Below, piece after piece: positions 1-64,000 of a DNA stretch of 64,000 nt. Location of the stretch: positions 4,154,001 through 4,218,000 of the forward strand of contig NZ_CP042997.1 in assembly GCF_008087625.1 (NCBI RefSeq), written 5' to 3'. The stretch is from Aquisphaera giovannonii. GTDB taxonomy: Bacteria; Planctomycetota; Planctomycetia; Isosphaerales; Isosphaeraceae. Position 1 is the first letter of the stretch. Each line of letters begins with the position of its first letter. The notes beneath the pieces were generated by a model. The model saw only the letters and a program-made list of their open reading frames with translations. It did not search any database and was not told where the DNA came from. Made by a program: the position numbers and the translations under genes.

Positions 1-1
1 C

Positions 2-1945
2 GACCTCCTCATCCTCCTGGGCCGGGGCGACGGGACGTTCGCGCCCTACCAGCGGGCCGACCAGGTGGTCAAGCTCGCGGTCGGCGACATCGACGGCAAC
101 GGCCGGCCGACCTTCGTCCTGACCAACGAGGCCCGGGACGAGCTGGTCGTCACCACGCCGCAGGCGGGCCAGACCTTCCTCCAGGGGCGCGGCGAGGGCC
201 TTCTCGCCCCCAGCGACGTCAAGATCGCGGACCTGAACGGGGACGGCCTCTCCGACCTGCTCGTGGCCAACAGCGGCGGCAACGAGCTGCTCATCTACCT
301 CGGGATCGGCGGGGGCGCCTTCGCGTCGCCGCTGCGCGTCTTCGCGGGGACGAACCCCGTGGAGATCCAGGTCGGCGGCGTGGACGCGCACGGGCGGCGC
401 GACCTGTTCGTCACCAATTCGGGCTCCAACGACGTCAGCGTCTTCATCACCTACGTCGACGAGGCGGGATTCCAGGTCGAGCAGGGGCCGCGCCTGGCCG
501 CCGGGCTCTCCCCGGTCTCCACCACCGTGGCCGAGGTCGAGGGCGACGACCGGCCGGACCTCCTGGTCGTCAACCAGGGCGGCGACGCGGTGAGCCTGCT
601 GCTCGGGGAGGGGGGCGGTTTCTTCACCGACAAGGCGGCCCGCGTGTACCCCAGCGGCGAGGGGCCGATCCGCGCCTACGTGGGGCAGTTCGTCGGCGGC
701 CCCGGGAACGACCTGGTGATCGTGAACTCCGTCTCCAGCACCCTGACGGTCTACTCGGACTTCCTGAGTCCCGGGGCCGAGCCCATCACCGTCCCCACCG
801 GAGGGCTCGATCCGATCGCGGCCGTCGCGGGCGATTACAACGGGGACGGCTTCCTGGACCTGGTGGTCGCGAACAACGGGGACTCCCGGATCTCGCTCCT
901 GAACGGCGGTGCGTCCGGCATCGCCCTCGCCGACTCGTTCGTCCTGGGGGCTTCCGGGCGTCCCACCGGCGTCGTGGTCGGCGGGAAGGGCGGGGACTTC
1001 CGGTTCTACGTGAGCACCGAGGGGAGCAACTCGGTGCTGGACGTGACGTACCTGCTGGAGCTGCACGCGCCGGCCCCCTCGCAGAGCGCCTGGGCGGCGG
1101 TGCAGGCCCCGGGCGGGGAACGGCCGGTCGCCTCCATCGAATCCGCGCCGGCCGTCTGGTCGATCGGGTCCGGGGCCAATCCCGCGAGCCCCTCGACGTC
1201 GCAGTCCCTGGCGGCCATCATCCTGGCCGGCACGCCCGGGCCCTCGTGGGCGGCCGGCTCGTTCCTCGCCGGCCTCATCGGGACGCTCCAGGTGCTACCG
1301 CCGATGGCGGGGAACTCCCTCGCGTCCACGGTCACCGGCCTCCTCGCCGTGAACTGGGAGGAGACCTCCAGCGTGCTCCCCCTGCAGGACCAGTCCATGC
1401 CGGCGGTGGCCGTGCTGCTGTCCTCGGCCGCCGAGCCGGAGGCCCCGGCCGTCGCCGAGCCGGGCCGCCACGTCGGGCCCGCCGCGGAACCGCCGGCGGG
1501 CGGGGCCGGGGCAGAATCCGGGGCGGACCGGGTCGGCGAAGGGCCGTCCCCGGAGACGATCCTCAATCGGTACGTCTCGGGGGTCGACGACAGCCTGGAT
1601 CGGGCCGGCCGGCGGCTCAACGAGGAAGCCTTGACCGCCCCCGATGTCGTCGGGCCGGAGCGAGGCGAGCAGCCGGCCCCCGCGCCCGCCGGGGACGAGT
1701 CGGGATGGCTGCCGCCCGGCTGCCCGACGCTCCCGATGCCCGCCAGGCTGCTCCCCGCCGAGCCCTCCGACGACCCGGGAGAGGCCGGGCGGTTGTCCGA
1801 TGCGGGACGCCGGGAACCGAGGCCCGCGACCCCTCTCCTCGGCGCCGCCGCGGCCGTGCTCGCGGGCATCGGAGCGTTCCGGGTCCGGGCCCCGGCCGCC
1901 TGGGCCCGGCGAACAAATCGCCGGGGCCGCCGCCCCGTGGCCTGA
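2..1945 (+). CDS. FG-GAP/VCBS repeat protein, 5'-truncated by window edge
   Basis: The frame is open from the first full codon at position 2, so the start lies outside the window; 647 residues are visible. The first half holds repeated Asp/Asn/Gly-rich loops such as DIDGNGRP, DLNGDGLSDLLVAN and DYNGDGFLDLVVANNGD. These are the calcium-binding FG-GAP/VCBS motif of beta-propeller surface or secreted proteins. After about residue 340 the sequence becomes Ala/Pro/Glu-rich and low in complexity. It ends in a modest hydrophobic stretch (LLGAAAAVLAGIGAF) and a strongly basic tail (RRTNRRGRR), which may be a C-terminal membrane retention signal. Ligand and role are unknown. The next gene starts about 200 bases downstream on the same strand. 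Confidence 0.85.
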   Translation, partial: DLLILLGRGDGTFAPYQRADQVVKLAVGDIDGNGRPTFVLTNEARDELVVTTPQAGQTFLQGRGEGLLAPSDVKIADLNGDGLSDLLVANSGGNELLIYLGIGGGAFASPLRVFAGTNPVEIQVGGVDAHGRRDLFVTNSGSNDVSVFITYVDEAGFQVEQGPRLAAGLSPVSTTVAEVEGDDRPDLLVVNQGGDAVSLLLGEGGGFFTDKAARVYPSGEGPIRAYVGQFVGGPGNDLVIVNSVSSTLTVYSDFLSPGAEPITVPTGGLDPIAAVAGDYNGDGFLDLVVANNGDSRISLLNGGASGIALADSFVLGASGRPTGVVVGGKGGDFRFYVSTEGSNSVLDVTYLLELHAPAPSQSAWAAVQAPGGERPVASIESAPAVWSIGSGANPASPSTSQSLAAIILAGTPGPSWAAGSFLAGLIGTLQVLPPMAGNSLASTVTGLLAVNWEETSSVLPLQDQSMPAVAVLLSSAAEPEAPAVAEPGRHVGPAAEPPAGGAGAESGADRVGEGPSPETILNRYVSGVDDSLDRAGRRLNEEALTAPDVVGPERGEQPAPAPAGDESGWLPPGCPTLPMPARLLPAEPSDDPGEAGRLSDAGRREPRPATPLLGAAAAVLAGIGAFRVRAPAAWARRTNRRGRRPVA

Positions 1946-2037
1946 CCGGGCCCGCCACGCCCCTCCGCCGCGACGCTGCCCCGGGTCGTCCGCCTCGAAG
2001 CCCGCGTGCCGGGCCGACGCCCAGGAAGCGAATCCGC

Positions 2038-2087
2038 GATTGGGGTTGGCCCCGACTCGCCCGATTGGGGTTGGCCCCGACTCGCCC
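2038..2087. repeat. 25-bp perfect tandem duplication
   Basis: Two adjacent identical 25-base units (2038-2062 and 2063-2087) beginning GATTGGGGTTGGCC lie in the gap between the FG-GAP gene and the DUF429 gene. They read as a recent tandem duplication. No promoter or hairpin function is evident. Confidence 0.8.
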
Positions 2088-2143
2088 CGCCGGTTAACCT
2101 GAACTCCTGTCTAGGAGGCGGGACTGAAGGGTCGGAGGGGGAC

Positions 2144-2836
2144 GTGGGCGGACGACCGAGGCGGAGGCCGCGGGCGCCGGGGGTTTGCGTCGGGATCGAC
2201 CTCGCCGGCGTGGCGCACCGGGAGACCGGCGTGGCCGTGCTCCGCGCGGGGCGGTTGGAGCTCCTCACGTCGGCGGGGACCGACGAGGAGATCCTGGACC
2301 TGGCGCGGCTGGCCGGCCGCTGGGGGACGATCGCGGTGAACGCACCGCTCACCCGGCCGCTCGGGCGGTGCTGCCTGGACGACGACTGCCGATGCCGGAC
2401 TGACCCGGGCACGCGCAGCCGGCAGCTCGAGCGCGAGCTCGCGCGCATGGGAGTCCCGGCGCTGGCCACCGCGCTGATCAAGGTCCTGGCCCGGCGCGGC
2501 GCGACGATCGCCGCGGCGCTCCGGGAGATGGGCCACGAGCCGCTGGAGGTCTACCCGTTCGCCACGCTCCGCCTCCTGGGGCTCCCCTGGCGGGGCAAGA
2601 AGACCGCCGCCGGCCGCCGGAAGATCTACCGGGCCCTCCGGCCGCTGGTCCCCGGCCTGCGGCACCCTCGGGCCAGCGAGCACCAGCTCGACGCCGTCGT
2701 CTGCGCCCTCACGGCCCAGCTCTGGCGGCAGTGCCGCACGCGCACCGTCGGCATCCCGGAGGAGGGGCTCATGACCATCCCCCTGGTCCTCGATCCGGCC
2801 GGGTCGGCCCTTCCCCGTCGCGGGCGCAGGCCGTAG
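2144..2836 (+). CDS. DUF429 family protein (predicted RNase H-fold nuclease)
   Basis: 230 residues from a GTG start at 2144, preceded by a purine-rich ribosome site (GGAGGGGGAC). The frame stays open farther upstream to 2006, but that part runs through the tandem repeat and looks non-coding. Family landmarks are an N-terminal GIDLAG...TGVAV strand, an 'NAPL' segment near residue 65, EVYPFATLR in the middle and [12 protein letters not shown] near the C-terminus. DUF429 proteins usually carry Asp in the 'DAPL' segment; here it is Asn. A Cys-rich insert (CCLDDDCRC) follows it. Predicted to be cytosolic. The actual substrate is unknown, and I infer the nuclease fold from the family only. Confidence 0.75.
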
Positions 2837-2913
2837 CCTGTTGCCATTCGCCCGCCTCGCGGCCCGCGGCCGGGGTGCGGAGACGGGGCGACGGGCCGAG
2901 GAAGGGGGCCGCG

Positions 2914-4242
2914 GTGGAACGCTGGCTGAAGCGCGGCATGGGCCAGGCGGAGTCGGCCGAGGCCGACGCGAAGGTCCGCGAGACGGTCGAGCGCATCCTG
3001 GAGGACGTCTCGAGGCGCGGCGACGACGCGGTGCGGGAGCTCTCGATCCGGTTCGACGGCTGGGACCGGCGCGACTACCGGCTCTCCGACGCGGAGATCG
3101 AGGCGTGCCTGGGCCGGCTCGGCCGGCGCGAGGTCGAGGACATCGCGTTCGCTCAGGAGCAGGTCCGGAACTTCGCGCGGCACCAGCGCGAGGCGATGCG
3201 GGACGTGGAGGTGGAGACGCTGCCGGGCGTCGTCCTCGGCCACAGGAACATCCCGGTGGGCTCGGCGGGGTGCTACGTGCCGGGCGGCAAGTATCCGCTG
3301 CTGGCGTCGGCGCACATGTCGGTCATCACGGCCAGGGTGGCCGGCGTGCCCCGCGTCATCACGTGCGCGCCGCCGTACCGGGGCGAGCCCGCCGCGGCGA
3401 TCGTCGCGGCGCAGCACATGGCGGGCGCGGACGAGATCTACTGCCTCGGCGGCGTGCAGGCGGTGGCCGCGATGGCGCTCGGGACGCAGTCCATCGCCCC
3501 GGTGGACATGCTCGTCGGCCCCGGGAACGCGTACGTCGCGGAGGCCAAGCGGCAGCTCTTCGGGCGGGTGGGGATCGACCTGCTCGCCGGCCCGACGGAG
3601 ACCCTCGTGATCGCGGACGAGTCGGCGGACGCCGAGCTCTGCGCGACCGACCTGCTGGGCCAGGCCGAGCACGGCCCCGACTCGCCGGCCGTCCTGCTGA
3701 CCACGTCGGAGGCGCTCGCCCGCGGGACGATCGCCGAGGTCGAACGCCTGCTGGGCATCCTGCCCACCGCCCCGATCGCCCGCCAGGCATGGGAACGCCA
3801 CGGCGCCGTCTGCGTGGCGGGCGACGACGCGGAGATGGCCCGGATCGCCGACGGCATCGCGTCGGAGCACGTGCAGGTGATGACCCGAGACCCCGACTAC
3901 TTCCTCCGCCACATGCGCAACTACGGCGCCCTGTTCCTGGGCCCGCGGACGAACGTCGCCTACGGCGACAAGGTGATCGGCACGAACCACACGCTGCCCA
4001 CGCGGAGGGCCGCCCGCTACACCGGGGGCCTCTGGGTCGGGAAGTTCCTCAAGACCTGCACGTACCAGCGCGTCCTCACCGACGAGGCCTCCGCACTCGT
4101 CGGCGGCTACTGCTCGCGGCTCTGCGCCCTGGAGGGCTTCGTCGGCCACGCCGAGCAGGCCAACCTCCGCGTCCGCCGCTACGGGGGCCGCGACGTCCCC
4201 TACGGCGGCGTGGTCGGGGCGGGCGGCGGCATCCCCGATTGA
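2914..4242 (+). CDS. HisD-family zinc-dependent dehydrogenase (HisD/HpsN-like)
   Basis: 442 residues from a GTG at 2914 with GAGGAAGGGGG upstream; the longer frame back to 2731 overlaps the preceding gene. Histidinol dehydrogenases oxidise a primary alcohol to a carboxylate in two NAD-dependent steps. The zinc ligands expected by comparison with E. coli HisD are all visible (Q250, H253, D352, H412), as is the catalytic Glu-His pair (E318-H319). The segment GTNHTLPT is followed by [17 protein letters not shown] associate this with HisD relatives acting on other alcohols, such as sulfopropanediol dehydrogenase HpsN, rather than with histidine synthesis. The neighbour is a cupin and no other his gene is present, which supports that inference. 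The substrate is undetermined, and authentic HisD cannot be excluded. Confidence 0.85.
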
Positions 4243-4294
4243 CGACGGCTCCAGACCGATACCCTCTCCCCCGAACGGAAAAGGAGACGACGAC

Positions 4295-4852
4295 ATGGCG
4301 GAACCTGGCATCCGGCCGGAGACGCTCCAGTTCAAGCCCAACGGCAGGGTCCCCAACAGCCGCTTCCCGGTGCTCCTCTACCGCGGGGGCGTGTCGCAGG
4401 CTCCCGGCGCGGGGGGCGACCTCGCCGACGCCATCGAGGCGACGTTCCGGCGGAACGACTGGCTGAACAACTGGCGCGAGCTGGGCGTCTACGATTACTA
4501 TCATTATCATTCGACGACCCACGAGGCCCTCGGCATGGCCCGAGGGCGGATCACGCTCCGGCTGGGCGGCGAGGGCGGCACCGTCGTCGAGCTGACGGCG
4601 GGCGACGTCCTGGTGCTCCCCGCCGGCACGTCGCACAACCGGCTGGCCTGCTCGAGCGACTCCTGGATGGTCGGCGGCTACCCCGAGGGCCGCGACTGGG
4701 ACCTGATCCGCGACGACCAGGTGACCGAGGCCGAGTTCCGCCAGGCCATCAAGCTCATCGGCAGCCTGCCGATCCCCGCCCGCGACCCCGTCACCGGCGG
4801 GCCGATGACGCCCTGGCGAGACGCCCCGCGCACGTACGGCATCCCGTTCTGA
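4295..4852 (+). CDS. Cupin-domain protein
   Basis: 185 residues; the ATG follows a good AAAGGAGA site. A single cupin barrel is apparent. Motif 1 provides H70, H72 and E77 (YHYHSTTHEALG) and motif 2 provides H114 (GDVLVLPAGTSHNRL), giving the usual 3-His-1-Glu metal site. The C-terminal part carries a WDLIRDD segment and a conserved-looking PVTGGPMTPW tail seen in cupins annotated as hypothetical. It starts 52 bases after the HisD-family gene on the same strand, so the two are probably co-transcribed and act on related small molecules. The metal and reaction cannot be read from sequence. Confidence 0.85.
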   Translation: MAEPGIRPETLQFKPNGRVPNSRFPVLLYRGGVSQAPGAGGDLADAIEATFRRNDWLNNWRELGVYDYYHYHSTTHEALGMARGRITLRLGGEGGTVVELTAGDVLVLPAGTSHNRLACSSDSWMVGGYPEGRDWDLIRDDQVTEAEFRQAIKLIGSLPIPARDPVTGGPMTPWRDAPRTYGIPF

Positions 4853-4854
4853 CC

Positions 4855-4897
4855 CGCGGGCCCGGGCCTCGCCGCGTGACGCGGGGCCGCGGGCCCG
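4855..4897 (+). terminator. GC-rich hairpin after the cupin gene
   Basis: An imperfect inverted repeat (CGCGGGCCCGGGCCTCGCCGCG paired across a TGAC loop with the following GC-rich arm ending GCGGGCCCG) starts just after the cupin stop. No T-run follows, so it may be a weak or Rho-assisted terminator, or an attenuator before the next gene. Confidence 0.35.
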
Positions 4898-4910
4898 ATA
4901 GGACCTTGCC

Positions 4911-6251
4911 ATGACGACGATCTCCGCCGACACCGCCGATTCCGCCGTGGCCCCGCCGACGCCGCTCGAGCTCCCCGCCGCGCGGGTGGCCTCGGTGGAC
5001 GTGCTCCGCGGGCTGACGATCTTCCTGATGGTCTTCGTGAACGACCTCGGCGACGGCTCGCCCGCCTGGATGAGGCACATCCACCCGCCGGACGCGGACG
5101 GCATGACCCTGGCGGACGTCGTCTTCCCGATGTTCCTGTTCATCGTCGGCGTCTCGATCCCGCTGGCCTTCGAGCGGGCCCGCGAGGCGGGCATCCCGCT
5201 GCCGGCCCGGCTCTGGCACATCGCAACGAGGACCGCCTCGCTGCTCCTGATGGGCGTGATGACCGAAGAGTACCAGCAGGAGACGACGCTCGGGCCGAGG
5301 ACCTGGGGCCTGCTCGGGTTCACCGCCCTGCTCCTGGCGTGGTGCTCGCTCCCCCGCGAGCCGGGCACGCGCAGGAAGGTCTTCGCCTGGCTCAAGGGCA
5401 TCGGCATCGCCGGGCTGGTCGTCCTTCTGGCGATCTACCGCCAGAAGCCGTCCAGCACCTCGCTCGCCTTCTACGGCCGCGTCGAGAACTGGACCTGGAT
5501 GCGGGCGGGCTGGTGGGGAATCCTCGGCCTCATCGGCTGGTCCTACCTGGCGGCCAGCCTGATCGTCCTGCTGGTCGGCCGGCGCCGAGAGTGGCTCATG
5601 GGGGCGATGGCCCTGTGCATGACCATGCACCTGGCGATGAACCACGGCGGGCTCTTCTCCCACGTGGACAGCAAGGCATGGCTGGCGCCCGCACGCGGGG
5701 CCATCGACCTGGTCGCGAACGTCGTCAACGCGGTCGGCGATTACGCCAGCCTGGGCGACTCGTTCGGCTCGCTCGCCGCGGTCGTGATGGCCGGCGTCCT
5801 CCTCGGCTCGATCCTCAGGCGCGACAGCGACGTGGCCACCCCCCGCGACCGCGTCTCCTGGGCGGCGACGTTCGCGGCGGGGCTGTTCCTCGCCGGCCTG
5901 CTCACGGACAACTTCGAGGGGATCAACAAGATCGCGGCCACGCCGACGTGGTGCTTCTGGTGCACCGCCATCGCATGCGCGACCTGGATCCTCCTCTACG
6001 TGATCATCGACGTAGCCCGCTTCCGCGCCTGGGCGCACCTCTTCGCTTTCGCGGGGGCGAATCCGCTGGTGGCCTACTTCCTCCACCCGATCCTGACCTT
6101 CCTCCTGGGCATCGTCGGCCTCGGCGTCGTGCACAGCTACACCGGCTCCTCCGACCCGAACGTTGCGGTGGCCGGCTCCCTCGCCATGGCGGCCACCGTC
6201 TGCGCCCTCACCGGATTGCTCTCGCGGCTGGGGCTGAGGGTGAGGCTCTGA
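4911..6251 (+). CDS. Multipass acyltransferase-like protein (HGSNAT/NagX, DUF5009 type)
   Basis: 446 residues with about eleven hydrophobic segments, so an integral inner-membrane protein. The N-terminus carries the family pattern SVDVLRGLTIFLMVFVND, then a His-containing loop (MRHIHPP) leading into LADVVFPMFLFIVGVSIPLAFERA. The C-terminal part has GANPLVAYFLHPIL. This matches the heparan-alpha-glucosaminide N-acetyltransferase/COG4299 group, whose members move acetyl groups across the membrane to sugars. The loop His is a plausible acetyl carrier by analogy. The ATG has an AGGA site nine bases upstream. The acceptor sugar is unknown. Confidence 0.8.
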   Translation: MTTISADTADSAVAPPTPLELPAARVASVDVLRGLTIFLMVFVNDLGDGSPAWMRHIHPPDADGMTLADVVFPMFLFIVGVSIPLAFERAREAGIPLPARLWHIATRTASLLLMGVMTEEYQQETTLGPRTWGLLGFTALLLAWCSLPREPGTRRKVFAWLKGIGIAGLVVLLAIYRQKPSSTSLAFYGRVENWTWMRAGWWGILGLIGWSYLAASLIVLLVGRRREWLMGAMALCMTMHLAMNHGGLFSHVDSKAWLAPARGAIDLVANVVNAVGDYASLGDSFGSLAAVVMAGVLLGSILRRDSDVATPRDRVSWAATFAAGLFLAGLLTDNFEGINKIAATPTWCFWCTAIACATWILLYVIIDVARFRAWAHLFAFAGANPLVAYFLHPILTFLLGIVGLGVVHSYTGSSDPNVAVAGSLAMAATVCALTGLLSRLGLRVRL

Positions 6252-6354
6252 GGCCGGATCGCGAGTCTCGAGCCGAGGAAATGAGGGGAGCTCGTCGCAT
6301 TTCGGCCCGCAGGCGCCTCTCTCTATGCGGGGATGTGCCCCGGGAGGGAGATCG

Positions 6355-6882
6355 ATGCAGAGCGATGGCGAGATCGTGCGGGCCGTGCTCCGCGGGCAGC
6401 GAGAGGCGTTCGCCGCGCTCGTGATCCGGCATGAGCGTGCGGTCTGGGCCACGGCCTGGCGCGTGCTCCGGGACGGCCACGCGGCTTCGGATGCGGGGCA
6501 GGAGGCCTTCCTCATGGCCTTCCGCCGGCTTCGGGACCTCCGGGATCCCGACCAGTTCGGGGCATGGCTGCTGCGGATCGCCGGCCGCGAGGCGGCGCGG
6601 CTGGCCCGGCGCAGGGCTCGAGAGCCGGGACGGTCCCAATCGCTCGACGACTGCGGAATCGAGGCACCCGCCGGCCTCTCCGAGGGCTCGGAGGAGCTTC
6701 TGGAGGCCCTCGCCCGGCTGCCGGATCACGAGCGGGTTGTCGTCTCGCTGCGATACCTCGACGGCCTGCCCGTCGCCGAGGTCGCCGCGGCCCTGGGCCG
6801 GCCGGTCGGCACCGTGACCAAGCAACTCTCCCGCGCGATCGAGAGGCTCAAGGCTCACGTGAACAGGGGGGTGACGCGATGA
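6355..6882 (+). CDS. RNA polymerase ECF sigma factor
   Basis: 175 residues from ATG 6355, which has GGGAGGGA just upstream; an in-frame ATG at 6325 lacks such a site. Region 2 spans roughly residues 8-85 (AFAALVIRHERAVWATAWRV, then DAGQEAFLMAFRRL and FGAWLLRIAGREAARLARRR). Region 4 spans about 118-170 (LARLPDHERVVVSLRYLDGL, then the helix-turn-helix VAEVAAALGRPVGTVTKQLSRA). Its stop overlaps the start of the next gene in an ATGA, so the two are translationally coupled; this is the usual sigma/anti-sigma arrangement. Confidence 0.95.
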   Translation: MQSDGEIVRAVLRGQREAFAALVIRHERAVWATAWRVLRDGHAASDAGQEAFLMAFRRLRDLRDPDQFGAWLLRIAGREAARLARRRAREPGRSQSLDDCGIEAPAGLSEGSEELLEALARLPDHERVVVSLRYLDGLPVAEVAAALGRPVGTVTKQLSRAIERLKAHVNRGVTR

Positions 6883-8465
6883 CGAACGACGAGCTGGAAG
6901 CAGGATTCGACCGGCTCCGCGAGGAGTGGCCGGCCGGCTCCATGGTGGGCGAGGTGATGGCCCGGATCGACGCGGACCCGCTGCGGCGACGCCGCCCGCG
7001 GATGGGGCTCGTCGCGGGGGCCGCGGCGATGGGGTTGGCGGCGTCGCTCCTCCTGGCGGCGTTGATCATCCTCAGCCAGCCGAAGGACCTGCTGGCGGCC
7101 GTGCAGGGCGACTTGAAGAACGCCCAGGCGGCGCACCTCGTGACCACCGTCTGGGACGACCGGGAGCAGGAGGCCGGCCGGTTCGAGATCTGGTATCGCC
7201 GCGGCGAGGGACTCCGGGCCGAGCTCCCGGGGCAAGTCATCGTCGAGGACGGCTCCACGCAGTGGTCCTGGCAGACCGGGCCGCCGGAGGGCGGACGGGT
7301 CGTGCTCCGCCAGCGCAGCCCCGGGTTCTTCACGACGATGCTCCCCGGGATGCTCTCCCTCTCGGAGGTCCGCGAGGGTAAGCCGGTCCGGGCCCAAGAG
7401 CTCGACCGCCCGGTCGATGGCCATGCCTGCCAGGCATCGATCGTCGAGATCCATGCCGTCGGCCCCCCGGCACGCGGGATCGTCCTGGCGGAGCCGGGCG
7501 GCCGGATCCGCGAGATCAAGCTCGAGCGCCGCCGGGGCGACGGCGCCTGGCACCGCGAGCGTGAGATCCGGATCGAGTACGACGTGCCGATCCCGGCGGA
7601 GAAGCTCGCGTCTCGCCTCCCCGAGGGGGCCCGGGTAATCGATCGCGACGGCGCCTTCGACAGCCTCTATCCTTTCGATCGGGCCCTCCACCGCGTGGAA
7701 CTGGGCGGCCTGATCCTGGCCGTCCACGACATCCAGCCGCTCGTGGACCGCGAGGGATTCTATGTCGTCTCCTCGGTGCGAGGGACGCCGGAGTTCCTCC
7801 GGCAGTATCCCCCACGCCGGCGTCCGGTCAACTGGGAAGTCGTCGCGATCGACGTTGCCTACCAGCCGATGGGGAACGGGATGATGGGGGGGAAATACGA
7901 CCGCATCGTCCTCGGCACCGCGGCCCGCAATGGGGTTGAATTCTGCTGGTGGCTGCTGATCCCGCGCAAGTTCTTCATGGTCAAGGATGGTAAGCGGGAG
8001 TATCAGCCCCAGGACGACGTCTCGGCCATGCCCGGCGAGCCCGGCCGCCTGGACGACCTCCCGGGAAAGGCCAGGGTCCGGCTCGGGGCGATCTACTGGG
8101 ATGAGACGCACCGCGACGCCCGGGGCGTCCAGCAGGAGGTCTCGACCTGGGCCGAGGTCCCCCTGCCGCCCGACCGACCGCCGGCCACCATCGAGCATGT
8201 CGCCGCGCGGGCTCGTCGGGACATGCTCGCGATGGGAGCGGGAGGCGCCGGCAGTCTGCTCGGCATCGCCGCCGACTCGAAACCGGACGGGAACACCCTC
8301 CGGCCGACGTCCCACTTCGCGCCGGAGTCGGTCACCGACGGGGACTTCGCCGCCGCCGTCCGGCGGGGACTGGACGACCTCCGCAATCAGGACGAGGTCC
8401 GTCCGATCGGCTCGGACGACATTCTGCCGCCCGCGGGCGGAGATCGGCCGCGACAATCGGACTGA
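6879..8465 (+). CDS. Single-pass membrane protein coupled to ECF sigma factor (possible anti-sigma)
   Basis: 528 residues. The ATG at 6879 shares the ATGA overlap with the sigma factor stop. A short cytoplasmic N-terminus (LEAGFDRLREEWP) is followed by arginines and one membrane helix at about residues 42-66. The large remainder is predicted to be extracytoplasmic. No zinc-binding HxxxCxxC anti-sigma motif is visible. The outer part contains an LolA/outer-membrane-lipoprotein-like stretch (FEIWYRRGEGLRAELPGQ), by my reading only. The context makes it a candidate regulator of the upstream sigma factor, but the sequence does not prove that. Confidence 0.75.
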   Translation: MTNDELEAGFDRLREEWPAGSMVGEVMARIDADPLRRRRPRMGLVAGAAAMGLAASLLLAALIILSQPKDLLAAVQGDLKNAQAAHLVTTVWDDREQEAGRFEIWYRRGEGLRAELPGQVIVEDGSTQWSWQTGPPEGGRVVLRQRSPGFFTTMLPGMLSLSEVREGKPVRAQELDRPVDGHACQASIVEIHAVGPPARGIVLAEPGGRIREIKLERRRGDGAWHREREIRIEYDVPIPAEKLASRLPEGARVIDRDGAFDSLYPFDRALHRVELGGLILAVHDIQPLVDREGFYVVSSVRGTPEFLRQYPPRRRPVNWEVVAIDVAYQPMGNGMMGGKYDRIVLGTAARNGVEFCWWLLIPRKFFMVKDGKREYQPQDDVSAMPGEPGRLDDLPGKARVRLGAIYWDETHRDARGVQQEVSTWAEVPLPPDRPPATIEHVAARARRDMLAMGAGGAGSLLGIAADSKPDGNTLRPTSHFAPESVTDGDFAAAVRRGLDDLRNQDEVRPIGSDDILPPAGGDRPRQSD

Positions 8466-8478
8466 CCCCGATCCCGGC

Positions 8479-8526
8479 GGAGGCCTCGCGACGGAGCCGT
8501 CCCCGGTTCCGTGCCGCGGGGCCTCC
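8479..8526 (+). terminator. Long hairpin after the sigma/membrane-protein operon
   Basis: Twelve-base arms GGAGGCCTCGCG and CGCGGGGCCTCC pair with one G-T wobble. An inner ACGGA/TCCGT pairing extends the stem. The hairpin starts 14 bases after the stop codon. No clear T-tract follows, so termination is inferred from position and structure. Confidence 0.4.
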
Positions 8527-8625
8527 CCGTGCGCGGCGGAGCCTTGCCTCGCGCGGCAGATCAGGCCATGATGAACCTTCCCGCCGTCGCCTCCCCCCGC
8601 AGCACATGGACGAAGGAGATCCCGC

Positions 8626-11370
8626 GTGCCGACGGTCGCCACGGAACCTCCATGCCGCGCCGCCCTCGAGGCGCCGGGCCGGAACGTCGCCAACGGGCCC
8701 CGCCGCCTTGCGGCCTGGCTGCTCCTCCTGGTCGCCGGGCTCCCCGGAAAGGCGAAGGCGGCGGGCGGTCCGGAGGATTACCTGACGTGGGTCAAGCCGC
8801 TGCTGCAATCCCGATGCTACGCGTGCCACGGGAGCCTGAAGCAGAAGGGGGGCCTGCGGCTCGACACCGTCGAACTTATGCTTCGCGGGGGCGATTCCGG
8901 CGCGGCGGTGGTACGGGGGAAGGCCGAGGAGAGCCCGATCCTCGAGCGAGTCTCGGCAGGCGACCCGTCGGAGCGGATGCCGCCGGAGCACGAGGGCGAG
9001 CCGCTCACCCCGGACCAGGTTGCCACGCTGCGTTCCTGGATCCGGGCCGGAGCCCCGGCGCCTGCGGCGGAGAAGGCCGAGGCCGACCCGCGCGACCACT
9101 GGGCCTTCCGCCCCATCGTGCGGCCGTCGGTGCCTCGCGTCCGGCGGGCCGGATGGGCGGACAACCCCATCGACGCATTCGTCGCGAGGCGGCACGAGGA
9201 GCTCGGGCTCGAGGCGAACCCGGAGGCCTCCCGCGCGGAATTGCTCCGCCGCCTCTCCATCGACCTGATCGGCCTGCCGCCGACGCCCGAGGAGATCGCG
9301 GCGTTCCAGGGCGACCGCTCGCCGGGCTGGTACGAGCGCGCGGCCGATCGGCTGCTGGGCGACCCCCGCCACGGCGAACGCTGGGCCCGGCACTGGATGG
9401 ACATCTGGCGGTACAGCGACTGGTGGGGGCTAGGCGACCAGTTGCGCAACAGCCAGAAACACATCTGGCACTGGCGCGACTGGATCGTCGAGTCGCTCAA
9501 CGCCGACCGTTCGTATGCCGAGATGGTCCGCCTGATGCTCGCCGCCGACGAGCTCCGCCCCGACGACCTGGGCGCACTCCGGGCGACCGGATACCTCGCC
9601 CGGAACTACTTCCTGTTCAACCGCAACCAGTGGATGGACGAAACCGTCGAGCACGTCGGCAAGGGCTTCCTCGGCCTGACGTTGAACTGCGCGAAGTGCC
9701 ACGACCACAAGTACGACCCGATCGCGCAGGTCGACTACTACCGCATGCGGGCGATCTTCGAGCCGTACCACGTCCGGGTCGACGTGGTGCCCGGCGAGCC
9801 GGACCTGGGGCGGGACGGCATCCCTCGCGCGTATGACGGGCTCCTGGATGCGCCCACGTACCGATTCCTCCGCGGCGAGGAGAATCGCCCCGACAAGTCC
9901 GCGCCGGTCGGCCCCGCCATCCCGGCGATGCTCGCCTTCGCCCCCTTGAAGCCCGTCCCCATCGACCTTCCCGCGACGGCGTGGCAGCCGGAGCGCCGCG
10001 GCTGGGTGGCCGACGCCCACCGCGGGGCCGCCCTCGCGAAGATCGCCGGGGCCGAGCGGGGGCTCGCGGCGGCCCGCGCGAAGCTCGCCGCGGCGGGGCA
10101 AGGTCCCGCCCGGGTCGAGATCGAGCGGGAGATGCGGGCCGCCGACTCGCTCCTGGCGGCGGCACGGGCGGAGCGTGACGGCGTCGATCGCCGGGCCGAG
10201 GCCATGCGCGCGGACTCGGCCGAGGCGCGGCGACGGGCCGCCCTGGCGGAGCGCGAGCAGGCGGCGGCCCGCGCGCGGGCCGACCTCGCCGAGGCCGAGC
10301 TGCGGCTCCACCCCGCGGCGGCCGGCGAGAAGGACGCGGCCCTCAAGGCGGTCGCCTCGGCGAAGGAGGCGCTCGGCAAGGCGGAGAAGGCGGCCCGGGA
10401 TCCGGGCGAGGCCTACACGAGGCTCGTCGGGGCGCAATGGGTCCCGACCCGCTTTTCGGACTCGAACAAGGACGACCCGACGGTCGCGTTCCCGGCCCGG
10501 AGCACCGGGCGGCGCACGGCCCTGGCCGGGTGGATCACGGACCGTCGCAACCCGCTCACGGCCCGGGTCGCCGCGAACCACATCTGGGCCCGCCACTTCG
10601 GGACGCCCCTGGTGGCGACCGTCTTCGACTTCGGCCGCAAGGGGAGCCCGCCCTCACACCCCGAGCTCCTCGACTGGCTCGCCGCCGAGCTCGTCGAGAG
10701 CGGATGGAGCATGAAGCACCTGCATCGCCTGATCGTCGGGTCGGCGACGTATCGCCTGTCGTCCTCGGCATCGTCCGCCTCGGCGGAGGACGCGGCGGTG
10801 GCGAAGGATCCGGACAACGCCCAGCTCTGGCGGCGGACCCCGACCCGCCTGGAGTCGCAGGTCGTCCGCGATTCCATCCTCGCCCTCGCCGGGACGCTCG
10901 ACCCCGCGATGGGCGGGCCCCCCGTCCCGACCGCCGACCAGGCCGCATCCACCCGGCGCAGCCTCTACTTCTTCCACTCCAACAACGAGCGCAACCCGTT
11001 CCTGACGACGTTCGACGAGGCCCTCGTGAAGGAATGCTACCGCCGCGAGCAGAGCATCGTGCCCCAGCAGGCGCTCGCGCTGACGAACAGCCGGCTGGTG
11101 CTCGATGCCTCAAGACCGATCGCATCGAGACTTGGCGCCCGGCTCGCCGCGATCGGCGGCCCGACGGACGATCGGGCCTTCGTGAGGCTGGCCTTCGTGA
11201 CGCTCCTGGGTGCCGAGCCGACCGAGGCGGAGGAGGCCGCGATGGTACGCTCCCTCGGCGAGTGGGCCCGGCTCCCGGACGCGGGGCAGGGCGGCGACGC
11301 CGGCGCCGGGGCGCGGGCCGACCTCGTCTGGGTGCTGCTGAACCACAATGACTTCGTGACCCTCCGATGA
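8626..11370 (+). CDS. Planctomycete cytochrome-c / DUF1549 / DUF1553 protein
   Basis: 914 residues from a GTG with GAAGGAGAT ten bases upstream. A basic N-terminal region and a hydrophobic stretch (residues 29-45) look like a signal peptide. Next comes a planctomycete cytochrome-C domain with a heme-binding CYACH at 64-68, then DUF1549 (about 165-390). The latter contains a second [11 protein letters not shown] motif. A charged Ala/Glu-rich coiled-coil insert lies near 465-590, and DUF1553 occupies the C-terminal third (ending NHNDFVTLR). The family is abundant in Planctomycetes and normally paired with a DUF1501 gene, as here; its biochemical role is not established. It is followed by the DUF1501 gene. 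Confidence 0.92.
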
Positions 11371-11432
11371 GCCCCATGGGCGGTCGCCGGCCGGTCCCAG
11401 CTTGGCCGTGCCGCGTATCCCGGGAGCCCGAG

Positions 11433-12887
11433 ATGTCCGATCACGACGAGACTTCCGCGTGCTGTGCCGGCCCGCCCACGCGGCGCGCGTTCCTTTCCGG
11501 CTTCGCGACCCTCGCCCTCGGGGCCATGCTCCATCGCGACGGGTTCGGGGCCGATGGCGACTGGGCCCCGCCCGACGGGCGGCCGCACTTCACGCCCCGG
11601 GCGAAGAGCGTCATCTGGCTGTTCATGAACGGCGGCGTCAGCCACATGGAGAGCTTCGACCCCAAGCCCATGCTGACGCGATACGCCGGCAAGACCATCG
11701 CCGAGACGCCCTTCGCCGACGTCCAGAACCCGAAGCGGCTGGCGGTCGAGCGCCTCGTCGTGCCCGACGCCAACGGCAACCAGCGGAACGTGCTCTACCC
11801 GCTCCAGGTCGGCTTCCGGAAGCACGGCGAGGCCGGCATCGAGGTGAGCGACTGGTTCCCGCACCTCGCCCGGCAGGTCGACCGGCTGGCGATCGTCCGC
11901 TCGATGTGGACCACGGACAGCAACCACGGCGCCCAGACCCAGTTCCACTCGGGCCGGCACCAGAACGACGGCGACTTCCCGACCCTGGGGGCGTGGGTCC
12001 ACTACGGGCTCGGCTCGCTGAACGACGACCTGCCCCAGTTCATCTCCTTCGGGACCCGGGAGTACTGGAACAAGAAGGACGGCCACTACCTGGGCCCCGC
12101 CCACGACGCGGTGCCGCTCCGCGTCGACCCCGAGAACCCGCTCGACTTCGGCCAGCCCGAGCGGCCGGTCTCGGCGAGGGCGAAGTCGGTCGGCGTGGGC
12201 CTCCTCGGCGAGTTGAACCGACTGCGGGCCGCGCAGTCGCCCCGGGACGCGGCGCTCGCGGCGCGGATCGCCTCGTACGAGCTGGCGTTCCGCATGCAGC
12301 GCTCGGTGCCGGAGGCCGTCGACTTCCGTCAGGAGAGCGAGGAGACGAAGGCCCTCTACGGGCTCCACCTGCCGCACTGCCGCGACTTCGGCATGCAGAT
12401 GCTGGCGGCCCGGCGGCTGGTGGAGCGGGGCGTGAGGTTCATCCAGGTCCAGCACGGCGGGGGCGGCGCCGGCGCCTGGGACGCCCACTCCGGCCTGAGG
12501 GGCAACCACGCGCAGAACGCCCTGGCGGTCGATCGGCCCGTCGCCGGCCTGCTCCAGGACCTGGCCCGTCGCGGGCTGCTCGAGGAGACGCTCGTGGTGT
12601 TCGCCACCGAGTTCGGCCGCACGCCGGGCTCGCAGGGCTCCGACGGCCGCGACCACCACATCTTCGGCTTCAGCGTCTGGATGGCCGGCGGCGGCATCAA
12701 GGGGGGCGTCGTCCACGGCGCGACCGACGAGATCGGCTTCCACGCCGTCGAGTCCCGCCACTACGTGACGGACATCCACGCCACGATCCTCAAGCAGCTC
12801 GGGCTCGACTCACGCCGCCTGGAGATCCCCGGCCGCAAGCGCCTCGACATCGACCACGGCAGGCCGATCGACGCCATCCTGGCCTGA
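11433..12887 (+). CDS. DUF1501 family protein, Tat-type signal
   Basis: 484 residues. I chose ATG 11433 because GGGAG precedes it and because the product then starts with a short polar segment and [18 protein letters not shown], a twin-arginine-like signal. An earlier in-frame ATG at 11367 overlaps the upstream stop but has no ribosome site. DUF1501 belongs to the alkaline phosphatase/sulfatase-like superfamily. Visible landmarks are [33 protein letters not shown] and [15 protein letters not shown]. Predicted to be exported folded, and to act with the product of the gene just upstream. Enzymatic activity is unproven for this family. Confidence 0.92.
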
Positions 12888-13020
12888 ACCCGGCTCCTGA
12901 CCCGATCGTTCCCTCGAAATCCCGAGTCGCCCGAGAATCCTGAAATTCTACCGACCTCGGACTGCATAGCATGATGAGGGAGAAGGACGCGGATATCGTG
13001 GGCCTTTCGAGGGCGGCAGG

Positions 13021-15747
13021 ATGAGTGACGCAGGGCGTCTCGAGACGCTCTACTCGGCGGGTACGTCCACTGGGCTGTCCGACGGCGAATTGCTCCGGCT
13101 TTTCCTGGATCGGCGCGAGCGTGCCGACCGGGCCTCCCGGGCGGCCGAGGCGGCGTTCGAGGTCCTCGTCCGGAGGCACGGGCCGATGGTCCTGGGGGTC
13201 TGCCGCCGGTATCTCGACGATCCCAGTGATGTGGACGACGCCTTCCAGGCCATCTTCCTGGTCCTCTTCCGGCGGGCGGGGGCGATCCGGACCGGTGACT
13301 CCCTGGGGCCCTGGCTCCACGGCGTGAGCCGGCGGATCGCCGCGAGGGCCAGGGCCGTCGCCCACAGGCGGAACGCCCGCGAGGCATCCTGCCCGGTCGA
13401 GCCGGCCACCGACCCGGCGGCGGAGGACCGTCGCCGGGAGGCACGCGAGACGATCGATGAGGAGCTGGACCGGCTGCCGGCCCGATACCGCAACCCGATC
13501 ATCCTTTGCCACCTGGAAGGGCTGACCTACCAGGAGGCCGCCCGCCGTCTCGGCTGCCCGGTCGGGACGGTCGGCGTGCGGCTCTCGCGAGGTCGGGAGA
13601 TGCTCAGGGCCCGGTTGAGCCGCAGAGGCGCCTTCCTCGCCGCCGGCCCGTGGGCGGTCGGGGGCGATCCCGCGTCCGGGGTTTGCCCCGTGTCACCCTC
13701 CCTCGTGTCGGCCACGGTCAGGACCGTCACGCGAGGCGACGGCGGTTCCACGGCCGTCTCGACGTCCATCACCTTCCTGTCCGAAGGCTTCCTGAGGACC
13801 ATGTTCACGAGGCGGCTGGGAATCGCGGCGCTGGCGTTGTTTCCCGTTGGCCTCCTCCTCCGGGGCGGCGGCCTGGTCCTGGGGCAAGCCTCGGCCCGGC
13901 GAGGACAAAGGTCGGCAACCTCCCCGCCCGGGCCCGCGACGCAAAGTCCGGCTCCGAGGGAGACCGACGGGGGCAGGACGCAGCGAATCCGGGAATTGCT
14001 TTACACCTTCCGGACCTATCGGGTGTTCTCGCGCGACGAGGAGTGGGCCCGGACGGTCCGGGAGCTCGCCGGGATCGGCAAGGACGCCGTGCCGGAGCTC
14101 GTCGCCGAGCTCGACCGTACCGATCGGGATGGCACGCTGCGGGCCCTCGGGTTCACCCTCCGCGCCATCGAAGACCCGCGATCCGTTCCGGCACTGATCC
14201 GGGCGATCCCCAGGACGCTGCGGCCGCCCGGTTCCGACTGCGGCGTGCGGATCCTCGACCCCGAGCTGCTGACTTTCATGAAGACGCATCAGGACTACAA
14301 GAGTGACAAGGCCGATTACGTCAGTTGCGGCCGGCCCGTGAACGAGATCCTGACGGCGCTCGAGCGCATCACCGGGCACGCGGAATTCCTCGACTCAACG
14401 GGCAAGGATGTCCGCGACATCTTCCTGGACGGCACCCCGGAACAGCAGGCCAGTCAGCGGACCTCCTTCGACCAGTGCCGCCAGAGGTGGGAGGCGTGGT
14501 GGATGGCCCACCGGGGGGAATTCGTCACCCCGGAGGAGTTGCGATCGGTCGAGCTCCCGGGCCGCAAAGAGGACCTCGTCGAGATCGCCGGCCTTCACCG
14601 ATACGGGCCGCTCTTCCCGACCGGCCCCGACGTGCGGCTCGGGCCGGTCCGCATGCTGCGGCTCTCCCCGGTGGAATACGCGGACGCGAAGTCCCAGATC
14701 GACTTCGACACCGGGCGGACCTTCGCCGTCTACGAGGGGATGAAGGCGGCGAACCGGGATGATCCGAAGGCGTTCATCCTTCGGTCCATCGCCGAGGATC
14801 GGCGGCATGGCATCGACGCTCGTTGCCAGGGGTTGAACATCGAGGGCTTCGACCTGCACCCCTGGCAGGTCGATAATGGCCGGTGGGGCACCATCGAGGA
14901 GGAGATCCGGCGTGGCGGACCGCTTCCTCTCGGGCGCGAGGCCAGGAGCACGTTGACGGCGTCCGGCGGGACGGCGACCTTCCTCTTCACGACCCGCGAG
15001 GGGGGACGCGGCATCGTCCAGGTCTTCTCGAAGGATCAGGATGCGGACCAGTGGCGGATCCGGTATCGGATGTGGATGACCTCGGATGCGGATCCGGCCG
15101 CCCGAGCGGTCGACGGGCCGGCCCACGCGGCCCCGTCGCGCACGCCCTTCGGGTCGATCGTCACGACGACGCTGGAACCGCCCGGCAGTGGGCGGGAGTG
15201 CTCCCTGAACTTCCGGGCCGGGCGTAAGGCGGCGCCACCGGCGTCCTTGCAGCCCAGCGAGCTGGCGAACGTGTTTTCCCTGACTCAGGCCGAGAGGTTC
15301 CGCCGTTGGTGCCGCGACGAGAGCATCGACCTGTTCTGCTATGAATTACCGGGCCAGCCCGGAGCCCTGGCCGGGCCGGCGGAAGAAGAGCAAGCTCCCG
15401 CACTGCGGACGCGCCAGCCTCGAGCCGAGCTCCTCGGCATGGAAATGGCGGCCAGGCGGATCCGGCCCCGTTCGTTCGAGGAGTTGACTGTCGAGGAGAC
15501 TCGAGAGCTCCTCGGGCGCGTCCCGAAGGAGGAGCCCCGCATCGCGTGGATCTCCGCCGCCCCCGACCTGACCGAGCACCCCGATACGTTCGCCTTCCAG
15601 ACTCGAGAAGGCAGCGTGGGCCTGCTCCAGATGCAGGCGGACGCAAAGGCTCCGGGCAAACTCACGATCCGCTACCGTCTCCAGGCGCACGCGGAACGTT
15701 CGGACAGGGACGTGACCGGTCGAGCCCCGGCGGAAGGCCTCCCATAG
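13021..15747 (+). CDS. ECF sigma factor fused to membrane segment and large C-terminal region
   Basis: 908 residues; ATG 13021 follows GGCGGCAGG. Residues 1-205 form a complete ECF sigma factor: region 2 (FEVLVRRHGPMVLGVCRRYL, DVDDAFQAIFLVLFRRA) and region 4 (LDRLPARYRNPIILCHLEGL, YQEAARRLGCPVGTVGVRLSRGREMLRARL). A hydrophobic helix follows at about 264-288. Next is a HEAT/PBS-lyase-like pair around 345-400 (GIGKDAVPELVAELDRTD, DPRSVPALIRAI), then some 500 residues I do not recognise. Sigma factors with long C-terminal extensions are known in Planctomycetes. The arrangement suggests a membrane-tethered sigma factor whose outer domain senses or restrains it. No separate anti-sigma gene is adjacent. 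Confidence 0.88.
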   Translation: MSDAGRLETLYSAGTSTGLSDGELLRLFLDRRERADRASRAAEAAFEVLVRRHGPMVLGVCRRYLDDPSDVDDAFQAIFLVLFRRAGAIRTGDSLGPWLHGVSRRIAARARAVAHRRNAREASCPVEPATDPAAEDRRREARETIDEELDRLPARYRNPIILCHLEGLTYQEAARRLGCPVGTVGVRLSRGREMLRARLSRRGAFLAAGPWAVGGDPASGVCPVSPSLVSATVRTVTRGDGGSTAVSTSITFLSEGFLRTMFTRRLGIAALALFPVGLLLRGGGLVLGQASARRGQRSATSPPGPATQSPAPRETDGGRTQRIRELLYTFRTYRVFSRDEEWARTVRELAGIGKDAVPELVAELDRTDRDGTLRALGFTLRAIEDPRSVPALIRAIPRTLRPPGSDCGVRILDPELLTFMKTHQDYKSDKADYVSCGRPVNEILTALERITGHAEFLDSTGKDVRDIFLDGTPEQQASQRTSFDQCRQRWEAWWMAHRGEFVTPEELRSVELPGRKEDLVEIAGLHRYGPLFPTGPDVRLGPVRMLRLSPVEYADAKSQIDFDTGRTFAVYEGMKAANRDDPKAFILRSIAEDRRHGIDARCQGLNIEGFDLHPWQVDNGRWGTIEEEIRRGGPLPLGREARSTLTASGGTATFLFTTREGGRGIVQVFSKDQDADQWRIRYRMWMTSDADPAARAVDGPAHAAPSRTPFGSIVTTTLEPPGSGRECSLNFRAGRKAAPPASLQPSELANVFSLTQAERFRRWCRDESIDLFCYELPGQPGALAGPAEEEQAPALRTRQPRAELLGMEMAARRIRPRSFEELTVEETRELLGRVPKEEPRIAWISAAPDLTEHPDTFAFQTREGSVGLLQMQADAKAPGKLTIRYRLQAHAERSDRDVTGRAPAEGLP

Positions 15748-16644
15748 CTCCTGATCGGGCCCCGGGCCGGAGCGCCGGGCTCAGGCTCGCCCCATACGCA
15801 CCTGGTTCGTGCGAGTCTCCCCCGAGCCGAAGACACAGGCCCACCCCGTGGGAGCCGCGCGGTCCGGGCCTCGCCGCCTAGGCCTCATGCGGCGGAGCCG
15901 GGCTTGGGCTTGCCCCTTTGCCATTTTCACGGTGAGTGAAACCGAGCCGTATTGCCGGAGGACTGTATGAGGGTGGATGACGAGGGTACGCGCCCTCGGC
16001 GTCCCTATTTGGCAATTCGGCCGCATCGATGGAATCCGCAACAGGTCCGGTCCGGGCGAGCGGAGGCGGGAGAAACGCAAAGCTTCCGCCCCCGCTCCCG
16101 GACCGGGCGAGGGGGGTGCTCCCTCAAAAAGGCGCCATCAGAGCCAATCCGCCCCAGGCAGCTCAATCGTCAACAAACAGGCAATGTGGGAACGAAACAG
16201 CGGAAAACCGACCGCGCAAACAGAGCCGATTTTCGGCTCCGATTCGGCCTTCGCGCGAGTGGTCGGGGCGGGCTGCGATCGGGGGGCTCATGCCTAGGGT
16301 CGAGGGAATGGCGTCCCGGAGGGTTGACAGGTGAGACGCACTCAGTACACTACATAGCTTCGGCCCTCAGTGTCCGCGCGCCGAGCCCATGGCCGCGCGG
16401 GGGACCATGCGTCCTGATCGGGCCGCCGGACGGATCACGGCGATGGCAGGGCGAGTTGCCGCTCTGACCCCGGGCTCGACCAGGGCCTCGGGGGTCCCAG
16501 GCCCGTTTCGACGGGCCGCCGGATCGCATCGCCTTCGATGAGTGGAACAATCCCGTAGTTTCGTGAGTTGGCCCCGGAACGGATGGATGAGGGACGGTTG
16601 GGAGCCTGGACGGACGGCTCCGGGGTAAGGGAAACGACCGAGTC
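15748..16644. other. Long intergenic region upstream of rpsL
   Basis: About 900 bases without a convincing gene. The left part has a decayed copy of the GTGGGAGCCG dispersed repeat near 15846. A stretch around 16140-16250 is noticeably richer in A and T than its surroundings, and the rpsL promoter follows at 16324. A short open frame from 15967 has a good ribosome site, but its translation is Arg/Gly-rich and looks non-coding. Confidence 0.6.
16324..16351 (+). promoter_or_regulatory. Sigma-70-type promoter of rpsL-rpsG
   Basis: A consensus -35 box TTGACA (16324-16329) is followed after 16 bases by TACACT (16346-16351), matching TATAAT at four of six positions. Transcription would start near 16358 and give a leader of almost 290 bases before rpsL. 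It is one of few TTGACA boxes in the window. Confidence 0.6.
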
Positions 16645-17040
16645 ATGCCCACGATCAATCAGCTCGTTCGCAAGCCGCGCCGGCCGGTGGCGTACAAGAC
16701 CAAGGCCCCGGTGCTCGAGGCCTGCCCGTTCAAGCGGGGCGTCTGCCTCCAGGTCAAGACGATGACCCCCAAGAAGCCGAACTCGGCGCTCCGCAAGGTG
16801 GCCAGGGTCCGGCTCTCCAACAGCAAGGAAATCACCGCCTACATCGGCGGCGAGGGGCACAACCTCCAGGAGCACTCGATCGTCCTCGTGCGGGGCGGCC
16901 GCGTCCGCGACCTGCCGGGCGTCCGCTACCACATCGTCCGGGGCGTGCTCGACTGCCAGGGCGTCGCCGACCGCAAGCAGGCCCGCTCCAAGTACGGCGC
17001 CCAGAAGAAGAAGGCCGCCGCGCCGGCCAAGAAGAAGTGA
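16645..17040 (+). CDS. rpsL: 30S ribosomal protein S12
   Basis: 131 residues. The sequence is unmistakably S12: [14 protein letters not shown] at the start, [20 protein letters not shown] in the decoding-site loop, [19 protein letters not shown] and [16 protein letters not shown]. The two loops (PKKPNS, and [12 protein letters not shown]) are where streptomycin-resistance substitutions occur in other bacteria. The C-terminus ends in a lysine-rich tail ([11 protein letters not shown]). It is the first gene of an S12-S7 operon, with rpsG starting 66 bases downstream. It sits in the 30S subunit at the decoding centre. Confidence 0.99.
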
Positions 17041-17106
17041 CCTAAACCCGGAAGAATCGCCCGGCTCACGAGGACATTCCCAGACTCCCCCGCAGGACGG
17101 ATTTTC

Positions 17107-17580
17107 ATGGCCCGCAAGTTCACCGCCAGCAAGACCCACCTCCGACCCGACCCCCGGTACGGCTCGAAGCTGGCCGGCAAGTTCATCAACTGCGTCATGC
17201 ACAACGGCAAGAAGAGCGTCGCCCAGCGCATCTTCTACGACGCCATGGAGCTGATCCAGAAGCGGCTCCCCAACGAGCAGCCGATCGACGTGTTCACCCG
17301 GGCGGTCGAGAACGTCAAGCCGGTCATCGAGGTCCGCTCCAAGCGCGTCGGCGGTGCCACCTACCAGGTCCCGATGCAGGTCAACAAGACCCGCCAGCAG
17401 ACCCTGGCGATCCGCTGGATCCTGATGGCCGCCCGCGAGAAGAAGGGCCGGCCGATGTCCATCAAGCTGGCCGATGAGCTCGTGGCCGCGTTCAACCGCG
17501 AGGGTGCCGCGATCACCCGCCGCGAGAACGTCCACCGCATGGCCGACGCCAACAAGGCGTTCGCGCACTTCGCCTGGTGA
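17107..17580 (+). CDS. rpsG: 30S ribosomal protein S7
   Basis: 157 residues, the usual S7 length. Typical segments are [48 protein letters not shown], and the C-terminal [25 protein letters not shown]7 binds the 3' major domain of 16S rRNA and nucleates head assembly of the 30S subunit. It is preceded by CAGGACGG as ribosome site and follows rpsL directly. The elongation-factor genes that commonly continue the str operon are absent; a large inverted repeat and glycosyltransferases follow instead. Confidence 0.99.
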
Positions 17581-17635
17581 GCGAGGGCGGCAGGCGATAG
17601 AGCCAAATGAAACCCCGTTGCGGACGTGAGTCGAG

Positions 17636-17715
17636 CCCCGTGGGAGCCGGCTCCGTCCGGCGACCGGGTGAGCCAGGGCCGGCGAGGTCGCCGGACGGAG
17701 CCGGCTCCCACGGGG
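17636..17715. repeat. Dispersed repeat A, copy 1: perfect 30-bp inverted repeat
   Basis: Arms 17636-17665 and 17686-17715 are perfect reverse complements over 30 bases around a 20-base loop. The arms contain CCCCGTGGGAGCCGGCTCCG. Related sequence recurs at 51594-51737 and 59648-59745, with a decayed piece near 15846, so this is a dispersed family rather than a plain terminator. It could still stop transcription out of rpsG. Confidence 0.85.
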
Positions 17716-17792
17716 TGCTCGCCACTCGTACCTGGTCCGCTCCGCATCGATAGGTCTGGCGAGCCATGGGAGCGGCAAGGCGGAGGCCCGCC

Positions 17793-19070
17793 ATGGACCA
17801 GGAACCGCTCCACGTCCTCTGGATCGAGCCGAGCTTCCCCGGCCGGCTCGGGGCGATGGCCGACTGGCTGGTCCGCAGGCGCGGCTATCGCGGGTGGTTC
17901 TTCTGCCACACGGCCGAGCCCCGGGAGGACTGGCCGGCGTCCGCGGGGCAGGGGCTGGAGGTCCAGACCTTCGGCGTCGGCGGCGTAGCCCGCGAGGCCT
18001 CGGTCACCTGGTCGCGGACGCTAGAGCGGAGCCTCTGCTACTCGTACGGCTGCTGGGAAGTCCTGGAGTCCCGGCGGCCCCGGCCGGTCGACCTGATCGT
18101 CGGCCGCTCCGCGATGCTCGGCTCATCCCTGTTCGCCCCCGTGTACGCCCCCTCGCCCCCGCGGGTCGGCTTCTTCGACTACTACGTCCACGCCCGGGCC
18201 AACGACCTCGCCGACGAGGACGCGGCCGGTGCGCCGGCCGCGTATTCCCGATGGCGGCGGTCCGTCAACGCGATCGACCTCCTCGACCTCGAATCCGCCG
18301 ACCTGCCCTGGACGCCCACCCGGTGGCAGCGGCACCTCTACCCTCGCGAGTATCGCGACCCGATGTGGGTCCAGCACGACGGCGTCGCGACGCCCCGGGA
18401 CCCGTCGGCGGTCCTCGACGCCCGGGCCGGCCAGCCCCGGCGCACCCTCGCCGGCAGGACGCTCCCGGAGGGGACGCGGGTGGTCAGCTTCGCGGCTCGC
18501 ACGCTCGACCGACTGAGGGGCTTCGACCGCTTCTGGACGCTGGCCAACGCCATCCTCAGGGCGAGGAGGGACGTGGTCTGCGCGATCGTCGGGGGGCCCG
18601 TCGTGGAGCGCGGGCTGGACGTCCATCATCACGGCAAGGACTACGCCGCGGGCCTCAGGGCCGAGGCGCCCGCCGTCGACCCGGAGCGGACGTGGTTCCT
18701 GGGCCGGTGCTCGCGGGCGACGACGGCCGAGGTCCTCTCGGCCAGCGACCTGCACATCGCCCCCGGTCGGCCGTATCCGGTCGCGCGATCGCTGCTGGAA
18801 GCCATGGGGCGAGGATGCGTCGTGCTCGCCTCGGACACGGCGCCGCATCGCGAGGTGATCACGCCGGGCCGGGACGGGCTGCTGGCCGACCCCGGCGACC
18901 CGGACTCGATGCTCGCCCAGGCCCTGGCCGTGCTGGACGACCCCGACGGGCACCGGCCGCTGGGCGAGGCCGCCGCGGAGACGGTCCGATCCCGATACTC
19001 GCGCGAGGCCTGCCTGCCCCGGATCGCCGAGCGGTTCGCCGAGCTCGCGGCCTCGCGACGGAGGGGATGA
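17793..19070 (+). CDS. Glycosyltransferase, GT4-like (GT-B fold)
   Basis: 425 residues from ATG 17793, preceded by GGCGGAGG; an ATG at 17766 is in frame but lacks a site. The N-terminus reads LHVLWIEPSFPGRLGAMADWLVRRRGY, a GT-B acceptor-side start. The C-terminal half carries the sugar-nucleotide part (SASDLHIAPGRPYPVARSLLEAMGRGCVVLASDTAPHREVI). The GT4 EX7E motif is only half kept: the second Glu (LLEAM) is present, while the first is replaced in the segment YPVARS. The next gene begins five bases after the stop, so both form one transcription unit. Product glycan unknown. Confidence 0.85.
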   Translation: MDQEPLHVLWIEPSFPGRLGAMADWLVRRRGYRGWFFCHTAEPREDWPASAGQGLEVQTFGVGGVAREASVTWSRTLERSLCYSYGCWEVLESRRPRPVDLIVGRSAMLGSSLFAPVYAPSPPRVGFFDYYVHARANDLADEDAAGAPAAYSRWRRSVNAIDLLDLESADLPWTPTRWQRHLYPREYRDPMWVQHDGVATPRDPSAVLDARAGQPRRTLAGRTLPEGTRVVSFAARTLDRLRGFDRFWTLANAILRARRDVVCAIVGGPVVERGLDVHHHGKDYAAGLRAEAPAVDPERTWFLGRCSRATTAEVLSASDLHIAPGRPYPVARSLLEAMGRGCVVLASDTAPHREVITPGRDGLLADPGDPDSMLAQALAVLDDPDGHRPLGEAAAETVRSRYSREACLPRIAERFAELAASRRRG

Positions 19071-19074
19071 CCTC

Positions 19075-20328
19075 GTGCACGTGCTCTTCCTCCACGACGC
19101 CTTCCCCGCCCAGTTCGGCCGCCTCGGCCTGGAGCTGACCCGGCGCCACGGCTGGCGGTGCTCGTACCTGGTGCAGCAGCTCTCGAGCTGCCCGACGCCG
19201 TCGCGGGAGATGCTCGAGTCCCTGGAGATCCACCAGCTCCCCCTGTCGGCCGATCACCGGTCGAGCGAGGGCATCCCCTGGCCGCAGATCTTCGGGGCCT
19301 ACCTGGAGCAGTGCGCGACCGTCGCCGAGGCCCTGCGAGCCCGGCCCGGGCTGCGGCCCGACCTCGTGGTCGCCCACGGCGGGCGGGGTGCACCGACGCT
19401 CTTCCTCCGCGACCACGTGGACGCCCCCCTCGTCGTCTATTGCGAGTACTACTTCGCGACGAGCCATCGCGACATCTCGTACCGGATCGACCTGCCGCCG
19501 GCCGAGCCCGCCCCGTTCTTCCCGCGTTGCATCAACGCCCCGACGCTCGCGGCGCTCGTCGACTGCGACGCCGGCTACTCGGCGACCCGCTGGCAGCGGG
19601 ACTCGTTCCCGGACCGGTTCCGCCCGAAGATCGAGCCGCTCTTCGACGGCATCGACACGGAGCTCTACCGGCCCGGCCCGCCGCCGCAGACGCTCCCCAT
19701 CGGCGGGAAGGACGTCGCGATCCCGTCGGAGACGAAGGTGGTGACGTTCGTCTCCCGGGGCCTGGAGTCGATCCGCGGCTTCGACCTCTTCATGGAAGTG
19801 GCCTCGCGGATCCTCCGCGAGCGATCGGACGTGCTCTTCGTCGTGGTCGGCGGCGAGGAGATCCACTACGGCTGGGACAGGCTGCACACCGGCTCGCCGA
19901 GCTTCAAGCAGTGGGTCCTGGGACGGGGGGACTACGACCTCTCGAGGTTCCTCTTCACGGGCCGCATCCTGCCCGAGCACCTGGCCGAGATCCTGCGGCG
20001 GAGCGACCTGCACATCTACCTCACGGCGCCGTTCGTGGTGTCGTGGTCGCTCTTCAACGCGATGGCGACGGGCCTGCCGGTGCTGGCCTCGGACGTGGCG
20101 CCGGTCCGCGAGGTCGTCGAATCCGGCGTGAACGGCCTGCTCGAGCCGCTCTTCGACGTGGACCGCCTGGCCGCGACGGCGCTGGAGGTCCTGGCGCGGC
20201 CCGCGGACTTCGAGGGAATTCGCCGCCAAGCCCGTCGGACGATCGAGGAGCGATACAGCCTCGACGCCTGCATCCCGCCCATCAAGGGCTTCCTGGAGCG
20301 CGTCGCCTCCGGTCGCGGTGCGGGGTAG
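19075..20328 (+). CDS. Glycosyltransferase, GT4-like, paralogue of the upstream gene
   Basis: 417 residues from a GTG, with GAGGGGATGA upstream that includes the previous stop. The N-terminus is HVLFLHDAFPAQFGRLGLEL. The middle has VVYCEYYFATSHRD and FDGIDTELYRPG, the latter typical of GT4 enzymes. The C-terminal domain has SDLHIYLTAPFVVSWSLFNAMATGLPVLASDVAPVREVV. Here both Glu of the EX7E motif are altered (VVSWSLFNAM). The protein resembles its upstream neighbour in layout, and the two probably modify the same glycan. Cytosolic or peripheral membrane location is expected. Confidence 0.87.
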   Translation: MHVLFLHDAFPAQFGRLGLELTRRHGWRCSYLVQQLSSCPTPSREMLESLEIHQLPLSADHRSSEGIPWPQIFGAYLEQCATVAEALRARPGLRPDLVVAHGGRGAPTLFLRDHVDAPLVVYCEYYFATSHRDISYRIDLPPAEPAPFFPRCINAPTLAALVDCDAGYSATRWQRDSFPDRFRPKIEPLFDGIDTELYRPGPPPQTLPIGGKDVAIPSETKVVTFVSRGLESIRGFDLFMEVASRILRERSDVLFVVVGGEEIHYGWDRLHTGSPSFKQWVLGRGDYDLSRFLFTGRILPEHLAEILRRSDLHIYLTAPFVVSWSLFNAMATGLPVLASDVAPVREVVESGVNGLLEPLFDVDRLAATALEVLARPADFEGIRRQARRTIEERYSLDACIPPIKGFLERVASGRGAG

Positions 20329-20476
20329 AGATCGCCGCCCGGCTCGCCTAGAGTGAAGAGCGCGGAGCCCTGGCACTTGCTCCGCCCGGATCGCTCGCCG
20401 GTTGCGACGCCACGGCGACCCGGCCGCGCCCGACGAAGACCGATCCCGCCCGATCCGCCCCGGGAGGATGTCCGCC

Positions 20477-23400
20477 ATGCCCAAACTCCCAACCCGTTGC
20501 ACCGGCCGACGACCGACCGGCCCGGCGTCCTCCGGCTCAGCGGTCTTCGCGGCGACCTGCATCGTGCTCCTGTGGGCGACGAGCCTTCGCGCGGCCGGGC
20601 CCGGCCCACCCACGAAGGCCTCCATCCAGTTCAACCGGGACGTCCGGCCGATCCTCTCGGAGAACTGCTATTCGTGCCACGGGCCGGACCGGAACCGCCG
20701 CAAGGCGAAGCTCCGCCTCGACGAGCGGGCCTCCGCGCTGGCGTCGAAGGCGATCGTCCCGGGCAAGCCGGGCGAGAGCGCGGCCGTGGAGCGGATCTTC
20801 AGCGACGACGCCGAACTCGTCATGCCGCCGCCGTCGAGCCACAAGGCCCTGACCGCGTCGCAGAAGGAGGCCCTCAAAGCCTGGATCGCCTCGGGGGCCG
20901 AGTACCAGGCGCACTGGGCCTACGTCCCGCCCGAGCGTCCCCCGGTTCCCTCCGTCCGCGACCGCTCGCGCGTCCGCAACCCGATCGACGCCTTCATCCA
21001 GGCTTCGCTCGAGTCGAAGGGGATCGCCCCCTCGCCGGAAGCCGACCGCAGGACGCTCATCCGCCGCCTCTCGCTGGACCTCATCGGCCTGCCGCCGACG
21101 CCCGAGGAGGTTCGCGACTTCGAACGGGACACGGATCCCCGCGCGTACGAGAAGGTCGTCGATCGCCTGCTGAGGTCGCCGCACTACGGCGAGCGGATGG
21201 CCGTCCCCTGGCTGGACATGGCCCGGTTCGCCGACACGGTCGGCTACCACGGCGACCAGGGCCAGCGCGTCTTCCCGTATCGCGACTACGTGATCGACTC
21301 GTTCAACCGCAACAAGCCGTTTAACGTCTTCACGCTCGAGCAGCTCGCCGGCGACCTGCTCCCGGACCAGACGCCCGAGCAGCTCGTCGCGACCTGCTTC
21401 AACCGCCTGAACATGATGACCCGCGAGGGCGGGGCCCAGCCCGGCGAGTACCTGGCCAAGTACGCCGCCGACCGCGTGCGGACCGTGTCCATCACCTGGC
21501 TCGGCTCCACCATGGGCTGCGCGGAGTGCCACGACCACAAGTACGACCCGTTCACCCAGCGGGACTTCTACTCGCTGGCCGCCTTCTTCGCCGACCTCAA
21601 GCAGTGGGGCGTCTACCAGGACTACGACTACACCCCCAACCCCGAGCTGAAGGGCTGGAGCAACGACCACCCGTTCCCGCCCGAGGTCGTCGTCGAGAGC
21701 CCCTACTTGAGGGGGCGTATCGCCCGGCTCCGGGAATCGATCCGGAAGGCGTGCGCGGATGCGATGCCCCGGCAGGAGGCCGAGTTCGAGCGATGGCTCC
21801 GGGCGGCGGCCCCGTTCGTGGAGGAGCATCCCACCGGCTGGCTCACGCCGCGGGCTTCGGTGGAGAAGGGGACGGCGAGGGTCCTCGACGACGGGTCGCT
21901 CCTCCTGGCCGCCGCGGCGCCCGCGAAGGAGCCGCTGACGATCGCGATGAAGCCCGGGCCGGGCCGGGTCGCGCGGATCCGGGTCGAGGCCCTCCCCCTT
22001 GCCTCACACAAGGGCATGATCACACGAGACGGATCCGAGAGTGAGAAGGTGAACATCCGTGCGACCGTCCGTGGCCGCTCCGGCGAGCACCGGGTGGAGT
22101 TCTTCCTGGCCGAGGCCGAGGCGTACGAGCCCCGCTACTTCAACGGCGACGAGGTCCCGGGCGTCCTCGACGGGTGGCAGACCTCGAAGGCCCTCAAGGA
22201 CAGACCCCAGGCCGCAATCTGGTGCCTCGAAACCCCGGCGGACCTGGACGCGGACGACGAGCTGAGGGTCTCGCTCTCGACGGATCACGCCGGCTGCGTC
22301 CGGCTGTCGATATCCCCCTTCGGCTTCGACGCCGGGGGCCGAAACGAGCTGGACCAAGGCCAGCGGCGGGCGATTGCGGATTCCGCGCAAGGCTCCGCCC
22401 GGGGCCCGGAGGTCGCCGAACTGTTCGGCATGTCTCAAGGGTCGCGAGGGCCGGCCTGGGCCGCGCTGAAGGCACTCGCGACGGGCGTCCTCGAGTGCGA
22501 CGCGGGGAAGGCCCACTGCATGGTCGCGCAGGCCGCCCCTCCGCGGACGGTCCGCGTGCTGCCCCGCGGGAACTGGCAGGACGAGAGCGGCCCGGTCGTC
22601 GAGCCGGCGGTCCCGCATTTCCTGCCCGGCGCGAGGGCCCCGGCGGCCAGCCCCGGCGGCCCCCGGCTGAGCCGGCTCGACCTGGCGCGCTGGATCACCT
22701 CGCCGGAGAACCCGCTCACCGCGAGGGTGTTCGTCAACCGGGTCTGGAAGCAGCTCTTCGGGACGGGGATCAGCGCCCAGGTGGAGGACGTCGGCGCCCA
22801 GGGCGAGTGGCCCGTCCACCCGGAGCTGCTGGACTGGCTGGCCGTCGAGTTCCGCGAGGGCGGCTGGGACGTCAAGCGGCTCGTCAAGCTCGTGGTGATG
22901 TCCGACGCCTACCGGCGCGAGTCGAGGGCCCGGGCGGACCTCCGCGACGCGGACCCGAACAACCGGCTGCTGGCCTGCCAGTCGCCCCGCCGGCTCGAGG
23001 CCGAGTTCGTCCGCGACAACGCCCTGGCGATCGCGGGCCTCCTCAACCCGGACCTCGGCGGGCCGAGCGTCTTCCCGTACCAGCCGGCCGGCTACTACGC
23101 CAACCTCCAGTTCCCGGACCGCGAGTACGTCGCCAGCCCGGACGACCGGCAGTATCGCCGGGGCGTCTACATGCACTGGCAGCGGACCTTCCTCCAGCCG
23201 ATGCTCGCCAACTTCGACGCCCCCTCGCGCGAGGAGTGCACCGCGACGCGGAACGTCGCCAACACGCCCCAGCAGGCGCTCACGGTGCTGAACGACCCGA
23301 CGTTCGTCGAGGCCGCCCGGGCCTTCGCGCAGGGCATCATCGGGGGACGCCCCGGCGAGGGGAGCATGTCGGACGCGGACCGGATCAACCGGATCTACTC

Positions 23401-23623
23401 AAGGGCCCTCGCTCGGCCGCCACGGGACCGCGAGCGGGAATCCTTGCTCGCCTTCCTGGCCGCACAGCGGGCGTATTTCGGCAGCCGTCCGGCCTCCGCG
23501 GAAGAGCTGCTCGGCGTCGGCCTCGCGCCCCGGCCGAAGGCAATCGCCCCCGCCGAGCTGGCCTCCTGGACGGCCGTCTGCCGCGTCGTGCTCGGGCTGC
23601 ACGAGACGATCACGAGGTATTGA
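20477..23623 (+). CDS. Planctomycete cytochrome-c / DUF1549 / DUF1553 protein
   Basis: 1048 residues from ATG 20477, nine bases after GGGAGG; an ATG at 20468 is too close to that site. Residues 18-40 form a signal-peptide-like helix (SSGSAVFAATCIVLLWATSL). The cytochrome-C domain has the heme motif CYSCH at 64-68. DUF1549 (about 160-370) contains [17 protein letters not shown] and [14 protein letters not shown]1553 follows from about 740 (LTARVFVNRVWKQLFGTGI through NTPQQALTVLNDP). Between them lies a divergent region of about 300 residues that may bind a ligand. Paired with a downstream DUF1501 gene, but here separated from it by about 430 bases of repeats. Confidence 0.92.
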   Translation: MPKLPTRCTGRRPTGPASSGSAVFAATCIVLLWATSLRAAGPGPPTKASIQFNRDVRPILSENCYSCHGPDRNRRKAKLRLDERASALASKAIVPGKPGESAAVERIFSDDAELVMPPPSSHKALTASQKEALKAWIASGAEYQAHWAYVPPERPPVPSVRDRSRVRNPIDAFIQASLESKGIAPSPEADRRTLIRRLSLDLIGLPPTPEEVRDFERDTDPRAYEKVVDRLLRSPHYGERMAVPWLDMARFADTVGYHGDQGQRVFPYRDYVIDSFNRNKPFNVFTLEQLAGDLLPDQTPEQLVATCFNRLNMMTREGGAQPGEYLAKYAADRVRTVSITWLGSTMGCAECHDHKYDPFTQRDFYSLAAFFADLKQWGVYQDYDYTPNPELKGWSNDHPFPPEVVVESPYLRGRIARLRESIRKACADAMPRQEAEFERWLRAAAPFVEEHPTGWLTPRASVEKGTARVLDDGSLLLAAAAPAKEPLTIAMKPGPGRVARIRVEALPLASHKGMITRDGSESEKVNIRATVRGRSGEHRVEFFLAEAEAYEPRYFNGDEVPGVLDGWQTSKALKDRPQAAIWCLETPADLDADDELRVSLSTDHAGCVRLSISPFGFDAGGRNELDQGQRRAIADSAQGSARGPEVAELFGMSQGSRGPAWAALKALATGVLECDAGKAHCMVAQAAPPRTVRVLPRGNWQDESGPVVEPAVPHFLPGARAPAASPGGPRLSRLDLARWITSPENPLTARVFVNRVWKQLFGTGISAQVEDVGAQGEWPVHPELLDWLAVEFREGGWDVKRLVKLVVMSDAYRRESRARADLRDADPNNRLLACQSPRRLEAEFVRDNALAIAGLLNPDLGGPSVFPYQPAGYYANLQFPDREYVASPDDRQYRRGVYMHWQRTFLQPMLANFDAPSREECTATRNVANTPQQALTVLNDPTFVEAARAFAQGIIGGRPGEGSMSDADRINRIYSRALARPPRDRERESLLAFLAAQRAYFGSRPASAEELLGVGLAPRPKAIAPAELASWTAVCRVVLGLHETITRY

Positions 23624-24056
23624 GGATCGGTCATGTTCGCCGAGTTCCGCTCCTCACTTCCGCGGCTGGTCAAGGTGGCTGCGACTGCCCGCACGCCGCG
23701 GCGTCGCTACGCTCCACCCCAGCCACCCGGAGGAGTATCCAGGGACCGAGGGGTGATTAAGGCGGAGGGCCGCTGTGGCAGAGCCGCAGGCGATGCCACG
23801 GGATCGCCAACGCCTGCCCGCCCGGCCCCGGTCACGGCGCGGGCCTGCCCGCCCGTGGCGTCGCTGCGCTCCGCCACAGCCACCCGGCGCTCTCGCGCGA
23901 GGCCGGAGGAGAGACGAGCCCGCCCGGGTGGCTGTGGCGGAGCCGCAGGCGATGCCACTGGATCGCCTCGGCTCCGCACGGGGCGACGACGCTCCCGCGG
24001 CCCTCTGCCATCCCTCCCCGGCCCGACGCCACGCCGTGAAAGATCGTGAGGCAGTC
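23624..24056. repeat. Repeat cluster B: four alternating inverted copies
   Basis: This intergenic stretch holds four copies of a GC-rich element in alternating orientation: about 23698-23730 (minus), 23771-23808 (plus), 23853-23886 (minus) and 23924-23967 (plus). The plus-strand core reads GCTGTGGCGGAGCCGCAGG, then CGATGCCAC. Neighbouring copies could pair into large hairpins. No gene is supported here; open frames on both strands read into the flanking genes by base composition. Confidence 0.75.
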
Positions 24057-25526
24057 ATGAACACTCCATCGGACCTTCGCGAATGGCGGGCGGCCCTGCG
24101 GCGGCGGGCGTTCCTGAAGAACTCGGTCTACGGGCTGGGCGGGATGGCCCTGGCGACGCTGCTCGACGCGGGGCTGATCTCCGGCCCCGGGGCGGCCCGC
24201 GCGGCCGACGCGGCGAAGCCCGCCGACCGCTGGCGGGGCGTCGTGAATCCCCCCCACAGGCCGGTGAAGGCCCGCCGGGTGATCCACCTCTGCATGGCCG
24301 GCGGGCCGTCGCAGTTCGAGAGCTTCGACCACAAGCCCCGCCTCGCGGCGCTCGACGGCAAGCCCTTCCCGGAGTCGTTCACGAAGGGCCAGCAGCTCGC
24401 CCAGCTCCAGAACATGACCCTCACGGCCCGGGGGCCGACCTGCGGCTTCCGCCGCCACGGCCGGTCCGGCCAGGAGATCTCCGACCTCTTCCCGCACATC
24501 GCGGGGATCGCCGATCGCATGTGCATCATCCGATCGATGACGACGGAGCAGATCAACCACGACCCGGCGCACGCGTTCATGAACTCCGGCTCGATCCTTA
24601 AGAACCGGCCGAGCATGGGCTCCTGGCTCCTCTACGGGCTCGGGGCGGAGACCGACGAGCTTCCCGGCTTCGTCGTCTTCACCTCCGCCGGCGCCACGGG
24701 CCAGCAGCCGGTCTCGGCCCGGCAGTGGTCCGCCGGCCTCCTGCCGAGCAAGTTCCAGGGCATCCAGTTCCAGTCGCGGGGCGACGCCGTCCACTACATC
24801 GCGAGCCCCCCGGGCATCGACCGCGAGCACCAGCGCGAGAGCGTGGCGGAGATCAACCGGCTGAACGCCATGCTGGCCGGGGAGACGAGTGACCCCGAGA
24901 TCCACACGCGGATCGCCCAGTTCGAGCTGGCCTTCCGCATGCAGGCCTCGATCCCCGAGCTGACCGACTTCGGCGGCGAGCCGAAGGGCATCCTGGACAT
25001 GTACGGCATCAAGCACCCCGGCGACGGCAGCTTCGCCTCGAATTGCCTGATGGCCCGGAGACTCGCCGAGCGCGGGGTGCGGATGATCCAGCTCTACCAC
25101 CGGGCCTGGGACCACCACGGCGACATCGCCCACGCCATGCCGACCGCCGCCCGCGAGGTCGACCAGGCGTGCGCCGCGCTCGTGAAGGACCTGGAGCAGC
25201 GTGGCATGCTGGACGACACGCTCGTCCTCTGGGGCGGCGAGTTCGGCCGGACGCCGATGGGGCAGGGGAGCGGCCGCGACCACCACATCCTGGGCTTCTC
25301 GCTCTGGATGGCCGGCGGCGGCATCAAGGGGGGCGTGACCTACGGCGCGACCGACGAGCTCGGCTACAGGGCCGTCGAGGACGTCGTCCACGTCCGCGAC
25401 CTGCACGCGACGATCCTGGACCTCTGCGGCATCGACCACGCGCGGCTGTCCTACAAGTTCCAGGGCCTGGACGTCCGGCTCACGGGCGTCGAGCCCGCGC
25501 GGGTGATCAGGGACATCCTCGCCTAG
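24057..25526 (+). CDS. DUF1501 family protein
   Basis: 489 residues from ATG 24057 (MNTPSDLREW); the frame is open farther upstream only through repeats. An arginine-rich start (LRRRAFLKNSVYGLGGMALATLL) looks like a Tat-type signal. Family segments follow: [67 protein letters not shown], and TYGATDELGYRAVED. It resembles the first DUF1501 protein in the alkaline-phosphatase-like C-terminal half but differs in the middle. Likely exported and partnered with the product of the preceding large gene. Confidence 0.92.
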   Translation: MNTPSDLREWRAALRRRAFLKNSVYGLGGMALATLLDAGLISGPGAARAADAAKPADRWRGVVNPPHRPVKARRVIHLCMAGGPSQFESFDHKPRLAALDGKPFPESFTKGQQLAQLQNMTLTARGPTCGFRRHGRSGQEISDLFPHIAGIADRMCIIRSMTTEQINHDPAHAFMNSGSILKNRPSMGSWLLYGLGAETDELPGFVVFTSAGATGQQPVSARQWSAGLLPSKFQGIQFQSRGDAVHYIASPPGIDREHQRESVAEINRLNAMLAGETSDPEIHTRIAQFELAFRMQASIPELTDFGGEPKGILDMYGIKHPGDGSFASNCLMARRLAERGVRMIQLYHRAWDHHGDIAHAMPTAAREVDQACAALVKDLEQRGMLDDTLVLWGGEFGRTPMGQGSGRDHHILGFSLWMAGGGIKGGVTYGATDELGYRAVEDVVHVRDLHATILDLCGIDHARLSYKFQGLDVRLTGVEPARVIRDILA

Positions 25527-25584
25527 CCGGCCCGTCGCGGGCCGCCTGCCTCCTCGGATCAAGGTCCACCGAAGGGCCCCGCCG

Positions 25585-26073
25585 ATGCGCATCGCGGTCA
25601 TCCTCCACGAGCGGCACGACACCTGGGCGCAGCAGCTCCGCACGAGGCTGGCGGACAGGCCCGTCCGCTGGTACCAGACGAGGTCCGCCGCGGACCTGGA
25701 GGCGGCCGTCGCCGGCCTCTCGTGCGCCGTGGTGCTCATCGACCTGGGCCGGAACCTGACCGAGGGCCTGGCCGACCTGGCCCGGCTGCGGGACCTGGGG
25801 ACCTCGGCGAAGGTGCTGGTCCTGGACCCGGACGCCGTGCCGGGCGTTCCGCTGCTCGCCCGGGAGCTCGGCGCCACGCACGTCCTCTCCGGATTCGCCG
25901 CGCCGCCCGTCGTCTCGGACCTGCTCGACACGTGGGTCGCGGCGGCATCCCGCCAGGCCGACCGCGAGGGATGGTCGCGACGCCTCGAGCCCGGCACGCC
26001 GACGGATGCGGAGAGCTGGATCGACGCGGTCATCCACGACCTCGCGCCGGGGGCCGATGGATTGCTCGCCTGA
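25585..26073 (+). CDS. Small hypothetical protein, possible CheY-like fold
   Basis: 162 residues; ATG preceded by GAAGGGCC. The sequence alternates short hydrophobic strands and helices: MRIAVILHE, then AVAGLSCAVVLIDLGR, AKVLVLDP and ELGATHVLSGF. This pattern resembles a response-regulator receiver domain, with D75-like Asp in VVLIDLG at the phosphorylation position. The acidic pair expected near the N-terminus is not obvious, and no output domain is present. The assignment is by secondary-structure impression only. It lies between the DUF1501 gene and the Mrp ATPase gene. Confidence 0.6.
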   Translation: MRIAVILHERHDTWAQQLRTRLADRPVRWYQTRSAADLEAAVAGLSCAVVLIDLGRNLTEGLADLARLRDLGTSAKVLVLDPDAVPGVPLLARELGATHVLSGFAAPPVVSDLLDTWVAAASRQADREGWSRRLEPGTPTDAESWIDAVIHDLAPGADGLLA

Positions 26074-26222
26074 GCCGCGGCGAGAGCCCCCCCGCCCGAT
26101 CGCCCCCGCCGCGAGGGTGGCCCTTTGGATCGTCCGCGAATAGAATGAGATCGCGGACGCGGAACACCCACGGCCCCGGGCGGGGCGAGCGGCTTTGACG
26201 TTGCAAAGGAAATAGTGGCCTG

Positions 26223-27407
26223 ATGTTCGGCAAGACCAAACCGACGCTGAGCGAGCGGGACGTGCTCGACGCCTTGAAGGGGGTCAAGGATCCGGACCTC
26301 GGCCGCGACCTTGTCGACCTGGGCATGATCAAGGACGTGCGGATCGGCGACGGGACGGTCGCCCTGACCGTCAACCTGACGACGCCCGCCTGCCCGCTCA
26401 AGGGCCAGATCGAGCGCGACGTGCGCAATGCGCTCCAGGCCCGCCTGCCCGGCGAGTGGAACCTGACCGTCAACATGACCGCCGAGGTCCGCGGCAAGGG
26501 CTCGGCGGAGAGCGGCGACATCCCGGGGATCAAGAACGTCATCGCCGTCGGCTCGGGCAAGGGGGGCGTGGGCAAGTCCACCATGGCCGCCTCCATCGCC
26601 TTCGGCCTGAAGTCCTACGGGGCCTCGGTCGGGCTCATGGACGCGGACGTCTACGGCCCGTCGATCCCCCACCTCGTCGGCGCCAACGCCCGGCCCCAGG
26701 CGATCGGCGAGCGGATCCAGCCGATCGAGGCGGCCGGCCTGAAGCTGATGTCGATGGGCTTCCTCCTCGAGCCCGAGCGCGCCGTGATCATGCGCGGGCC
26801 GATGCTCCACGGCATCATCAACCAGTTCCTCCGCCAGGTGGATTGGGGGAGCCTGGACTACCTGGTCATCGACCTGCCCCCCGGCACCGGCGACGTGCCG
26901 CTGACGCTCGCCCAGACGCTGCCGCTGACCGGCGCGGTGGTCGTCTGCACGCCCCAGGAGGTCGCCCTGCTGGACGCGACCCGGGCCATCTCCATGTTCC
27001 GCCAGCTCCGCGTGCCGGTGCTCGGCATGATCGAGAACATGGCCTTCTTCGACGTGCTGGCCTACCTCAAGGACCGCGGCGGCCCCGAGGCCCGCAAGCT
27101 CGCCGAGGGCCGCAACTTCTTCGACCTCCCCGGCGACGAGCGGGCCTACCTGTTCGGCCGCGGTGGCGCCCGGCAGAGGGCCAGGGAGATGGACGTCCCG
27201 TTCCTCGGCGAGGTCCCGCTGAACCTTTATCTGCGGGAGACGGGGGACGCGGGCAAGATGGACAGCGCCCTCCAGCCCGGCTCACCCTCGCGGCCTTACC
27301 TGCTCGGCGTGGTCGAGCAGCTCGCCGCCCAGATCAGCATCCAGAACGAGCGGAAGGCGCAGGAGGCGGCGAAGGCACGGCTCCCGAAGTTGGAAATCCT
27401 GAACTAG
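26223..27407 (+). CDS. Mrp/NBP35-type P-loop ATPase (ApbC family)
   Basis: 394 residues with the standard two-part layout: an N-terminal MIP18/DUF59 domain (residues 8-90, with TPACPLKGQIE) and a ParA/MinD-like ATPase from about 103. The deviant Walker A is GKGGVGKST at 112-120, followed by DADVYGPSIPHLVG. Family members carry Fe-S clusters to target proteins. The CxxC pair usually found after the ENM motif is missing: ENMAFF (271-276) continues into DVLAYLKDRGG with no cysteine. FGRGGARQRAREMDVPFLGEVPL follows as usual. The protein keeps only two cysteines in all, so cluster binding is doubtful. ATG 26223 has AAGGA about 12 bases upstream. Confidence 0.93.
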   Translation: MFGKTKPTLSERDVLDALKGVKDPDLGRDLVDLGMIKDVRIGDGTVALTVNLTTPACPLKGQIERDVRNALQARLPGEWNLTVNMTAEVRGKGSAESGDIPGIKNVIAVGSGKGGVGKSTMAASIAFGLKSYGASVGLMDADVYGPSIPHLVGANARPQAIGERIQPIEAAGLKLMSMGFLLEPERAVIMRGPMLHGIINQFLRQVDWGSLDYLVIDLPPGTGDVPLTLAQTLPLTGAVVVCTPQEVALLDATRAISMFRQLRVPVLGMIENMAFFDVLAYLKDRGGPEARKLAEGRNFFDLPGDERAYLFGRGGARQRAREMDVPFLGEVPLNLYLRETGDAGKMDSALQPGSPSRPYLLGVVEQLAAQISIQNERKAQEAAKARLPKLEILN

Positions 27408-27508
27408 ACTCGCGCCGGCGACGTAATTGCAGGAGGCTTACCTCACCGGCCCGGGCCCGCGACAACGTGCCCGGGTAGAATGCCGGGAGAATTCGAAGGA
27501 GGATCTGC

Positions 27509-27847
27509 ATGTCGATCAAGCAAGGTCTCTTCGCCCTGGTGGTGGCCGTCCCCCTGTTTGCGGCAGCACCCAGGTCCGAGGCTCAGGTCGTTACGGGCGG
27601 CTACATCGGTATCGGTCAGCCTTTCGGCGGGGTCGTGACCCCGCCCCTGCTGACGCCGGCCCCGCTGGTCACGCCCGTCGTCCCCTACGCGGCCCCCTAC
27701 AACACCGTGGTGGTCCGCAGGCCCGTCTATGCCACGCCGTACGTCGGCCCCGGCTGGGGCTACGGCCCCCGCTACTACGGCGGCTACGGCCCCCGCCACT
27801 ACGGCTACGGCCCCTACCGCCGAGGCTTCGGCCGCGGCTGGTGGTGA
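27509..27847 (+). CDS. Small secreted Gly/Tyr/Pro-rich protein
   Basis: 112 residues; ATG preceded by a strong GAAGGAGGA site. Residues 1-25 are a clear signal peptide (MSIKQGLFALVVAVPLFAAA, cut near SEA-QV). The mature part starts with GGYIGIGQPFGG, continues Pro/Val-rich, and ends in repeated GYGPRYYGGYGPRHYGYGPY tracts with an Arg/Gly/Trp tail. Short proteins of this composition are common in Planctomycetes, and none has a defined role that I know. A cell-surface or matrix function is a guess. It is convergent with the glycosylase gene. Confidence 0.8.
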   Translation: MSIKQGLFALVVAVPLFAAAPRSEAQVVTGGYIGIGQPFGGVVTPPLLTPAPLVTPVVPYAAPYNTVVVRRPVYATPYVGPGWGYGPRYYGGYGPRHYGYGPYRRGFGRGWW

Positions 27848-27857
27848 TGGATCTGAG

Positions 27858-27921
27858 GGTCGACCTCGCCCGCGGGCGAGGTCGACCGCGGAAGCCGCGC
27901 CGGGCCCCGACCAGGGGCCCG
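27858..27921. terminator. Two hairpins between convergent genes
   Basis: A perfect 30-base palindrome (27858-27887, arms GGTCGACCTCGCCCG and its complement, no loop) is followed by CCGGGCCCCGACCAGGGGCCCGG (about 27899-27921). They lie between a plus-strand and a minus-strand gene, ten bases past the first stop. No T-tract is present; they probably serve as a shared terminator. Confidence 0.5.
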
Positions 27922-27966
27922 GACGTCGCGGCAAGTCCTCCCGACGCGGGGAGGTGACAAGGGAGC

Positions 27967-28659
27967 CTATGACGGCGGCGCGTCGGCCCTCTTCGCGGGC
28001 CGAGGCGATCCGGGGCCTCGGCGCGTGTCCCGGCTCCGCCAGAGGTACCAGCTCGCGACCGTGCGATAGGGCCGCCAGGCCTCGGCCAGGGCGTGGCAGT
28101 CGCCGGGCTTCGGGAGGTCCTCGAGCCCGTGATGGTCGCGCAGGCCGGCCCGCACGCCGAGGTCGTGGACCGGCAGGACGTCCGGGCGGTTGAGCGAGAA
28201 GATCAGGAACATCTCGGCCGTCCAGACGCCGATCCCCTTGATCGACGTCAGCGAGGCGACGATCGACGCGTCGTCCCACGAGTCGTCGAACGCGTCCACC
28301 GGCACCGCGCCGGTGGCGACGGCCTCCGCCAGGTTCAGCACGTAGCGGGCCTTGCTCGCCGAGAGCCCCACGCCGCGCAGTTGTTCCTCGCCCAGGGCGA
28401 GCAGCCGGTCGGGCAGGTGCGGGTCGCCGCCGAGCAGGTGCAGCCGCGCGTTGATCGACTCGGCCGCCTTCGTCGAGATCTGCTGGGCGACGATCGCCCG
28501 CACGAGCGTGCCGAACCGGTCCGGGCGCGGCTCCAGCCGGCACGGGCCGACCCGCTTGACGACCTCCCGGAACCGCGGATCGACCCGGCGGAGGTGGCGG
28601 ACCGCCGCGGCCCAGCGATCTTCCCGGACGACCTCGCCGCCCTCCTTCGCCTTCGCCAT
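27967..28659 (-). CDS. DNA-3-methyladenine glycosylase II-like (HhH-GPD family)
   Basis: 230 residues. The helix-hairpin-helix is at about 138-147 (TSIKGIGVWTAEMFLIF) and the catalytic Asp is D166 in PVHDLGVR, the usual HhH-GPD spacing. Upstream are FGTLVRAIVAQQISTKAAESI and LRGVGLSASKARYVLNLAEA. These match AlkA-type enzymes that excise alkylated purines in base-excision repair. No iron-sulfur Cys cluster is present at the C-terminus, which argues against an EndoIII/MutY enzyme. AAGGGG lies ten bases before the ATG. The aminotransferase gene ends 18 bases upstream, so the two are likely co-transcribed. Confidence 0.92.
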   Translation of the reverse strand: MAKAKEGGEVVREDRWAAAVRHLRRVDPRFREVVKRVGPCRLEPRPDRFGTLVRAIVAQQISTKAAESINARLHLLGGDPHLPDRLLALGEEQLRGVGLSASKARYVLNLAEAVATGAVPVDAFDDSWDDASIVASLTSIKGIGVWTAEMFLIFSLNRPDVLPVHDLGVRAGLRDHHGLEDLPKPGDCHALAEAWRPYRTVASWYLWRSRDTRRGPGSPRPAKRADAPPS

Positions 28660-28677
28660 GACAGCGAGCCCCTTCCC

Positions 28678-29940
28678 TCAGCCCACCGGATAGGGTTCGC
28701 GGAGGGCGAACTTCGGGTTCTCTCCGAGGTACCGTCGCACGCGGTCCGTCCGCGTGAGCGCCTCCGGGAGGAAGGCCACGGCGCGGTCGATGCGATCATC
28801 CGGCTCCGCGCAACTGAACCGCAGGAACCCCGCGCCGGCGTCGCCGAAGCACTCGCCCCCCAGGCAGGCGACGCCGAAGGCGTCGTCGGCCCCCTCCAGC
28901 AGGTACAGGGCCAGCCCGTGCGAGGTGATCCCCAGGCGATTGCAGATGCGGCGGACGTCAGGGAAGACGTAGAACGTGCCCGCCGGCATGGACACGCCCA
29001 GGCCCTCGACCCGCTTCAGCCCCTGGCAGAGGCGCTCGACCTTGGCCCGGAAGCGGCCCATGTACTCGTCGCGGGTCTCGCGGTCGCGCTCGAGCGCGGC
29101 CCGGGCGGCCCACTGGGCCAGCGGCGGGCTGCACGAGGCCGTCGTGTTGATCAGCTTGCCGATCATCTCCGCGACCTCCGGGTGGGCCACCGCGAAGCCG
29201 ATCCGCCAGCCGCTCATGCTGTAGGACTTGCTGAAGGTGTAGGCCGCGACCGCGTGCTCGAACATCCCCGGCTGGGACAGGATCGACGTGTGCCGGCCCG
29301 ACCACACCATGTGGCAATACGGCTCGTCGGAGAAGACCATCAGGTCGGTCCCGCGCACCACGTCGGCGATCGCCGCGAGGTCCTCCGCCGTCGCGACGCC
29401 CCCCGTGGGGTTGTGCGGCGAGTTCAGGAAGACGGCCCGGGGCCGGGGGTCGGTCTCCAGGAAGCGGCGGACGTCCTCCGCGCGGGGTCGGAACGCGTCC
29501 TCCACGCGGAGCGGGACGAGCAAGGGCCGGGCCCCCCGGCGTGCGATGTTCGGGACGTAGGTGGGGAACTGCGGGCTGAAGACCAGGACGCCGTCCCCGG
29601 GGTCGAGGAAGGCCTCGGCGAAATACTGCTCGAACGGCTTCGCGCCGGAGGCCACCACCACGTTCTCCGCGGAGGCCGGATAGCCGAACTCGTCCGTCAC
29701 GGACCGCGCGGCCGCCTCGCGGAACTGCGGCAGGCCCATGCTGGGGCAGTAGCCCGTCTGGTTCTCCTCGATCGCGCGGATGCCCGCGGCCGAGGCGTGG
29801 GGCGTGGTCGGGAACGGGCTGTCCCCGATCTCCAGCTCGACCACGTCCTTGCCCCGGGCCTTGAGGGCCCGGGCCATGGCCAGGACGGTGAAGGCGGTCT
29901 CCGCGGTCAGTTGGCCCGCGAGTTCGCTGAAGCGGATCAT
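28678..29940 (-). CDS. PLP-dependent aminotransferase, class I/II
   Basis: 420 residues. Fold-type I landmarks are NSPHNPTGG with N177, the D205/Y208 pair in FSDEPYCH, and the Schiff-base lysine K238 in YTFSKSYSMSGWRIGF. A C-terminal arginine is expected in FLRFSCAEPDDRIDRA. The family (aspartate/aromatic aminotransferase-like) transfers amino groups between amino acids and 2-oxo acids in the cytosol; substrate cannot be fixed from sequence. The ATG has an AGGA site ten bases upstream. It lies 18 bases before the AlkA-like gene in the same direction. Confidence 0.92.
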   Translation of the reverse strand: MIRFSELAGQLTAETAFTVLAMARALKARGKDVVELEIGDSPFPTTPHASAAGIRAIEENQTGYCPSMGLPQFREAAARSVTDEFGYPASAENVVVASGAKPFEQYFAEAFLDPGDGVLVFSPQFPTYVPNIARRGARPLLVPLRVEDAFRPRAEDVRRFLETDPRPRAVFLNSPHNPTGGVATAEDLAAIADVVRGTDLMVFSDEPYCHMVWSGRHTSILSQPGMFEHAVAAYTFSKSYSMSGWRIGFAVAHPEVAEMIGKLINTTASCSPPLAQWAARAALERDRETRDEYMGRFRAKVERLCQGLKRVEGLGVSMPAGTFYVFPDVRRICNRLGITSHGLALYLLEGADDAFGVACLGGECFGDAGAGFLRFSCAEPDDRIDRAVAFLPEALTRTDRVRRYLGENPKFALREPYPVG

Positions 29941-29969
29941 GGATGCGAATTCCTGGGAGGGGCGAAGGA

Positions 29970-30713
29970 TCAGCGAGAGGCGATCACCTGGGCCAGCGGC
30001 CGGACCACCCGCGGGATCACCGAGCGCCGCAGGATCTCCTCGCCGAGCTCCTTCTGGCGGTGGAACGACTCCACGAAGCTCCGGTCCGGGCCGCTCCCCC
30101 AGTACTGGCGGACCGTGAAGTACACGCTGAGCTGGTCGTCCGCGAAATCATTGCTCCGGACCTGGAAGGCGTTCGTCCGGGTCTCGATCGAGAGCCGGCA
30201 CTGGAGCTGGCAGGACTCGTCCAAAGCGAGCGTGATCGAGGGCTCGAAATTGATCACGCGCGACCGCGGCAGCTCGAGCAATCCCTCCAGCGAGCTCCCC
30301 ACGCCGAGGGCCTCGGTCACCACCTCGTCGTGGTTGCCCTCATACGTGAAGTCGAACCCGTACATGACGTCCAGCGCCTCGCAGTCGAGGAGGCTGATGG
30401 TCATGAGCGGCGGGGCCAGGTCGAGCAGCAGCTCGTGCTGGCGGTACGCCTCCTCCATCGACTCCGGGTTGGTATGGCCGCTGCAAAGACGCCGAGGCTC
30501 GATCGACACCCAGCGATAGGAGGCCTTCTCCTTGTCCCCCTCCAGCACGAGGTCCCCATTCTCCCTCGTGTGGAAGTTGCGAAGGTCCGGGAACCCCTTC
30601 TTCAACTGCTCGAAGAAGTGGAGGACGGTGTCCCGGTTCGTCGGCAGCTCCATCTCCGTGTTCAAATGGACATTCACATAGAAGTCGTCGGCGTCGTTGC
30701 TGTATGGGTTCAT
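29970..30713 (-). CDS. Conserved hypothetical protein
   Basis: 247 residues I cannot assign. It starts MNPYSNDADDFYVNVHLNTE, has no signal peptide or membrane segment, and is acidic and soluble in character. The middle (SYRWVSIEPRRLCSGHTNPESM) and the C-terminal part (SRVINFEPSITLALDESCQL) look well folded. Its codon choice and evenly mixed composition fit a real gene, unlike the skewed shadow frames. It ends 30 bases before the aminotransferase start and could be the first gene of that operon. The ribosome site is weak: GGAGG lies rather far upstream. Confidence 0.75.
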   Translation of the reverse strand: MNPYSNDADDFYVNVHLNTEMELPTNRDTVLHFFEQLKKGFPDLRNFHTRENGDLVLEGDKEKASYRWVSIEPRRLCSGHTNPESMEEAYRQHELLLDLAPPLMTISLLDCEALDVMYGFDFTYEGNHDEVVTEALGVGSSLEGLLELPRSRVINFEPSITLALDESCQLQCRLSIETRTNAFQVRSNDFADDQLSVYFTVRQYWGSGPDRSFVESFHRQKELGEEILRRSVIPRVVRPLAQVIASR

Positions 30714-30946
30714 CCGTGTCGTCCCGATGCGGCCTCCGGCGAGGGCGACGTCGATACCGTCGCTGGGCGTTGCCTCGCCGGACGGCGGCGTGACTCGAGA
30801 AGGGTTAGGTGCAAGTCGTCCAGCTTATCAGAACCCGGAACGCGGGGAAATGAATGCGCCGGCCCGCCCGGCTTCAAATCCTCAACCCATTTGACAGTCG
30901 ATCCTTACGCCCGAGATGCGGGAGCAGCGGCGGGGCCCGGAGGGCG

Positions 30947-33900
30947 TCAGGCGCGGGCGGTGCCGTCCTCGGGATGGCGGAGCCGGATCGGAGGGATGAA
31001 GGCCGGATCGGCGCGGGGGTCGATAAACATGCGGACACCGGATCGGGCGAGCGGGAACGTGGTGTGGACGGGGTGGCGGCTCCCGCCCCGGCCGGCCGGC
31101 AGGTGGGCGATGACCTCGCCGTCCTCGGAGGAGAGGGGGATGGCCCGGAGGTTGGCCACCAGGACCATGGGCGGGACCTCTTCCCCTGGTGGGTCGGTGT
31201 CCAGGGTCAGCGACCAGGGGCGTCCGGGGAGCCAGGATCGCTTCAGGGCGTAGGAGACGGTGATCTCGGGGTGCGGGCCCGGCACCGCCGTGGTCGCCGA
31301 GGGCTCGATGCCGGGGGAGAAGACCGTCTCGCCGCCCTGATCGACGGCCGTGAAGGCGGTGATGTACCAGCGGTCGGGCAGGGCGGGGGAGGCGCCGGCC
31401 TCCGGCCCGGCCGCGTGGCCGTCGCCGTCGGCGATCCCGTTGCCGCCGTGGGGGCGGGCCAGGCCGTTGCCGGAGTCCTCGTCCCGGGGGCCGGCCGCGG
31501 GCAGGGTCAAGGACCAGAACCCGTGCCGCTCGTAATCCTCGCGGCGCACGGTCGTTGCGGTCGGCTGCGGGTCGTCCGGGCCGTGCGGGGGAGAGCCCCA
31601 GCGGGCGACCAGGCGGGTGGCCGTCGCCCCGGGGGGCCATCGCCACCGGAGCGCCACGCGGACGCCCTGCCCGCCGTTGTAGGCCGTCGTGCCCGTCCTC
31701 GTGGCGCGGAGGTCGGACGGGTCGGGGACCTGGCTGGCGGCGGCGGTCCCGCCGATGGTGAGCATCGCCCCCAGGGCGACGACCGCCGTGTAGTAGCAGA
31801 CGGGCGCGGGGGGCGGCTCGCGGTCCTCGGCGCTCGCCGGCCCGACCGCGGGGACCCAGGAGCCGAGGGGCTCCGCCTCCTCGACGCGGATCCGGGCCCC
31901 GGGCGGGAACGGGAGCGGCCGGGACGTCCGGAGGATTCGGACCGATCCGCGGGCCGGCGCCGCCCAGTCGATGCGGATGGAGGGCCCCGGCCCGCGCGAC
32001 AGCCGGGGGGCTTCCGCCGGCGGCACGGCCTGCACGACGCCGGCCGTCGCCAGGACCCCGGGCGACGGATAGCGCCGGCCCTCGGCGGCCCGATAGATGG
32101 CGTAGATCCCGTAGTGGACGACCTGGCCCCCCGGCGGCCGGCCGTCGATCGCATGGTCGAGCGCCGCGGGGACTCGCTCGCCGTCCCGGGGGTCCTCCGG
32201 CGGCGAGCCCGCCTTGCGGACGACGCGGACCTCGAAGACGCCCGCCGGCGGGATCCAGGACAGCTCCACCTCCGACTCGCGGGGCTCGACGCGGACGTCC
32301 TCGACGTCGGGCAGGTAGACCACCGGGCCGACGGCCACGGCGGCCAGCGACTCCGCCTCCCCGCGCTTGCCGAGGACCGCGTAGCCGACGGACTCGCCCG
32401 GCCGGACGTGCCGATCGTCGTATTCGCACGTCGAGACCTCCGCGATCCGGGTGCCGTCGCCCGGATGCTCGGGGATGCCGCCCCGCTTCCGGAGGATCGC
32501 GAAGGTGAGCGGCCCGCCGCCGTCCGGGGCCGGGGGGGTCCAGGACAGGCGGACGCGGTCGCCGACCGTCTGCGCGCGGAGGTTCGTCGGGCCCTCGGGC
32601 GGGCATCGTTCCAGCCCGGTCAGGGCGGCGGGGAGGTCGGCGGCGGCCTCCAGGCTCCTGCGGTAGAAGGCGCGGGCCGCGGGGGGATCGACGCGCTCCA
32701 GCGCCCGGCCGCGGGCCGCCAGCGACTCCGCCTTTCGGAGGCCCGACGCGATCTCCTCCCAGGCGGCGCGGATCTCGGGCCGGGCCGGGTCGTCGATCCG
32801 CCGCCAGGAGTCGGCCGCCCGCCTCGCCGCGACGAGGCGCCTGCCCGTCATCGCCAGCTCGCAGGCCAGGCGGACCTGCTCGATGGTCGCCTCGCGCTCG
32901 CGGATCTTCTCCAGGCCGTTCCTCGCCCCCGGGTGCTGGGGGGCGTACCGACGGACCTGCTCCAGGTTCTCGCGGGCCGTCGCGAGGTCGCGGTCGCGGA
33001 AGGCCTGCTGCGCGGCGGCGAGCCGGCGGACGAGGGGCTCGCGGAGGGCCAGGGGGAAGCCGCAGTCGCACCTCGCGCGGTCGAGCCAGTGCTGGCGGCG
33101 GCAGGCCGGACAGTCCCACCTGAGGGATGCCCCGCAATGCCGGCACCGCGCGGTGCCCGTTCGCCTGGCGGTCGGGCTCAGCTCGGTCAGGCCGGAGCAG
33201 GATCGGCAGCGGACCTGCGGATATCGATCGGCCTCAGAGGCCGTCGCGGGCGGGCCGGGCGACGCGACGAGCGGCGAGACCGCGCCGTCGTCGCGGGCGA
33301 CGCCGAGCTTCCGGCAGGCCCGCGACAGCAGCCGCTCCGCCCGGTCGGGCCCCAGGCAGAGGGCGGCCGCCTCGGCGACGAGGGCCGCGCGCGTGCCGCC
33401 GTCGAGCCGCGGCAGCCCGTTCAGGGCGAAGGCCACGACCTCGTCGAACCGCTCCTCCGACTCCAGGATCAGCGTGCGGTCGTAGCGGGCCCGCGCCTTC
33501 GGGGACGTCAGGTGCGACTGGGCGTGCGAGATCACCTCGAGCCACGCGGTCTTCTCCGCCGTGACCTGGGCCTTCCTCATCCACCGCTGCCGCTCCTCGT
33601 CGGCCCTCGCCGCGAGGATCGACGAGGGGGCCTCGCGCGGCAGCTCCAGCGCGTCATACAGGTCGCGACGGCCGAGGTGCTCCAGCGCCGCGCGGATCTG
33701 CCGGCGCGTCGACGGGTCGAGGACGTCGGCGGCCGCCTCGTCCTCCTCCAGGGCGTCCTCCGCCCGGAAGGGGCGGGCGAGGTCGGGGATCGACCTCGTC
33801 AGGGGATCCACCACGGCGTCGTCCAGCCCGAGGCGACGGGCCTCCTCGCGCAGGAGCTGCCGATCATCGGCCGAGAGGCCCCCCTTGGCGGACTTGAGCC

Positions 33901-34174
33901 GGATCCGCCGCTGGAGCTGGTCGAGCTTCTCCTCCCGCTCCGCGAGCCGGGCCGCGGCGAGGTCCGCGTCGTACGCCGCCCGCGCGCCCGGACCGCTCAG
34001 CAGGGCGCGGCGGAGCGCGGGGACCTCGTCCAGGTAGAGCTGGTTCGTATGCCTCGTCTTCGGGTTCCGCGTCCCCATGGACCAGGCCGGCTGCCGCTTC
34101 CGCAGCGCGGCCTCGAGCTCGGACTCGGTCGCCGCCGGATCGACCCCCAGCCTGGCGTAATAATCCGGCACCAT
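30947..34174 (-). CDS. J-domain-like, zinc-ribbon and FN3 multi-domain protein
   Basis: 1075 residues from ATG 34174 (MVPDYYARLGVDPAATESEL); a longer frame to 34261 adds a segment unlike any J domain. Two DnaJ-like units lie at about 1-75 and 165-235 (YDALELPREAPSSILAARAD through SPKARARYDRTL). The HPD motif needed to stimulate DnaK is missing from both. Residues 323-372 form Cys-rich zinc ribbons (CRSCSG, CRHCGA, CPACRR, CDCGF). A helical, TPR-like part follows, then several fibronectin-III-like modules (for example LRAQTVGDRVRLSWTPPAPD) to the C-terminus. No signal peptide is present. The role is unknown; scaffold or adaptor is a guess. Confidence 0.85.
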   Translation of the reverse strand: MVPDYYARLGVDPAATESELEAALRKRQPAWSMGTRNPKTRHTNQLYLDEVPALRRALLSGPGARAAYDADLAAARLAEREEKLDQLQRRIRLKSAKGGLSADDRQLLREEARRLGLDDAVVDPLTRSIPDLARPFRAEDALEEDEAAADVLDPSTRRQIRAALEHLGRRDLYDALELPREAPSSILAARADEERQRWMRKAQVTAEKTAWLEVISHAQSHLTSPKARARYDRTLILESEERFDEVVAFALNGLPRLDGGTRAALVAEAAALCLGPDRAERLLSRACRKLGVARDDGAVSPLVASPGPPATASEADRYPQVRCRSCSGLTELSPTARRTGTARCRHCGASLRWDCPACRRQHWLDRARCDCGFPLALREPLVRRLAAAQQAFRDRDLATARENLEQVRRYAPQHPGARNGLEKIREREATIEQVRLACELAMTGRRLVAARRAADSWRRIDDPARPEIRAAWEEIASGLRKAESLAARGRALERVDPPAARAFYRRSLEAAADLPAALTGLERCPPEGPTNLRAQTVGDRVRLSWTPPAPDGGGPLTFAILRKRGGIPEHPGDGTRIAEVSTCEYDDRHVRPGESVGYAVLGKRGEAESLAAVAVGPVVYLPDVEDVRVEPRESEVELSWIPPAGVFEVRVVRKAGSPPEDPRDGERVPAALDHAIDGRPPGGQVVHYGIYAIYRAAEGRRYPSPGVLATAGVVQAVPPAEAPRLSRGPGPSIRIDWAAPARGSVRILRTSRPLPFPPGARIRVEEAEPLGSWVPAVGPASAEDREPPPAPVCYYTAVVALGAMLTIGGTAAASQVPDPSDLRATRTGTTAYNGGQGVRVALRWRWPPGATATRLVARWGSPPHGPDDPQPTATTVRREDYERHGFWSLTLPAAGPRDEDSGNGLARPHGGNGIADGDGHAAGPEAGASPALPDRWYITAFTAVDQGGETVFSPGIEPSATTAVPGPHPEITVSYALKRSWLPGRPWSLTLDTDPPGEEVPPMVLVANLRAIPLSSEDGEVIAHLPAGRGGSRHPVHTTFPLARSGVRMFIDPRADPAFIPPIRLRHPEDGTARA

Positions 34175-34317
34175 GCTCGTCGGCCACGCCCCCGGTCGTT
34201 CCCGCCCCGCCCCCGCGTCCATGGCCAAGCCCGCGCGAGGAAGTTCCGTCCCCGTTCCCATTTTCGAGGCCGGGGCGCCAAACGTCCAGCCCGCGGGGCC
34301 GGGGGATGCCCGGGCGA

Positions 34318-34791
34318 TCAGCCGCCGGCCAGCAAGGACGCCATCGGGCCGCAGGCCGCGAGGAGCCGCTCCAGGGCGAGGGCCTCGGCCTCCCCCGATC
34401 CGGGGCTGATCGCGATCGAGACGACCCCCAGCACGTCCCCGCCGGGGGCGAGGATCGGTATCGCCATCGACAGCTCAGCGCCGAAGGCCCGCAGCCAGTA
34501 GCCCGAGCCGGCGTCGGGCGGCAGCTCGGCGGCCCGGGACACGGCCGGGCGGCGGCCCGACGCGGCGGCCACGATCCCCAGGTCGGCCCGATCGAGGGGC
34601 ACGGACCGCGTCGCCTCCTGGAACGCCCGGTGGACCTCCCGGTCCAGCGACGGAGCCGACACGAACGCCACCTGGACGAGCCGGCACGCCCCGGCGTCCA
34701 GGGCCCAGCAGCCGGCCGCCCGGGCGCCGAGCCGGACGCTGAGCCGGGCCACGAGGGCGGCGATCTCGGCCTCATCATGGAAGGATAGCAT
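34318..34791 (-). CDS. Small GAF-domain-like protein
   Basis: 157 residues. The pattern LVARLSVRLGARAAGCWALD, then AFQEATRSVPLDRADLGIVA and AELSMAIPILAPGGDVLGVVSIAI fits a stand-alone GAF domain; the last segment is the characteristic central strand. No output domain is attached. GAF domains bind small ligands, and nothing here shows which. It is transcribed in the same direction as the J-domain-like gene 144 bases farther on, and diverges from the RidA gene. Confidence 0.7.
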   Translation of the reverse strand: MLSFHDEAEIAALVARLSVRLGARAAGCWALDAGACRLVQVAFVSAPSLDREVHRAFQEATRSVPLDRADLGIVAAASGRRPAVSRAAELPPDAGSGYWLRAFGAELSMAIPILAPGGDVLGVVSIAISPGSGEAEALALERLLAACGPMASLLAGG

Positions 34792-34968
34792 GTGCGTTCG
34801 TCCCCGCGTGCAGCCGGCCCCGGGGCCATTCTGTCACGGCCGCTCCCGTCGCTCCAGCCCGCACCGCCCGGGCCATTGCCGGCGACCGGCCGTGCCGCTA
34901 CCCTGGGACCGCGTCCTCTTCGATGCACCCATCACGGCCGGCCGTCGAGCCCATTTGGAGCCATCTCG

Positions 34969-35406
34969 ATGACATCCAACGTCAAGATCACCGTCGGCGA
35001 GCGGAACGGCCGCCGGTGCGCCTCCTCCGGCTCCGCCTGGGAGGCGGCGATCGGCTACTCGCGGGCGGTCCGCGCGGGGGACCACATCGCCGTCACCGGG
35101 ACCGTGGGCGTGGAGGCGGACGGCCGCTTCTCGCCGAGCATCAAGGGGCAGACGCGGCGGGCCCTGGACATCGTCGTCGCGGCGATCGAGGCCCTCGGCG
35201 GCAGGACCGCCGACGTCGTCCGGACCAGGATCTTCGTGACCGACATCAGCCTGTGGAAGGACGTGGGCGAGGTCCACGGCGAGGTCTTCGCGCAGGTCCG
35301 CCCCGCGCTCACCATGGTCGAGGTCTCGCGCCTGATCGACGACGCGGCGATGATCGAGATCGAGGCCGACGCGATCGTCCGCGCCGAGGACCGCGAGCAC
35401 GTCTGA
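34969..35406 (+). CDS. RidA/YjgF/YER057c family protein
   Basis: 145 residues from ATG 34969, with TTGGAG nine bases upstream; the longer frame to 34792 reads through the divergent promoter region. RidA features are the segment YSRAVRAGDHIAVTGTVG, then ALDIVVAAIEALGGRTADVVRTRIFVTDI and the C-terminal RPALTMVEVSRLIDDAAMIEIEADA. The conserved Arg that binds the substrate carboxylate is seen in VRTRIFVTD. Typical members hydrolyse reactive enamine/imine intermediates of PLP enzymes. The N-terminal RNGRRCASSGSAWE is an unusual lead-in but fits subfamilies that have SG near the start. Confidence 0.92.
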   Translation: MTSNVKITVGERNGRRCASSGSAWEAAIGYSRAVRAGDHIAVTGTVGVEADGRFSPSIKGQTRRALDIVVAAIEALGGRTADVVRTRIFVTDISLWKDVGEVHGEVFAQVRPALTMVEVSRLIDDAAMIEIEADAIVRAEDREHV

Positions 35407-36194
35407 TCAGGCGGGGGCGGCGGGCGACTCGGGCGCGGGAATCGGGCCATTCATCGGGGACGAAGGCCCCGATCGACACATCCCCTCGCATCCGCATGCG
35501 GCCCGCAATCCTCACGGAATCCGGGCGGGGCGGGCCCGACGGGCGGATCCCCGGGCATGCCCCCGGGACCGCCCGCAATTGCAAGCAGGAATCCACGGTC
35601 CGGAAGAGATGAGGAAGTTTGCCCGCGAACACTTGTCCGAAAATACACGTCTCCGTCGCCATCACCGGCGACGTACCATCCTGACGCCACCCTCGCGGAT
35701 GCCCAAGTATCCTTGAGGCGAGTCGGCCCTGAAGGCCGGCTTGCTCGCGAGACGCCGCGGCGTCTCGGAGCGATGGGAGGCCGGATCCAAGGCCGCGAGC
35801 CACCGATGCCCGCGGCCGCCCGGGAGCGGATTCGCGATGCCGCCGCCGCCGCGACGGCGGCATCCCCGGCCGTCCCCGCCGGCCCGCCGGGCCGGGCGCG
35901 ATCCCGCCTCCGGCCCCGGCGGGGGCGGGCCGGAGGCCGCGGCAGCGGCCCCGTCCTCACCCCGCCGCGGAGGCCGGCGGCGACCCGCGGCGGAGATCCC
36001 ATCGAGGGCCATCCGAGATCATGTGTGCACGCGTTCCGGCGACGCGACGGGGGGCTCGCGCGGCCCCACGCACGCCCCGGGCGGCCCGGCCCGCGAGAGC
36101 AGCGATGCACGCCGAGATCGCGGCAGCCTTGATGGGACAACGTTGCCCATAGATCCTTGAGAACGTTTGCTTTCAAAGATCCGTCGATAGGTAC
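35407..36194. other. Gene-free region before the first ELWxxDGT gene
   Basis: Nearly 800 bases without a gene I can support. The right part (36120-36200) is richer in A and T than the surroundings. It holds an interrupted inverted repeat (CTTGAGAACGTTTGCTTTCAAAG, about 36152-36174) flanked by two AGATCC words, just upstream of the promoter; it could be an operator. A small GTCGCC/GGCGAC hairpin is at about 35655-35672. Confidence 0.5.
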
Positions 36195-36223
36195 TTGACA
36201 GCGATATATGCGCGGTGGATACT
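36195..36223 (+). promoter_or_regulatory. Promoter of the first ELWxxDGT gene
   Basis: Consensus TTGACA (36195-36200) and GATACT (36218-36223) are separated by 17 bases. The same two boxes with the same spacing stand before the second paralogue at 38488-38516. That repetition is strong support for a real promoter. Confidence 0.75.
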
Positions 36224-36488
36224 CACTGCCGCAATGTCGACCGGCGCGCCCCGATGCGTCTGCCACCGTCGCGATACCGCTGACACCGCGGAGCCGGGCC
36301 CATCGATTGCCCGGCCCCCCGAGCACGCCGGTCTCCCAGCCAGAGCAGCCTGACTCCGACCCCCCAAGCCGCGATCCATCCACGTCGGCCACCCCCCGCC
36401 CGGGCGCGGTGCGGCCGGCCCGCGCCCTCCCCGGGCCGCGACGCGATGGCGGCCTGGGCCACCCGAACCTCGACGCAAGAGTGCAATA
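36224..36488 (+). promoter_or_regulatory. Long leader of the first ELWxxDGT gene, shared with its paralogue
   Basis: About 265 bases between promoter and ATG. It begins with GTCGACCGGCGCG, then CCGATGCGTC near the start site, and ends in GGCGGCCTGGGCC, then CCTCGACGCA just before the gene. Both blocks and a central AGCACGCCGG recur in the leader at 38517-38766, while the sequence between has diverged. No ribosome site better than AAGAG precedes ATG 36489. Confidence 0.55.
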
Positions 36489-37829
36489 ATGATCATACTC
36501 TCAACGTTGAATTCTGTGCGGCCCTCCGCGCGCCGCCCCCGCCGCGCCCGCGTGGGCATCGAGGCGCTGGAGTCCCGCGACGTCCCCGCGACGCTGACGG
36601 GCATCACGCTGCCCTACGGGGCGGCCGTCACCTCGCCGCCGGTGGCCGCCGGCTCCCGCGTCTTCTTCGCCGCCAAGGACGCCACGCACGGCACCCAGCT
36701 CTGGGAGTCCGACGGCACCCAGGCCGGCACCGCCATGGTCACCGCCGCCAACGGCAACAAGGGCATCAACCCCACCTACATCACCGCCGTCGGCAACTCC
36801 GTCTACTTCGCCGCCAGCAGCGGCCTCAGCGGCGTCCAGCTCTGGAAGAGCGACGGCACCGCCGCCGGCACGACCATGCTCACCACCGCCAACCCCGTCA
36901 TCGGCATCGCCCCCAGCGGCATGGCCGACGTCAACGGCACCGTCTACTTCGCCGCCTACAAGCCCGGCGCGGGCCGCCAGCTCTGGAAGAGCGACGGCAC
37001 CGCCGCCGGCACCACCGTCGTCACCAACATCAACCCCACCGGCGGCGGCATCAACCCGGCCTACATCACCGGCGTCGGCTCGACCGCCTACTTCCGCGGC
37101 AACGACGGGGTCAGCGGGTCGCAGCTCTGGAGCAGCACAGGCGCCGGCGCGACCAGGCTGACCTCCGGAGGGGTCGCAGGAGTGGGGACGGCCCCGGGCA
37201 ACCTCACGGCCGCGGGGAACACCCTCTACTTCGTCGGCATGGACTCCACGGGCAGCCAGCTCTGGAAGAGCAACGGCACCCCCGGCGGCACCTCCCGGGT
37301 CACCAGCGTGGCGGCCGTCGGCGGGCTGAACCCGGCCGCGTTGACCGCGATCGGCTCCACCCTGTACTTCACCGCGAGGAGCGGCTCGAACGGGCCGCAG
37401 CTCTGGAAGAGCGACGGCACCGCGGCCGGCACCGCGGCGCTGACGAGCACGAACGTCGGCGGCAAGGGCCTCTCGCCGTCGCAATTGACGGCGGTCGGCA
37501 CGACGCTCTACTTCACCGCCAACGACGGCACCTCCGGCACGCAGGTGTGGAAGAGCAACGGCACGTCGGCCGGGACGGCGAAGGTGACGACCATCAACGG
37601 GGCCTCCGGGAGCTACGCGACGGGGCTCGTGGCCGCCGCGGGCGCCCTGAATTTCACGGCCTATACTTCAAAGACGGGCTACCAGATCTGGCAGACCGGC
37701 GGGACGGCGGGCACGTCCATGCTGACCAGCATGAGCACCGGCCGGACCTCCTCCCCGTCGACCTTGCTGGCGTTGGCGACGAGGCGCGTCTTCCTCGCGC
37801 CCGGCGCTTCGCTCTGGTCGCTCGCCTGA
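36489..37829 (+). CDS. ELWxxDGT-repeat protein, copy 1
   Basis: 446 residues. The N-terminus is RRARVGIEALESRDVPAT, the arginine-rich 'LE.R..PA' motif that starts many large planctomycete surface proteins. The body is made of eight or nine units of 45-50 residues, each with QLWKSDGTAAGT followed by a TxVGxTxYFxAxxGxxG part. This is the ELWxxDGT repeat (TIGR04534 type), predicted to fold as beta-propeller blades. There is no classic signal peptide. DNA 36538-37111 is identical to 38816-39389 of the next paralogue. Beyond that point the two proteins have diverged markedly. Function unknown; surface or secreted location inferred. Confidence 0.9.
   Translation: MIILSTLNSVRPSARRPRRARVGIEALESRDVPATLTGITLPYGAAVTSPPVAAGSRVFFAAKDATHGTQLWESDGTQAGTAMVTAANGNKGINPTYITAVGNSVYFAASSGLSGVQLWKSDGTAAGTTMLTTANPVIGIAPSGMADVNGTVYFAAYKPGAGRQLWKSDGTAAGTTVVTNINPTGGGINPAYITGVGSTAYFRGNDGVSGSQLWSSTGAGATRLTSGGVAGVGTAPGNLTAAGNTLYFVGMDSTGSQLWKSNGTPGGTSRVTSVAAVGGLNPAALTAIGSTLYFTARSGSNGPQLWKSDGTAAGTAALTSTNVGGKGLSPSQLTAVGTTLYFTANDGTSGTQVWKSNGTSAGTAKVTTINGASGSYATGLVAAAGALNFTAYTSKTGYQIWQTGGTAGTSMLTSMSTGRTSSPSTLLALATRRVFLAPGASLWSLA
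36538..37111 (+). repeat. 574-bp block identical to 38816-39389
   Basis: I aligned the two stretches by eye and found no difference over 574 bases (offset 2278). Identity starts just after the divergent first codons and ends inside the fourth repeat unit, at RGNDGV. Flanking sequence on both sides has diverged, so the block looks like recent gene conversion between the two copies. Confidence 0.9.
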
Positions 37830-38487
37830 GCCCCGCGGCGCCGGGCTTCGACGCGATGCGGGCCGGCACGGGTCCGCCCGGTCCGACGCCCGGCTCCGGA
37901 CGCCCTGGAAGTCATCGCCCGGGGACGAGGCGTCGTCCCCGGGCCCGCAGCATCGCGGAGCGGTGATGGGATGCGGATTTCCGCCGTCCGGGGGAGCAAT
38001 TCCCCCCCCTCTGGTGGCGTGGTCCATCCGGATTCGCCGCCCCGGCGTCAATCGATCGTCCCGATGGAGACCGCCGACCGGCTGAGGGCTCGCCAATCCA
38101 GGCCCCCACGCATCGCCTCGACCATCACGCCAAATCAGGATTGACCCGAGACGAGACGCGGCTCGACAGGCGCGAAGCAATCCCATGCACCCATTTACAA
38201 GCGATTTCCCCAGACAACCAAGCTTACTTACACCGCACCAACCCCGCCGACCGCGTACGACGGACACCATCGGGGACATATCCCCACATGATCACGGCGA
38301 CACACCTCCTGTTCTCATCGGTCGCCGACGCGCACTATGATTGGCGTGGAGACCCCGCGAAATCCGCGGCGTCCCCCGGGCCGATGCGAGCGAGGTGCCA
38401 TGCGGTGATGCGACGGTCGCGCCACGAGGTCAGGGTTGATACTTAACAAGGAATGGTCTTATTTTTGCCACATTCCTAATTAAGTTA
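37830..38487. other. Gene-free region between the two ELWxxDGT genes
   Basis: No gene is supported in this stretch. From about 38430 to the promoter the sequence becomes distinctly A+T-rich. It contains AGGAATG and CATTCCT as a 7-base inverted repeat around a T-rich loop (about 38450-38478) directly upstream of the -35 box. It may act as an upstream activating or operator element. Confidence 0.5.
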
Positions 38488-38516
38488 TTGACACCCACCG
38501 AATCGACGACGATACT
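38488..38516 (+). promoter_or_regulatory. Promoter of the second ELWxxDGT gene
   Basis: TTGACA (38488-38493), 17 bases, GATACT (38511-38516): identical boxes and spacing to the promoter of the upstream paralogue, in an A+T-rich stretch. Confidence 0.75.
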
Positions 38517-38766
38517 TTCCTCGCAACGTCGACCGGCGCGCACCGATGCGTCCGCCCGCTCCGTCAACCGATGTCGGAGCGGCTCAAGGCCAAAGATGGC
38601 CCGATAGCCCAGCACGCCGGCCTCGCAATAAGTGCATCCTGACGCCGACCGCCAGGCACGCAATCCGATCGTGGCGACACCCGGCCCGCTGGGCCGTGGT
38701 CCCTCCGGTCCTGCGCGCGATGAAGGCGGCCTGGGCCTTCCCCGACCTCGACGCACGAGGAACATC
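38517..38766 (+). promoter_or_regulatory. Long leader of the second ELWxxDGT gene
   Basis: About 250 bases. It shares GTCGACCGGCGCG, then CCGATGCGTC at its start, AGCACGCCGG in the middle, and GGCGGCCTGGGCC with CCTCGACGCA at its end with the leader of copy 1. The duplicated unit therefore included promoter and leader. A GAGGA ribosome site precedes ATG 38767. Confidence 0.55.
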
Positions 38767-40113
38767 ATGCTCATGCTCCCGATGAGGAACTCCTCCCGTC
38801 TGGCCGATCGTCGGTCCCGCCGCGCCCGCGTGGGCATCGAGGCGCTGGAGTCCCGCGACGTCCCCGCGACGCTGACGGGCATCACGCTGCCCTACGGGGC
38901 GGCCGTCACCTCGCCGCCGGTGGCCGCCGGCTCCCGCGTCTTCTTCGCCGCCAAGGACGCCACGCACGGCACCCAGCTCTGGGAGTCCGACGGCACCCAG
39001 GCCGGCACCGCCATGGTCACCGCCGCCAACGGCAACAAGGGCATCAACCCCACCTACATCACCGCCGTCGGCAACTCCGTCTACTTCGCCGCCAGCAGCG
39101 GCCTCAGCGGCGTCCAGCTCTGGAAGAGCGACGGCACCGCCGCCGGCACGACCATGCTCACCACCGCCAACCCCGTCATCGGCATCGCCCCCAGCGGCAT
39201 GGCCGACGTCAACGGCACCGTCTACTTCGCCGCCTACAAGCCCGGCGCGGGCCGCCAGCTCTGGAAGAGCGACGGCACCGCCGCCGGCACCACCGTCGTC
39301 ACCAACATCAACCCCACCGGCGGCGGCATCAACCCGGCCTACATCACCGGCGTCGGCTCGACCGCCTACTTCCGCGGCAACGACGGGGTGCACGGCAGCC
39401 AGCTCTGGAGCACCACGGGCTCCGGCTCGTCGATGTTGACCAACGTCAACGTGAGCGGCGGCGGCCTGGCCCCGGGCAACCTGACCGCGTTCAACGGCAC
39501 GCTCGTCTTCGCGGGAATCGACTCCACCGGCGTGCAACTGTGGAAGAGCGACGGCACCGCCGCCGGCACCGCGAAGTTCGCCAGCTCCTCCAACCCCGGC
39601 GGCCTATCCCCCTCCTGCCTCAGGGTCGCGGGCAACACGCTCTACTTCGCGGCAAGCGGCGGGGCGGGCCTGGGAGGCCAGCTCTGGAAGAGCGACGGCA
39701 CGACGGCGGGGACGGTGATGCTCACGAGCATCAGCGCGGGCGGCAAGGGCCTCTCGCCGTCGCAGTTGACGGTGGTGGGCTCGACGGTCTACTTCGCGGC
39801 CAACGACGGGACCTGCGGGATGCAGTTGTGGAAGAGCGACGGAACGACGGCGGGGACGCAGCTCGTCACGGCCATCAACGGCAATGCGGGCTGCAACGCC
39901 TCGACCCTGACCAACGTCAGCGGCGTCCTCATGTTCACGGCATACACGACCACCTATGGGTACCAGGTCTGGAAGAGCGACGGCACCTCCGCCGGCACGA
40001 CGATGCTGACCGGCATGAGCACCGGGAAGACCTCGGCCCCGGTGAGCCTCGTTTCCTTCGGCGCCGACCTCTACTTCACGGCGCCGGGTGCCTCGTTCTG
40101 GGTGCTGGCATGA
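38767..40113 (+). CDS. ELWxxDGT-repeat protein, copy 2
   Basis: 448 residues from ATG 38767 (MLMLPMRNSS), which follows GAGGA; the frame is open farther upstream but that part is the leader shared with copy 1. The architecture matches copy 1: RRARVGIEALESRDVPAT, then repeated WKSDGT(A/T)AGT blades. Residues from about 18 to the end of the fourth unit (RGNDGV) are identical to copy 1 because of the 574-bp identical DNA block. The later units differ, for example GVHGSQLWSTTGSGSS against GVSGSQLWSSTGAGAT. Probably a secreted or surface beta-propeller protein, retained as a variant pair. Confidence 0.9.
   Translation: MLMLPMRNSSRLADRRSRRARVGIEALESRDVPATLTGITLPYGAAVTSPPVAAGSRVFFAAKDATHGTQLWESDGTQAGTAMVTAANGNKGINPTYITAVGNSVYFAASSGLSGVQLWKSDGTAAGTTMLTTANPVIGIAPSGMADVNGTVYFAAYKPGAGRQLWKSDGTAAGTTVVTNINPTGGGINPAYITGVGSTAYFRGNDGVHGSQLWSTTGSGSSMLTNVNVSGGGLAPGNLTAFNGTLVFAGIDSTGVQLWKSDGTAAGTAKFASSSNPGGLSPSCLRVAGNTLYFAASGGAGLGGQLWKSDGTTAGTVMLTSISAGGKGLSPSQLTVVGSTVYFAANDGTCGMQLWKSDGTTAGTQLVTAINGNAGCNASTLTNVSGVLMFTAYTTTYGYQVWKSDGTSAGTTMLTGMSTGKTSAPVSLVSFGADLYFTAPGASFWVLA
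38816..39389 (+). repeat. 574-bp block identical to 36538-37111
   Basis: Second member of the identical pair described at 36538-37111. It ends where the sequence changes from GGGGTCAGC in copy 1 to GGGGTGCAC in copy 2. Confidence 0.9.
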
Positions 40114-40750
40114 CGACCGCCCCGCGAGACTGATAGCCGATCCGGCTGGAATCCGAGCCTGGGCAGAAATGCGCGGACATGCTGACCTCACCCGGAGTGC
40201 GTTGCAAGGCTCCGCTCGGCGAGGTCGGCATGTCCACGGCCGTTTCATCCACGCCTCCATCGTCCGCGACGAGAGACGCGAACGGACTCATTTCGACGAA
40301 GGGGCGCATCGCCCCATGAAGTACGTCCGGCCGACTCTCGTGCCGGGCGCGAGCGGCAACTCCGGGAGGGGAGGGCCGGCTCCCTCGCGTCGGATGACGT
40401 CGCAGCAGGAACGCGGCCCGCGTCGAGGCCGGCTAAGTCAATCCCCGGCGGGGCCGGGGTCGAGGCGACGGCCGTGACGGGTCAGCAGCCTGCCGCCAGG
40501 TGGTCGGCGAGGATCCTATGGGGCTGCGATCGTCCTCGACCTCGTCCGCGACTCCGGGCGCTTCGGAGCCGAGCGGACGGCGTTGCGTCGTGAGCCGGGT
40601 CGAGCTCGGCCGACGTGCTGCTTGAGCGGTCGCTCCGGGGCGGTCGGCGTCGCCTCGTGACCAATGAAAAGGCCCCGCGCGGGGGATGACCTCGCGCGGG
40701 GCCGGAGATTGTTGACGATGCCGGGGCTTCCCGGCGCGAAGCAGCCCGGG
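40114..40750. other. Gene-free region between convergent genes
   Basis: Lies between the stop of the second ELWxxDGT gene and the stop of the minus-strand PEP-CTERM gene. Apart from the terminator at 40667-40703 I see no supported feature. Open frames here read as Arg-rich, non-coding-like peptides. Confidence 0.5.
40667..40703 (-). terminator. Intrinsic terminator of the PEP-CTERM gene
   Basis: Read on the minus strand, GGCCCCGCGCG pairs with CGCGCGGGGCC across a loop of about 11 bases, and the hairpin is followed by TTTTCATT. It lies about 50 bases past the stop of the gene ending at 40751. This is the best intrinsic terminator in the window. Confidence 0.8.
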
Positions 40751-41533
40751 TCAGGCGGCGTGCGCCTCGGCCTGGCCGCGGCGACGCTTCCAGGCCGCCG
40801 CGAGGAGGGCCAGCGGGAGCCCCACCGACAGCGAGACGACGCCGACCGGCTCGGGGACGGCGACGGTGGTGACCTGCGTGTTCACCGTGAAGGTGTCGGT
40901 CGCGCCGGCCGTCGGGATGGTGAAGCTGATGGTGTTGGTCAGCGAGTAAGGCGTCGTGAAGGAGGCGATGGTCGCCCCGATCGCCTGGTTGAACGAGTCC
41001 GGCGTCGTCTTGGTGGAGCTGAAGTCCGCGGGGCCGGCGGTCACGCTGGTGCCGCCGCCGTACATGCTGTTGACCGACTGCGAATTCCCGGCGCCGGCGA
41101 GATTGAAGTTCCCCGTGACGGTCGTGTTCAGCTCCCCGGACGGACCGGTCGGCGCCCCGAACCCGTCCTGAGTCTCGGTGATGATCAGCGTGGTGTCGCC
41201 GGTCCCCAGGCTCGTGACCAGGCCGCTCATGTTGAGCGTACCCGCCACCGCGGTGCCCGTGTAGTTGCTGTTCCCGCCGAGGTTCGTGAACTGGTAGGCC
41301 GAGCCGAGGGTCCCCAGCAAACCGTTCAGGCCGGTGGTGTCCACCGTCGCCTGCGTCAGGTCGGGGCTCACGGTCACGAACGCGCTGATGTCGAGGTCGG
41401 TGACGCTGCTCGTCGTGATGGTGAACGTGATGGGGCCGGCAGCCGCCTCGCGCCATCCCGACGCGAGCAAGGCCACGCCGCAGGCCATCGCCGCCACGAA
41501 GCTACGGCGGCTGAATGCGAAAACTCGTCCCAT
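40751..41533 (-). CDS. PEP-CTERM sorting-domain protein
   Basis: 260 residues from ATG 41533, with GAGGAG five bases upstream; a longer frame to 41599 lacks a site. A signal peptide is clear (RRSFVAAMACGVALLASGW, cut near AAA-GP). The mature part is Ser/Thr/Gly/Asn-rich and beta-strand-like with almost no charged residues. The C-terminus has the full PEP-CTERM signal: VPEP, a hydrophobic helix (VVSLSVGLPLALLAAAW) and KRRRG. Such proteins are processed by exosortase and delivered to the surface or extracellular matrix. No exosortase gene is in the window. An intrinsic terminator follows. Confidence 0.92.
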   Translation of the reverse strand: MGRVFAFSRRSFVAAMACGVALLASGWREAAAGPITFTITTSSVTDLDISAFVTVSPDLTQATVDTTGLNGLLGTLGSAYQFTNLGGNSNYTGTAVAGTLNMSGLVTSLGTGDTTLIITETQDGFGAPTGPSGELNTTVTGNFNLAGAGNSQSVNSMYGGGTSVTAGPADFSSTKTTPDSFNQAIGATIASFTTPYSLTNTISFTIPTAGATDTFTVNTQVTTVAVPEPVGVVSLSVGLPLALLAAAWKRRRGQAEAHAA

Positions 41534-41599
41534 TCTCTGCTCCTCTCGTCGAAGTTGCGTCTCGAAGAACCGAAAGATGACCGACCTACCCCGCGTCAT

Positions 41600-42264
41600 C
41601 CTTGTGGCCCCGGCCGTCGTTCATCCCCGCAAGGGCCCAGGCGCACGCCGACCTTCCCGGACCGCGCATACCCTATACTTGAAAGATGAATCTGCTTTCA
41701 CAACAGCATAGCCTCTGCCGCAAAGCAAGCCTTGCATGAGTACAGCCAGCCCAGCAGGCCTGTATCCATTGGCAAACGTTATGCCGCACGACCGAGGATC
41801 AGGTAATCAGTCCATTGATGCAGCCATCCATACTGCCAAGCACCGTCGCGAGGGACGATGCGACCTTCCGAACCAGCCCATGAAGCCGGGCGTGTTTGGT
41901 GTCCAGTAGAAGTTAACGAGTCGCCGTTTCAAAAGAAGGAGCGATCGTCTTCATTAAAGATTATAAAGGTGGTTGTTTCAATTTTTCAACGACGGGCCCT
42001 CGGCCACAGAGTATGTTCAACGTCGTCTGCGTCGCATCCCTTTATCAAATAACGACTTACCAATCCCATTCGGCCGCCGGACGCGGGACGTCCATCCGGG
42101 CCGCAGGGCAGTAACGCGGATGGCCGCCGGGATGGACGGACACCATCCGGCCCGCATCGCGAGCGAAGGGGCGTTCGTCGCGGGAGCTGGACGATGGAAT
42201 CCCGGTGATAGCAGCGAGCCGGCGGGCGGGGCCGTCGCGACGGTGCCGGGAAGGGCGGCCGTGA
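41600..42264. other. A+T-richer gene-free region with a minus-strand promoter
   Basis: Between about 41670 and 42060 the base composition is clearly less G+C-rich than in the rest of the window. No convincing gene was found on either strand. A 64-codon frame from 41858 on the plus strand is the best candidate but has no recognisable family. The composition may mark foreign or decaying DNA. Confidence 0.5.
41960..41989 (-). promoter_or_regulatory. Sigma-70-type promoter pointing toward the PEP-CTERM gene
   Basis: On the minus strand, TTGAAA (41984-41989) is followed after 18 bases by a perfect TATAAT (41960-41965). It would start transcripts near 41953, leaving a leader of about 420 bases before the PEP-CTERM start at 41533, or serving a small RNA. 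Confidence 0.5.
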
Positions 42265-42771
42265 TCAATGCAAGGGGCCATCATCTCGCAGCTGGGCGGG
42301 CACGGGCTGACCGGCGAGGTAGTAGGCGTAGGCGGCGACCGCCCGGAGCGGGCCCGGGTCCAGCACCTGATCCCAGCCGGACATCCGGGTGCCCGGCACG
42401 CCCTTGGCGATGACCTTCAGCACGTCCTCCGGCCGATCCCCGTGCTTCCACTTGCCGTTGCTCAGGTTGCCGACGGGGGGGCCGATGAGATTGCCGGCGA
42501 TCGGCCCGTCGCCGCGACCGGTCGGGCCGTGGCAGGTGAGGCAGCGGGCCTCGTAGACCGTCCGTCCCTCGAGGAGCAGGGGATCGGCGGCGACCTCGGG
42601 CGGGGGGGGAGCCGCCGGCGCCCGGAGCATCTTGTAGGACGCGAAGCCCGCGAGGCCTAGCAGCAGCATGCCGAGGAAGACCCACCGGCCGGCCGCGGGG
42701 TCGAGGACGGCCGGCGGGGCCGGTCGGGATGTTTCCTGGTCGCCCGGCAAGGTCGCGATTCCTCGGGTCAT
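42265..42771 (-). CDS. Membrane-anchored monoheme cytochrome c
   Basis: 168 residues. A membrane helix lies at about 28-49 (GRWVFLGMLLLGLAGFASY) after a cytoplasmic N-terminus, and a Pro-rich linker follows. The class I cytochrome c domain has CLTCH at 77-81, with the likely axial Met at M130 (GTRMSGW). The segment GPTGRGDGPIAGNL is typical of small c-type carriers. It would face the periplasm and shuttle electrons; the partner oxidoreductase is not nearby. It is transcribed divergently from the glycoside hydrolase gene, leaving about 140 bases for both promoters. Confidence 0.92.
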   Translation of the reverse strand: MTRGIATLPGDQETSRPAPPAVLDPAAGRWVFLGMLLLGLAGFASYKMLRAPAAPPPPEVAADPLLLEGRTVYEARCLTCHGPTGRGDGPIAGNLIGPPVGNLSNGKWKHGDRPEDVLKVIAKGVPGTRMSGWDQVLDPGPLRAVAAYAYYLAGQPVPAQLRDDGPLH

Positions 42772-42914
42772 GCGGTGGCGGAGGCGGAACGCAGATCAAC
42801 CCTACATCCGGCCCGTCGGGGGCGGCAAGTCCCCGCCGGAGGGCGGCCGCGGTATGCTGGAATCGGCCCGGCCCTCCGCGTCCCCGGCCGCCGCCCCTCC
42901 CCGGAGACTCCCCG

Positions 42915-45203
42915 ATGCCCCGCTCATGCCGCTCGCCCTGGATCACGCTCCTCGGGTTCCTCGCGGTCTCGCTCTGGCAAGGTGCGGCGGACGTCCGCGG
43001 CCAGGCCCGATCCGGGGCGGCGAGGCGGGCCGCGCCGGCGGCGAAGGCCGGCACGTGGGCGTTCGTCCCGGAGCGCGACACCTTCCGCCGCGACGCCCTC
43101 TTCGACCTCCGCGGCCTCAACGAGAAGACGGCCGGCGAGGGCGGCTTCCTCCGCCTGAGCGAGGACGGGAATTCCATCGTCCTGGGCGACGGCAAGCCGA
43201 TCCGGATCTGGGCCGCGAACACCAACGTCCAGGAGAAGGCCTCCCCCGAGGAGCTCGCCCGCCACGCCCGCTTCCTCGCCAAGCGCGGGGTGAACATGGT
43301 CCGCATCCACGGCTCCATCGTGCCCAAGGAGAAGGGAAGCCGGCTGACCGACGCCGACCCCAAGTACCTCGAGGCCGCGTGGAAGCTCGTCGCCGCGATG
43401 AAGAAGGAGGGGATCTACGTCACCCTGAGCGCGTACTGGGCCAACCCCGTCAAGGTCCAGGCCTCGTGGGGCATCGACGGCCTGCCCGAGGGCACGAGCG
43501 CCAACGGCGTCCTGTTCTTCAATCCGGCCCTCCAGGAGGGCTACCGGGCCTGGCTGAAGGCGCTCCTCGCCACGCCCAACCCGCACACCGGCATCCCCCT
43601 GGCGAAGGACCCGGCGCTCGGCATCATCCAGCTCCAGAACGAGGACAGCCTGCTCTTCTGGACCGCCCAGAACCTCAAGGGCCGGCAGCTCGAGCTGCTC
43701 GGCGAGCTGTTCGGCAGGTGGCTCGCGAAGAAATACGGCTCCCTCGAGGCCGCCTCGCGGGCCTGGGGGAACGACGGGATGGACGGCGACGACTTCCCGA
43801 GGGGCGTCGTCGGGATCCACCTGATCTGGGAGCTCACCCAGCCGCGCCAGGGGGGCCGCAAGCGACGCCTGGACGACCAGCTCCAGTTCCTCGCCGAGAC
43901 GATGTACCGGTTCAACCAGGAGACGGCACGCTACCTCCGGGAGGACCTCGGCTGCCGGCAGCTCATCAACCCCGGCAACTGGAGGACCGCGGACACGACC
44001 CTGCTCAACGACGCGGAGCGCTGGAGCTACACGGCCAACGAGGTCCTGGCGCTCAACAGCTACTACAGCCCGCCTCACATCGGGCCGGACAGCGGCTGGC
44101 GGATCGACAAGGGGGACCGGTTCGTGGACGAGTCCATGCTCTTCAATCCGCTCGCCCTGCCTTTGGACGTGAAGCAGGTCGCCGGCCACCCCATGCTCCT
44201 CACGGAGAGCCACTGGGTGCCGCCGCTCGGCTATCAGTCGGAGGGGCCGTTCCTCGTGGCCGCGTACCAGTCGCTGACGGGCCTCGACGGCTACTACTGG
44301 TTCGCCGCAGGAGACCCCGAGTGGTCCGCGGCCGACCGGTCGGAGTGGGACGCAGCCTCGCGGAAGAAGTGGGACTTCGCCACGCCGATGGAGCTCGGCC
44401 AGTTCCCCGCCGCCGCGCTGATCTACCGGAAGGGGATGCTGAAGCAGGGAGAGCCCGTCGTCGTCGAGCATCGGTCCCTCGACCAGATCTGGAGGCGCGA
44501 GGCCCCGCTGATCTCCGAGGAGGCGCGCTTCGACCCCAACCGGGACGAGGGCGAGACGGCCCGCAGGTCGGAGGCCGGCGGCAAGGTCGATCCCTTCGCC
44601 TTCCTCGCCGGGCCGGTCCAGGTCGTCTACGACTCGAACGTGGGGAAGACGCGCGTCGCCGACCTGAAGCGGCTCATCGACCACCGGAAGAAGGTCGTCC
44701 GGGCCGAGACCGGCGAGGTCACATGGGACTATGGCCGGGGCATCTGCGCCATCAACGCCCCGATGGCCCAGGGGGCGACCGGGTTCCTGAGCAAGGTCTC
44801 GAGCGTCCCGCTGAAGGACGTGACGATCGTCTCCGGCAACGACTACGCCACCGTCCTCGCGGTCTCCCTCGACGACCGCCCGCTGAGGGAGAGCCGGCGC
44901 ATCCTCGTCCAGGTCGGCACGCAGGCCAGGCCGACGGGCTGGATCGACCGGCCGGCGGACTTCAAGAGCCGCGACGGCAAGCAGGCCTTCCACGGCAAGG
45001 AGATCGTCAGCACGGGGAAGATGCCCTGGGCGATCCGGGACGCGGACGTCACGCTCAAGGTCGCCAACGCCGGCCTCAAGTCCGCCGCTCGCCTCGACGC
45101 CAACGGCAACCGCGTCCGGGGCCTGAAGGCGGAGGCCTCCGGCGGCAGCTTCTCGATCAAGCTGCCGAAGGATTCGCTCTACGCGGTCCTCGAAGGCGAA
45201 TGA
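42915..45203 (+). CDS. Secreted glycoside hydrolase-like protein (clan GH-A type TIM barrel)
   Basis: 762 residues from ATG 42915; the frame is open upstream to 42729 but overlaps the divergent cytochrome gene. Residues 8-29 form a signal peptide (PWITLLGFLAVSLWQGAADV). The barrel starts at RIWAANTNVQEKASPEELARHARFLAKRGVNMVRIHG. The candidate acid/base is E243 in IIQLQNEDS and the candidate nucleophile is E431 in MLLTESHWVP, placed as on strands 4 and 7 of clan GH-A enzymes. GLDGYYWFA follows. The C-terminal 250 residues look beta-rich. Exact GH family and substrate are uncertain; a plant or algal polysaccharide is a guess. Confidence 0.82.
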   Translation: MPRSCRSPWITLLGFLAVSLWQGAADVRGQARSGAARRAAPAAKAGTWAFVPERDTFRRDALFDLRGLNEKTAGEGGFLRLSEDGNSIVLGDGKPIRIWAANTNVQEKASPEELARHARFLAKRGVNMVRIHGSIVPKEKGSRLTDADPKYLEAAWKLVAAMKKEGIYVTLSAYWANPVKVQASWGIDGLPEGTSANGVLFFNPALQEGYRAWLKALLATPNPHTGIPLAKDPALGIIQLQNEDSLLFWTAQNLKGRQLELLGELFGRWLAKKYGSLEAASRAWGNDGMDGDDFPRGVVGIHLIWELTQPRQGGRKRRLDDQLQFLAETMYRFNQETARYLREDLGCRQLINPGNWRTADTTLLNDAERWSYTANEVLALNSYYSPPHIGPDSGWRIDKGDRFVDESMLFNPLALPLDVKQVAGHPMLLTESHWVPPLGYQSEGPFLVAAYQSLTGLDGYYWFAAGDPEWSAADRSEWDAASRKKWDFATPMELGQFPAAALIYRKGMLKQGEPVVVEHRSLDQIWRREAPLISEEARFDPNRDEGETARRSEAGGKVDPFAFLAGPVQVVYDSNVGKTRVADLKRLIDHRKKVVRAETGEVTWDYGRGICAINAPMAQGATGFLSKVSSVPLKDVTIVSGNDYATVLAVSLDDRPLRESRRILVQVGTQARPTGWIDRPADFKSRDGKQAFHGKEIVSTGKMPWAIRDADVTLKVANAGLKSAARLDANGNRVRGLKAEASGGSFSIKLPKDSLYAVLEGE

Positions 45204-45237
45204 GCGAGCGCGCGAGCCGGCTCGGGCCGGTCGGACC

Positions 45238-48200
45238 TCACGACGCCCGGCGCACCCAGGTCTCGGCGATCGTCCTGAGGTCCGGCTCCGCCTCGCGGCC
45301 ATTGGCCCCGGCGAAGTAGTGGCGTTCCAGCGCCCGGATGGAGCCGTTCAGCTCCTGGAGCTGGGGGGCGGGCAGGCCGTTCCCGTGCTCGATCTCGCGG
45401 AGCAGGCCGAGCACGCTGAACGGCGTGATCTCCTCCGGCACCCGGAACCGCGAGGCCGCGACGTGCCTCGGCCGCGAGCGGGCCAGGGCGACGATCGCCC
45501 CGATGGCCAGCGCGCCGAGCGTGAGCCCCCCGACGAGCCACGGCAGCCAGGCCCGCGCCGGCTCGCCGTACTTCGCCTCGAGCACGACCTCCGTCCCGAC
45601 CTTCGCGAGGTCGGCGTCGACGTATCGCTGGTGGATCATCTCCGCGCCGTCCTCGCGCGCGGCGGCGAAGCGGAAGGTCTTGGCCGGCTCGTCCCCCACC
45701 GGCGCGCCGCGGAAGTGGACCAGCCAGGTCCGCTCGGAATCGATGACGTTCGCCTCCGCGTCCGGGTCGAACTTGGAGACCGACAAGCCCTGGTCGTCGA
45801 CCTTCTCCAGCTCGAAGCCCTCCGGCTTCAGGTCGACGATCTCGTCCAGGTCGGGGACCAGCCCCCTCGCGGTGGCCCTCACCTCGAGGATCAGCGTGCC
45901 GTCCTTCGCCTGCCTCTCGTCGAGGATCTGCGTCACCGCCAGCTTCTCGTGCGGGCGGGTCCCCGCGCCATCCCCGCCCGCGTCCACCGGGATCGCCGGC
46001 GACTCGACCGGCAGGATCACGTAGCCGGAGGTGTCCATGAAGTCGAAGTCGAGCCGAAGGGGGGCGATCCGGTCCACCTTGGGCCCGCGAGCCTTGAGCA
46101 GCAGGTACGCATACGGCGTGTACCGCCAGCCGTAGTCGGCGCTCGACCGCGAGTTGACCTTCTCGTCCTGGAACGTCACCGAGACGATCTCGAACTGCTC
46201 CTGGAGGGCCTGCTTGGCCATCTCCGCGAACTTGTCGCGGTAGTTCTCCAGCGGCCGGCCGAAATTGTAATAGGAGTAGTTGCCGCTGTTCTGATTCTGC
46301 AAGTAGCGGCCGAACCCGCCGGACTCGCGCTCGATCTCCTTGGTGTGGCGGATGTTGACGAACACGCCGAACGGCTTGCCGTGGCCGACCGCGTCCGGGC
46401 CGTCGATCTTCGCCTCCAGCTTGATCTCGGTGACGAGGTCCTTGTAATAGTCGTAGACCTTGCGGGCGTCGTGGGCCTGGGGGTGGTCGCCGACGATCTC
46501 GAAGCCACCCTTCAGGTAGCGGACCTTCGCCGACGGCTTGACGACGTTCAGGTGGGTGAACAGGGCGTTGGCGAACCGGCCCAGGTGCCGCTCCCGATCC
46601 TCGCCCTTGAGCGATTCCAGGGCCTTGCGGATGAGCGCCGGCTGGCGGTCGTCGGGGAGCGTCTCGTCGGTGATGTGCTGGAGGTCGCAGGCGCCCAGCG
46701 AGGCGGAGAACCACATCTCGTACGGCTCGGTCGTCTGCTCGTCCTGGGGCAGCCCCGGCGCGGCCGCGGCGTAGAGGTCCGCGGCGCGGCGGAACTCGGC
46801 GAACGCCTGCTGGCGGCGGGGGGCGAAGTCCGTCGACTTCTCGAGGCCGGCGCGGTAGTTGTTCTCGTCGTGGAGGATCGACGCCCTCGCCAGCACCAGC
46901 GCCCAGTGATCCGGGTACTTCTTGAGCCCCTGGTCGACCACGGCGCGGGCCACCTCGTAGCCGCGGAGGATCTCGCCTCGGATGTCCTTCTCGCGCCGCT
47001 TCGTCTTCTGCTTCTCCTGCTCGTCGGGCCTCCGCCAGACGCCGATGAGGTTGCCGCGCATCTGCTGGATCAGCTCGGCGAGCGTCCGCGGCTTGAGGGC
47101 GTCGAACGAGCCGAAGACGGTGTTGATCGCGTCCAGCCGGTAGACCTCCGCCGGGCTGTGGCAGGCCGTGAAGGCGCCGGTGAGGAGCTTCTCGTCGATC
47201 TCGCCGATCGGCAGGGCCTTCAGCTTCTTCACCCAGGAGGCCAGCTCGACGAGGTTCCGCTCCTGCTTGGACCGGGTCAGCGGGATCCCCTCGGCGCGGG
47301 ACTCGAAGCCGTAGACGTAGAAGAAGCGGCTCCGCTGCATCTGGCCGGAGTTCGGGTCGTGGTTCCGGGTCCAGGTCTTGAGGAAGTCCTGGGCCAGATC
47401 CTTGGCCTGCCGCGGGTGCGTCGCCGCGAGGGCCTCGATGTACGGGAAGGCCCTATCCTCCTCATTGACCTTGATGTAGAGCTGGGCGAGCGTCGTGGAG
47501 AATCGGGGCCGCATCCCCTCGTCCACGGCCGCGAGCCAGGCGTCGCCCGGGCGGTTCTTGATGACGTCGCCGGTGAGCAGGGCGCGGGGCATGTTGCCCT
47601 GGCGGGCCATCATCTGCTCGGGCGTCATGTCGTAGTTCGAGTAGTACATATTCCCGAACGAGTCATATTGCATCCGCGGGCCGAGGCTCGTGGAGAAGTC
47701 GAACTTCTGCGAGAACTCCGCCTCCCTGAGCCAGCCTTCGGCGAGCAGGCCGAGCGTGCGCTTCCACGCCTTCGCCCGCTCGGGCGCCACCCTCAGCAGG
47801 GCCTCGACGGCGAGCTTCTGGAGCTCGAGCGATTTGGTTCGGAAGTCGGTGTCGAACGCGTGCCCTTGCAGCCCCTGCGAGGTGGCCGCGCCGATGGCGG
47901 CGAGGATCTCCATGCCGCGGTCGGGCCGCCCGGTGAAGCTCTGCTCGATCCAGGCGCGGCCGAGGTCCTCCTGGATCTTCGGGGCGAGCTCGACGGCCCG
48001 TCGCACGGCCTCGTCCTTCTGGTCGCGGTCCACCTTGCCGGTCGCGAGCGCCTCCTGGGTCACCCTCCACGCCTGCTCGAGCTGGGCCGCCTTCTTGTCC
48101 CGCTCGTGGAGGGCCAGGTAGTGGCGGGCCAGCAGGTTCAGCGCCTCGCGGTCGTCGTCCTTGACGGCCTTCTCCGGCGGGGGCAGGAAGGTGCCCGCCT

Positions 48201-49245
48201 CGACGGGGGCATTCGCCGCGAAGAGCAGCTTGGCGGCCTGCCGCTCGCTGAGCGCCGCCCCGGCGGCGAGCCTCTTCAGCTCGTCGCGGACGCGGGCGAG
48301 GAACTCCTCGATCGCATTCCCCTGGTCGAGCGACTGGCGGAGGACCTGGCCGAGCTGGTCGAGCTGCCCCTTCTCGAGCCCCCCGGGCGCGGCGGCCGCC
48401 AGGCCCAGGATGTCGCGGCTGGAGAAGACGTTCTTCTCCATCGCGATCTGCTGAGGCTGCATCATGACCATCTGGCCGTTCATCATCACCTGCTGCGGCT
48501 GCATCATCCCGGGCATGCCGGCCTGGCCGCTGGCGAGCGACTGGAGCAGCTGCGCGTAGAGCGCCTTGCCCTCGTCCTTGTGCATCCCGGCGAGGAAGCC
48601 CTTGACGGCCGGCCAGTTTCCCAGCGTGACGTCGAGCTGGAAGGCGCGGAGGCCGCGATCGAAGGGGTCGCCCTTGGGCGCCTGGGGCTCCGGTACGGTC
48701 GCGACCGCTGGTTGCGGCGGCATCCCCGGCATGGCCTGGACGACCCTGCGTCGGAGCACCCGGACCGGCTGCGGGACCGCGCCCGGCTGCGCGTTGTCAC
48801 CGGGCCTGCTCCCCTCGTCCAGCATGACTTCCGGGGGCGTGGCCCAGGCCTTGAGGATGGCCGAGGGCCGCCGGTCGAAGGCCGCCTGCTGGATCTTCTG
48901 CATCCGCTGCTGCTTCCGCTGCTGGGCCTCGTTGTCCGCCTGGCTCTTCTCCTGCGCGGTCATCGCGAAGACCGCGTCGGGCAGCTCCGGCGAGGCCTTG
49001 GCCCCGGTCGAGGACGACTCGGCCTGGTTGGACGCCGGCCTCGCGGCGGGATGTGCCCCTCCGGCGACGGGCGGGGTAGGCGCCGGGACGGCCTGGGCTG
49101 GTGCGATCGCGGACGCCGCCCCGGCCGGGGCGGGCAGGGGCGGGGCCGCGGGCGTCACGGTCTGGCCGGAGGCGGGTGTCGACCCCGGGGGCGCGATCGC
49201 CCCGGACAGGATCAGGGCCGCGAGCGTGGAGCGGAGGCGATGCAT
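45238..49245 (-). CDS. Very large secreted/membrane-anchored protein of unknown function
   Basis: 1335 residues from ATG 49245 (MHRLRSTLAALILSGAIAPP), with AGAGGT nine bases upstream. It has a signal peptide, an Ala/Pro-rich region to about residue 90, then a Gln/Met-rich stretch near 250-280 (MMQPQQVMMNGQMVMMQPQQ). A long helical, TPR-like region follows, and a beta-rich C-terminal third. The tail has one membrane helix (WLPWLVGGLTLGALAIGAIVAL) with about 100 cytoplasmic residues. I recognise no catalytic motif. It follows the TPR protein gene in the same direction, so the pair may form one envelope assembly. A long plus-strand frame opposite it is a shadow. Confidence 0.8.
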   Translation of the reverse strand: MHRLRSTLAALILSGAIAPPGSTPASGQTVTPAAPPLPAPAGAASAIAPAQAVPAPTPPVAGGAHPAARPASNQAESSSTGAKASPELPDAVFAMTAQEKSQADNEAQQRKQQRMQKIQQAAFDRRPSAILKAWATPPEVMLDEGSRPGDNAQPGAVPQPVRVLRRRVVQAMPGMPPQPAVATVPEPQAPKGDPFDRGLRAFQLDVTLGNWPAVKGFLAGMHKDEGKALYAQLLQSLASGQAGMPGMMQPQQVMMNGQMVMMQPQQIAMEKNVFSSRDILGLAAAAPGGLEKGQLDQLGQVLRQSLDQGNAIEEFLARVRDELKRLAAGAALSERQAAKLLFAANAPVEAGTFLPPPEKAVKDDDREALNLLARHYLALHERDKKAAQLEQAWRVTQEALATGKVDRDQKDEAVRRAVELAPKIQEDLGRAWIEQSFTGRPDRGMEILAAIGAATSQGLQGHAFDTDFRTKSLELQKLAVEALLRVAPERAKAWKRTLGLLAEGWLREAEFSQKFDFSTSLGPRMQYDSFGNMYYSNYDMTPEQMMARQGNMPRALLTGDVIKNRPGDAWLAAVDEGMRPRFSTTLAQLYIKVNEEDRAFPYIEALAATHPRQAKDLAQDFLKTWTRNHDPNSGQMQRSRFFYVYGFESRAEGIPLTRSKQERNLVELASWVKKLKALPIGEIDEKLLTGAFTACHSPAEVYRLDAINTVFGSFDALKPRTLAELIQQMRGNLIGVWRRPDEQEKQKTKRREKDIRGEILRGYEVARAVVDQGLKKYPDHWALVLARASILHDENNYRAGLEKSTDFAPRRQQAFAEFRRAADLYAAAAPGLPQDEQTTEPYEMWFSASLGACDLQHITDETLPDDRQPALIRKALESLKGEDRERHLGRFANALFTHLNVVKPSAKVRYLKGGFEIVGDHPQAHDARKVYDYYKDLVTEIKLEAKIDGPDAVGHGKPFGVFVNIRHTKEIERESGGFGRYLQNQNSGNYSYYNFGRPLENYRDKFAEMAKQALQEQFEIVSVTFQDEKVNSRSSADYGWRYTPYAYLLLKARGPKVDRIAPLRLDFDFMDTSGYVILPVESPAIPVDAGGDGAGTRPHEKLAVTQILDERQAKDGTLILEVRATARGLVPDLDEIVDLKPEGFELEKVDDQGLSVSKFDPDAEANVIDSERTWLVHFRGAPVGDEPAKTFRFAAAREDGAEMIHQRYVDADLAKVGTEVVLEAKYGEPARAWLPWLVGGLTLGALAIGAIVALARSRPRHVAASRFRVPEEITPFSVLGLLREIEHGNGLPAPQLQELNGSIRALERHYFAGANGREAEPDLRTIAETWVRRAS

Positions 49246-49374
49246 GGCGTTGCGGACCTCTGGAGATGCGGAGACGTGGAATCCCTGCCGGCGGCGTGCG
49301 ACCTGCCCCACGCGTCGATAGACGCCGCGGGCCCGGCAGCCTGTCCGAGACCCATCAAGCGAAGGCGGCCCGGG

Positions 49375-50100
49375 TCAAGAGCCCGAACCGTCCGGCGGCG
49401 GCCCTGCGCCGGCCTTGCGGGCGTCCTTCTTCTCCTCACCCTTGCCGGGATTCTTCCCCTTGCTCTTGCCGGGGTTCTTGCAGGCCCCGTTGCACTTGCA
49501 GCCGCTGCACTGCTTGGGGATGCTCCGGGCCTGGAGCTCGCCGGGCTCCATCCGGGCCAGGCGGATGGCGCCCTCGAGGTCCTCGCGGTGCTGCCGGGCG
49601 GCCTTGCCGTCGCCGCGGGCCTCGGCCTGCTCGGCCAGCAGGCGATAGGTCTGGCGGGCGCCCTCGATCTCCGGCTCCCAGTCCGCCTCCGGCAGGCCCT
49701 CCAGCCTCATCAGCCAGGTCATGTAATACTGCGAGCTCGCGAACGCCGACTCGACGTCCTCGCGGAGCTTCGCGTCCACCGACGGGTCGGACTCGACCTG
49801 GTCGGCGAGTTCCTCGAGCGCCGCGTGAGCCTCGGGGAGCTGGCGGTCGAGCATCTGGACCTTGGCCCGCTGGAGCTTGATCCGCCGGGCCTCGTCGAGG
49901 CGGCCGGCCGGCAGCATGGCCAGCGCCTTCTCGTAGGCGGCGGAGGCCTTCGACCACTGCCCCGCCGCCGCGAGCTGGTCCGCCGCCGCGAGCGCGAGCC
50001 CGGCGTCGTCGAGCCGCAGCTTCTCCTGCCCCGGCCCGTAGTGGTAGGCCCCGGCCAGAACGGGAACCATCAGCCAGGCGAGCACCGCAAAGGTCCGCAT
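49375..50100 (-). CDS. Secreted TPR-like protein with Cys-rich tail
   Basis: 241 residues from ATG 50100, preceded by a run of G; the frame continues upstream to 50385 but overlaps the divergent beta-lactamase-family gene. A signal peptide spans 1-20 (MRTFAVLAWLMVPVLAGAYH). Helical TPR-like repeats follow (QLAAAGQWSKASAAYEKALAML, LPEAHAALEELADQ). Near the C-terminus is a cluster CSGCKCNGACKNPG, followed by a Lys/Gly-rich tail. The four cysteines could bind metal or form disulfides. Its gene lies 129 bases upstream of the large secreted protein gene. Role unknown. Confidence 0.78.
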   Translation of the reverse strand: MRTFAVLAWLMVPVLAGAYHYGPGQEKLRLDDAGLALAAADQLAAAGQWSKASAAYEKALAMLPAGRLDEARRIKLQRAKVQMLDRQLPEAHAALEELADQVESDPSVDAKLREDVESAFASSQYYMTWLMRLEGLPEADWEPEIEGARQTYRLLAEQAEARGDGKAARQHREDLEGAIRLARMEPGELQARSIPKQCSGCKCNGACKNPGKSKGKNPGKGEEKKDARKAGAGPPPDGSGS

Positions 50101-50369
50101 CGGCCATCCCCCCCGGCGGTGCGACGAGGTGCGTCCGCCGAACGTCCCGTCCCCGATACCGCGCCGGCCCTGCGCCGACGAGCCCGCATCCGAATCTAAC
50201 GATTTCGTGGTCGCCGCGGTACCAGAAAACGGCAATCCTGCAACAACCGTCCGACGCGGGGCTCGCTCCTGGCGTCCAGGACCAGTCGGGCCGCGGTTTC
50301 TGCGGACGACCGTGGTATTCTGGACCGACATTCCCGATCGACGTACGCCCGACGAAGGAGCATCCCGCG

Positions 50370-51560
50370 ATGTGCGACGCGTCACGAGCGTCCCGGAGGA
50401 TCGTCACCCTGAGCATGGCCGTCGCCGTCATCTCACTTGCTTCGGCTCGCGGAGCCGGGGCGCAGGAATCGGCTCCGGCTTCGAAGACGATCGCCGCGGC
50501 GGTCCGGCCGTACGTCGAACGGCATGCCCTGGCCGGCGCGGTGACGCTCGTGGCCGACAAGGACAGGGTCCTGAGCGTGGACGCCGTCGGCTACGCCGAC
50601 ATCTCCGGCGGAAAGCCGATGAAGGCCGATGCCCTCTTCTGGATCGCCTCGCAGTCCAAGCCGATCACCGCGACGGCGTTCATGATGCTCGTGGACGAGG
50701 GGAAGGTGAAGCTGGACGACCCCGTCGCGAAGTACCTCCCGGAGTTCCGCCAGCTCTGGGTCGCCGCCGAGAAGGACGACTCGCACATCCTGCTGACGCG
50801 GCCGGCCCATCCGATCACGATCCGCGAGATCCTGAGCCACACGAGCGGCCTGCCGTTCGCCTCGGCCGCGGAGCAGCCGACGCTCGACCTGCTGCCCCTC
50901 CGCGTCGGCGCGCTGACTTACGCGATGACCCCGCTCCAGTCCCAGCCGGGCACGCGATACTCGTACTCGAACGCCGGCATCAACACGGCCGGGCGGATCA
51001 TCGAGGTCGTCTCCGGCATGCCCTACGAGGAGTTCCTGGCGAAACGCCTCTTCGAGCCCCTGGGTATGCGCGACACGACGTTCCGGCCGTCCGGCCCGCA
51101 GCTCGACCGGCTGGCGAAGCCGTACAAGCCCGACGCGGCGAAGACCGGCCTCGAGGAGACGACGGTGACGCAGCTCCGCTACCCGCTCGACGACCCGAAG
51201 CGTCAGCCGATGCCCGCCGGGGGCCTCTTCTCGACGGCCCATGACCTCTCCCGCTTCTGCCGGATGGTCCTCAATGGCGGCGAGCTCGACGGCCGACGCT
51301 ACCTCTCGCGCGGGTCCGTCGCCGCGATGACCACCAAGCAGACGCCCGAGCCGTTGAAGGAAGGCTACGGCCTCGGCTGGTCCACCGACGGCAAGACCTT
51401 CGGCCACGGCGGTGCCTACGCCACCAACATGACCATCGGCACCCGGACCGGCCTGATCACCATCTGGCTCGTCCAGCACGCCGGCTTCCCCGGGGACGGA
51501 GAGAAGTCCCAGGGTGCCTTCCAACAGGCGGCGGAGAAGGAATTCGGGACGCGACCATAG
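50370..51560 (+). CDS. Serine hydrolase of the beta-lactamase (class C) family
   Basis: 396 residues; ATG 50370 follows GAAGGAG. Signal peptide 1-31 (TLSMAVAVISLASARGAGA). The serine-protein motifs are S94-Q-S-K97 (IASQSKP), Y199-S200-N201 (YSYSNAG) and HGG in FGHGGAYATN, in place of KTG. This is the pattern of class C beta-lactamase-like esterases and peptidases, so resistance is not implied. The product is expected in the periplasm. The 3' end is convergent with the vWA gene across a copy of repeat A. Confidence 0.93.
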   Translation: MCDASRASRRIVTLSMAVAVISLASARGAGAQESAPASKTIAAAVRPYVERHALAGAVTLVADKDRVLSVDAVGYADISGGKPMKADALFWIASQSKPITATAFMMLVDEGKVKLDDPVAKYLPEFRQLWVAAEKDDSHILLTRPAHPITIREILSHTSGLPFASAAEQPTLDLLPLRVGALTYAMTPLQSQPGTRYSYSNAGINTAGRIIEVVSGMPYEEFLAKRLFEPLGMRDTTFRPSGPQLDRLAKPYKPDAAKTGLEETTVTQLRYPLDDPKRQPMPAGGLFSTAHDLSRFCRMVLNGGELDGRRYLSRGSVAAMTTKQTPEPLKEGYGLGWSTDGKTFGHGGAYATNMTIGTRTGLITIWLVQHAGFPGDGEKSQGAFQQAAEKEFGTRP

Positions 51561-51593
51561 GGAGCATCCAGGTGCGGATCGCAGGAGCATGGG

Positions 51594-51737
51594 CCCTGTG
51601 GGAGCCGGCTCCGTCCGGCGACCGGGCGAGCCTCGGCGGGCGCCGCTCCGACCAATCGAGGCAGGGTGCCCGGCTAGCGGACGAGTGCGCGATCCGGAGC
51701 CGGCGTGGTCGCCGGGCGGAGCGGGCCTCCACGGGGC
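51594..51737. repeat. Dispersed repeat A, copy 2, overlapping the end of a vWA gene
   Basis: The left half (about 51596-51625, GTGGGAGCCGGCTCCGTCCG) and the right half (51707-51736) are near reverse complements with a few mismatches and a loop of some 80 bases. The right half lies inside the coding end of the minus-strand vWA gene and encodes its residues around EPRGGPLRPATTP. Confidence 0.75.
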
Positions 51738-52714
51738 TCGGCCCTCGCATGCACCCCCGGCCGCCATCGCGTGCCGAACAGCGTGAGCAGGACGGGCAGG
51801 AACGCCAGGGTCGTCGAACCCACGCCGATGGCGATCAGGGCATACTCACGCCGCGTCAATTGTTCGAAGGCGGACTTCCGAGGGATCACGGTCAGCCGCG
51901 AGAGGAGCTCCGTCGGCACGTGCTTCGTGTTGCCGTCGTGGTAGGTGCCGTTCAGCCGAGCGGCGATCTGGCGGAGGGTGTTGGCGTCCTGGCGGGACAT
52001 CTTGCCGTCGATGAACGTGCCGGCGTGGGGGTCGCCCACGCCCACCAGGAGCACGTCGGCGATCGACGCCGGGAGCTTCGGCATGCCCGTGGCGGGGACC
52101 GTGTCGCCGTCGGTGATCATCAGCAGGAGCGTGCTCTTCGGCTGCCACGGCCGGGCGATCTTCGCCGCCTCGGTTAGGCCGGAGAACAGGTCCGTCTTGC
52201 CGGCCGGGAAGGCGAACTGGAGCGGCAGGTCGCCGAAGATGTTGCGGACGACCTCCATGTCCTTCGTGTCCACCACGACCGGCTTCGAGCCGTTGTAGCA
52301 GGCGACCACGGACATCGGGTACAGGTCGATCGGGATCCGCCGGAAGAACGACTCCATCACGTCCGAGGCCCGCTTCGCCCGCGGCTGGTCGGCGTTCGGC
52401 CCGGCGTCCTTCAGGCGCATGCTCGGCGATACGTCCAGGACGACCAGCACGTGCCGACGCTGGCCGTCCGGCACGGACTCCGCGACGTGGGCCTTCGGCG
52501 GCAGCGAGTAGAGCGTCGCGAGCCCCCAGCAGGCGGCCGCGATCGACGCCACTCGCAGGGCTGGAGACAGCCGAGCCCAGGGCGCGGGCCGGAGGTCGGG
52601 CCCGAAGGCGAGCCGGGCGAGCCGTCGCGTCCGCCTCGCGTGCAGGACCTCGGCCATGGAGGCGACGAGCGCGGCGGCCGCGGTGGCGAGCTCGACGTAC
52701 GTCGGCGCTACCAT
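51674..52714 (-). CDS. von Willebrand A domain membrane protein (BatB-like)
   Basis: 346 residues from ATG 52714 (MVAPTYVELATAAAALVASM). The start overlaps the stop of the preceding gene by seven bases. Membrane helices flank the vWA domain at the N-terminus (ALRVASIAAACWGLATLYSL) and C-terminus (YALIAIGVGSTTLAFLPVLL). The MIDAS motif is D94-V-S-P-S98 with a later LLLMITDGD. A PAGKTDLFSGLTEA stretch provides the conserved Thr. Bat proteins work with MoxR and are linked to envelope stress tolerance. The last 16 or so residues come from an inserted dispersed repeat. It is the last gene of the MoxR/Bat cluster. Confidence 0.9.
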   Translation of the reverse strand: MVAPTYVELATAAAALVASMAEVLHARRTRRLARLAFGPDLRPAPWARLSPALRVASIAAACWGLATLYSLPPKAHVAESVPDGQRRHVLVVLDVSPSMRLKDAGPNADQPRAKRASDVMESFFRRIPIDLYPMSVVACYNGSKPVVVDTKDMEVVRNIFGDLPLQFAFPAGKTDLFSGLTEAAKIARPWQPKSTLLLMITDGDTVPATGMPKLPASIADVLLVGVGDPHAGTFIDGKMSRQDANTLRQIAARLNGTYHDGNTKHVPTELLSRLTVIPRKSAFEQLTRREYALIAIGVGSTTLAFLPVLLTLFGTRWRPGVHARAEPRGGPLRPATTPAPDRALVR

Positions 52715-53622
52715 GGGGTGTACCTCAGCCCGAGGAGCGTCAGGCCGGTTGCCCCCAGCAGGGTCAGCCCGGCCATGCAGAAGGGCGCGAAGTCGTCCAG
52801 CAGCTCCGGCGCGGTCTTCTCCATCCGGGTCGCCTTCATCGTGTCGATCCGCCGGAAGACCGCCCGGAGCGCCTGCGGGTCGTCCACGGGGAAGACCTCG
52901 CCGCCGGTCAGGCCCGTGATGTTGACGATCTCCCCGGGCGGGTCGCCGGAGGAGATGTGGATCGAGTAGACGACGATCCCGTCCTTCTTCAGGGTCTGCG
53001 CCACCGACTCGTCGTTGCCGCCGGAGAGGTCGAAGCTGTCGCCGTCGGAGACCAATATGATCATCCGATCGCCTTCCTCGCGGCTGGTCAGGACCTCCCG
53101 GCAGGCGAGCAGGGCCTTGCCGATCATCGTCCCGCCCATCCAGACCGGCGCGTTCTCGGGCTTCATGAACGGCGGGGCGCAGCGGATCGCCGAGGGGTCG
53201 CTCGTCAGCGGCACCCAGTGCAGGACGTTGTTGCCGAAGAAGGTCAGGCCGAAGGCGTCCCCCTGGCGGATCTTGAGGAACTCGTCGATGGCCTTCATCG
53301 ACGCGTCGTAGCGGGTGCCCTCGCCCAGCGGGGACGTCATGCTGCCGGAGACGTCCACGCAGAACTCGATGTTCGTGAGCACGCGGCGCGACTTCGGGGC
53401 GCTCAGGTGCTGCGGGCCCGCGAGGATGACGATCGCCACGCCGAGCAGCAGCGCGGGGAGCGACTCCGCGAGCTTGAGGACGATCGACCAGGCCCGGCCC
53501 GACGGCTGGCCGCCGTGGTCGAACGGAAGCGCGATCCGCCCGCCCGTCCGCCTCCAGGTCCAGCCGAGCAGCAGCACGGGGACGGCCAGCAGGCCGAGGA
53601 CCCACGGATAGGCGAAGCTCAT
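52708..53622 (-). CDS. von Willebrand A domain membrane protein (BatA-like)
   Basis: 304 residues; ATG 53622 overlaps the stop of the upstream gene in an ATGA. Typical BatA layout: an N-terminal helix (WVLGLLAVPVLLLGWTWRR) and a second (LPALLLGVAIVILAG). The vWA domain follows with MIDAS D90-V-S-G-S94 (CVDVSGSM), then MIILVSDGDSFDLSG. A C-terminal helix anchors the protein (APFCMAGLTLLGATGLTLLG). It binds divalent metal in the periplasm by family expectation. Tight overlaps on both sides show it is part of one translated unit. Confidence 0.92.
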   Translation of the reverse strand: MSFAYPWVLGLLAVPVLLLGWTWRRTGGRIALPFDHGGQPSGRAWSIVLKLAESLPALLLGVAIVILAGPQHLSAPKSRRVLTNIEFCVDVSGSMTSPLGEGTRYDASMKAIDEFLKIRQGDAFGLTFFGNNVLHWVPLTSDPSAIRCAPPFMKPENAPVWMGGTMIGKALLACREVLTSREEGDRMIILVSDGDSFDLSGGNDESVAQTLKKDGIVVYSIHISSGDPPGEIVNITGLTGGEVFPVDDPQALRAVFRRIDTMKATRMEKTAPELLDDFAPFCMAGLTLLGATGLTLLGLRYTPW

Positions 53623-54530
53623 CGGCGGCCCTCCGCGGCCGGGACTGCGGCCTCGCCGAGATCGGCCTCCTCGGCCGGCTCCTGGAGGTCCCGATAGGGG
53701 CGCAGCAGCGCGGCGAGGTCCTCCGCGCGGGCCTCCCCGTCGGGCCGGTGCAGCCATTCCTCCAGGCCGCGGAGCAGGGGGCCGGCCTCGGGATCCCGGC
53801 GGATGGCCGCGATCGTCGCGGCGGGGCTCGCCGTCTCCAGGCCCAGCCGCCTCCGCCAGTAGCCGATCAGGAGCCGCTCCAGCTCCGCGTGCTGGCCCTC
53901 GCTGAGCGTGCCGTCCAGGGCCGCCGACGCCAGCGGCCGGATCCGCTCGGCGAGCGTCGCCGGCCGCGCCGCGGCCTCGGCCGCGGCGCCTCCCTTGCGT
54001 CGGCCCAGCAGGAGGATCGCCGCCAGCCCCGCGCACCAGAGCGAGCCGAAGAGGCCGATGAGCAGGCGATAGCCCCCCAGCCACGGCGATCGCTCGATCG
54101 CCAGCGCGTGCGGCTCGACCTGGCCCGGGGGCAGGACCGGATCGACGCGGACCGGGAGCGACGGCAGCCCCGTCGCCGGGGAACCATCCTTGCGCCTCAG
54201 GCTGCTCGCGAGGTCGTAGCTCCCCGGCTCCAGCGCGTAGTACGACAGGTCGTACCGGAACGCCGTGCCGTGCGGGTAGCTGGCGACGATCCGGACGACG
54301 AGGGGGGCCCGCTTGTCCTCCTGCGGCTTCACCTCCAGCTCGGCGCCGGGGAGCACCACCTGCTCGAGCGTCGCCGGCATGCCGACGGTGGTCGTGGAGC
54401 GGGGCGAGGTCACGGGCGGTTCATCGGCCCGAAGCGTCGTGCCGAGGATGAGCGACGCGGCGATCAGGACGTTTCGGAGACGGAAGCTCCCTGGACGAGG
54501 CGTCGTCGCGGGCCCGAGGGTCGATGACAT
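53619..54530 (-). CDS. BatD-like membrane protein of the MoxR/Bat cluster
   Basis: 303 residues from ATG 54530 (MSSTLGPATT); signal peptide about 20-35 (VLIAASLILGTTLRA). A beta-rich periplasmic part (residues 45-140) is followed by a membrane helix (153-177) and a cytosolic helical tail (ERLLIGYWRRRLGLE). A start at 54731 overlaps the DUF58 stop in an ATGA and would add 67 residues. Those residues are encoded by an intergenic-type repeat (LNPPFARGG). I therefore prefer 54530, although coupling favours 54731. The family call is by position and topology rather than strong sequence motifs. Confidence 0.75.
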   Translation of the reverse strand: MSSTLGPATTPRPGSFRLRNVLIAASLILGTTLRADEPPVTSPRSTTTVGMPATLEQVVLPGAELEVKPQEDKRAPLVVRIVASYPHGTAFRYDLSYYALEPGSYDLASSLRRKDGSPATGLPSLPVRVDPVLPPGQVEPHALAIERSPWLGGYRLLIGLFGSLWCAGLAAILLLGRRKGGAAAEAAARPATLAERIRPLASAALDGTLSEGQHAELERLLIGYWRRRLGLETASPAATIAAIRRDPEAGPLLRGLEEWLHRPDGEARAEDLAALLRPYRDLQEPAEEADLGEAAVPAAEGRR

Positions 54531-54562
54531 CTCCCCGCCAGCCAGGGAGAAGGCCGAATTCG

Positions 54563-54665
54563 TTCCCCCCCTTGCGAAGGGGGGGTTCAGGGGGGTGGAT
54601 TTCGATAGCCATGGCCCTCGCCAACCACCCCCTCCAACTCCCGCTTGGTAAGGGGGAGGGCCGGA
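54563..54665. repeat. Palindromic intergenic repeat of the 'NPPFARGG' type
   Basis: A C-run, TTGCGAAG and a G-run form a hairpin (about 54565-54586), with a second similar but weaker arm set ending AAGGGGGAGGG near 54660. Translated on the minus strand it gives LNPPFARGG. Sequences of this kind are known as mobile or dispersed non-coding repeats in several bacterial groups. It lies between the DUF58 gene and the preferred start of the BatD-like gene. Confidence 0.65.
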
Positions 54666-54727
54666 TCTTGCCTGCCCCTTGGGAGGGGATTCGTCCGAGC
54701 CCGACACCGAGAAGGACCGCGGCCTGC

Positions 54728-55588
54728 TCATCGTGCCCCCCGCCCCAGGAGGTGGCGCATCCGGAAGAACTGGCGGACGCGCGAGGTGTAGGGCCTGTCG
54801 GTGTCGATGACCAGGTGATCGATGCCGGTCTTCTTCAGGTCGTCGGCGAGCCGCTCCTGGTCGAGCCATCGCGTCCTGCTGCGGGCGAGGAACGGGGCGC
54901 CGGTCTCGGCCTCCCTCGCCCGCACGAAGCCGATGCCATGCAGCCGCTCCTCGGCCGGGTCGCGGAGCTGGAGGACCGCCGCGTCGTGCTGCGCGGCGAG
55001 CCGCTTCAGGGCGGGCATGGCCTTCGCGTCGTGGAGGTCGCTGAGGACGATGACGAGCACCCGCTGCGCGAGGCTCGGGATCAGCTCCGCCAGCCGGCTG
55101 CCGAGCGACGTCGGCTCGTCGTAGCGGTACGACCTCAGCTTGTAGAGCCATTGCATGACCTGGTCCTTGGAGAGGCTCGGGCGGACGTGCAGGTTCTGCC
55201 CGCCGACGCCGAGCACCCCCACCGGGCTGATCCGCTCCAGGCACGCCAGCGCCAGGCCCCCGGCCAGGAAGACCGCGGTCTCGTACTTCGTCCGGTGGTG
55301 CGAGCTGATCGTCATCGAGGCCGAGGTGTCGATCAGCAGGTAGACGGGCATCCGCTTGGGCGCCTCGTACTCCTTGACGTGAAACCTCCGCGTCCTGGCC
55401 GTGACCCTCCAGTCGATGAGCTTGATCGGGTCGCCGAACTGGTACGGCCGCGACTGCACGTACTCCACCCCCGCCCCGAGGAACGGCGACCGATCCGTGC
55501 CGTAGCTCAAGCTGTCCGCCAGCCGCTTCACAGCCAGGTAGAACTGCCGCGAATCCAATATGTCATGCGACTCAATCCGGCCTTCCAC
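54728..55588 (-). CDS. DUF58 family protein of the MoxR/Bat cluster
   Basis: 286 residues from GTG 55588, which has GGGAGGAG six bases upstream. In-frame ATGs at 55603 and 55627 have no comparable site, although the first would add only five residues. The DUF58 hallmark is FGDPIKLIDWRVTARTRRFHVKEYE, followed by a vWA-like half starting with D87-T-S-A-S (LLIDTSASM). A VIVLSDLHD segment lies later in the vWA half. No signal peptide; soluble or peripheral. DUF58 proteins are regular partners of MoxR ATPases. Between this gene and moxR lies a repetitive tract of some 220 bases. Confidence 0.88.
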   Translation of the reverse strand: MEGRIESHDILDSRQFYLAVKRLADSLSYGTDRSPFLGAGVEYVQSRPYQFGDPIKLIDWRVTARTRRFHVKEYEAPKRMPVYLLIDTSASMTISSHHRTKYETAVFLAGGLALACLERISPVGVLGVGGQNLHVRPSLSKDQVMQWLYKLRSYRYDEPTSLGSRLAELIPSLAQRVLVIVLSDLHDAKAMPALKRLAAQHDAAVLQLRDPAEERLHGIGFVRAREAETGAPFLARSRTRWLDQERLADDLKKTGIDHLVIDTDRPYTSRVRQFFRMRHLLGRGAR

Positions 55589-55639
55589 CAATCTCCTCCC
55601 CATCCCCGCGCCACACGCCCCCAACATAGACCTCGATTC

Positions 55640-55813
55640 TTCTCTCCCCCCTCTCCACCTTCCTCTCGTCTCTCCCTCCCTCTCCTCTCTGCCTCTCTGC
55701 CTCCCTCTCCTCCCTGCCTCTCTGCCTCCCTCTCCTCCCTGCCTCTCTGCCTCCCTCCCTCTCCTCTCTTTTCCTCTCTTCCGGTCTGCTCCGTGCCCTC
55801 TGTGCCTCTGTGG

Positions 55814-55827
<14 letters not shown>
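55640..55827. repeat. Pyrimidine tract with 25-bp tandem repeat plus dispersed 'CACAGAGGCACAGAG' element
   Basis: Almost all bases of 55640-55785 are C or T on the plus strand. A 25-base unit beginning CTGCCTCTCTGCC occurs twice perfectly (55689-55713 and 55714-55738) and partly a third time. The right end (about 55787-55827) is, on the minus strand, ACCACAGAGGCACAGAGGG. This is a widespread bacterial intergenic repeat and overlaps the moxR stop codon. The transcript would be a long purine run ahead of the DUF58 start. Confidence 0.8.
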
Positions 55828-56893
<1,066 letters not shown>

Positions 56894-56931
56894 GCGTGGG
56901 ATTCCTCGGGGGCGGGCAAGAGGGCGAACCG

Positions 56932-56961
56932 GCGGGCCCTCGCGGCGAGGCGAGGGCCCGC
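56932..56961 (-). terminator. Hairpin between the DUF1559 gene and moxR
   Basis: Perfect 12-base arms (GCGGGCCCTCGC and its complement) enclose a six-base loop, about 40 bases past the DUF1559 stop. The following minus-strand sequence is pyrimidine-rich (CCTCTT) but not a T-run. Likely terminator or attenuator before moxR. Confidence 0.5.
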
Positions 56962-56997
56962 AGGACGACGTTCCACACACGGCAGCCGGCGTCGTCC

Positions 56998-59466
56998 TCA
57001 GAACTGGTCGGCCGCGATCACCTCGCCCCCGGCGCGGGTGACGAGGGCCTTGAAGACCTGGACGGCGACCGTGTCCTTGATGAACCGGACCGAGCCGTCG
57101 TCGAAGCCGGCGTTGAAGCCGCCGGGGTGGGACGAGCCGGCGCCGTAGTGCGCCGGGTCCGCGTCGGCGCCCTGGTCGAAGGCCAGGCCGCCGGGCTTGG
57201 TCCAGGGGGCCGCCTCCTTGGCCTCGACGATCATGATCGTGTTCGAGGTCCCATCGGTGACGGCCGCCATGCCGATGTCCTGACCGGCCTCGAACATGGC
57301 CCCGGGCCCCTCGAACCCGCGATAGGTCGTCATCGTCGGGTCGGCCTTCGCCAGGCTCGGGCAGAGGAACGCCTTCGGCATCTCGGCCAGGAGCGGCTTG
57401 TTGTTGGGGCTGTCCCACGGCTCGTCGAGCTTGAACTTCATGTAGAGGTCATTCTGCTCGATGAAGGGGAGGATCGCCACCCGCCAGCTCAGCAGCGGCT
57501 TGCCGTCCTTGTCGGTGATGTCGCGGGGGAACGCGTTATTGGCGGAGTGGTAGTTGTGCATCGCCAGCATGATCTGCTTCTCGTTGTTGACGCACTGGGC
57601 CCGGCGGGCGGCCTCGCGGGCCGACTGCACGGCCGGCAGCATCAGGCCGGCGAGCACGCCGGCGGTGGCGGGCGAGGTCAGGCTGGGCAGGGGCTCGCGC
57701 TGGACGAGCCGCATCCCCTGGGCGTCGGTCGTGATCGCGGTCGTCGCGGGGAAGAGGAGCGCCTTCAGCTCGTCCGCCTTGGGCAGCTTGTCGGCGTCGA
57801 TGTGGATCTCGTTCAGCGGATTGGCGGCGACGCCCGGCGGGATCTGGGCCTTGATCGAGTCCAGGAGCTGGGGCAGGTTGGGGATGAGCTGCGGCAGGGT
57901 CTCGCTCGGGTCGCTCACGTAGAGCGCGAAGAACTCCTTCGGCAGCCGCTCGGCCGGCCTCGCGAAGGCCCCTTCGGGGGCCCAGCGGGCCGCGCCCGGC
58001 GCCGAAAGCGCCAGGGCCTTCTCCACGCCCTCCACGGTGCCGGAGATCACCAGCTGGTCCTTGCCCAGGCCGACGGACGGCGACAGCGAGGCGAACTGCG
58101 GCGGCATCGTGCCCGGCGGGAACTCGAGCGTGTAGATCGTCTCCTTCCCCTCCCTCTTGCGGAGCTGCGGGGAGTTGCCGCCGGGGCGGGAGATCGCCTG
58201 GTTGGCGACGTTGACCAGGGTCTCCAGGTGCTTCGCCAGGGCGTCCTCGTCGCGGGCCTGGAGCGAGACGGTCAGCCCGCCGTAGGCGGCGAGCATCGCG
58301 GCCTGGACGTCCAGGTTCTCCATGGCCACGGCGGGCCCCTGCGAGTACAGGGCCAGGCCCGGGCCCAGGTTCTTCAGCAGGTCGGTGCGGAGGTCGAAGC
58401 CGAGCTGGCCGCGGATCGCGCCCTCCATCGCGTCGAAGCCCTCGGCGCTGGCCGGGTTCTGCTCCTTGGAGATCGCGACGAACTGCTCATAGGTCTTCAG
58501 CGGATCGACGGAGAACGCGGCGAACGCCGAACGCCCGGCCGGGATCGGCGGCAGCGACTTGAGCGTGAGCGCCGGCTGGTCGAACATCGCGAGCACCCCG
58601 CGCCGGGGGCTCGGGGCGACGAACCGGACGGACGTCATCAGGGCGTCCTCCTGGAAGCCCCACTGGACCTCGACCCGCTTGAGCCCGTCGAAGCCGAGCT
58701 TCACCGCGTCCGGGGACATGGGGGGCAGGGCCGTGAGGTCGAAGAAGCCGTAGGCGACCGGCACGACGCCGTCCTCGCCCTTCGCCAGCGGGGCCACCAG
58801 GGGGTTGCCGGCCGCGGACGGGGCCTTGCCGTCCGCGACGTCGGTGATCGCCTCGAACCCGTCCTTGTTGCTCACGACCAGGTCGTCCCCCTCGGCCCAC
58901 CAGACGAGCTCCTGGATTTGGTGGACCGCCCGGCCCTTCTGAGTCTCGGTCTTGGGCGCGGGCTGGTCGCCGCCCGGCGCGGGCTTCGTGGCGGTCTCGA
59001 TCAGTCCGGTGACGTCCGGGCGGTTGGCCTTGCGGAGGACGAGCCCGGCGCGGACGTTCCGCGGGGCCTCGCCGAAGGCGGCCACGGCGAACCCGTCGCG
59101 GGCGGCCCGCTTCACCAGGGCCAGGTAGGTGTCCGCCGGCATCCGCTTGTCCTCGGGCGTGTCCTTCTGCGCGAGGCCCACCACCTGGCCGGCGAGGTCC
59201 TCCAGCAGAGCGCCGAGCTTCGTGTCGTTCAGCAGCTTCTGGGCCGAGGTCTGCTTCCAGGCGTCGCCGTGCGCGTCCAACCCCTCGAAGTCGAAGTACG
59301 CGATGAGGTCCTTCTGCGGGAAGTAACGCCCGCCGGAGCTCGTCGCCTGGGCGGAGGCCGTCGCCGCCGGGATCAGGCACACCGCGACGGCCGCCAGCAG
59401 CAGCCGCGCCGCCGGCCGGGCCGACGCCCGACCGACCTCGAGGATTCCGTTCACCACGCGCACCAT
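56998..59466 (-). CDS. DUF1559 protein with long N-terminal extension
   Basis: 822 residues from ATG 59466, nine bases after AAGG. Signal peptide about 18-38 ([20 protein letters not shown]). The first 570 residues form a long soluble region (for example [20 protein letters not shown]) that I do not recognise. DUF1559 covers about 590-815: [48 protein letters not shown] and [17 protein letters not shown]. Typical DUF1559 proteins begin with a type IV pilin-like helix; here that segment is internal, so the usual domain is fused behind a large secreted part. It stands just upstream of moxR, with a hairpin between. Confidence 0.9.
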
Positions 59467-59647
59467 CGGAGTGCCTTTCGCCCGGGACCACAGGAGAGGG
59501 AGCGCCCGGCAACGAGCGCCGAGCCATGACGTTCGTAACAGCATAAGGCCGGCGCATCCGGCATTCCACGCAAAACTTCGTGGAGCTGTCACGGCCGGCC
59601 AGGGCCGTGCGAGGACCGCCGACGCCGGCCGTTCGCCGCCCTCGAGA

Positions 59648-59745
59648 GGACCCGGCTCCGCGCAGCGACCGGGCAGCCCTCGGCCAGCGGCCATCCCGTG
59701 GGAGCCGGCTACGTCCGGCGACCGGGTGAGCCCCGGCCGGCGGGC
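59648..59745. repeat. Dispersed repeat A, copy 3
   Basis: The core at about 59695-59742 contains CCCGTGGGAGCCGGCTACG, then TCCGGCGACCGGGTGAGCC. It differs from copy 1 by few bases. A more decayed direct copy precedes it at about 59648-59686. The element fills the gap between the DUF1559 gene start and the end of the glycosyltransferase fusion. Confidence 0.7.
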
Positions 59746-59758
59746 GGAACCAGCCCGC

Positions 59759-62700
59759 TCAGGGCCCGGCGGCCTCCACCAGCCCTCCGACGCGCCCCAT
59801 CGCCTCCGCGTCCCCCGGGCACTCGGCCAGGACGGCCCGCCAGTGCTCCATCGCCCCGGCGAGGTCCCCGCGCTCCTCGGCCAGGGCGGCGAGGTTGCGG
59901 CGGGTGAGGTGGCCGAAGATGCCCTGGTCCACGCTCGCGAACTCCTCCGGGCGACGCAGGCCCAGGATCCGACGCCACGACGCCTCGGCCGCCGCCGGGT
60001 CGCCGGAGCCGCGGTGGGCCACCGCCTTGCGGAACAGCAGCTCGGAGTCGTCGGGGAAGAACGACAGCCCCTCGTCGCACGCCGCGATCGCCCGCGGCAG
60101 GTCGCCGAGCATCTGCCGGCACCGCGCGATCAGCGCGAACAGCTTCCGCGTGATCGAGTCCGACGGCGCCGAGCCGGAGAGGCTCCGCTGGAGCAGCTCC
60201 AGCGCCCGCGGCCAGGCCTGCCGCTCGACGGCGATCGAGCCCAGGTTGAACAGCACGAACGGGTCGCCCGGCCGCTCGGCCAGCTCCGCCTCCAGGATCC
60301 GCGCGTCCCGCTCCAGCTTGCGACCGCGCAGCGCCGGGTCGGAGTAGCCGGTGTGCCGGACCGTCACGTCGCTCCACCGCACCGGCACGCCGGCCCGCCG
60401 TAGGGACGGGAGGATCTGCTCGTGCACGGCGTAGGTCCACCGCACGCCCTCGCGCGCCGGGAACAGGCGGATATGGTCCACCACCGTGTTCCCGCCCCGC
60501 CCGTCCGGCTCCGGGTCGCAGGCGCACCGCACGACGTACGCCGCCTGCTCCGACTCGTCCGCCGGCAGCGACACCAGCAGCCGCTCCAGCTTCGCCCTCT
60601 CCTCCGGCTCGACCACGTCATCCGCGTCCAGCCAGAACGCATAGTCCCCCCGCGCCCGGGCAAGCGCCGCGTTGCGGGCGGCGGCGAAGTCGTCCACCCA
60701 CACGAAGTCGAACACCCGCGCCCCGACCCCCCGCGCGATCTCCGCCGTCCGGTCCCTCGACCCGGTGTCCACCACGACGACCTCGTCGAACAGCCCCGCC
60801 ACCGACCCCAGGCACCGCGGCAGGTTCTCCTCCTCGTCCCGGACGATCATCGTCAGGCTGACCTGCGCCTTCGCGGCGCCACGGATGGGACCCGGGGATT
60901 TTGAGCCACGGATGGACACAGATTCACACGGATAAGATACCAAGACTGGGTCGGGCGAGCCCGAAACCCCACCGGCCTGCCTTCCACCCGGTGCCGCCCC
61001 TGGCCCTCCCGCACGCCCAACGTGCCATCCCCCTCCCGTCCCCCCGTCCCGGAATCCCTCCCCCCATCTGTGTTTATCTGTGTTCATCCGTGGCTCAAAT
61101 CGCCTTCCCGTCCGTGGCTCCAGGCTCGCCAGGGCCCGCAGCCGGCGCTCGACGGCCTCCGCGGTGTGGGACCAGGTGAACCGGCCGCGGATCCGCTCCG
61201 AGGCCGCGGCGCCCTTGCGGCGGGCGGCCTGCGGGTCGGCGGCGACCCGGCGGAGGAGGTCCACCAGGGCGTCGCGGTCGGGCTCGTGCAGCCAGGGGCG
61301 GGCGATCGTCTCAAATTCGCCGACTCGGTTTTCGGAGAACTCGCACGGCCGGGCCGGGATCAGGTACGCGGTCGCGTCGTCGGCGTAGTCGGTGACCGGG
61401 CTGGCGGCGGTGGCGATGACCGGCAGGCCGCAGGCCATCGCCTCGGCGACCGGCAGGGCGAAGCCCTCGCCGCGGAACGGGTGCACCAGGCAGTCGCAGG
61501 CGGCGTACAGGCCCGCCAGCTCCGGCCCGGCGAGGTCGCGGGTGAGGTACTCGACCGGGTAGCCCCGCTCGCGGAGCGCGGCGACCTGGTCCCCGGCGGT
61601 CTGGCCGCGGTAGAAGGTTCCCACGCCCATGTCCTTGATCACCAGCCCCACGCCGTCATCCGGCCCGAAGGCCCGCGGGAAGGCGTCCAGGAGCACGTCG
61701 ATCCCCTTGCGGAAGATCGTCCCGCCGACGAACAGGAAGCGGAACCGCGGGCCAGGCGGCAGGGGCAGCGGCTCGACGCCGGGTCGGAACGCCTCCGGGT
61801 CCACGCCCAGCGGGATGACGTGGACGCGGCCGTGCGGCATCCCGGCGCGGAGGTAGGCGTCGCGGACCGAGCGGCTGTACGACCAGACCTCGTCCGCGGC
61901 CGCGAGCAGCGGCAGCCAGGCGCGGGGCAGGCTGCCGTACTCCCAGGGCTGCATCAGCACCCGGCGGGCCCGCGGCTCGAAGTTGGACCCCGGCGGCCAG
62001 CGGTGCATCACGTGCACCTGAGCCGGGCCGCCGGACGGCTCGCGCCCCAATCGCTCGGCGAGCCCGGGATCCAGCGGCGTGTCCGTGCCCTCGTCCCCCG
62101 CCGGGGGCGGGCCGTCGTCGGCCAGGGCCAGGTCGAGGCCGCGGGCCAGCAGCTCCGAGGCGATCGCCCGGTTGACCAGGCCCAGCGAGTGCAGCCCACG
62201 GACGTCCCCGTCCCAGGCCACCCGCACCGGGCCGTCATGGACGGCGGCCGAGCCGGTCGCGCCCGCGGGGGCTTGCTTCTGGAGGAAGGCGACCTCGGTG
62301 CCCTCGATGTGGATCACCGGCTCGGCGAAGCCGATCGCCTCCACCGCCTGACGGACCTCGACCCAGGGGACGGGGCTGCCGAAGTCGTGCCAGACGAGCC
62401 AGCCGCAGGGGGCCAGGGCGTCGTAGGACTTGCGGCTGTCGGCCAGCGCGTGGGCGAAGTCGTGGCCGCCGTCGACGAACGCGAAGTCCAGCGGCGCCAG
62501 CCGGCCGAAGTCGTAGCCGAGCGAGTCGGCCGTGATGAAGAACGCCTTCTGCACGGTGCCGAAGTGGTCGGCGAACCGCCCCCGCTCGGCGAGCGTCGGC
62601 ACCTCGTCGAGCTGCTCCGCCGCCCCCGCGGCGGCCCGCGGCATCCCGCGGACCAGGTCGATGGTGAAGACCTTCGCGTCCTCGGAAGACCACCGAGTGA

Positions 62701-62908
62701 GGTTGGCCGTCATGTGCCCCAAAGCCGTGCCGACCTCGAGGATCCGCGCCGGACGGGCGTGGCACAGCAGCGTCAGCACCGCAGCCGTGTCGGCCTCGCG
62801 GGTGTAGCCGCAGAGCGCCCCGCCTAGATCAGGGGCGCCGAACCGGCCGTGGAACTCTTCGCGTGTGATGGGCACGACGCGGGTGGAGGACCGAATCTGT
62901 GAAGTCAT
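59759..62908 (-). CDS. Methyltransferase-GT4-GT2-TPR fusion protein
   Basis: 1049 residues from ATG 62908 ([10 protein letters not shown]), preceded by GGGTGGATC; an in-frame GTG at 62941 has no site. Residues 40-190 are a class I SAM-dependent methyltransferase ([29 protein letters not shown]). Residues 215-595 are a GT4 enzyme ([42 protein letters not shown] with EX7E kept). Residues 597-681 are a linker encoded by a dispersed repeat. From 683 comes a GT2 enzyme ([31 protein letters not shown] as DXD), then TPR-like helices to the end. It probably builds and methylates a surface glycan. It may have arisen by fusion of two genes. Confidence 0.9.
60898..61100. repeat. Inverted dispersed repeat embedded in the fusion gene
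   Basis: Left arm 60898-60934 (TTGAGCCACGGATGGACACA) and right arm 61065-61100 are near reverse complements, the right reading GAGCCACGGATGAACACAGA when reversed. Such 'CACGGATGxACACAGAT' elements are usual in intergenic DNA of several phyla. Here the 203-bp element is in frame and encodes the linker of the fusion protein ([13 protein letters not shown] and [13 protein letters not shown] at its two ends). Confidence 0.8.
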
Positions 62909-62941
62909 CGAGGATCCACCCGCGTTGCCTGTTGAGTACAC

Positions 62942-63203
62942 CGTGGGGTCGAAGGACTTGACCCACCCACGCGCGTCCCGACTCCGGTTCCTCTATGTCA
63001 GGTGTACACGCCGGCCCGGCGACGAATCGAAATTGCCCAGTCTGTGCAGAATTCGGGCAGATATAAGAATGTCCCGAATGCCACGAACTTAGTGCACAAA
63101 GCCTTCGGCGTGAACGACTTGTAGCTTCTTGATGGCCGAGGGGGCCCGCGGGCATCCTGGCGGTTTGTCTAGGACGCACCGAGAGGCCGCACGGAGCCCC
63201 CCC
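62942..63203. other. Region between the fusion gene and the transposase
   Basis: No gene. It contains ATTCGGG and CCCGAAT as an inverted repeat around TATAAG (about 63052-63080). That may be a promoter operator for the minus-strand gene or part of the insertion-sequence end. The left boundary of the insertion sequence lies somewhere here but cannot be placed because the right end is outside the window. Confidence 0.4.
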
Positions 63204-64000
63204 ATGCCGAACCGCATGATCTCCATCCTCGGCCGCCTGCGCCAAGACGTGGCCGCCGCGATCTCCGCGGAGACGATCGAGGCCGCCTGCAAGGAGGTCG
63301 GCTACCGCTGGCGCCGGCGCAAGCTCGGGCCGGTGGAGACCATCTATCTGTTCCTCGTGCAGGTCCTCCTGGAGGACACATCCTGCCGGCACGTCGTCCG
63401 GATCGGCGGCCGCGAGTTCACCGACACGGCCTATTGCAAGGCCCGCTCGCGGCTGCCCCTGGCCGTCTTCCTCGAGCTCGTCCGGCGGGTCGCCGCGGCG
63501 GTCCGCGGCGCCTCGGAGGACTCCCGCTGGCATGGCCACCGCGTCTGGGTCGTCGACGGCTCCAGCGTCTCGATGCCCGACGCCCCGGAGCTGCAGGGGC
63601 ACTTCGGCCAGCCCGGCGGTCAGCGCCCCGGATGCGGCTTCCCGGTGGCCAAGCTGCTGATGCTCTTCCACGTCGGCACCGGCATGCTGCTGCGGGTCAC
63701 GGCGGCGCCGCTGCGGTCCCACGACATGTCCGGGGCGGGCGCGATCTCGGGGGGCCTGGAGCCGGGCGACGTACTCCTCGGAGATCGCGGCTTCCGCTCT
63801 TATGCTCACATGGCGATGTTGCTCGGACGCGGTATTTCGGCGGTGTTCCGCATGCACCAGCAGGTGAACGTCGACTTCGCGCCGGGGCGGCCGACGGCCC
63901 GAAGGAAGGGCCCGTACCCTCGGCCGCAGGGCCTGCCGAGCTCCCGCTGGGTGCTGGCCCACGGGCCGCAGGACCAGGTGGTCGCCTGGCCCAAGCCCAA
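63204..64000 (+). CDS. IS4-family transposase, 3' end beyond the window
   Basis: 265 codons are open to the window edge, starting MPNRMISILGRLRQDVAAAI at ATG 63204 with GGAG upstream. The DDE catalytic core is partly visible: first Asp in VWVVDGSSVSMPD, second in VLLGDRGFRSYAHMAMLL. The terminal Glu lies past the edge. The segment ELQGHFGQPGGQRPGCGFP is typical of IS4-type enzymes in this lineage. It defines an insertion sequence at the right edge; intactness cannot be judged. A minus-strand open frame covering it is a shadow. Confidence 0.9.
   Translation, partial: MPNRMISILGRLRQDVAAAISAETIEAACKEVGYRWRRRKLGPVETIYLFLVQVLLEDTSCRHVVRIGGREFTDTAYCKARSRLPLAVFLELVRRVAAAVRGASEDSRWHGHRVWVVDGSSVSMPDAPELQGHFGQPGGQRPGCGFPVAKLLMLFHVGTGMLLRVTAAPLRSHDMSGAGAISGGLEPGDVLLGDRGFRSYAHMAMLLGRGISAVFRMHQQVNVDFAPGRPTARRKGPYPRPQGLPSSRWVLAHGPQDQVVAWPKP

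Follow-up and report, generated by a model that had tools for sequence, protein, structure and literature searches.

The window analysed here, a 64 kb stretch of the Aquisphaera giovannonii chromosome, contains two tandem genes coding for ELWxxDGT-repeat proteins that share 574 identical bases. We consider it very probable that an old tandem duplication was followed by recent gene conversion over this block, and that the two genes are identical there because part of one gene was recently replaced by the corresponding sequence of the other. The identity is exact, diverged homologous sequence lies on both sides, silent sites are unchanged within the block and saturated outside it, and the genome holds no third copy. 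Gene A (36489-37829) codes for a protein of 446 amino acids and its tandem paralogue gene B (38767-40113) for one of 448; both are on the + strand, ~2.3 kb apart. Each product has eight matches to the ELWxxDGT repeat family (NCBIfam TIGR04534), far over the curated cut-off of 65 bits (288 bits and E 9e-88 for A, 314 bits and E 6e-96 for B). Unlike many relatives in this family, A and B have mostly QLW in place of ELW, and their about 450 amino acids make up one predicted propeller, whereas many relatives have open frames longer than 1200 amino acids.

The first-pass annotation of this DNA had described 36538-37111 and 38816-39389 (both +) as matching base for base, and they do so over exactly 574 bp, with no extension of the exact match possible at either end. 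In both genes the block starts at codon 17 and ends midway through the fourth repeat unit, and so takes in, as had also been noted, the N-terminal motif and the first repeat units. Of 1338 bases in the codon alignment of the two genes, 252 differ, all of them outside the block (0/570 coding bases within it). Shuffling the same differences 10,000 times gave identical runs of at most 79 bp compared with the 574 bp found, and the silent-codon run was 184 vs 54 in the shuffles. The sequence on either side had been called diverged, correctly: DNA identity is 59% over the first 17 codons and 68% downstream of the block, where 231 of 717 aligned bases differ and protein identity is 59%. These diverged 3' parts occupy 37112-37829 (+) in gene A and, in the codon alignment with it, 39390-40113 (+) in gene B. 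Homology extends also to the other side, since 36188-36514 (+), which comprises the upstream region and the start of gene A, is homologous to 38481-38792 (+) of gene B, with 67% identity and gaps over the ~330 bp upstream (blastn).

Silent sites differ sharply between the two parts of the genes. Where the A and B tails share a residue, 46 of 96 fourfold sites are identical vs 44.7% expected for independent sequences, and by this comparison the silent sites of the tails are saturated. For four neighbour genes compared with those of a congeneric genome (G001), fourfold identity is 62-68% (expected 46-50%), so that silent divergence between the A and B tails exceeds that between the two species at this locus. 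Within the block none of ~150 silent sites differs, and its silent divergence is therefore <0.02 at 95%. Because the tails are saturated and the block is unchanged at silent sites, the duplication is old and the block was homogenised recently. Silent sites identical within a tract and diverged outside it (0/150 vs saturation), the tract itself being bordered on both sides by diverged homologous sequence, are what conversion between paralogues leaves. It is this identity next to saturation just downstream that strongly supports gene conversion, and in this the interpretation of the first-pass annotation stands, while its surface-variation part, treated below, does not. Had the 5' part been duplicated recently and the tails then been replaced or diverged fast, an identical 5' block would likewise result, but we find this very unlikely. 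On the 5' side, too, the sequence (330 bp upstream plus the first 17 codons) is homologous but diverged, so that both sides would have to be replaced; moreover, the genome has no third paralogue that could serve as a source, and silent saturation of the tails requires a long time.

In the sequence of events that we propose, one ELWxxDGT propeller gene would have been duplicated long ago together with its upstream region, giving the tandem paralogues A and B. Much later, non-reciprocal homologous recombination (gene conversion) would have overwritten 574 bp or more of one gene with the sequence of the other, starting at codon 17 and stopping midway through the fourth repeat unit. This would have erased the differences there, while both flanks stayed diverged. 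The mechanism would be of RecA type, the exchange probably took place directly between A and B, and the event may have had no special function. Both hybrid reading frames were left open, with one breakpoint inside a propeller blade. This reconstruction draws on one genome of the species. An assembly artefact giving rise to the identity is exceedingly improbable. Assembly errors usually collapse repeats and seldom create one between distinct flanks, 574 bp is short relative to long reads, and the chromosome is a single contig of 10.37 Mb. The genome of A. giovannonii OJF2 was published with two plasmids (PMC7716859).

Searching the whole 10.5 Mb genome (10,526,296 bases in three contigs) for other copies of the block, a check that the first-pass annotation had proposed, returned none. 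Neither partial or silent cassettes nor variant copies of the gene were found in the genome, which has two gene copies only. No other exact repeat in the window is as long as the block, and a sample of the same chromosome (20 stretches of 20 kb, 400 kb in all), in which other tandem duplicates are present, has none longer than 227 bp. Two further repetitive loci were observed. At L087 14805-18481 (G000:C1:1614805-1618481) a tandem pair of genes with methionine/glycine-rich (GGM) stretches is near-identical along most of the gene length, exact runs reaching 205 bp; this pair is probably a recent duplication or conversion. At L092 12869-19999 (-) a very long open frame consists of about 552-bp repeats with exact runs between units of up to 227 bp, and the units look like tandem signalling (HAMP-like) units.

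The block has in addition a peculiar codon composition. Its fourfold sites are 83% C, vs 53-54% in both tails and a sample mean of 0.52, and in its repeat part (36615-37109 and 38893-39387) they are 89% C with none being A or T, which ranks with the strongest extremes of the sampled genome. None of 4333 windows sampled from other genes reaches the fourfold C value of the block. This bias could also reflect a third source, now lost or foreign, from which the block of both copies would derive, but the trees do not favour it and we regard such an origin as highly improbable. It requires two events, the nearest relatives elsewhere are only about 51-58% identical in protein, and the codon bias of the native suf genes is nearly as extreme. 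Furthermore, in the head tree the block falls into the subfamily to which the tails belong. Actually, both head and tail trees group A and B with the genes of G013, G019 and G015, and a foreign source is for this reason not called for. A foreign origin of the block was also rejected after no near relative appeared in 45 genomes of the family, 297 genomes of the class and a scan of GTDB contigs. Silent identity to the G001 gene (0.62 in the block vs 0.46 in the tails) had suggested that A and B were mosaics, with a head from the syntenic gene and a tail from another subfamily; this was rejected because the head and tail trees agree.

For gene conversion between A and B, the same composition bears on the direction. 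If one gene was the donor, no break in its own composition would be expected at the block edge. Fourfold sites in the 80 codons past the block are 70% C in gene B, still below the repeat part of the block (p=0.004), and 58% C in gene A, the difference between A and B there not being significant (p=0.24). The gentler fall in gene B hints weakly, and short of significance, at B as the donor. Selection on the DNA itself, holding the block identical in both genes, is scarcely credible: nothing was found in favour of DNA-level selection on the block, and the block region has only 57-66% DNA identity to the G001 and G027 genes.

The product of gene A was modelled with AlphaFold2 as a single beta-propeller (pLDDT 82.6, pTM 0.83). 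Its predicted ring of blades matches solved propellers, the best structural match being Cake9 (PDB 6tjh; Z 20.6, 339 residues, rmsd 4.3), a designed propeller with which it has the fold alone in common (12% identity). Within the tract, at 36558-36590 (+), lies the N-terminal motif IEALESRDVPA (ExLExRxxPA). The ExLExRxxP core has been reported to act as a signal for the cell surface in planctomycetes (PMC8567305), and the corresponding Pfam motif is PF07595, Planc_extracel (Studholme et al. 2004, as cited in PMC8567305). The core consensus is present by eye in A and B, although the PF07595 model gave no match to either protein at E up to 1; there is a weak sub-threshold match in the G001 protein. 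Because IEALESRDVPA fits the core, even with PF07595 not matching, both proteins are probably exported to the cell surface, and each is predicted to be one closed beta-propeller behind a surface-export-type N-terminal motif.

The first-pass annotation had gone further, proposing that a fixed N-terminal module could generate surface variation. Conversion would then be recurrent, with a constant N-terminal half and C-terminal blades exchanged to vary the surface protein. The fit of the motif to the export consensus and the end of the tract in mid-propeller would agree with this, as would the rapid evolution of the protein, which outpaces most neighbouring proteins (43-45% vs 69-94% identity). 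However, antigenic or cassette variation draws on an archive of variant or silent copies, and here there are two copies only and no partial cassettes. The conversion event also made A and B more alike. A comparable shared exact block was sought in 22 other loci with ELWxxDGT proteins and none was found, the longest exact repeat being 110 bp, at one repeat period. Besides, across genera the block is barely better conserved than the tails: protein identity to G027, of another genus, is 40-41% in the block and 37-41% in the tails. To the congeneric G001 the block is somewhat more conserved, with 49-55% vs 41-45% in the tails. We dropped the surface-variation claim because the genome has neither a third copy nor a cassette, block and tails are similarly distant from G027 and the two genes were made more alike; a variation system of this kind is very unlikely.

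The two genes lie in what looks like a fast-changing island (35407-42264) between ridA and a cytochrome c gene, with different ELWxxDGT subclades here and in G001. In G001 the same neighbours are found in the same order with a single ELWxxDGT gene between them, which belongs to another subclade and groups with the G027 gene in both head and tail trees. In G013 and G002, ridA adjoins the cytochrome c gene and no ELWxxDGT gene was detected between them. Convergent to the ELWxxDGT genes of the window is a gene for a PEP-CTERM-like protein (40751-41599, -), a neighbour found also in G001 and G027 and probably in G015. Other such convergent genes were seen at L041 4921-5733 (+), L043 about 7455-8300 (-) and L051 about 1760-2608 (-), so that the pair occurs in four genomes, which represent at least three genera. 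Of the four PEP-CTERM-like proteins, three show detectable homology to one another (31-33%). The PEP-CTERM-like gene and the ELWxxDGT gene may form a conserved two-gene surface module. That the propellers and this partner constitute a fast-evolving surface island of the Isosphaeraceae, in which conversion repeatedly reshuffles blades in closed propellers, is very unlikely.

Nothing turned up in the literature searched on ELWxxDGT proteins or on intragenomic conversion in bacteria generally. Of the published cases found, the nearest parallel is the pair PE_PGRS17/PE_PGRS18 of Mycobacterium tuberculosis, in which conversion was followed over many strains and recurs and reverses (Karboul et al. 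2006, PMC1762029). There too, a stretch of one of two GC-rich repetitive bacterial tandem paralogues was overwritten by the other. Unlike that pair, A and B come from one genome, have one perfectly identical tract, are far more diverged as paralogues and code for proteins unrelated to those of that pair. The tract in A and B is real, well-supported and ordinary in kind, and as a single event by a known mechanism it alters little else. It provides, for a planctomycete, a clean case of old tandem paralogues with a recent conversion between them, and a caution that a common N-terminal half in such pairs need not signal functional constraint or a young duplication.
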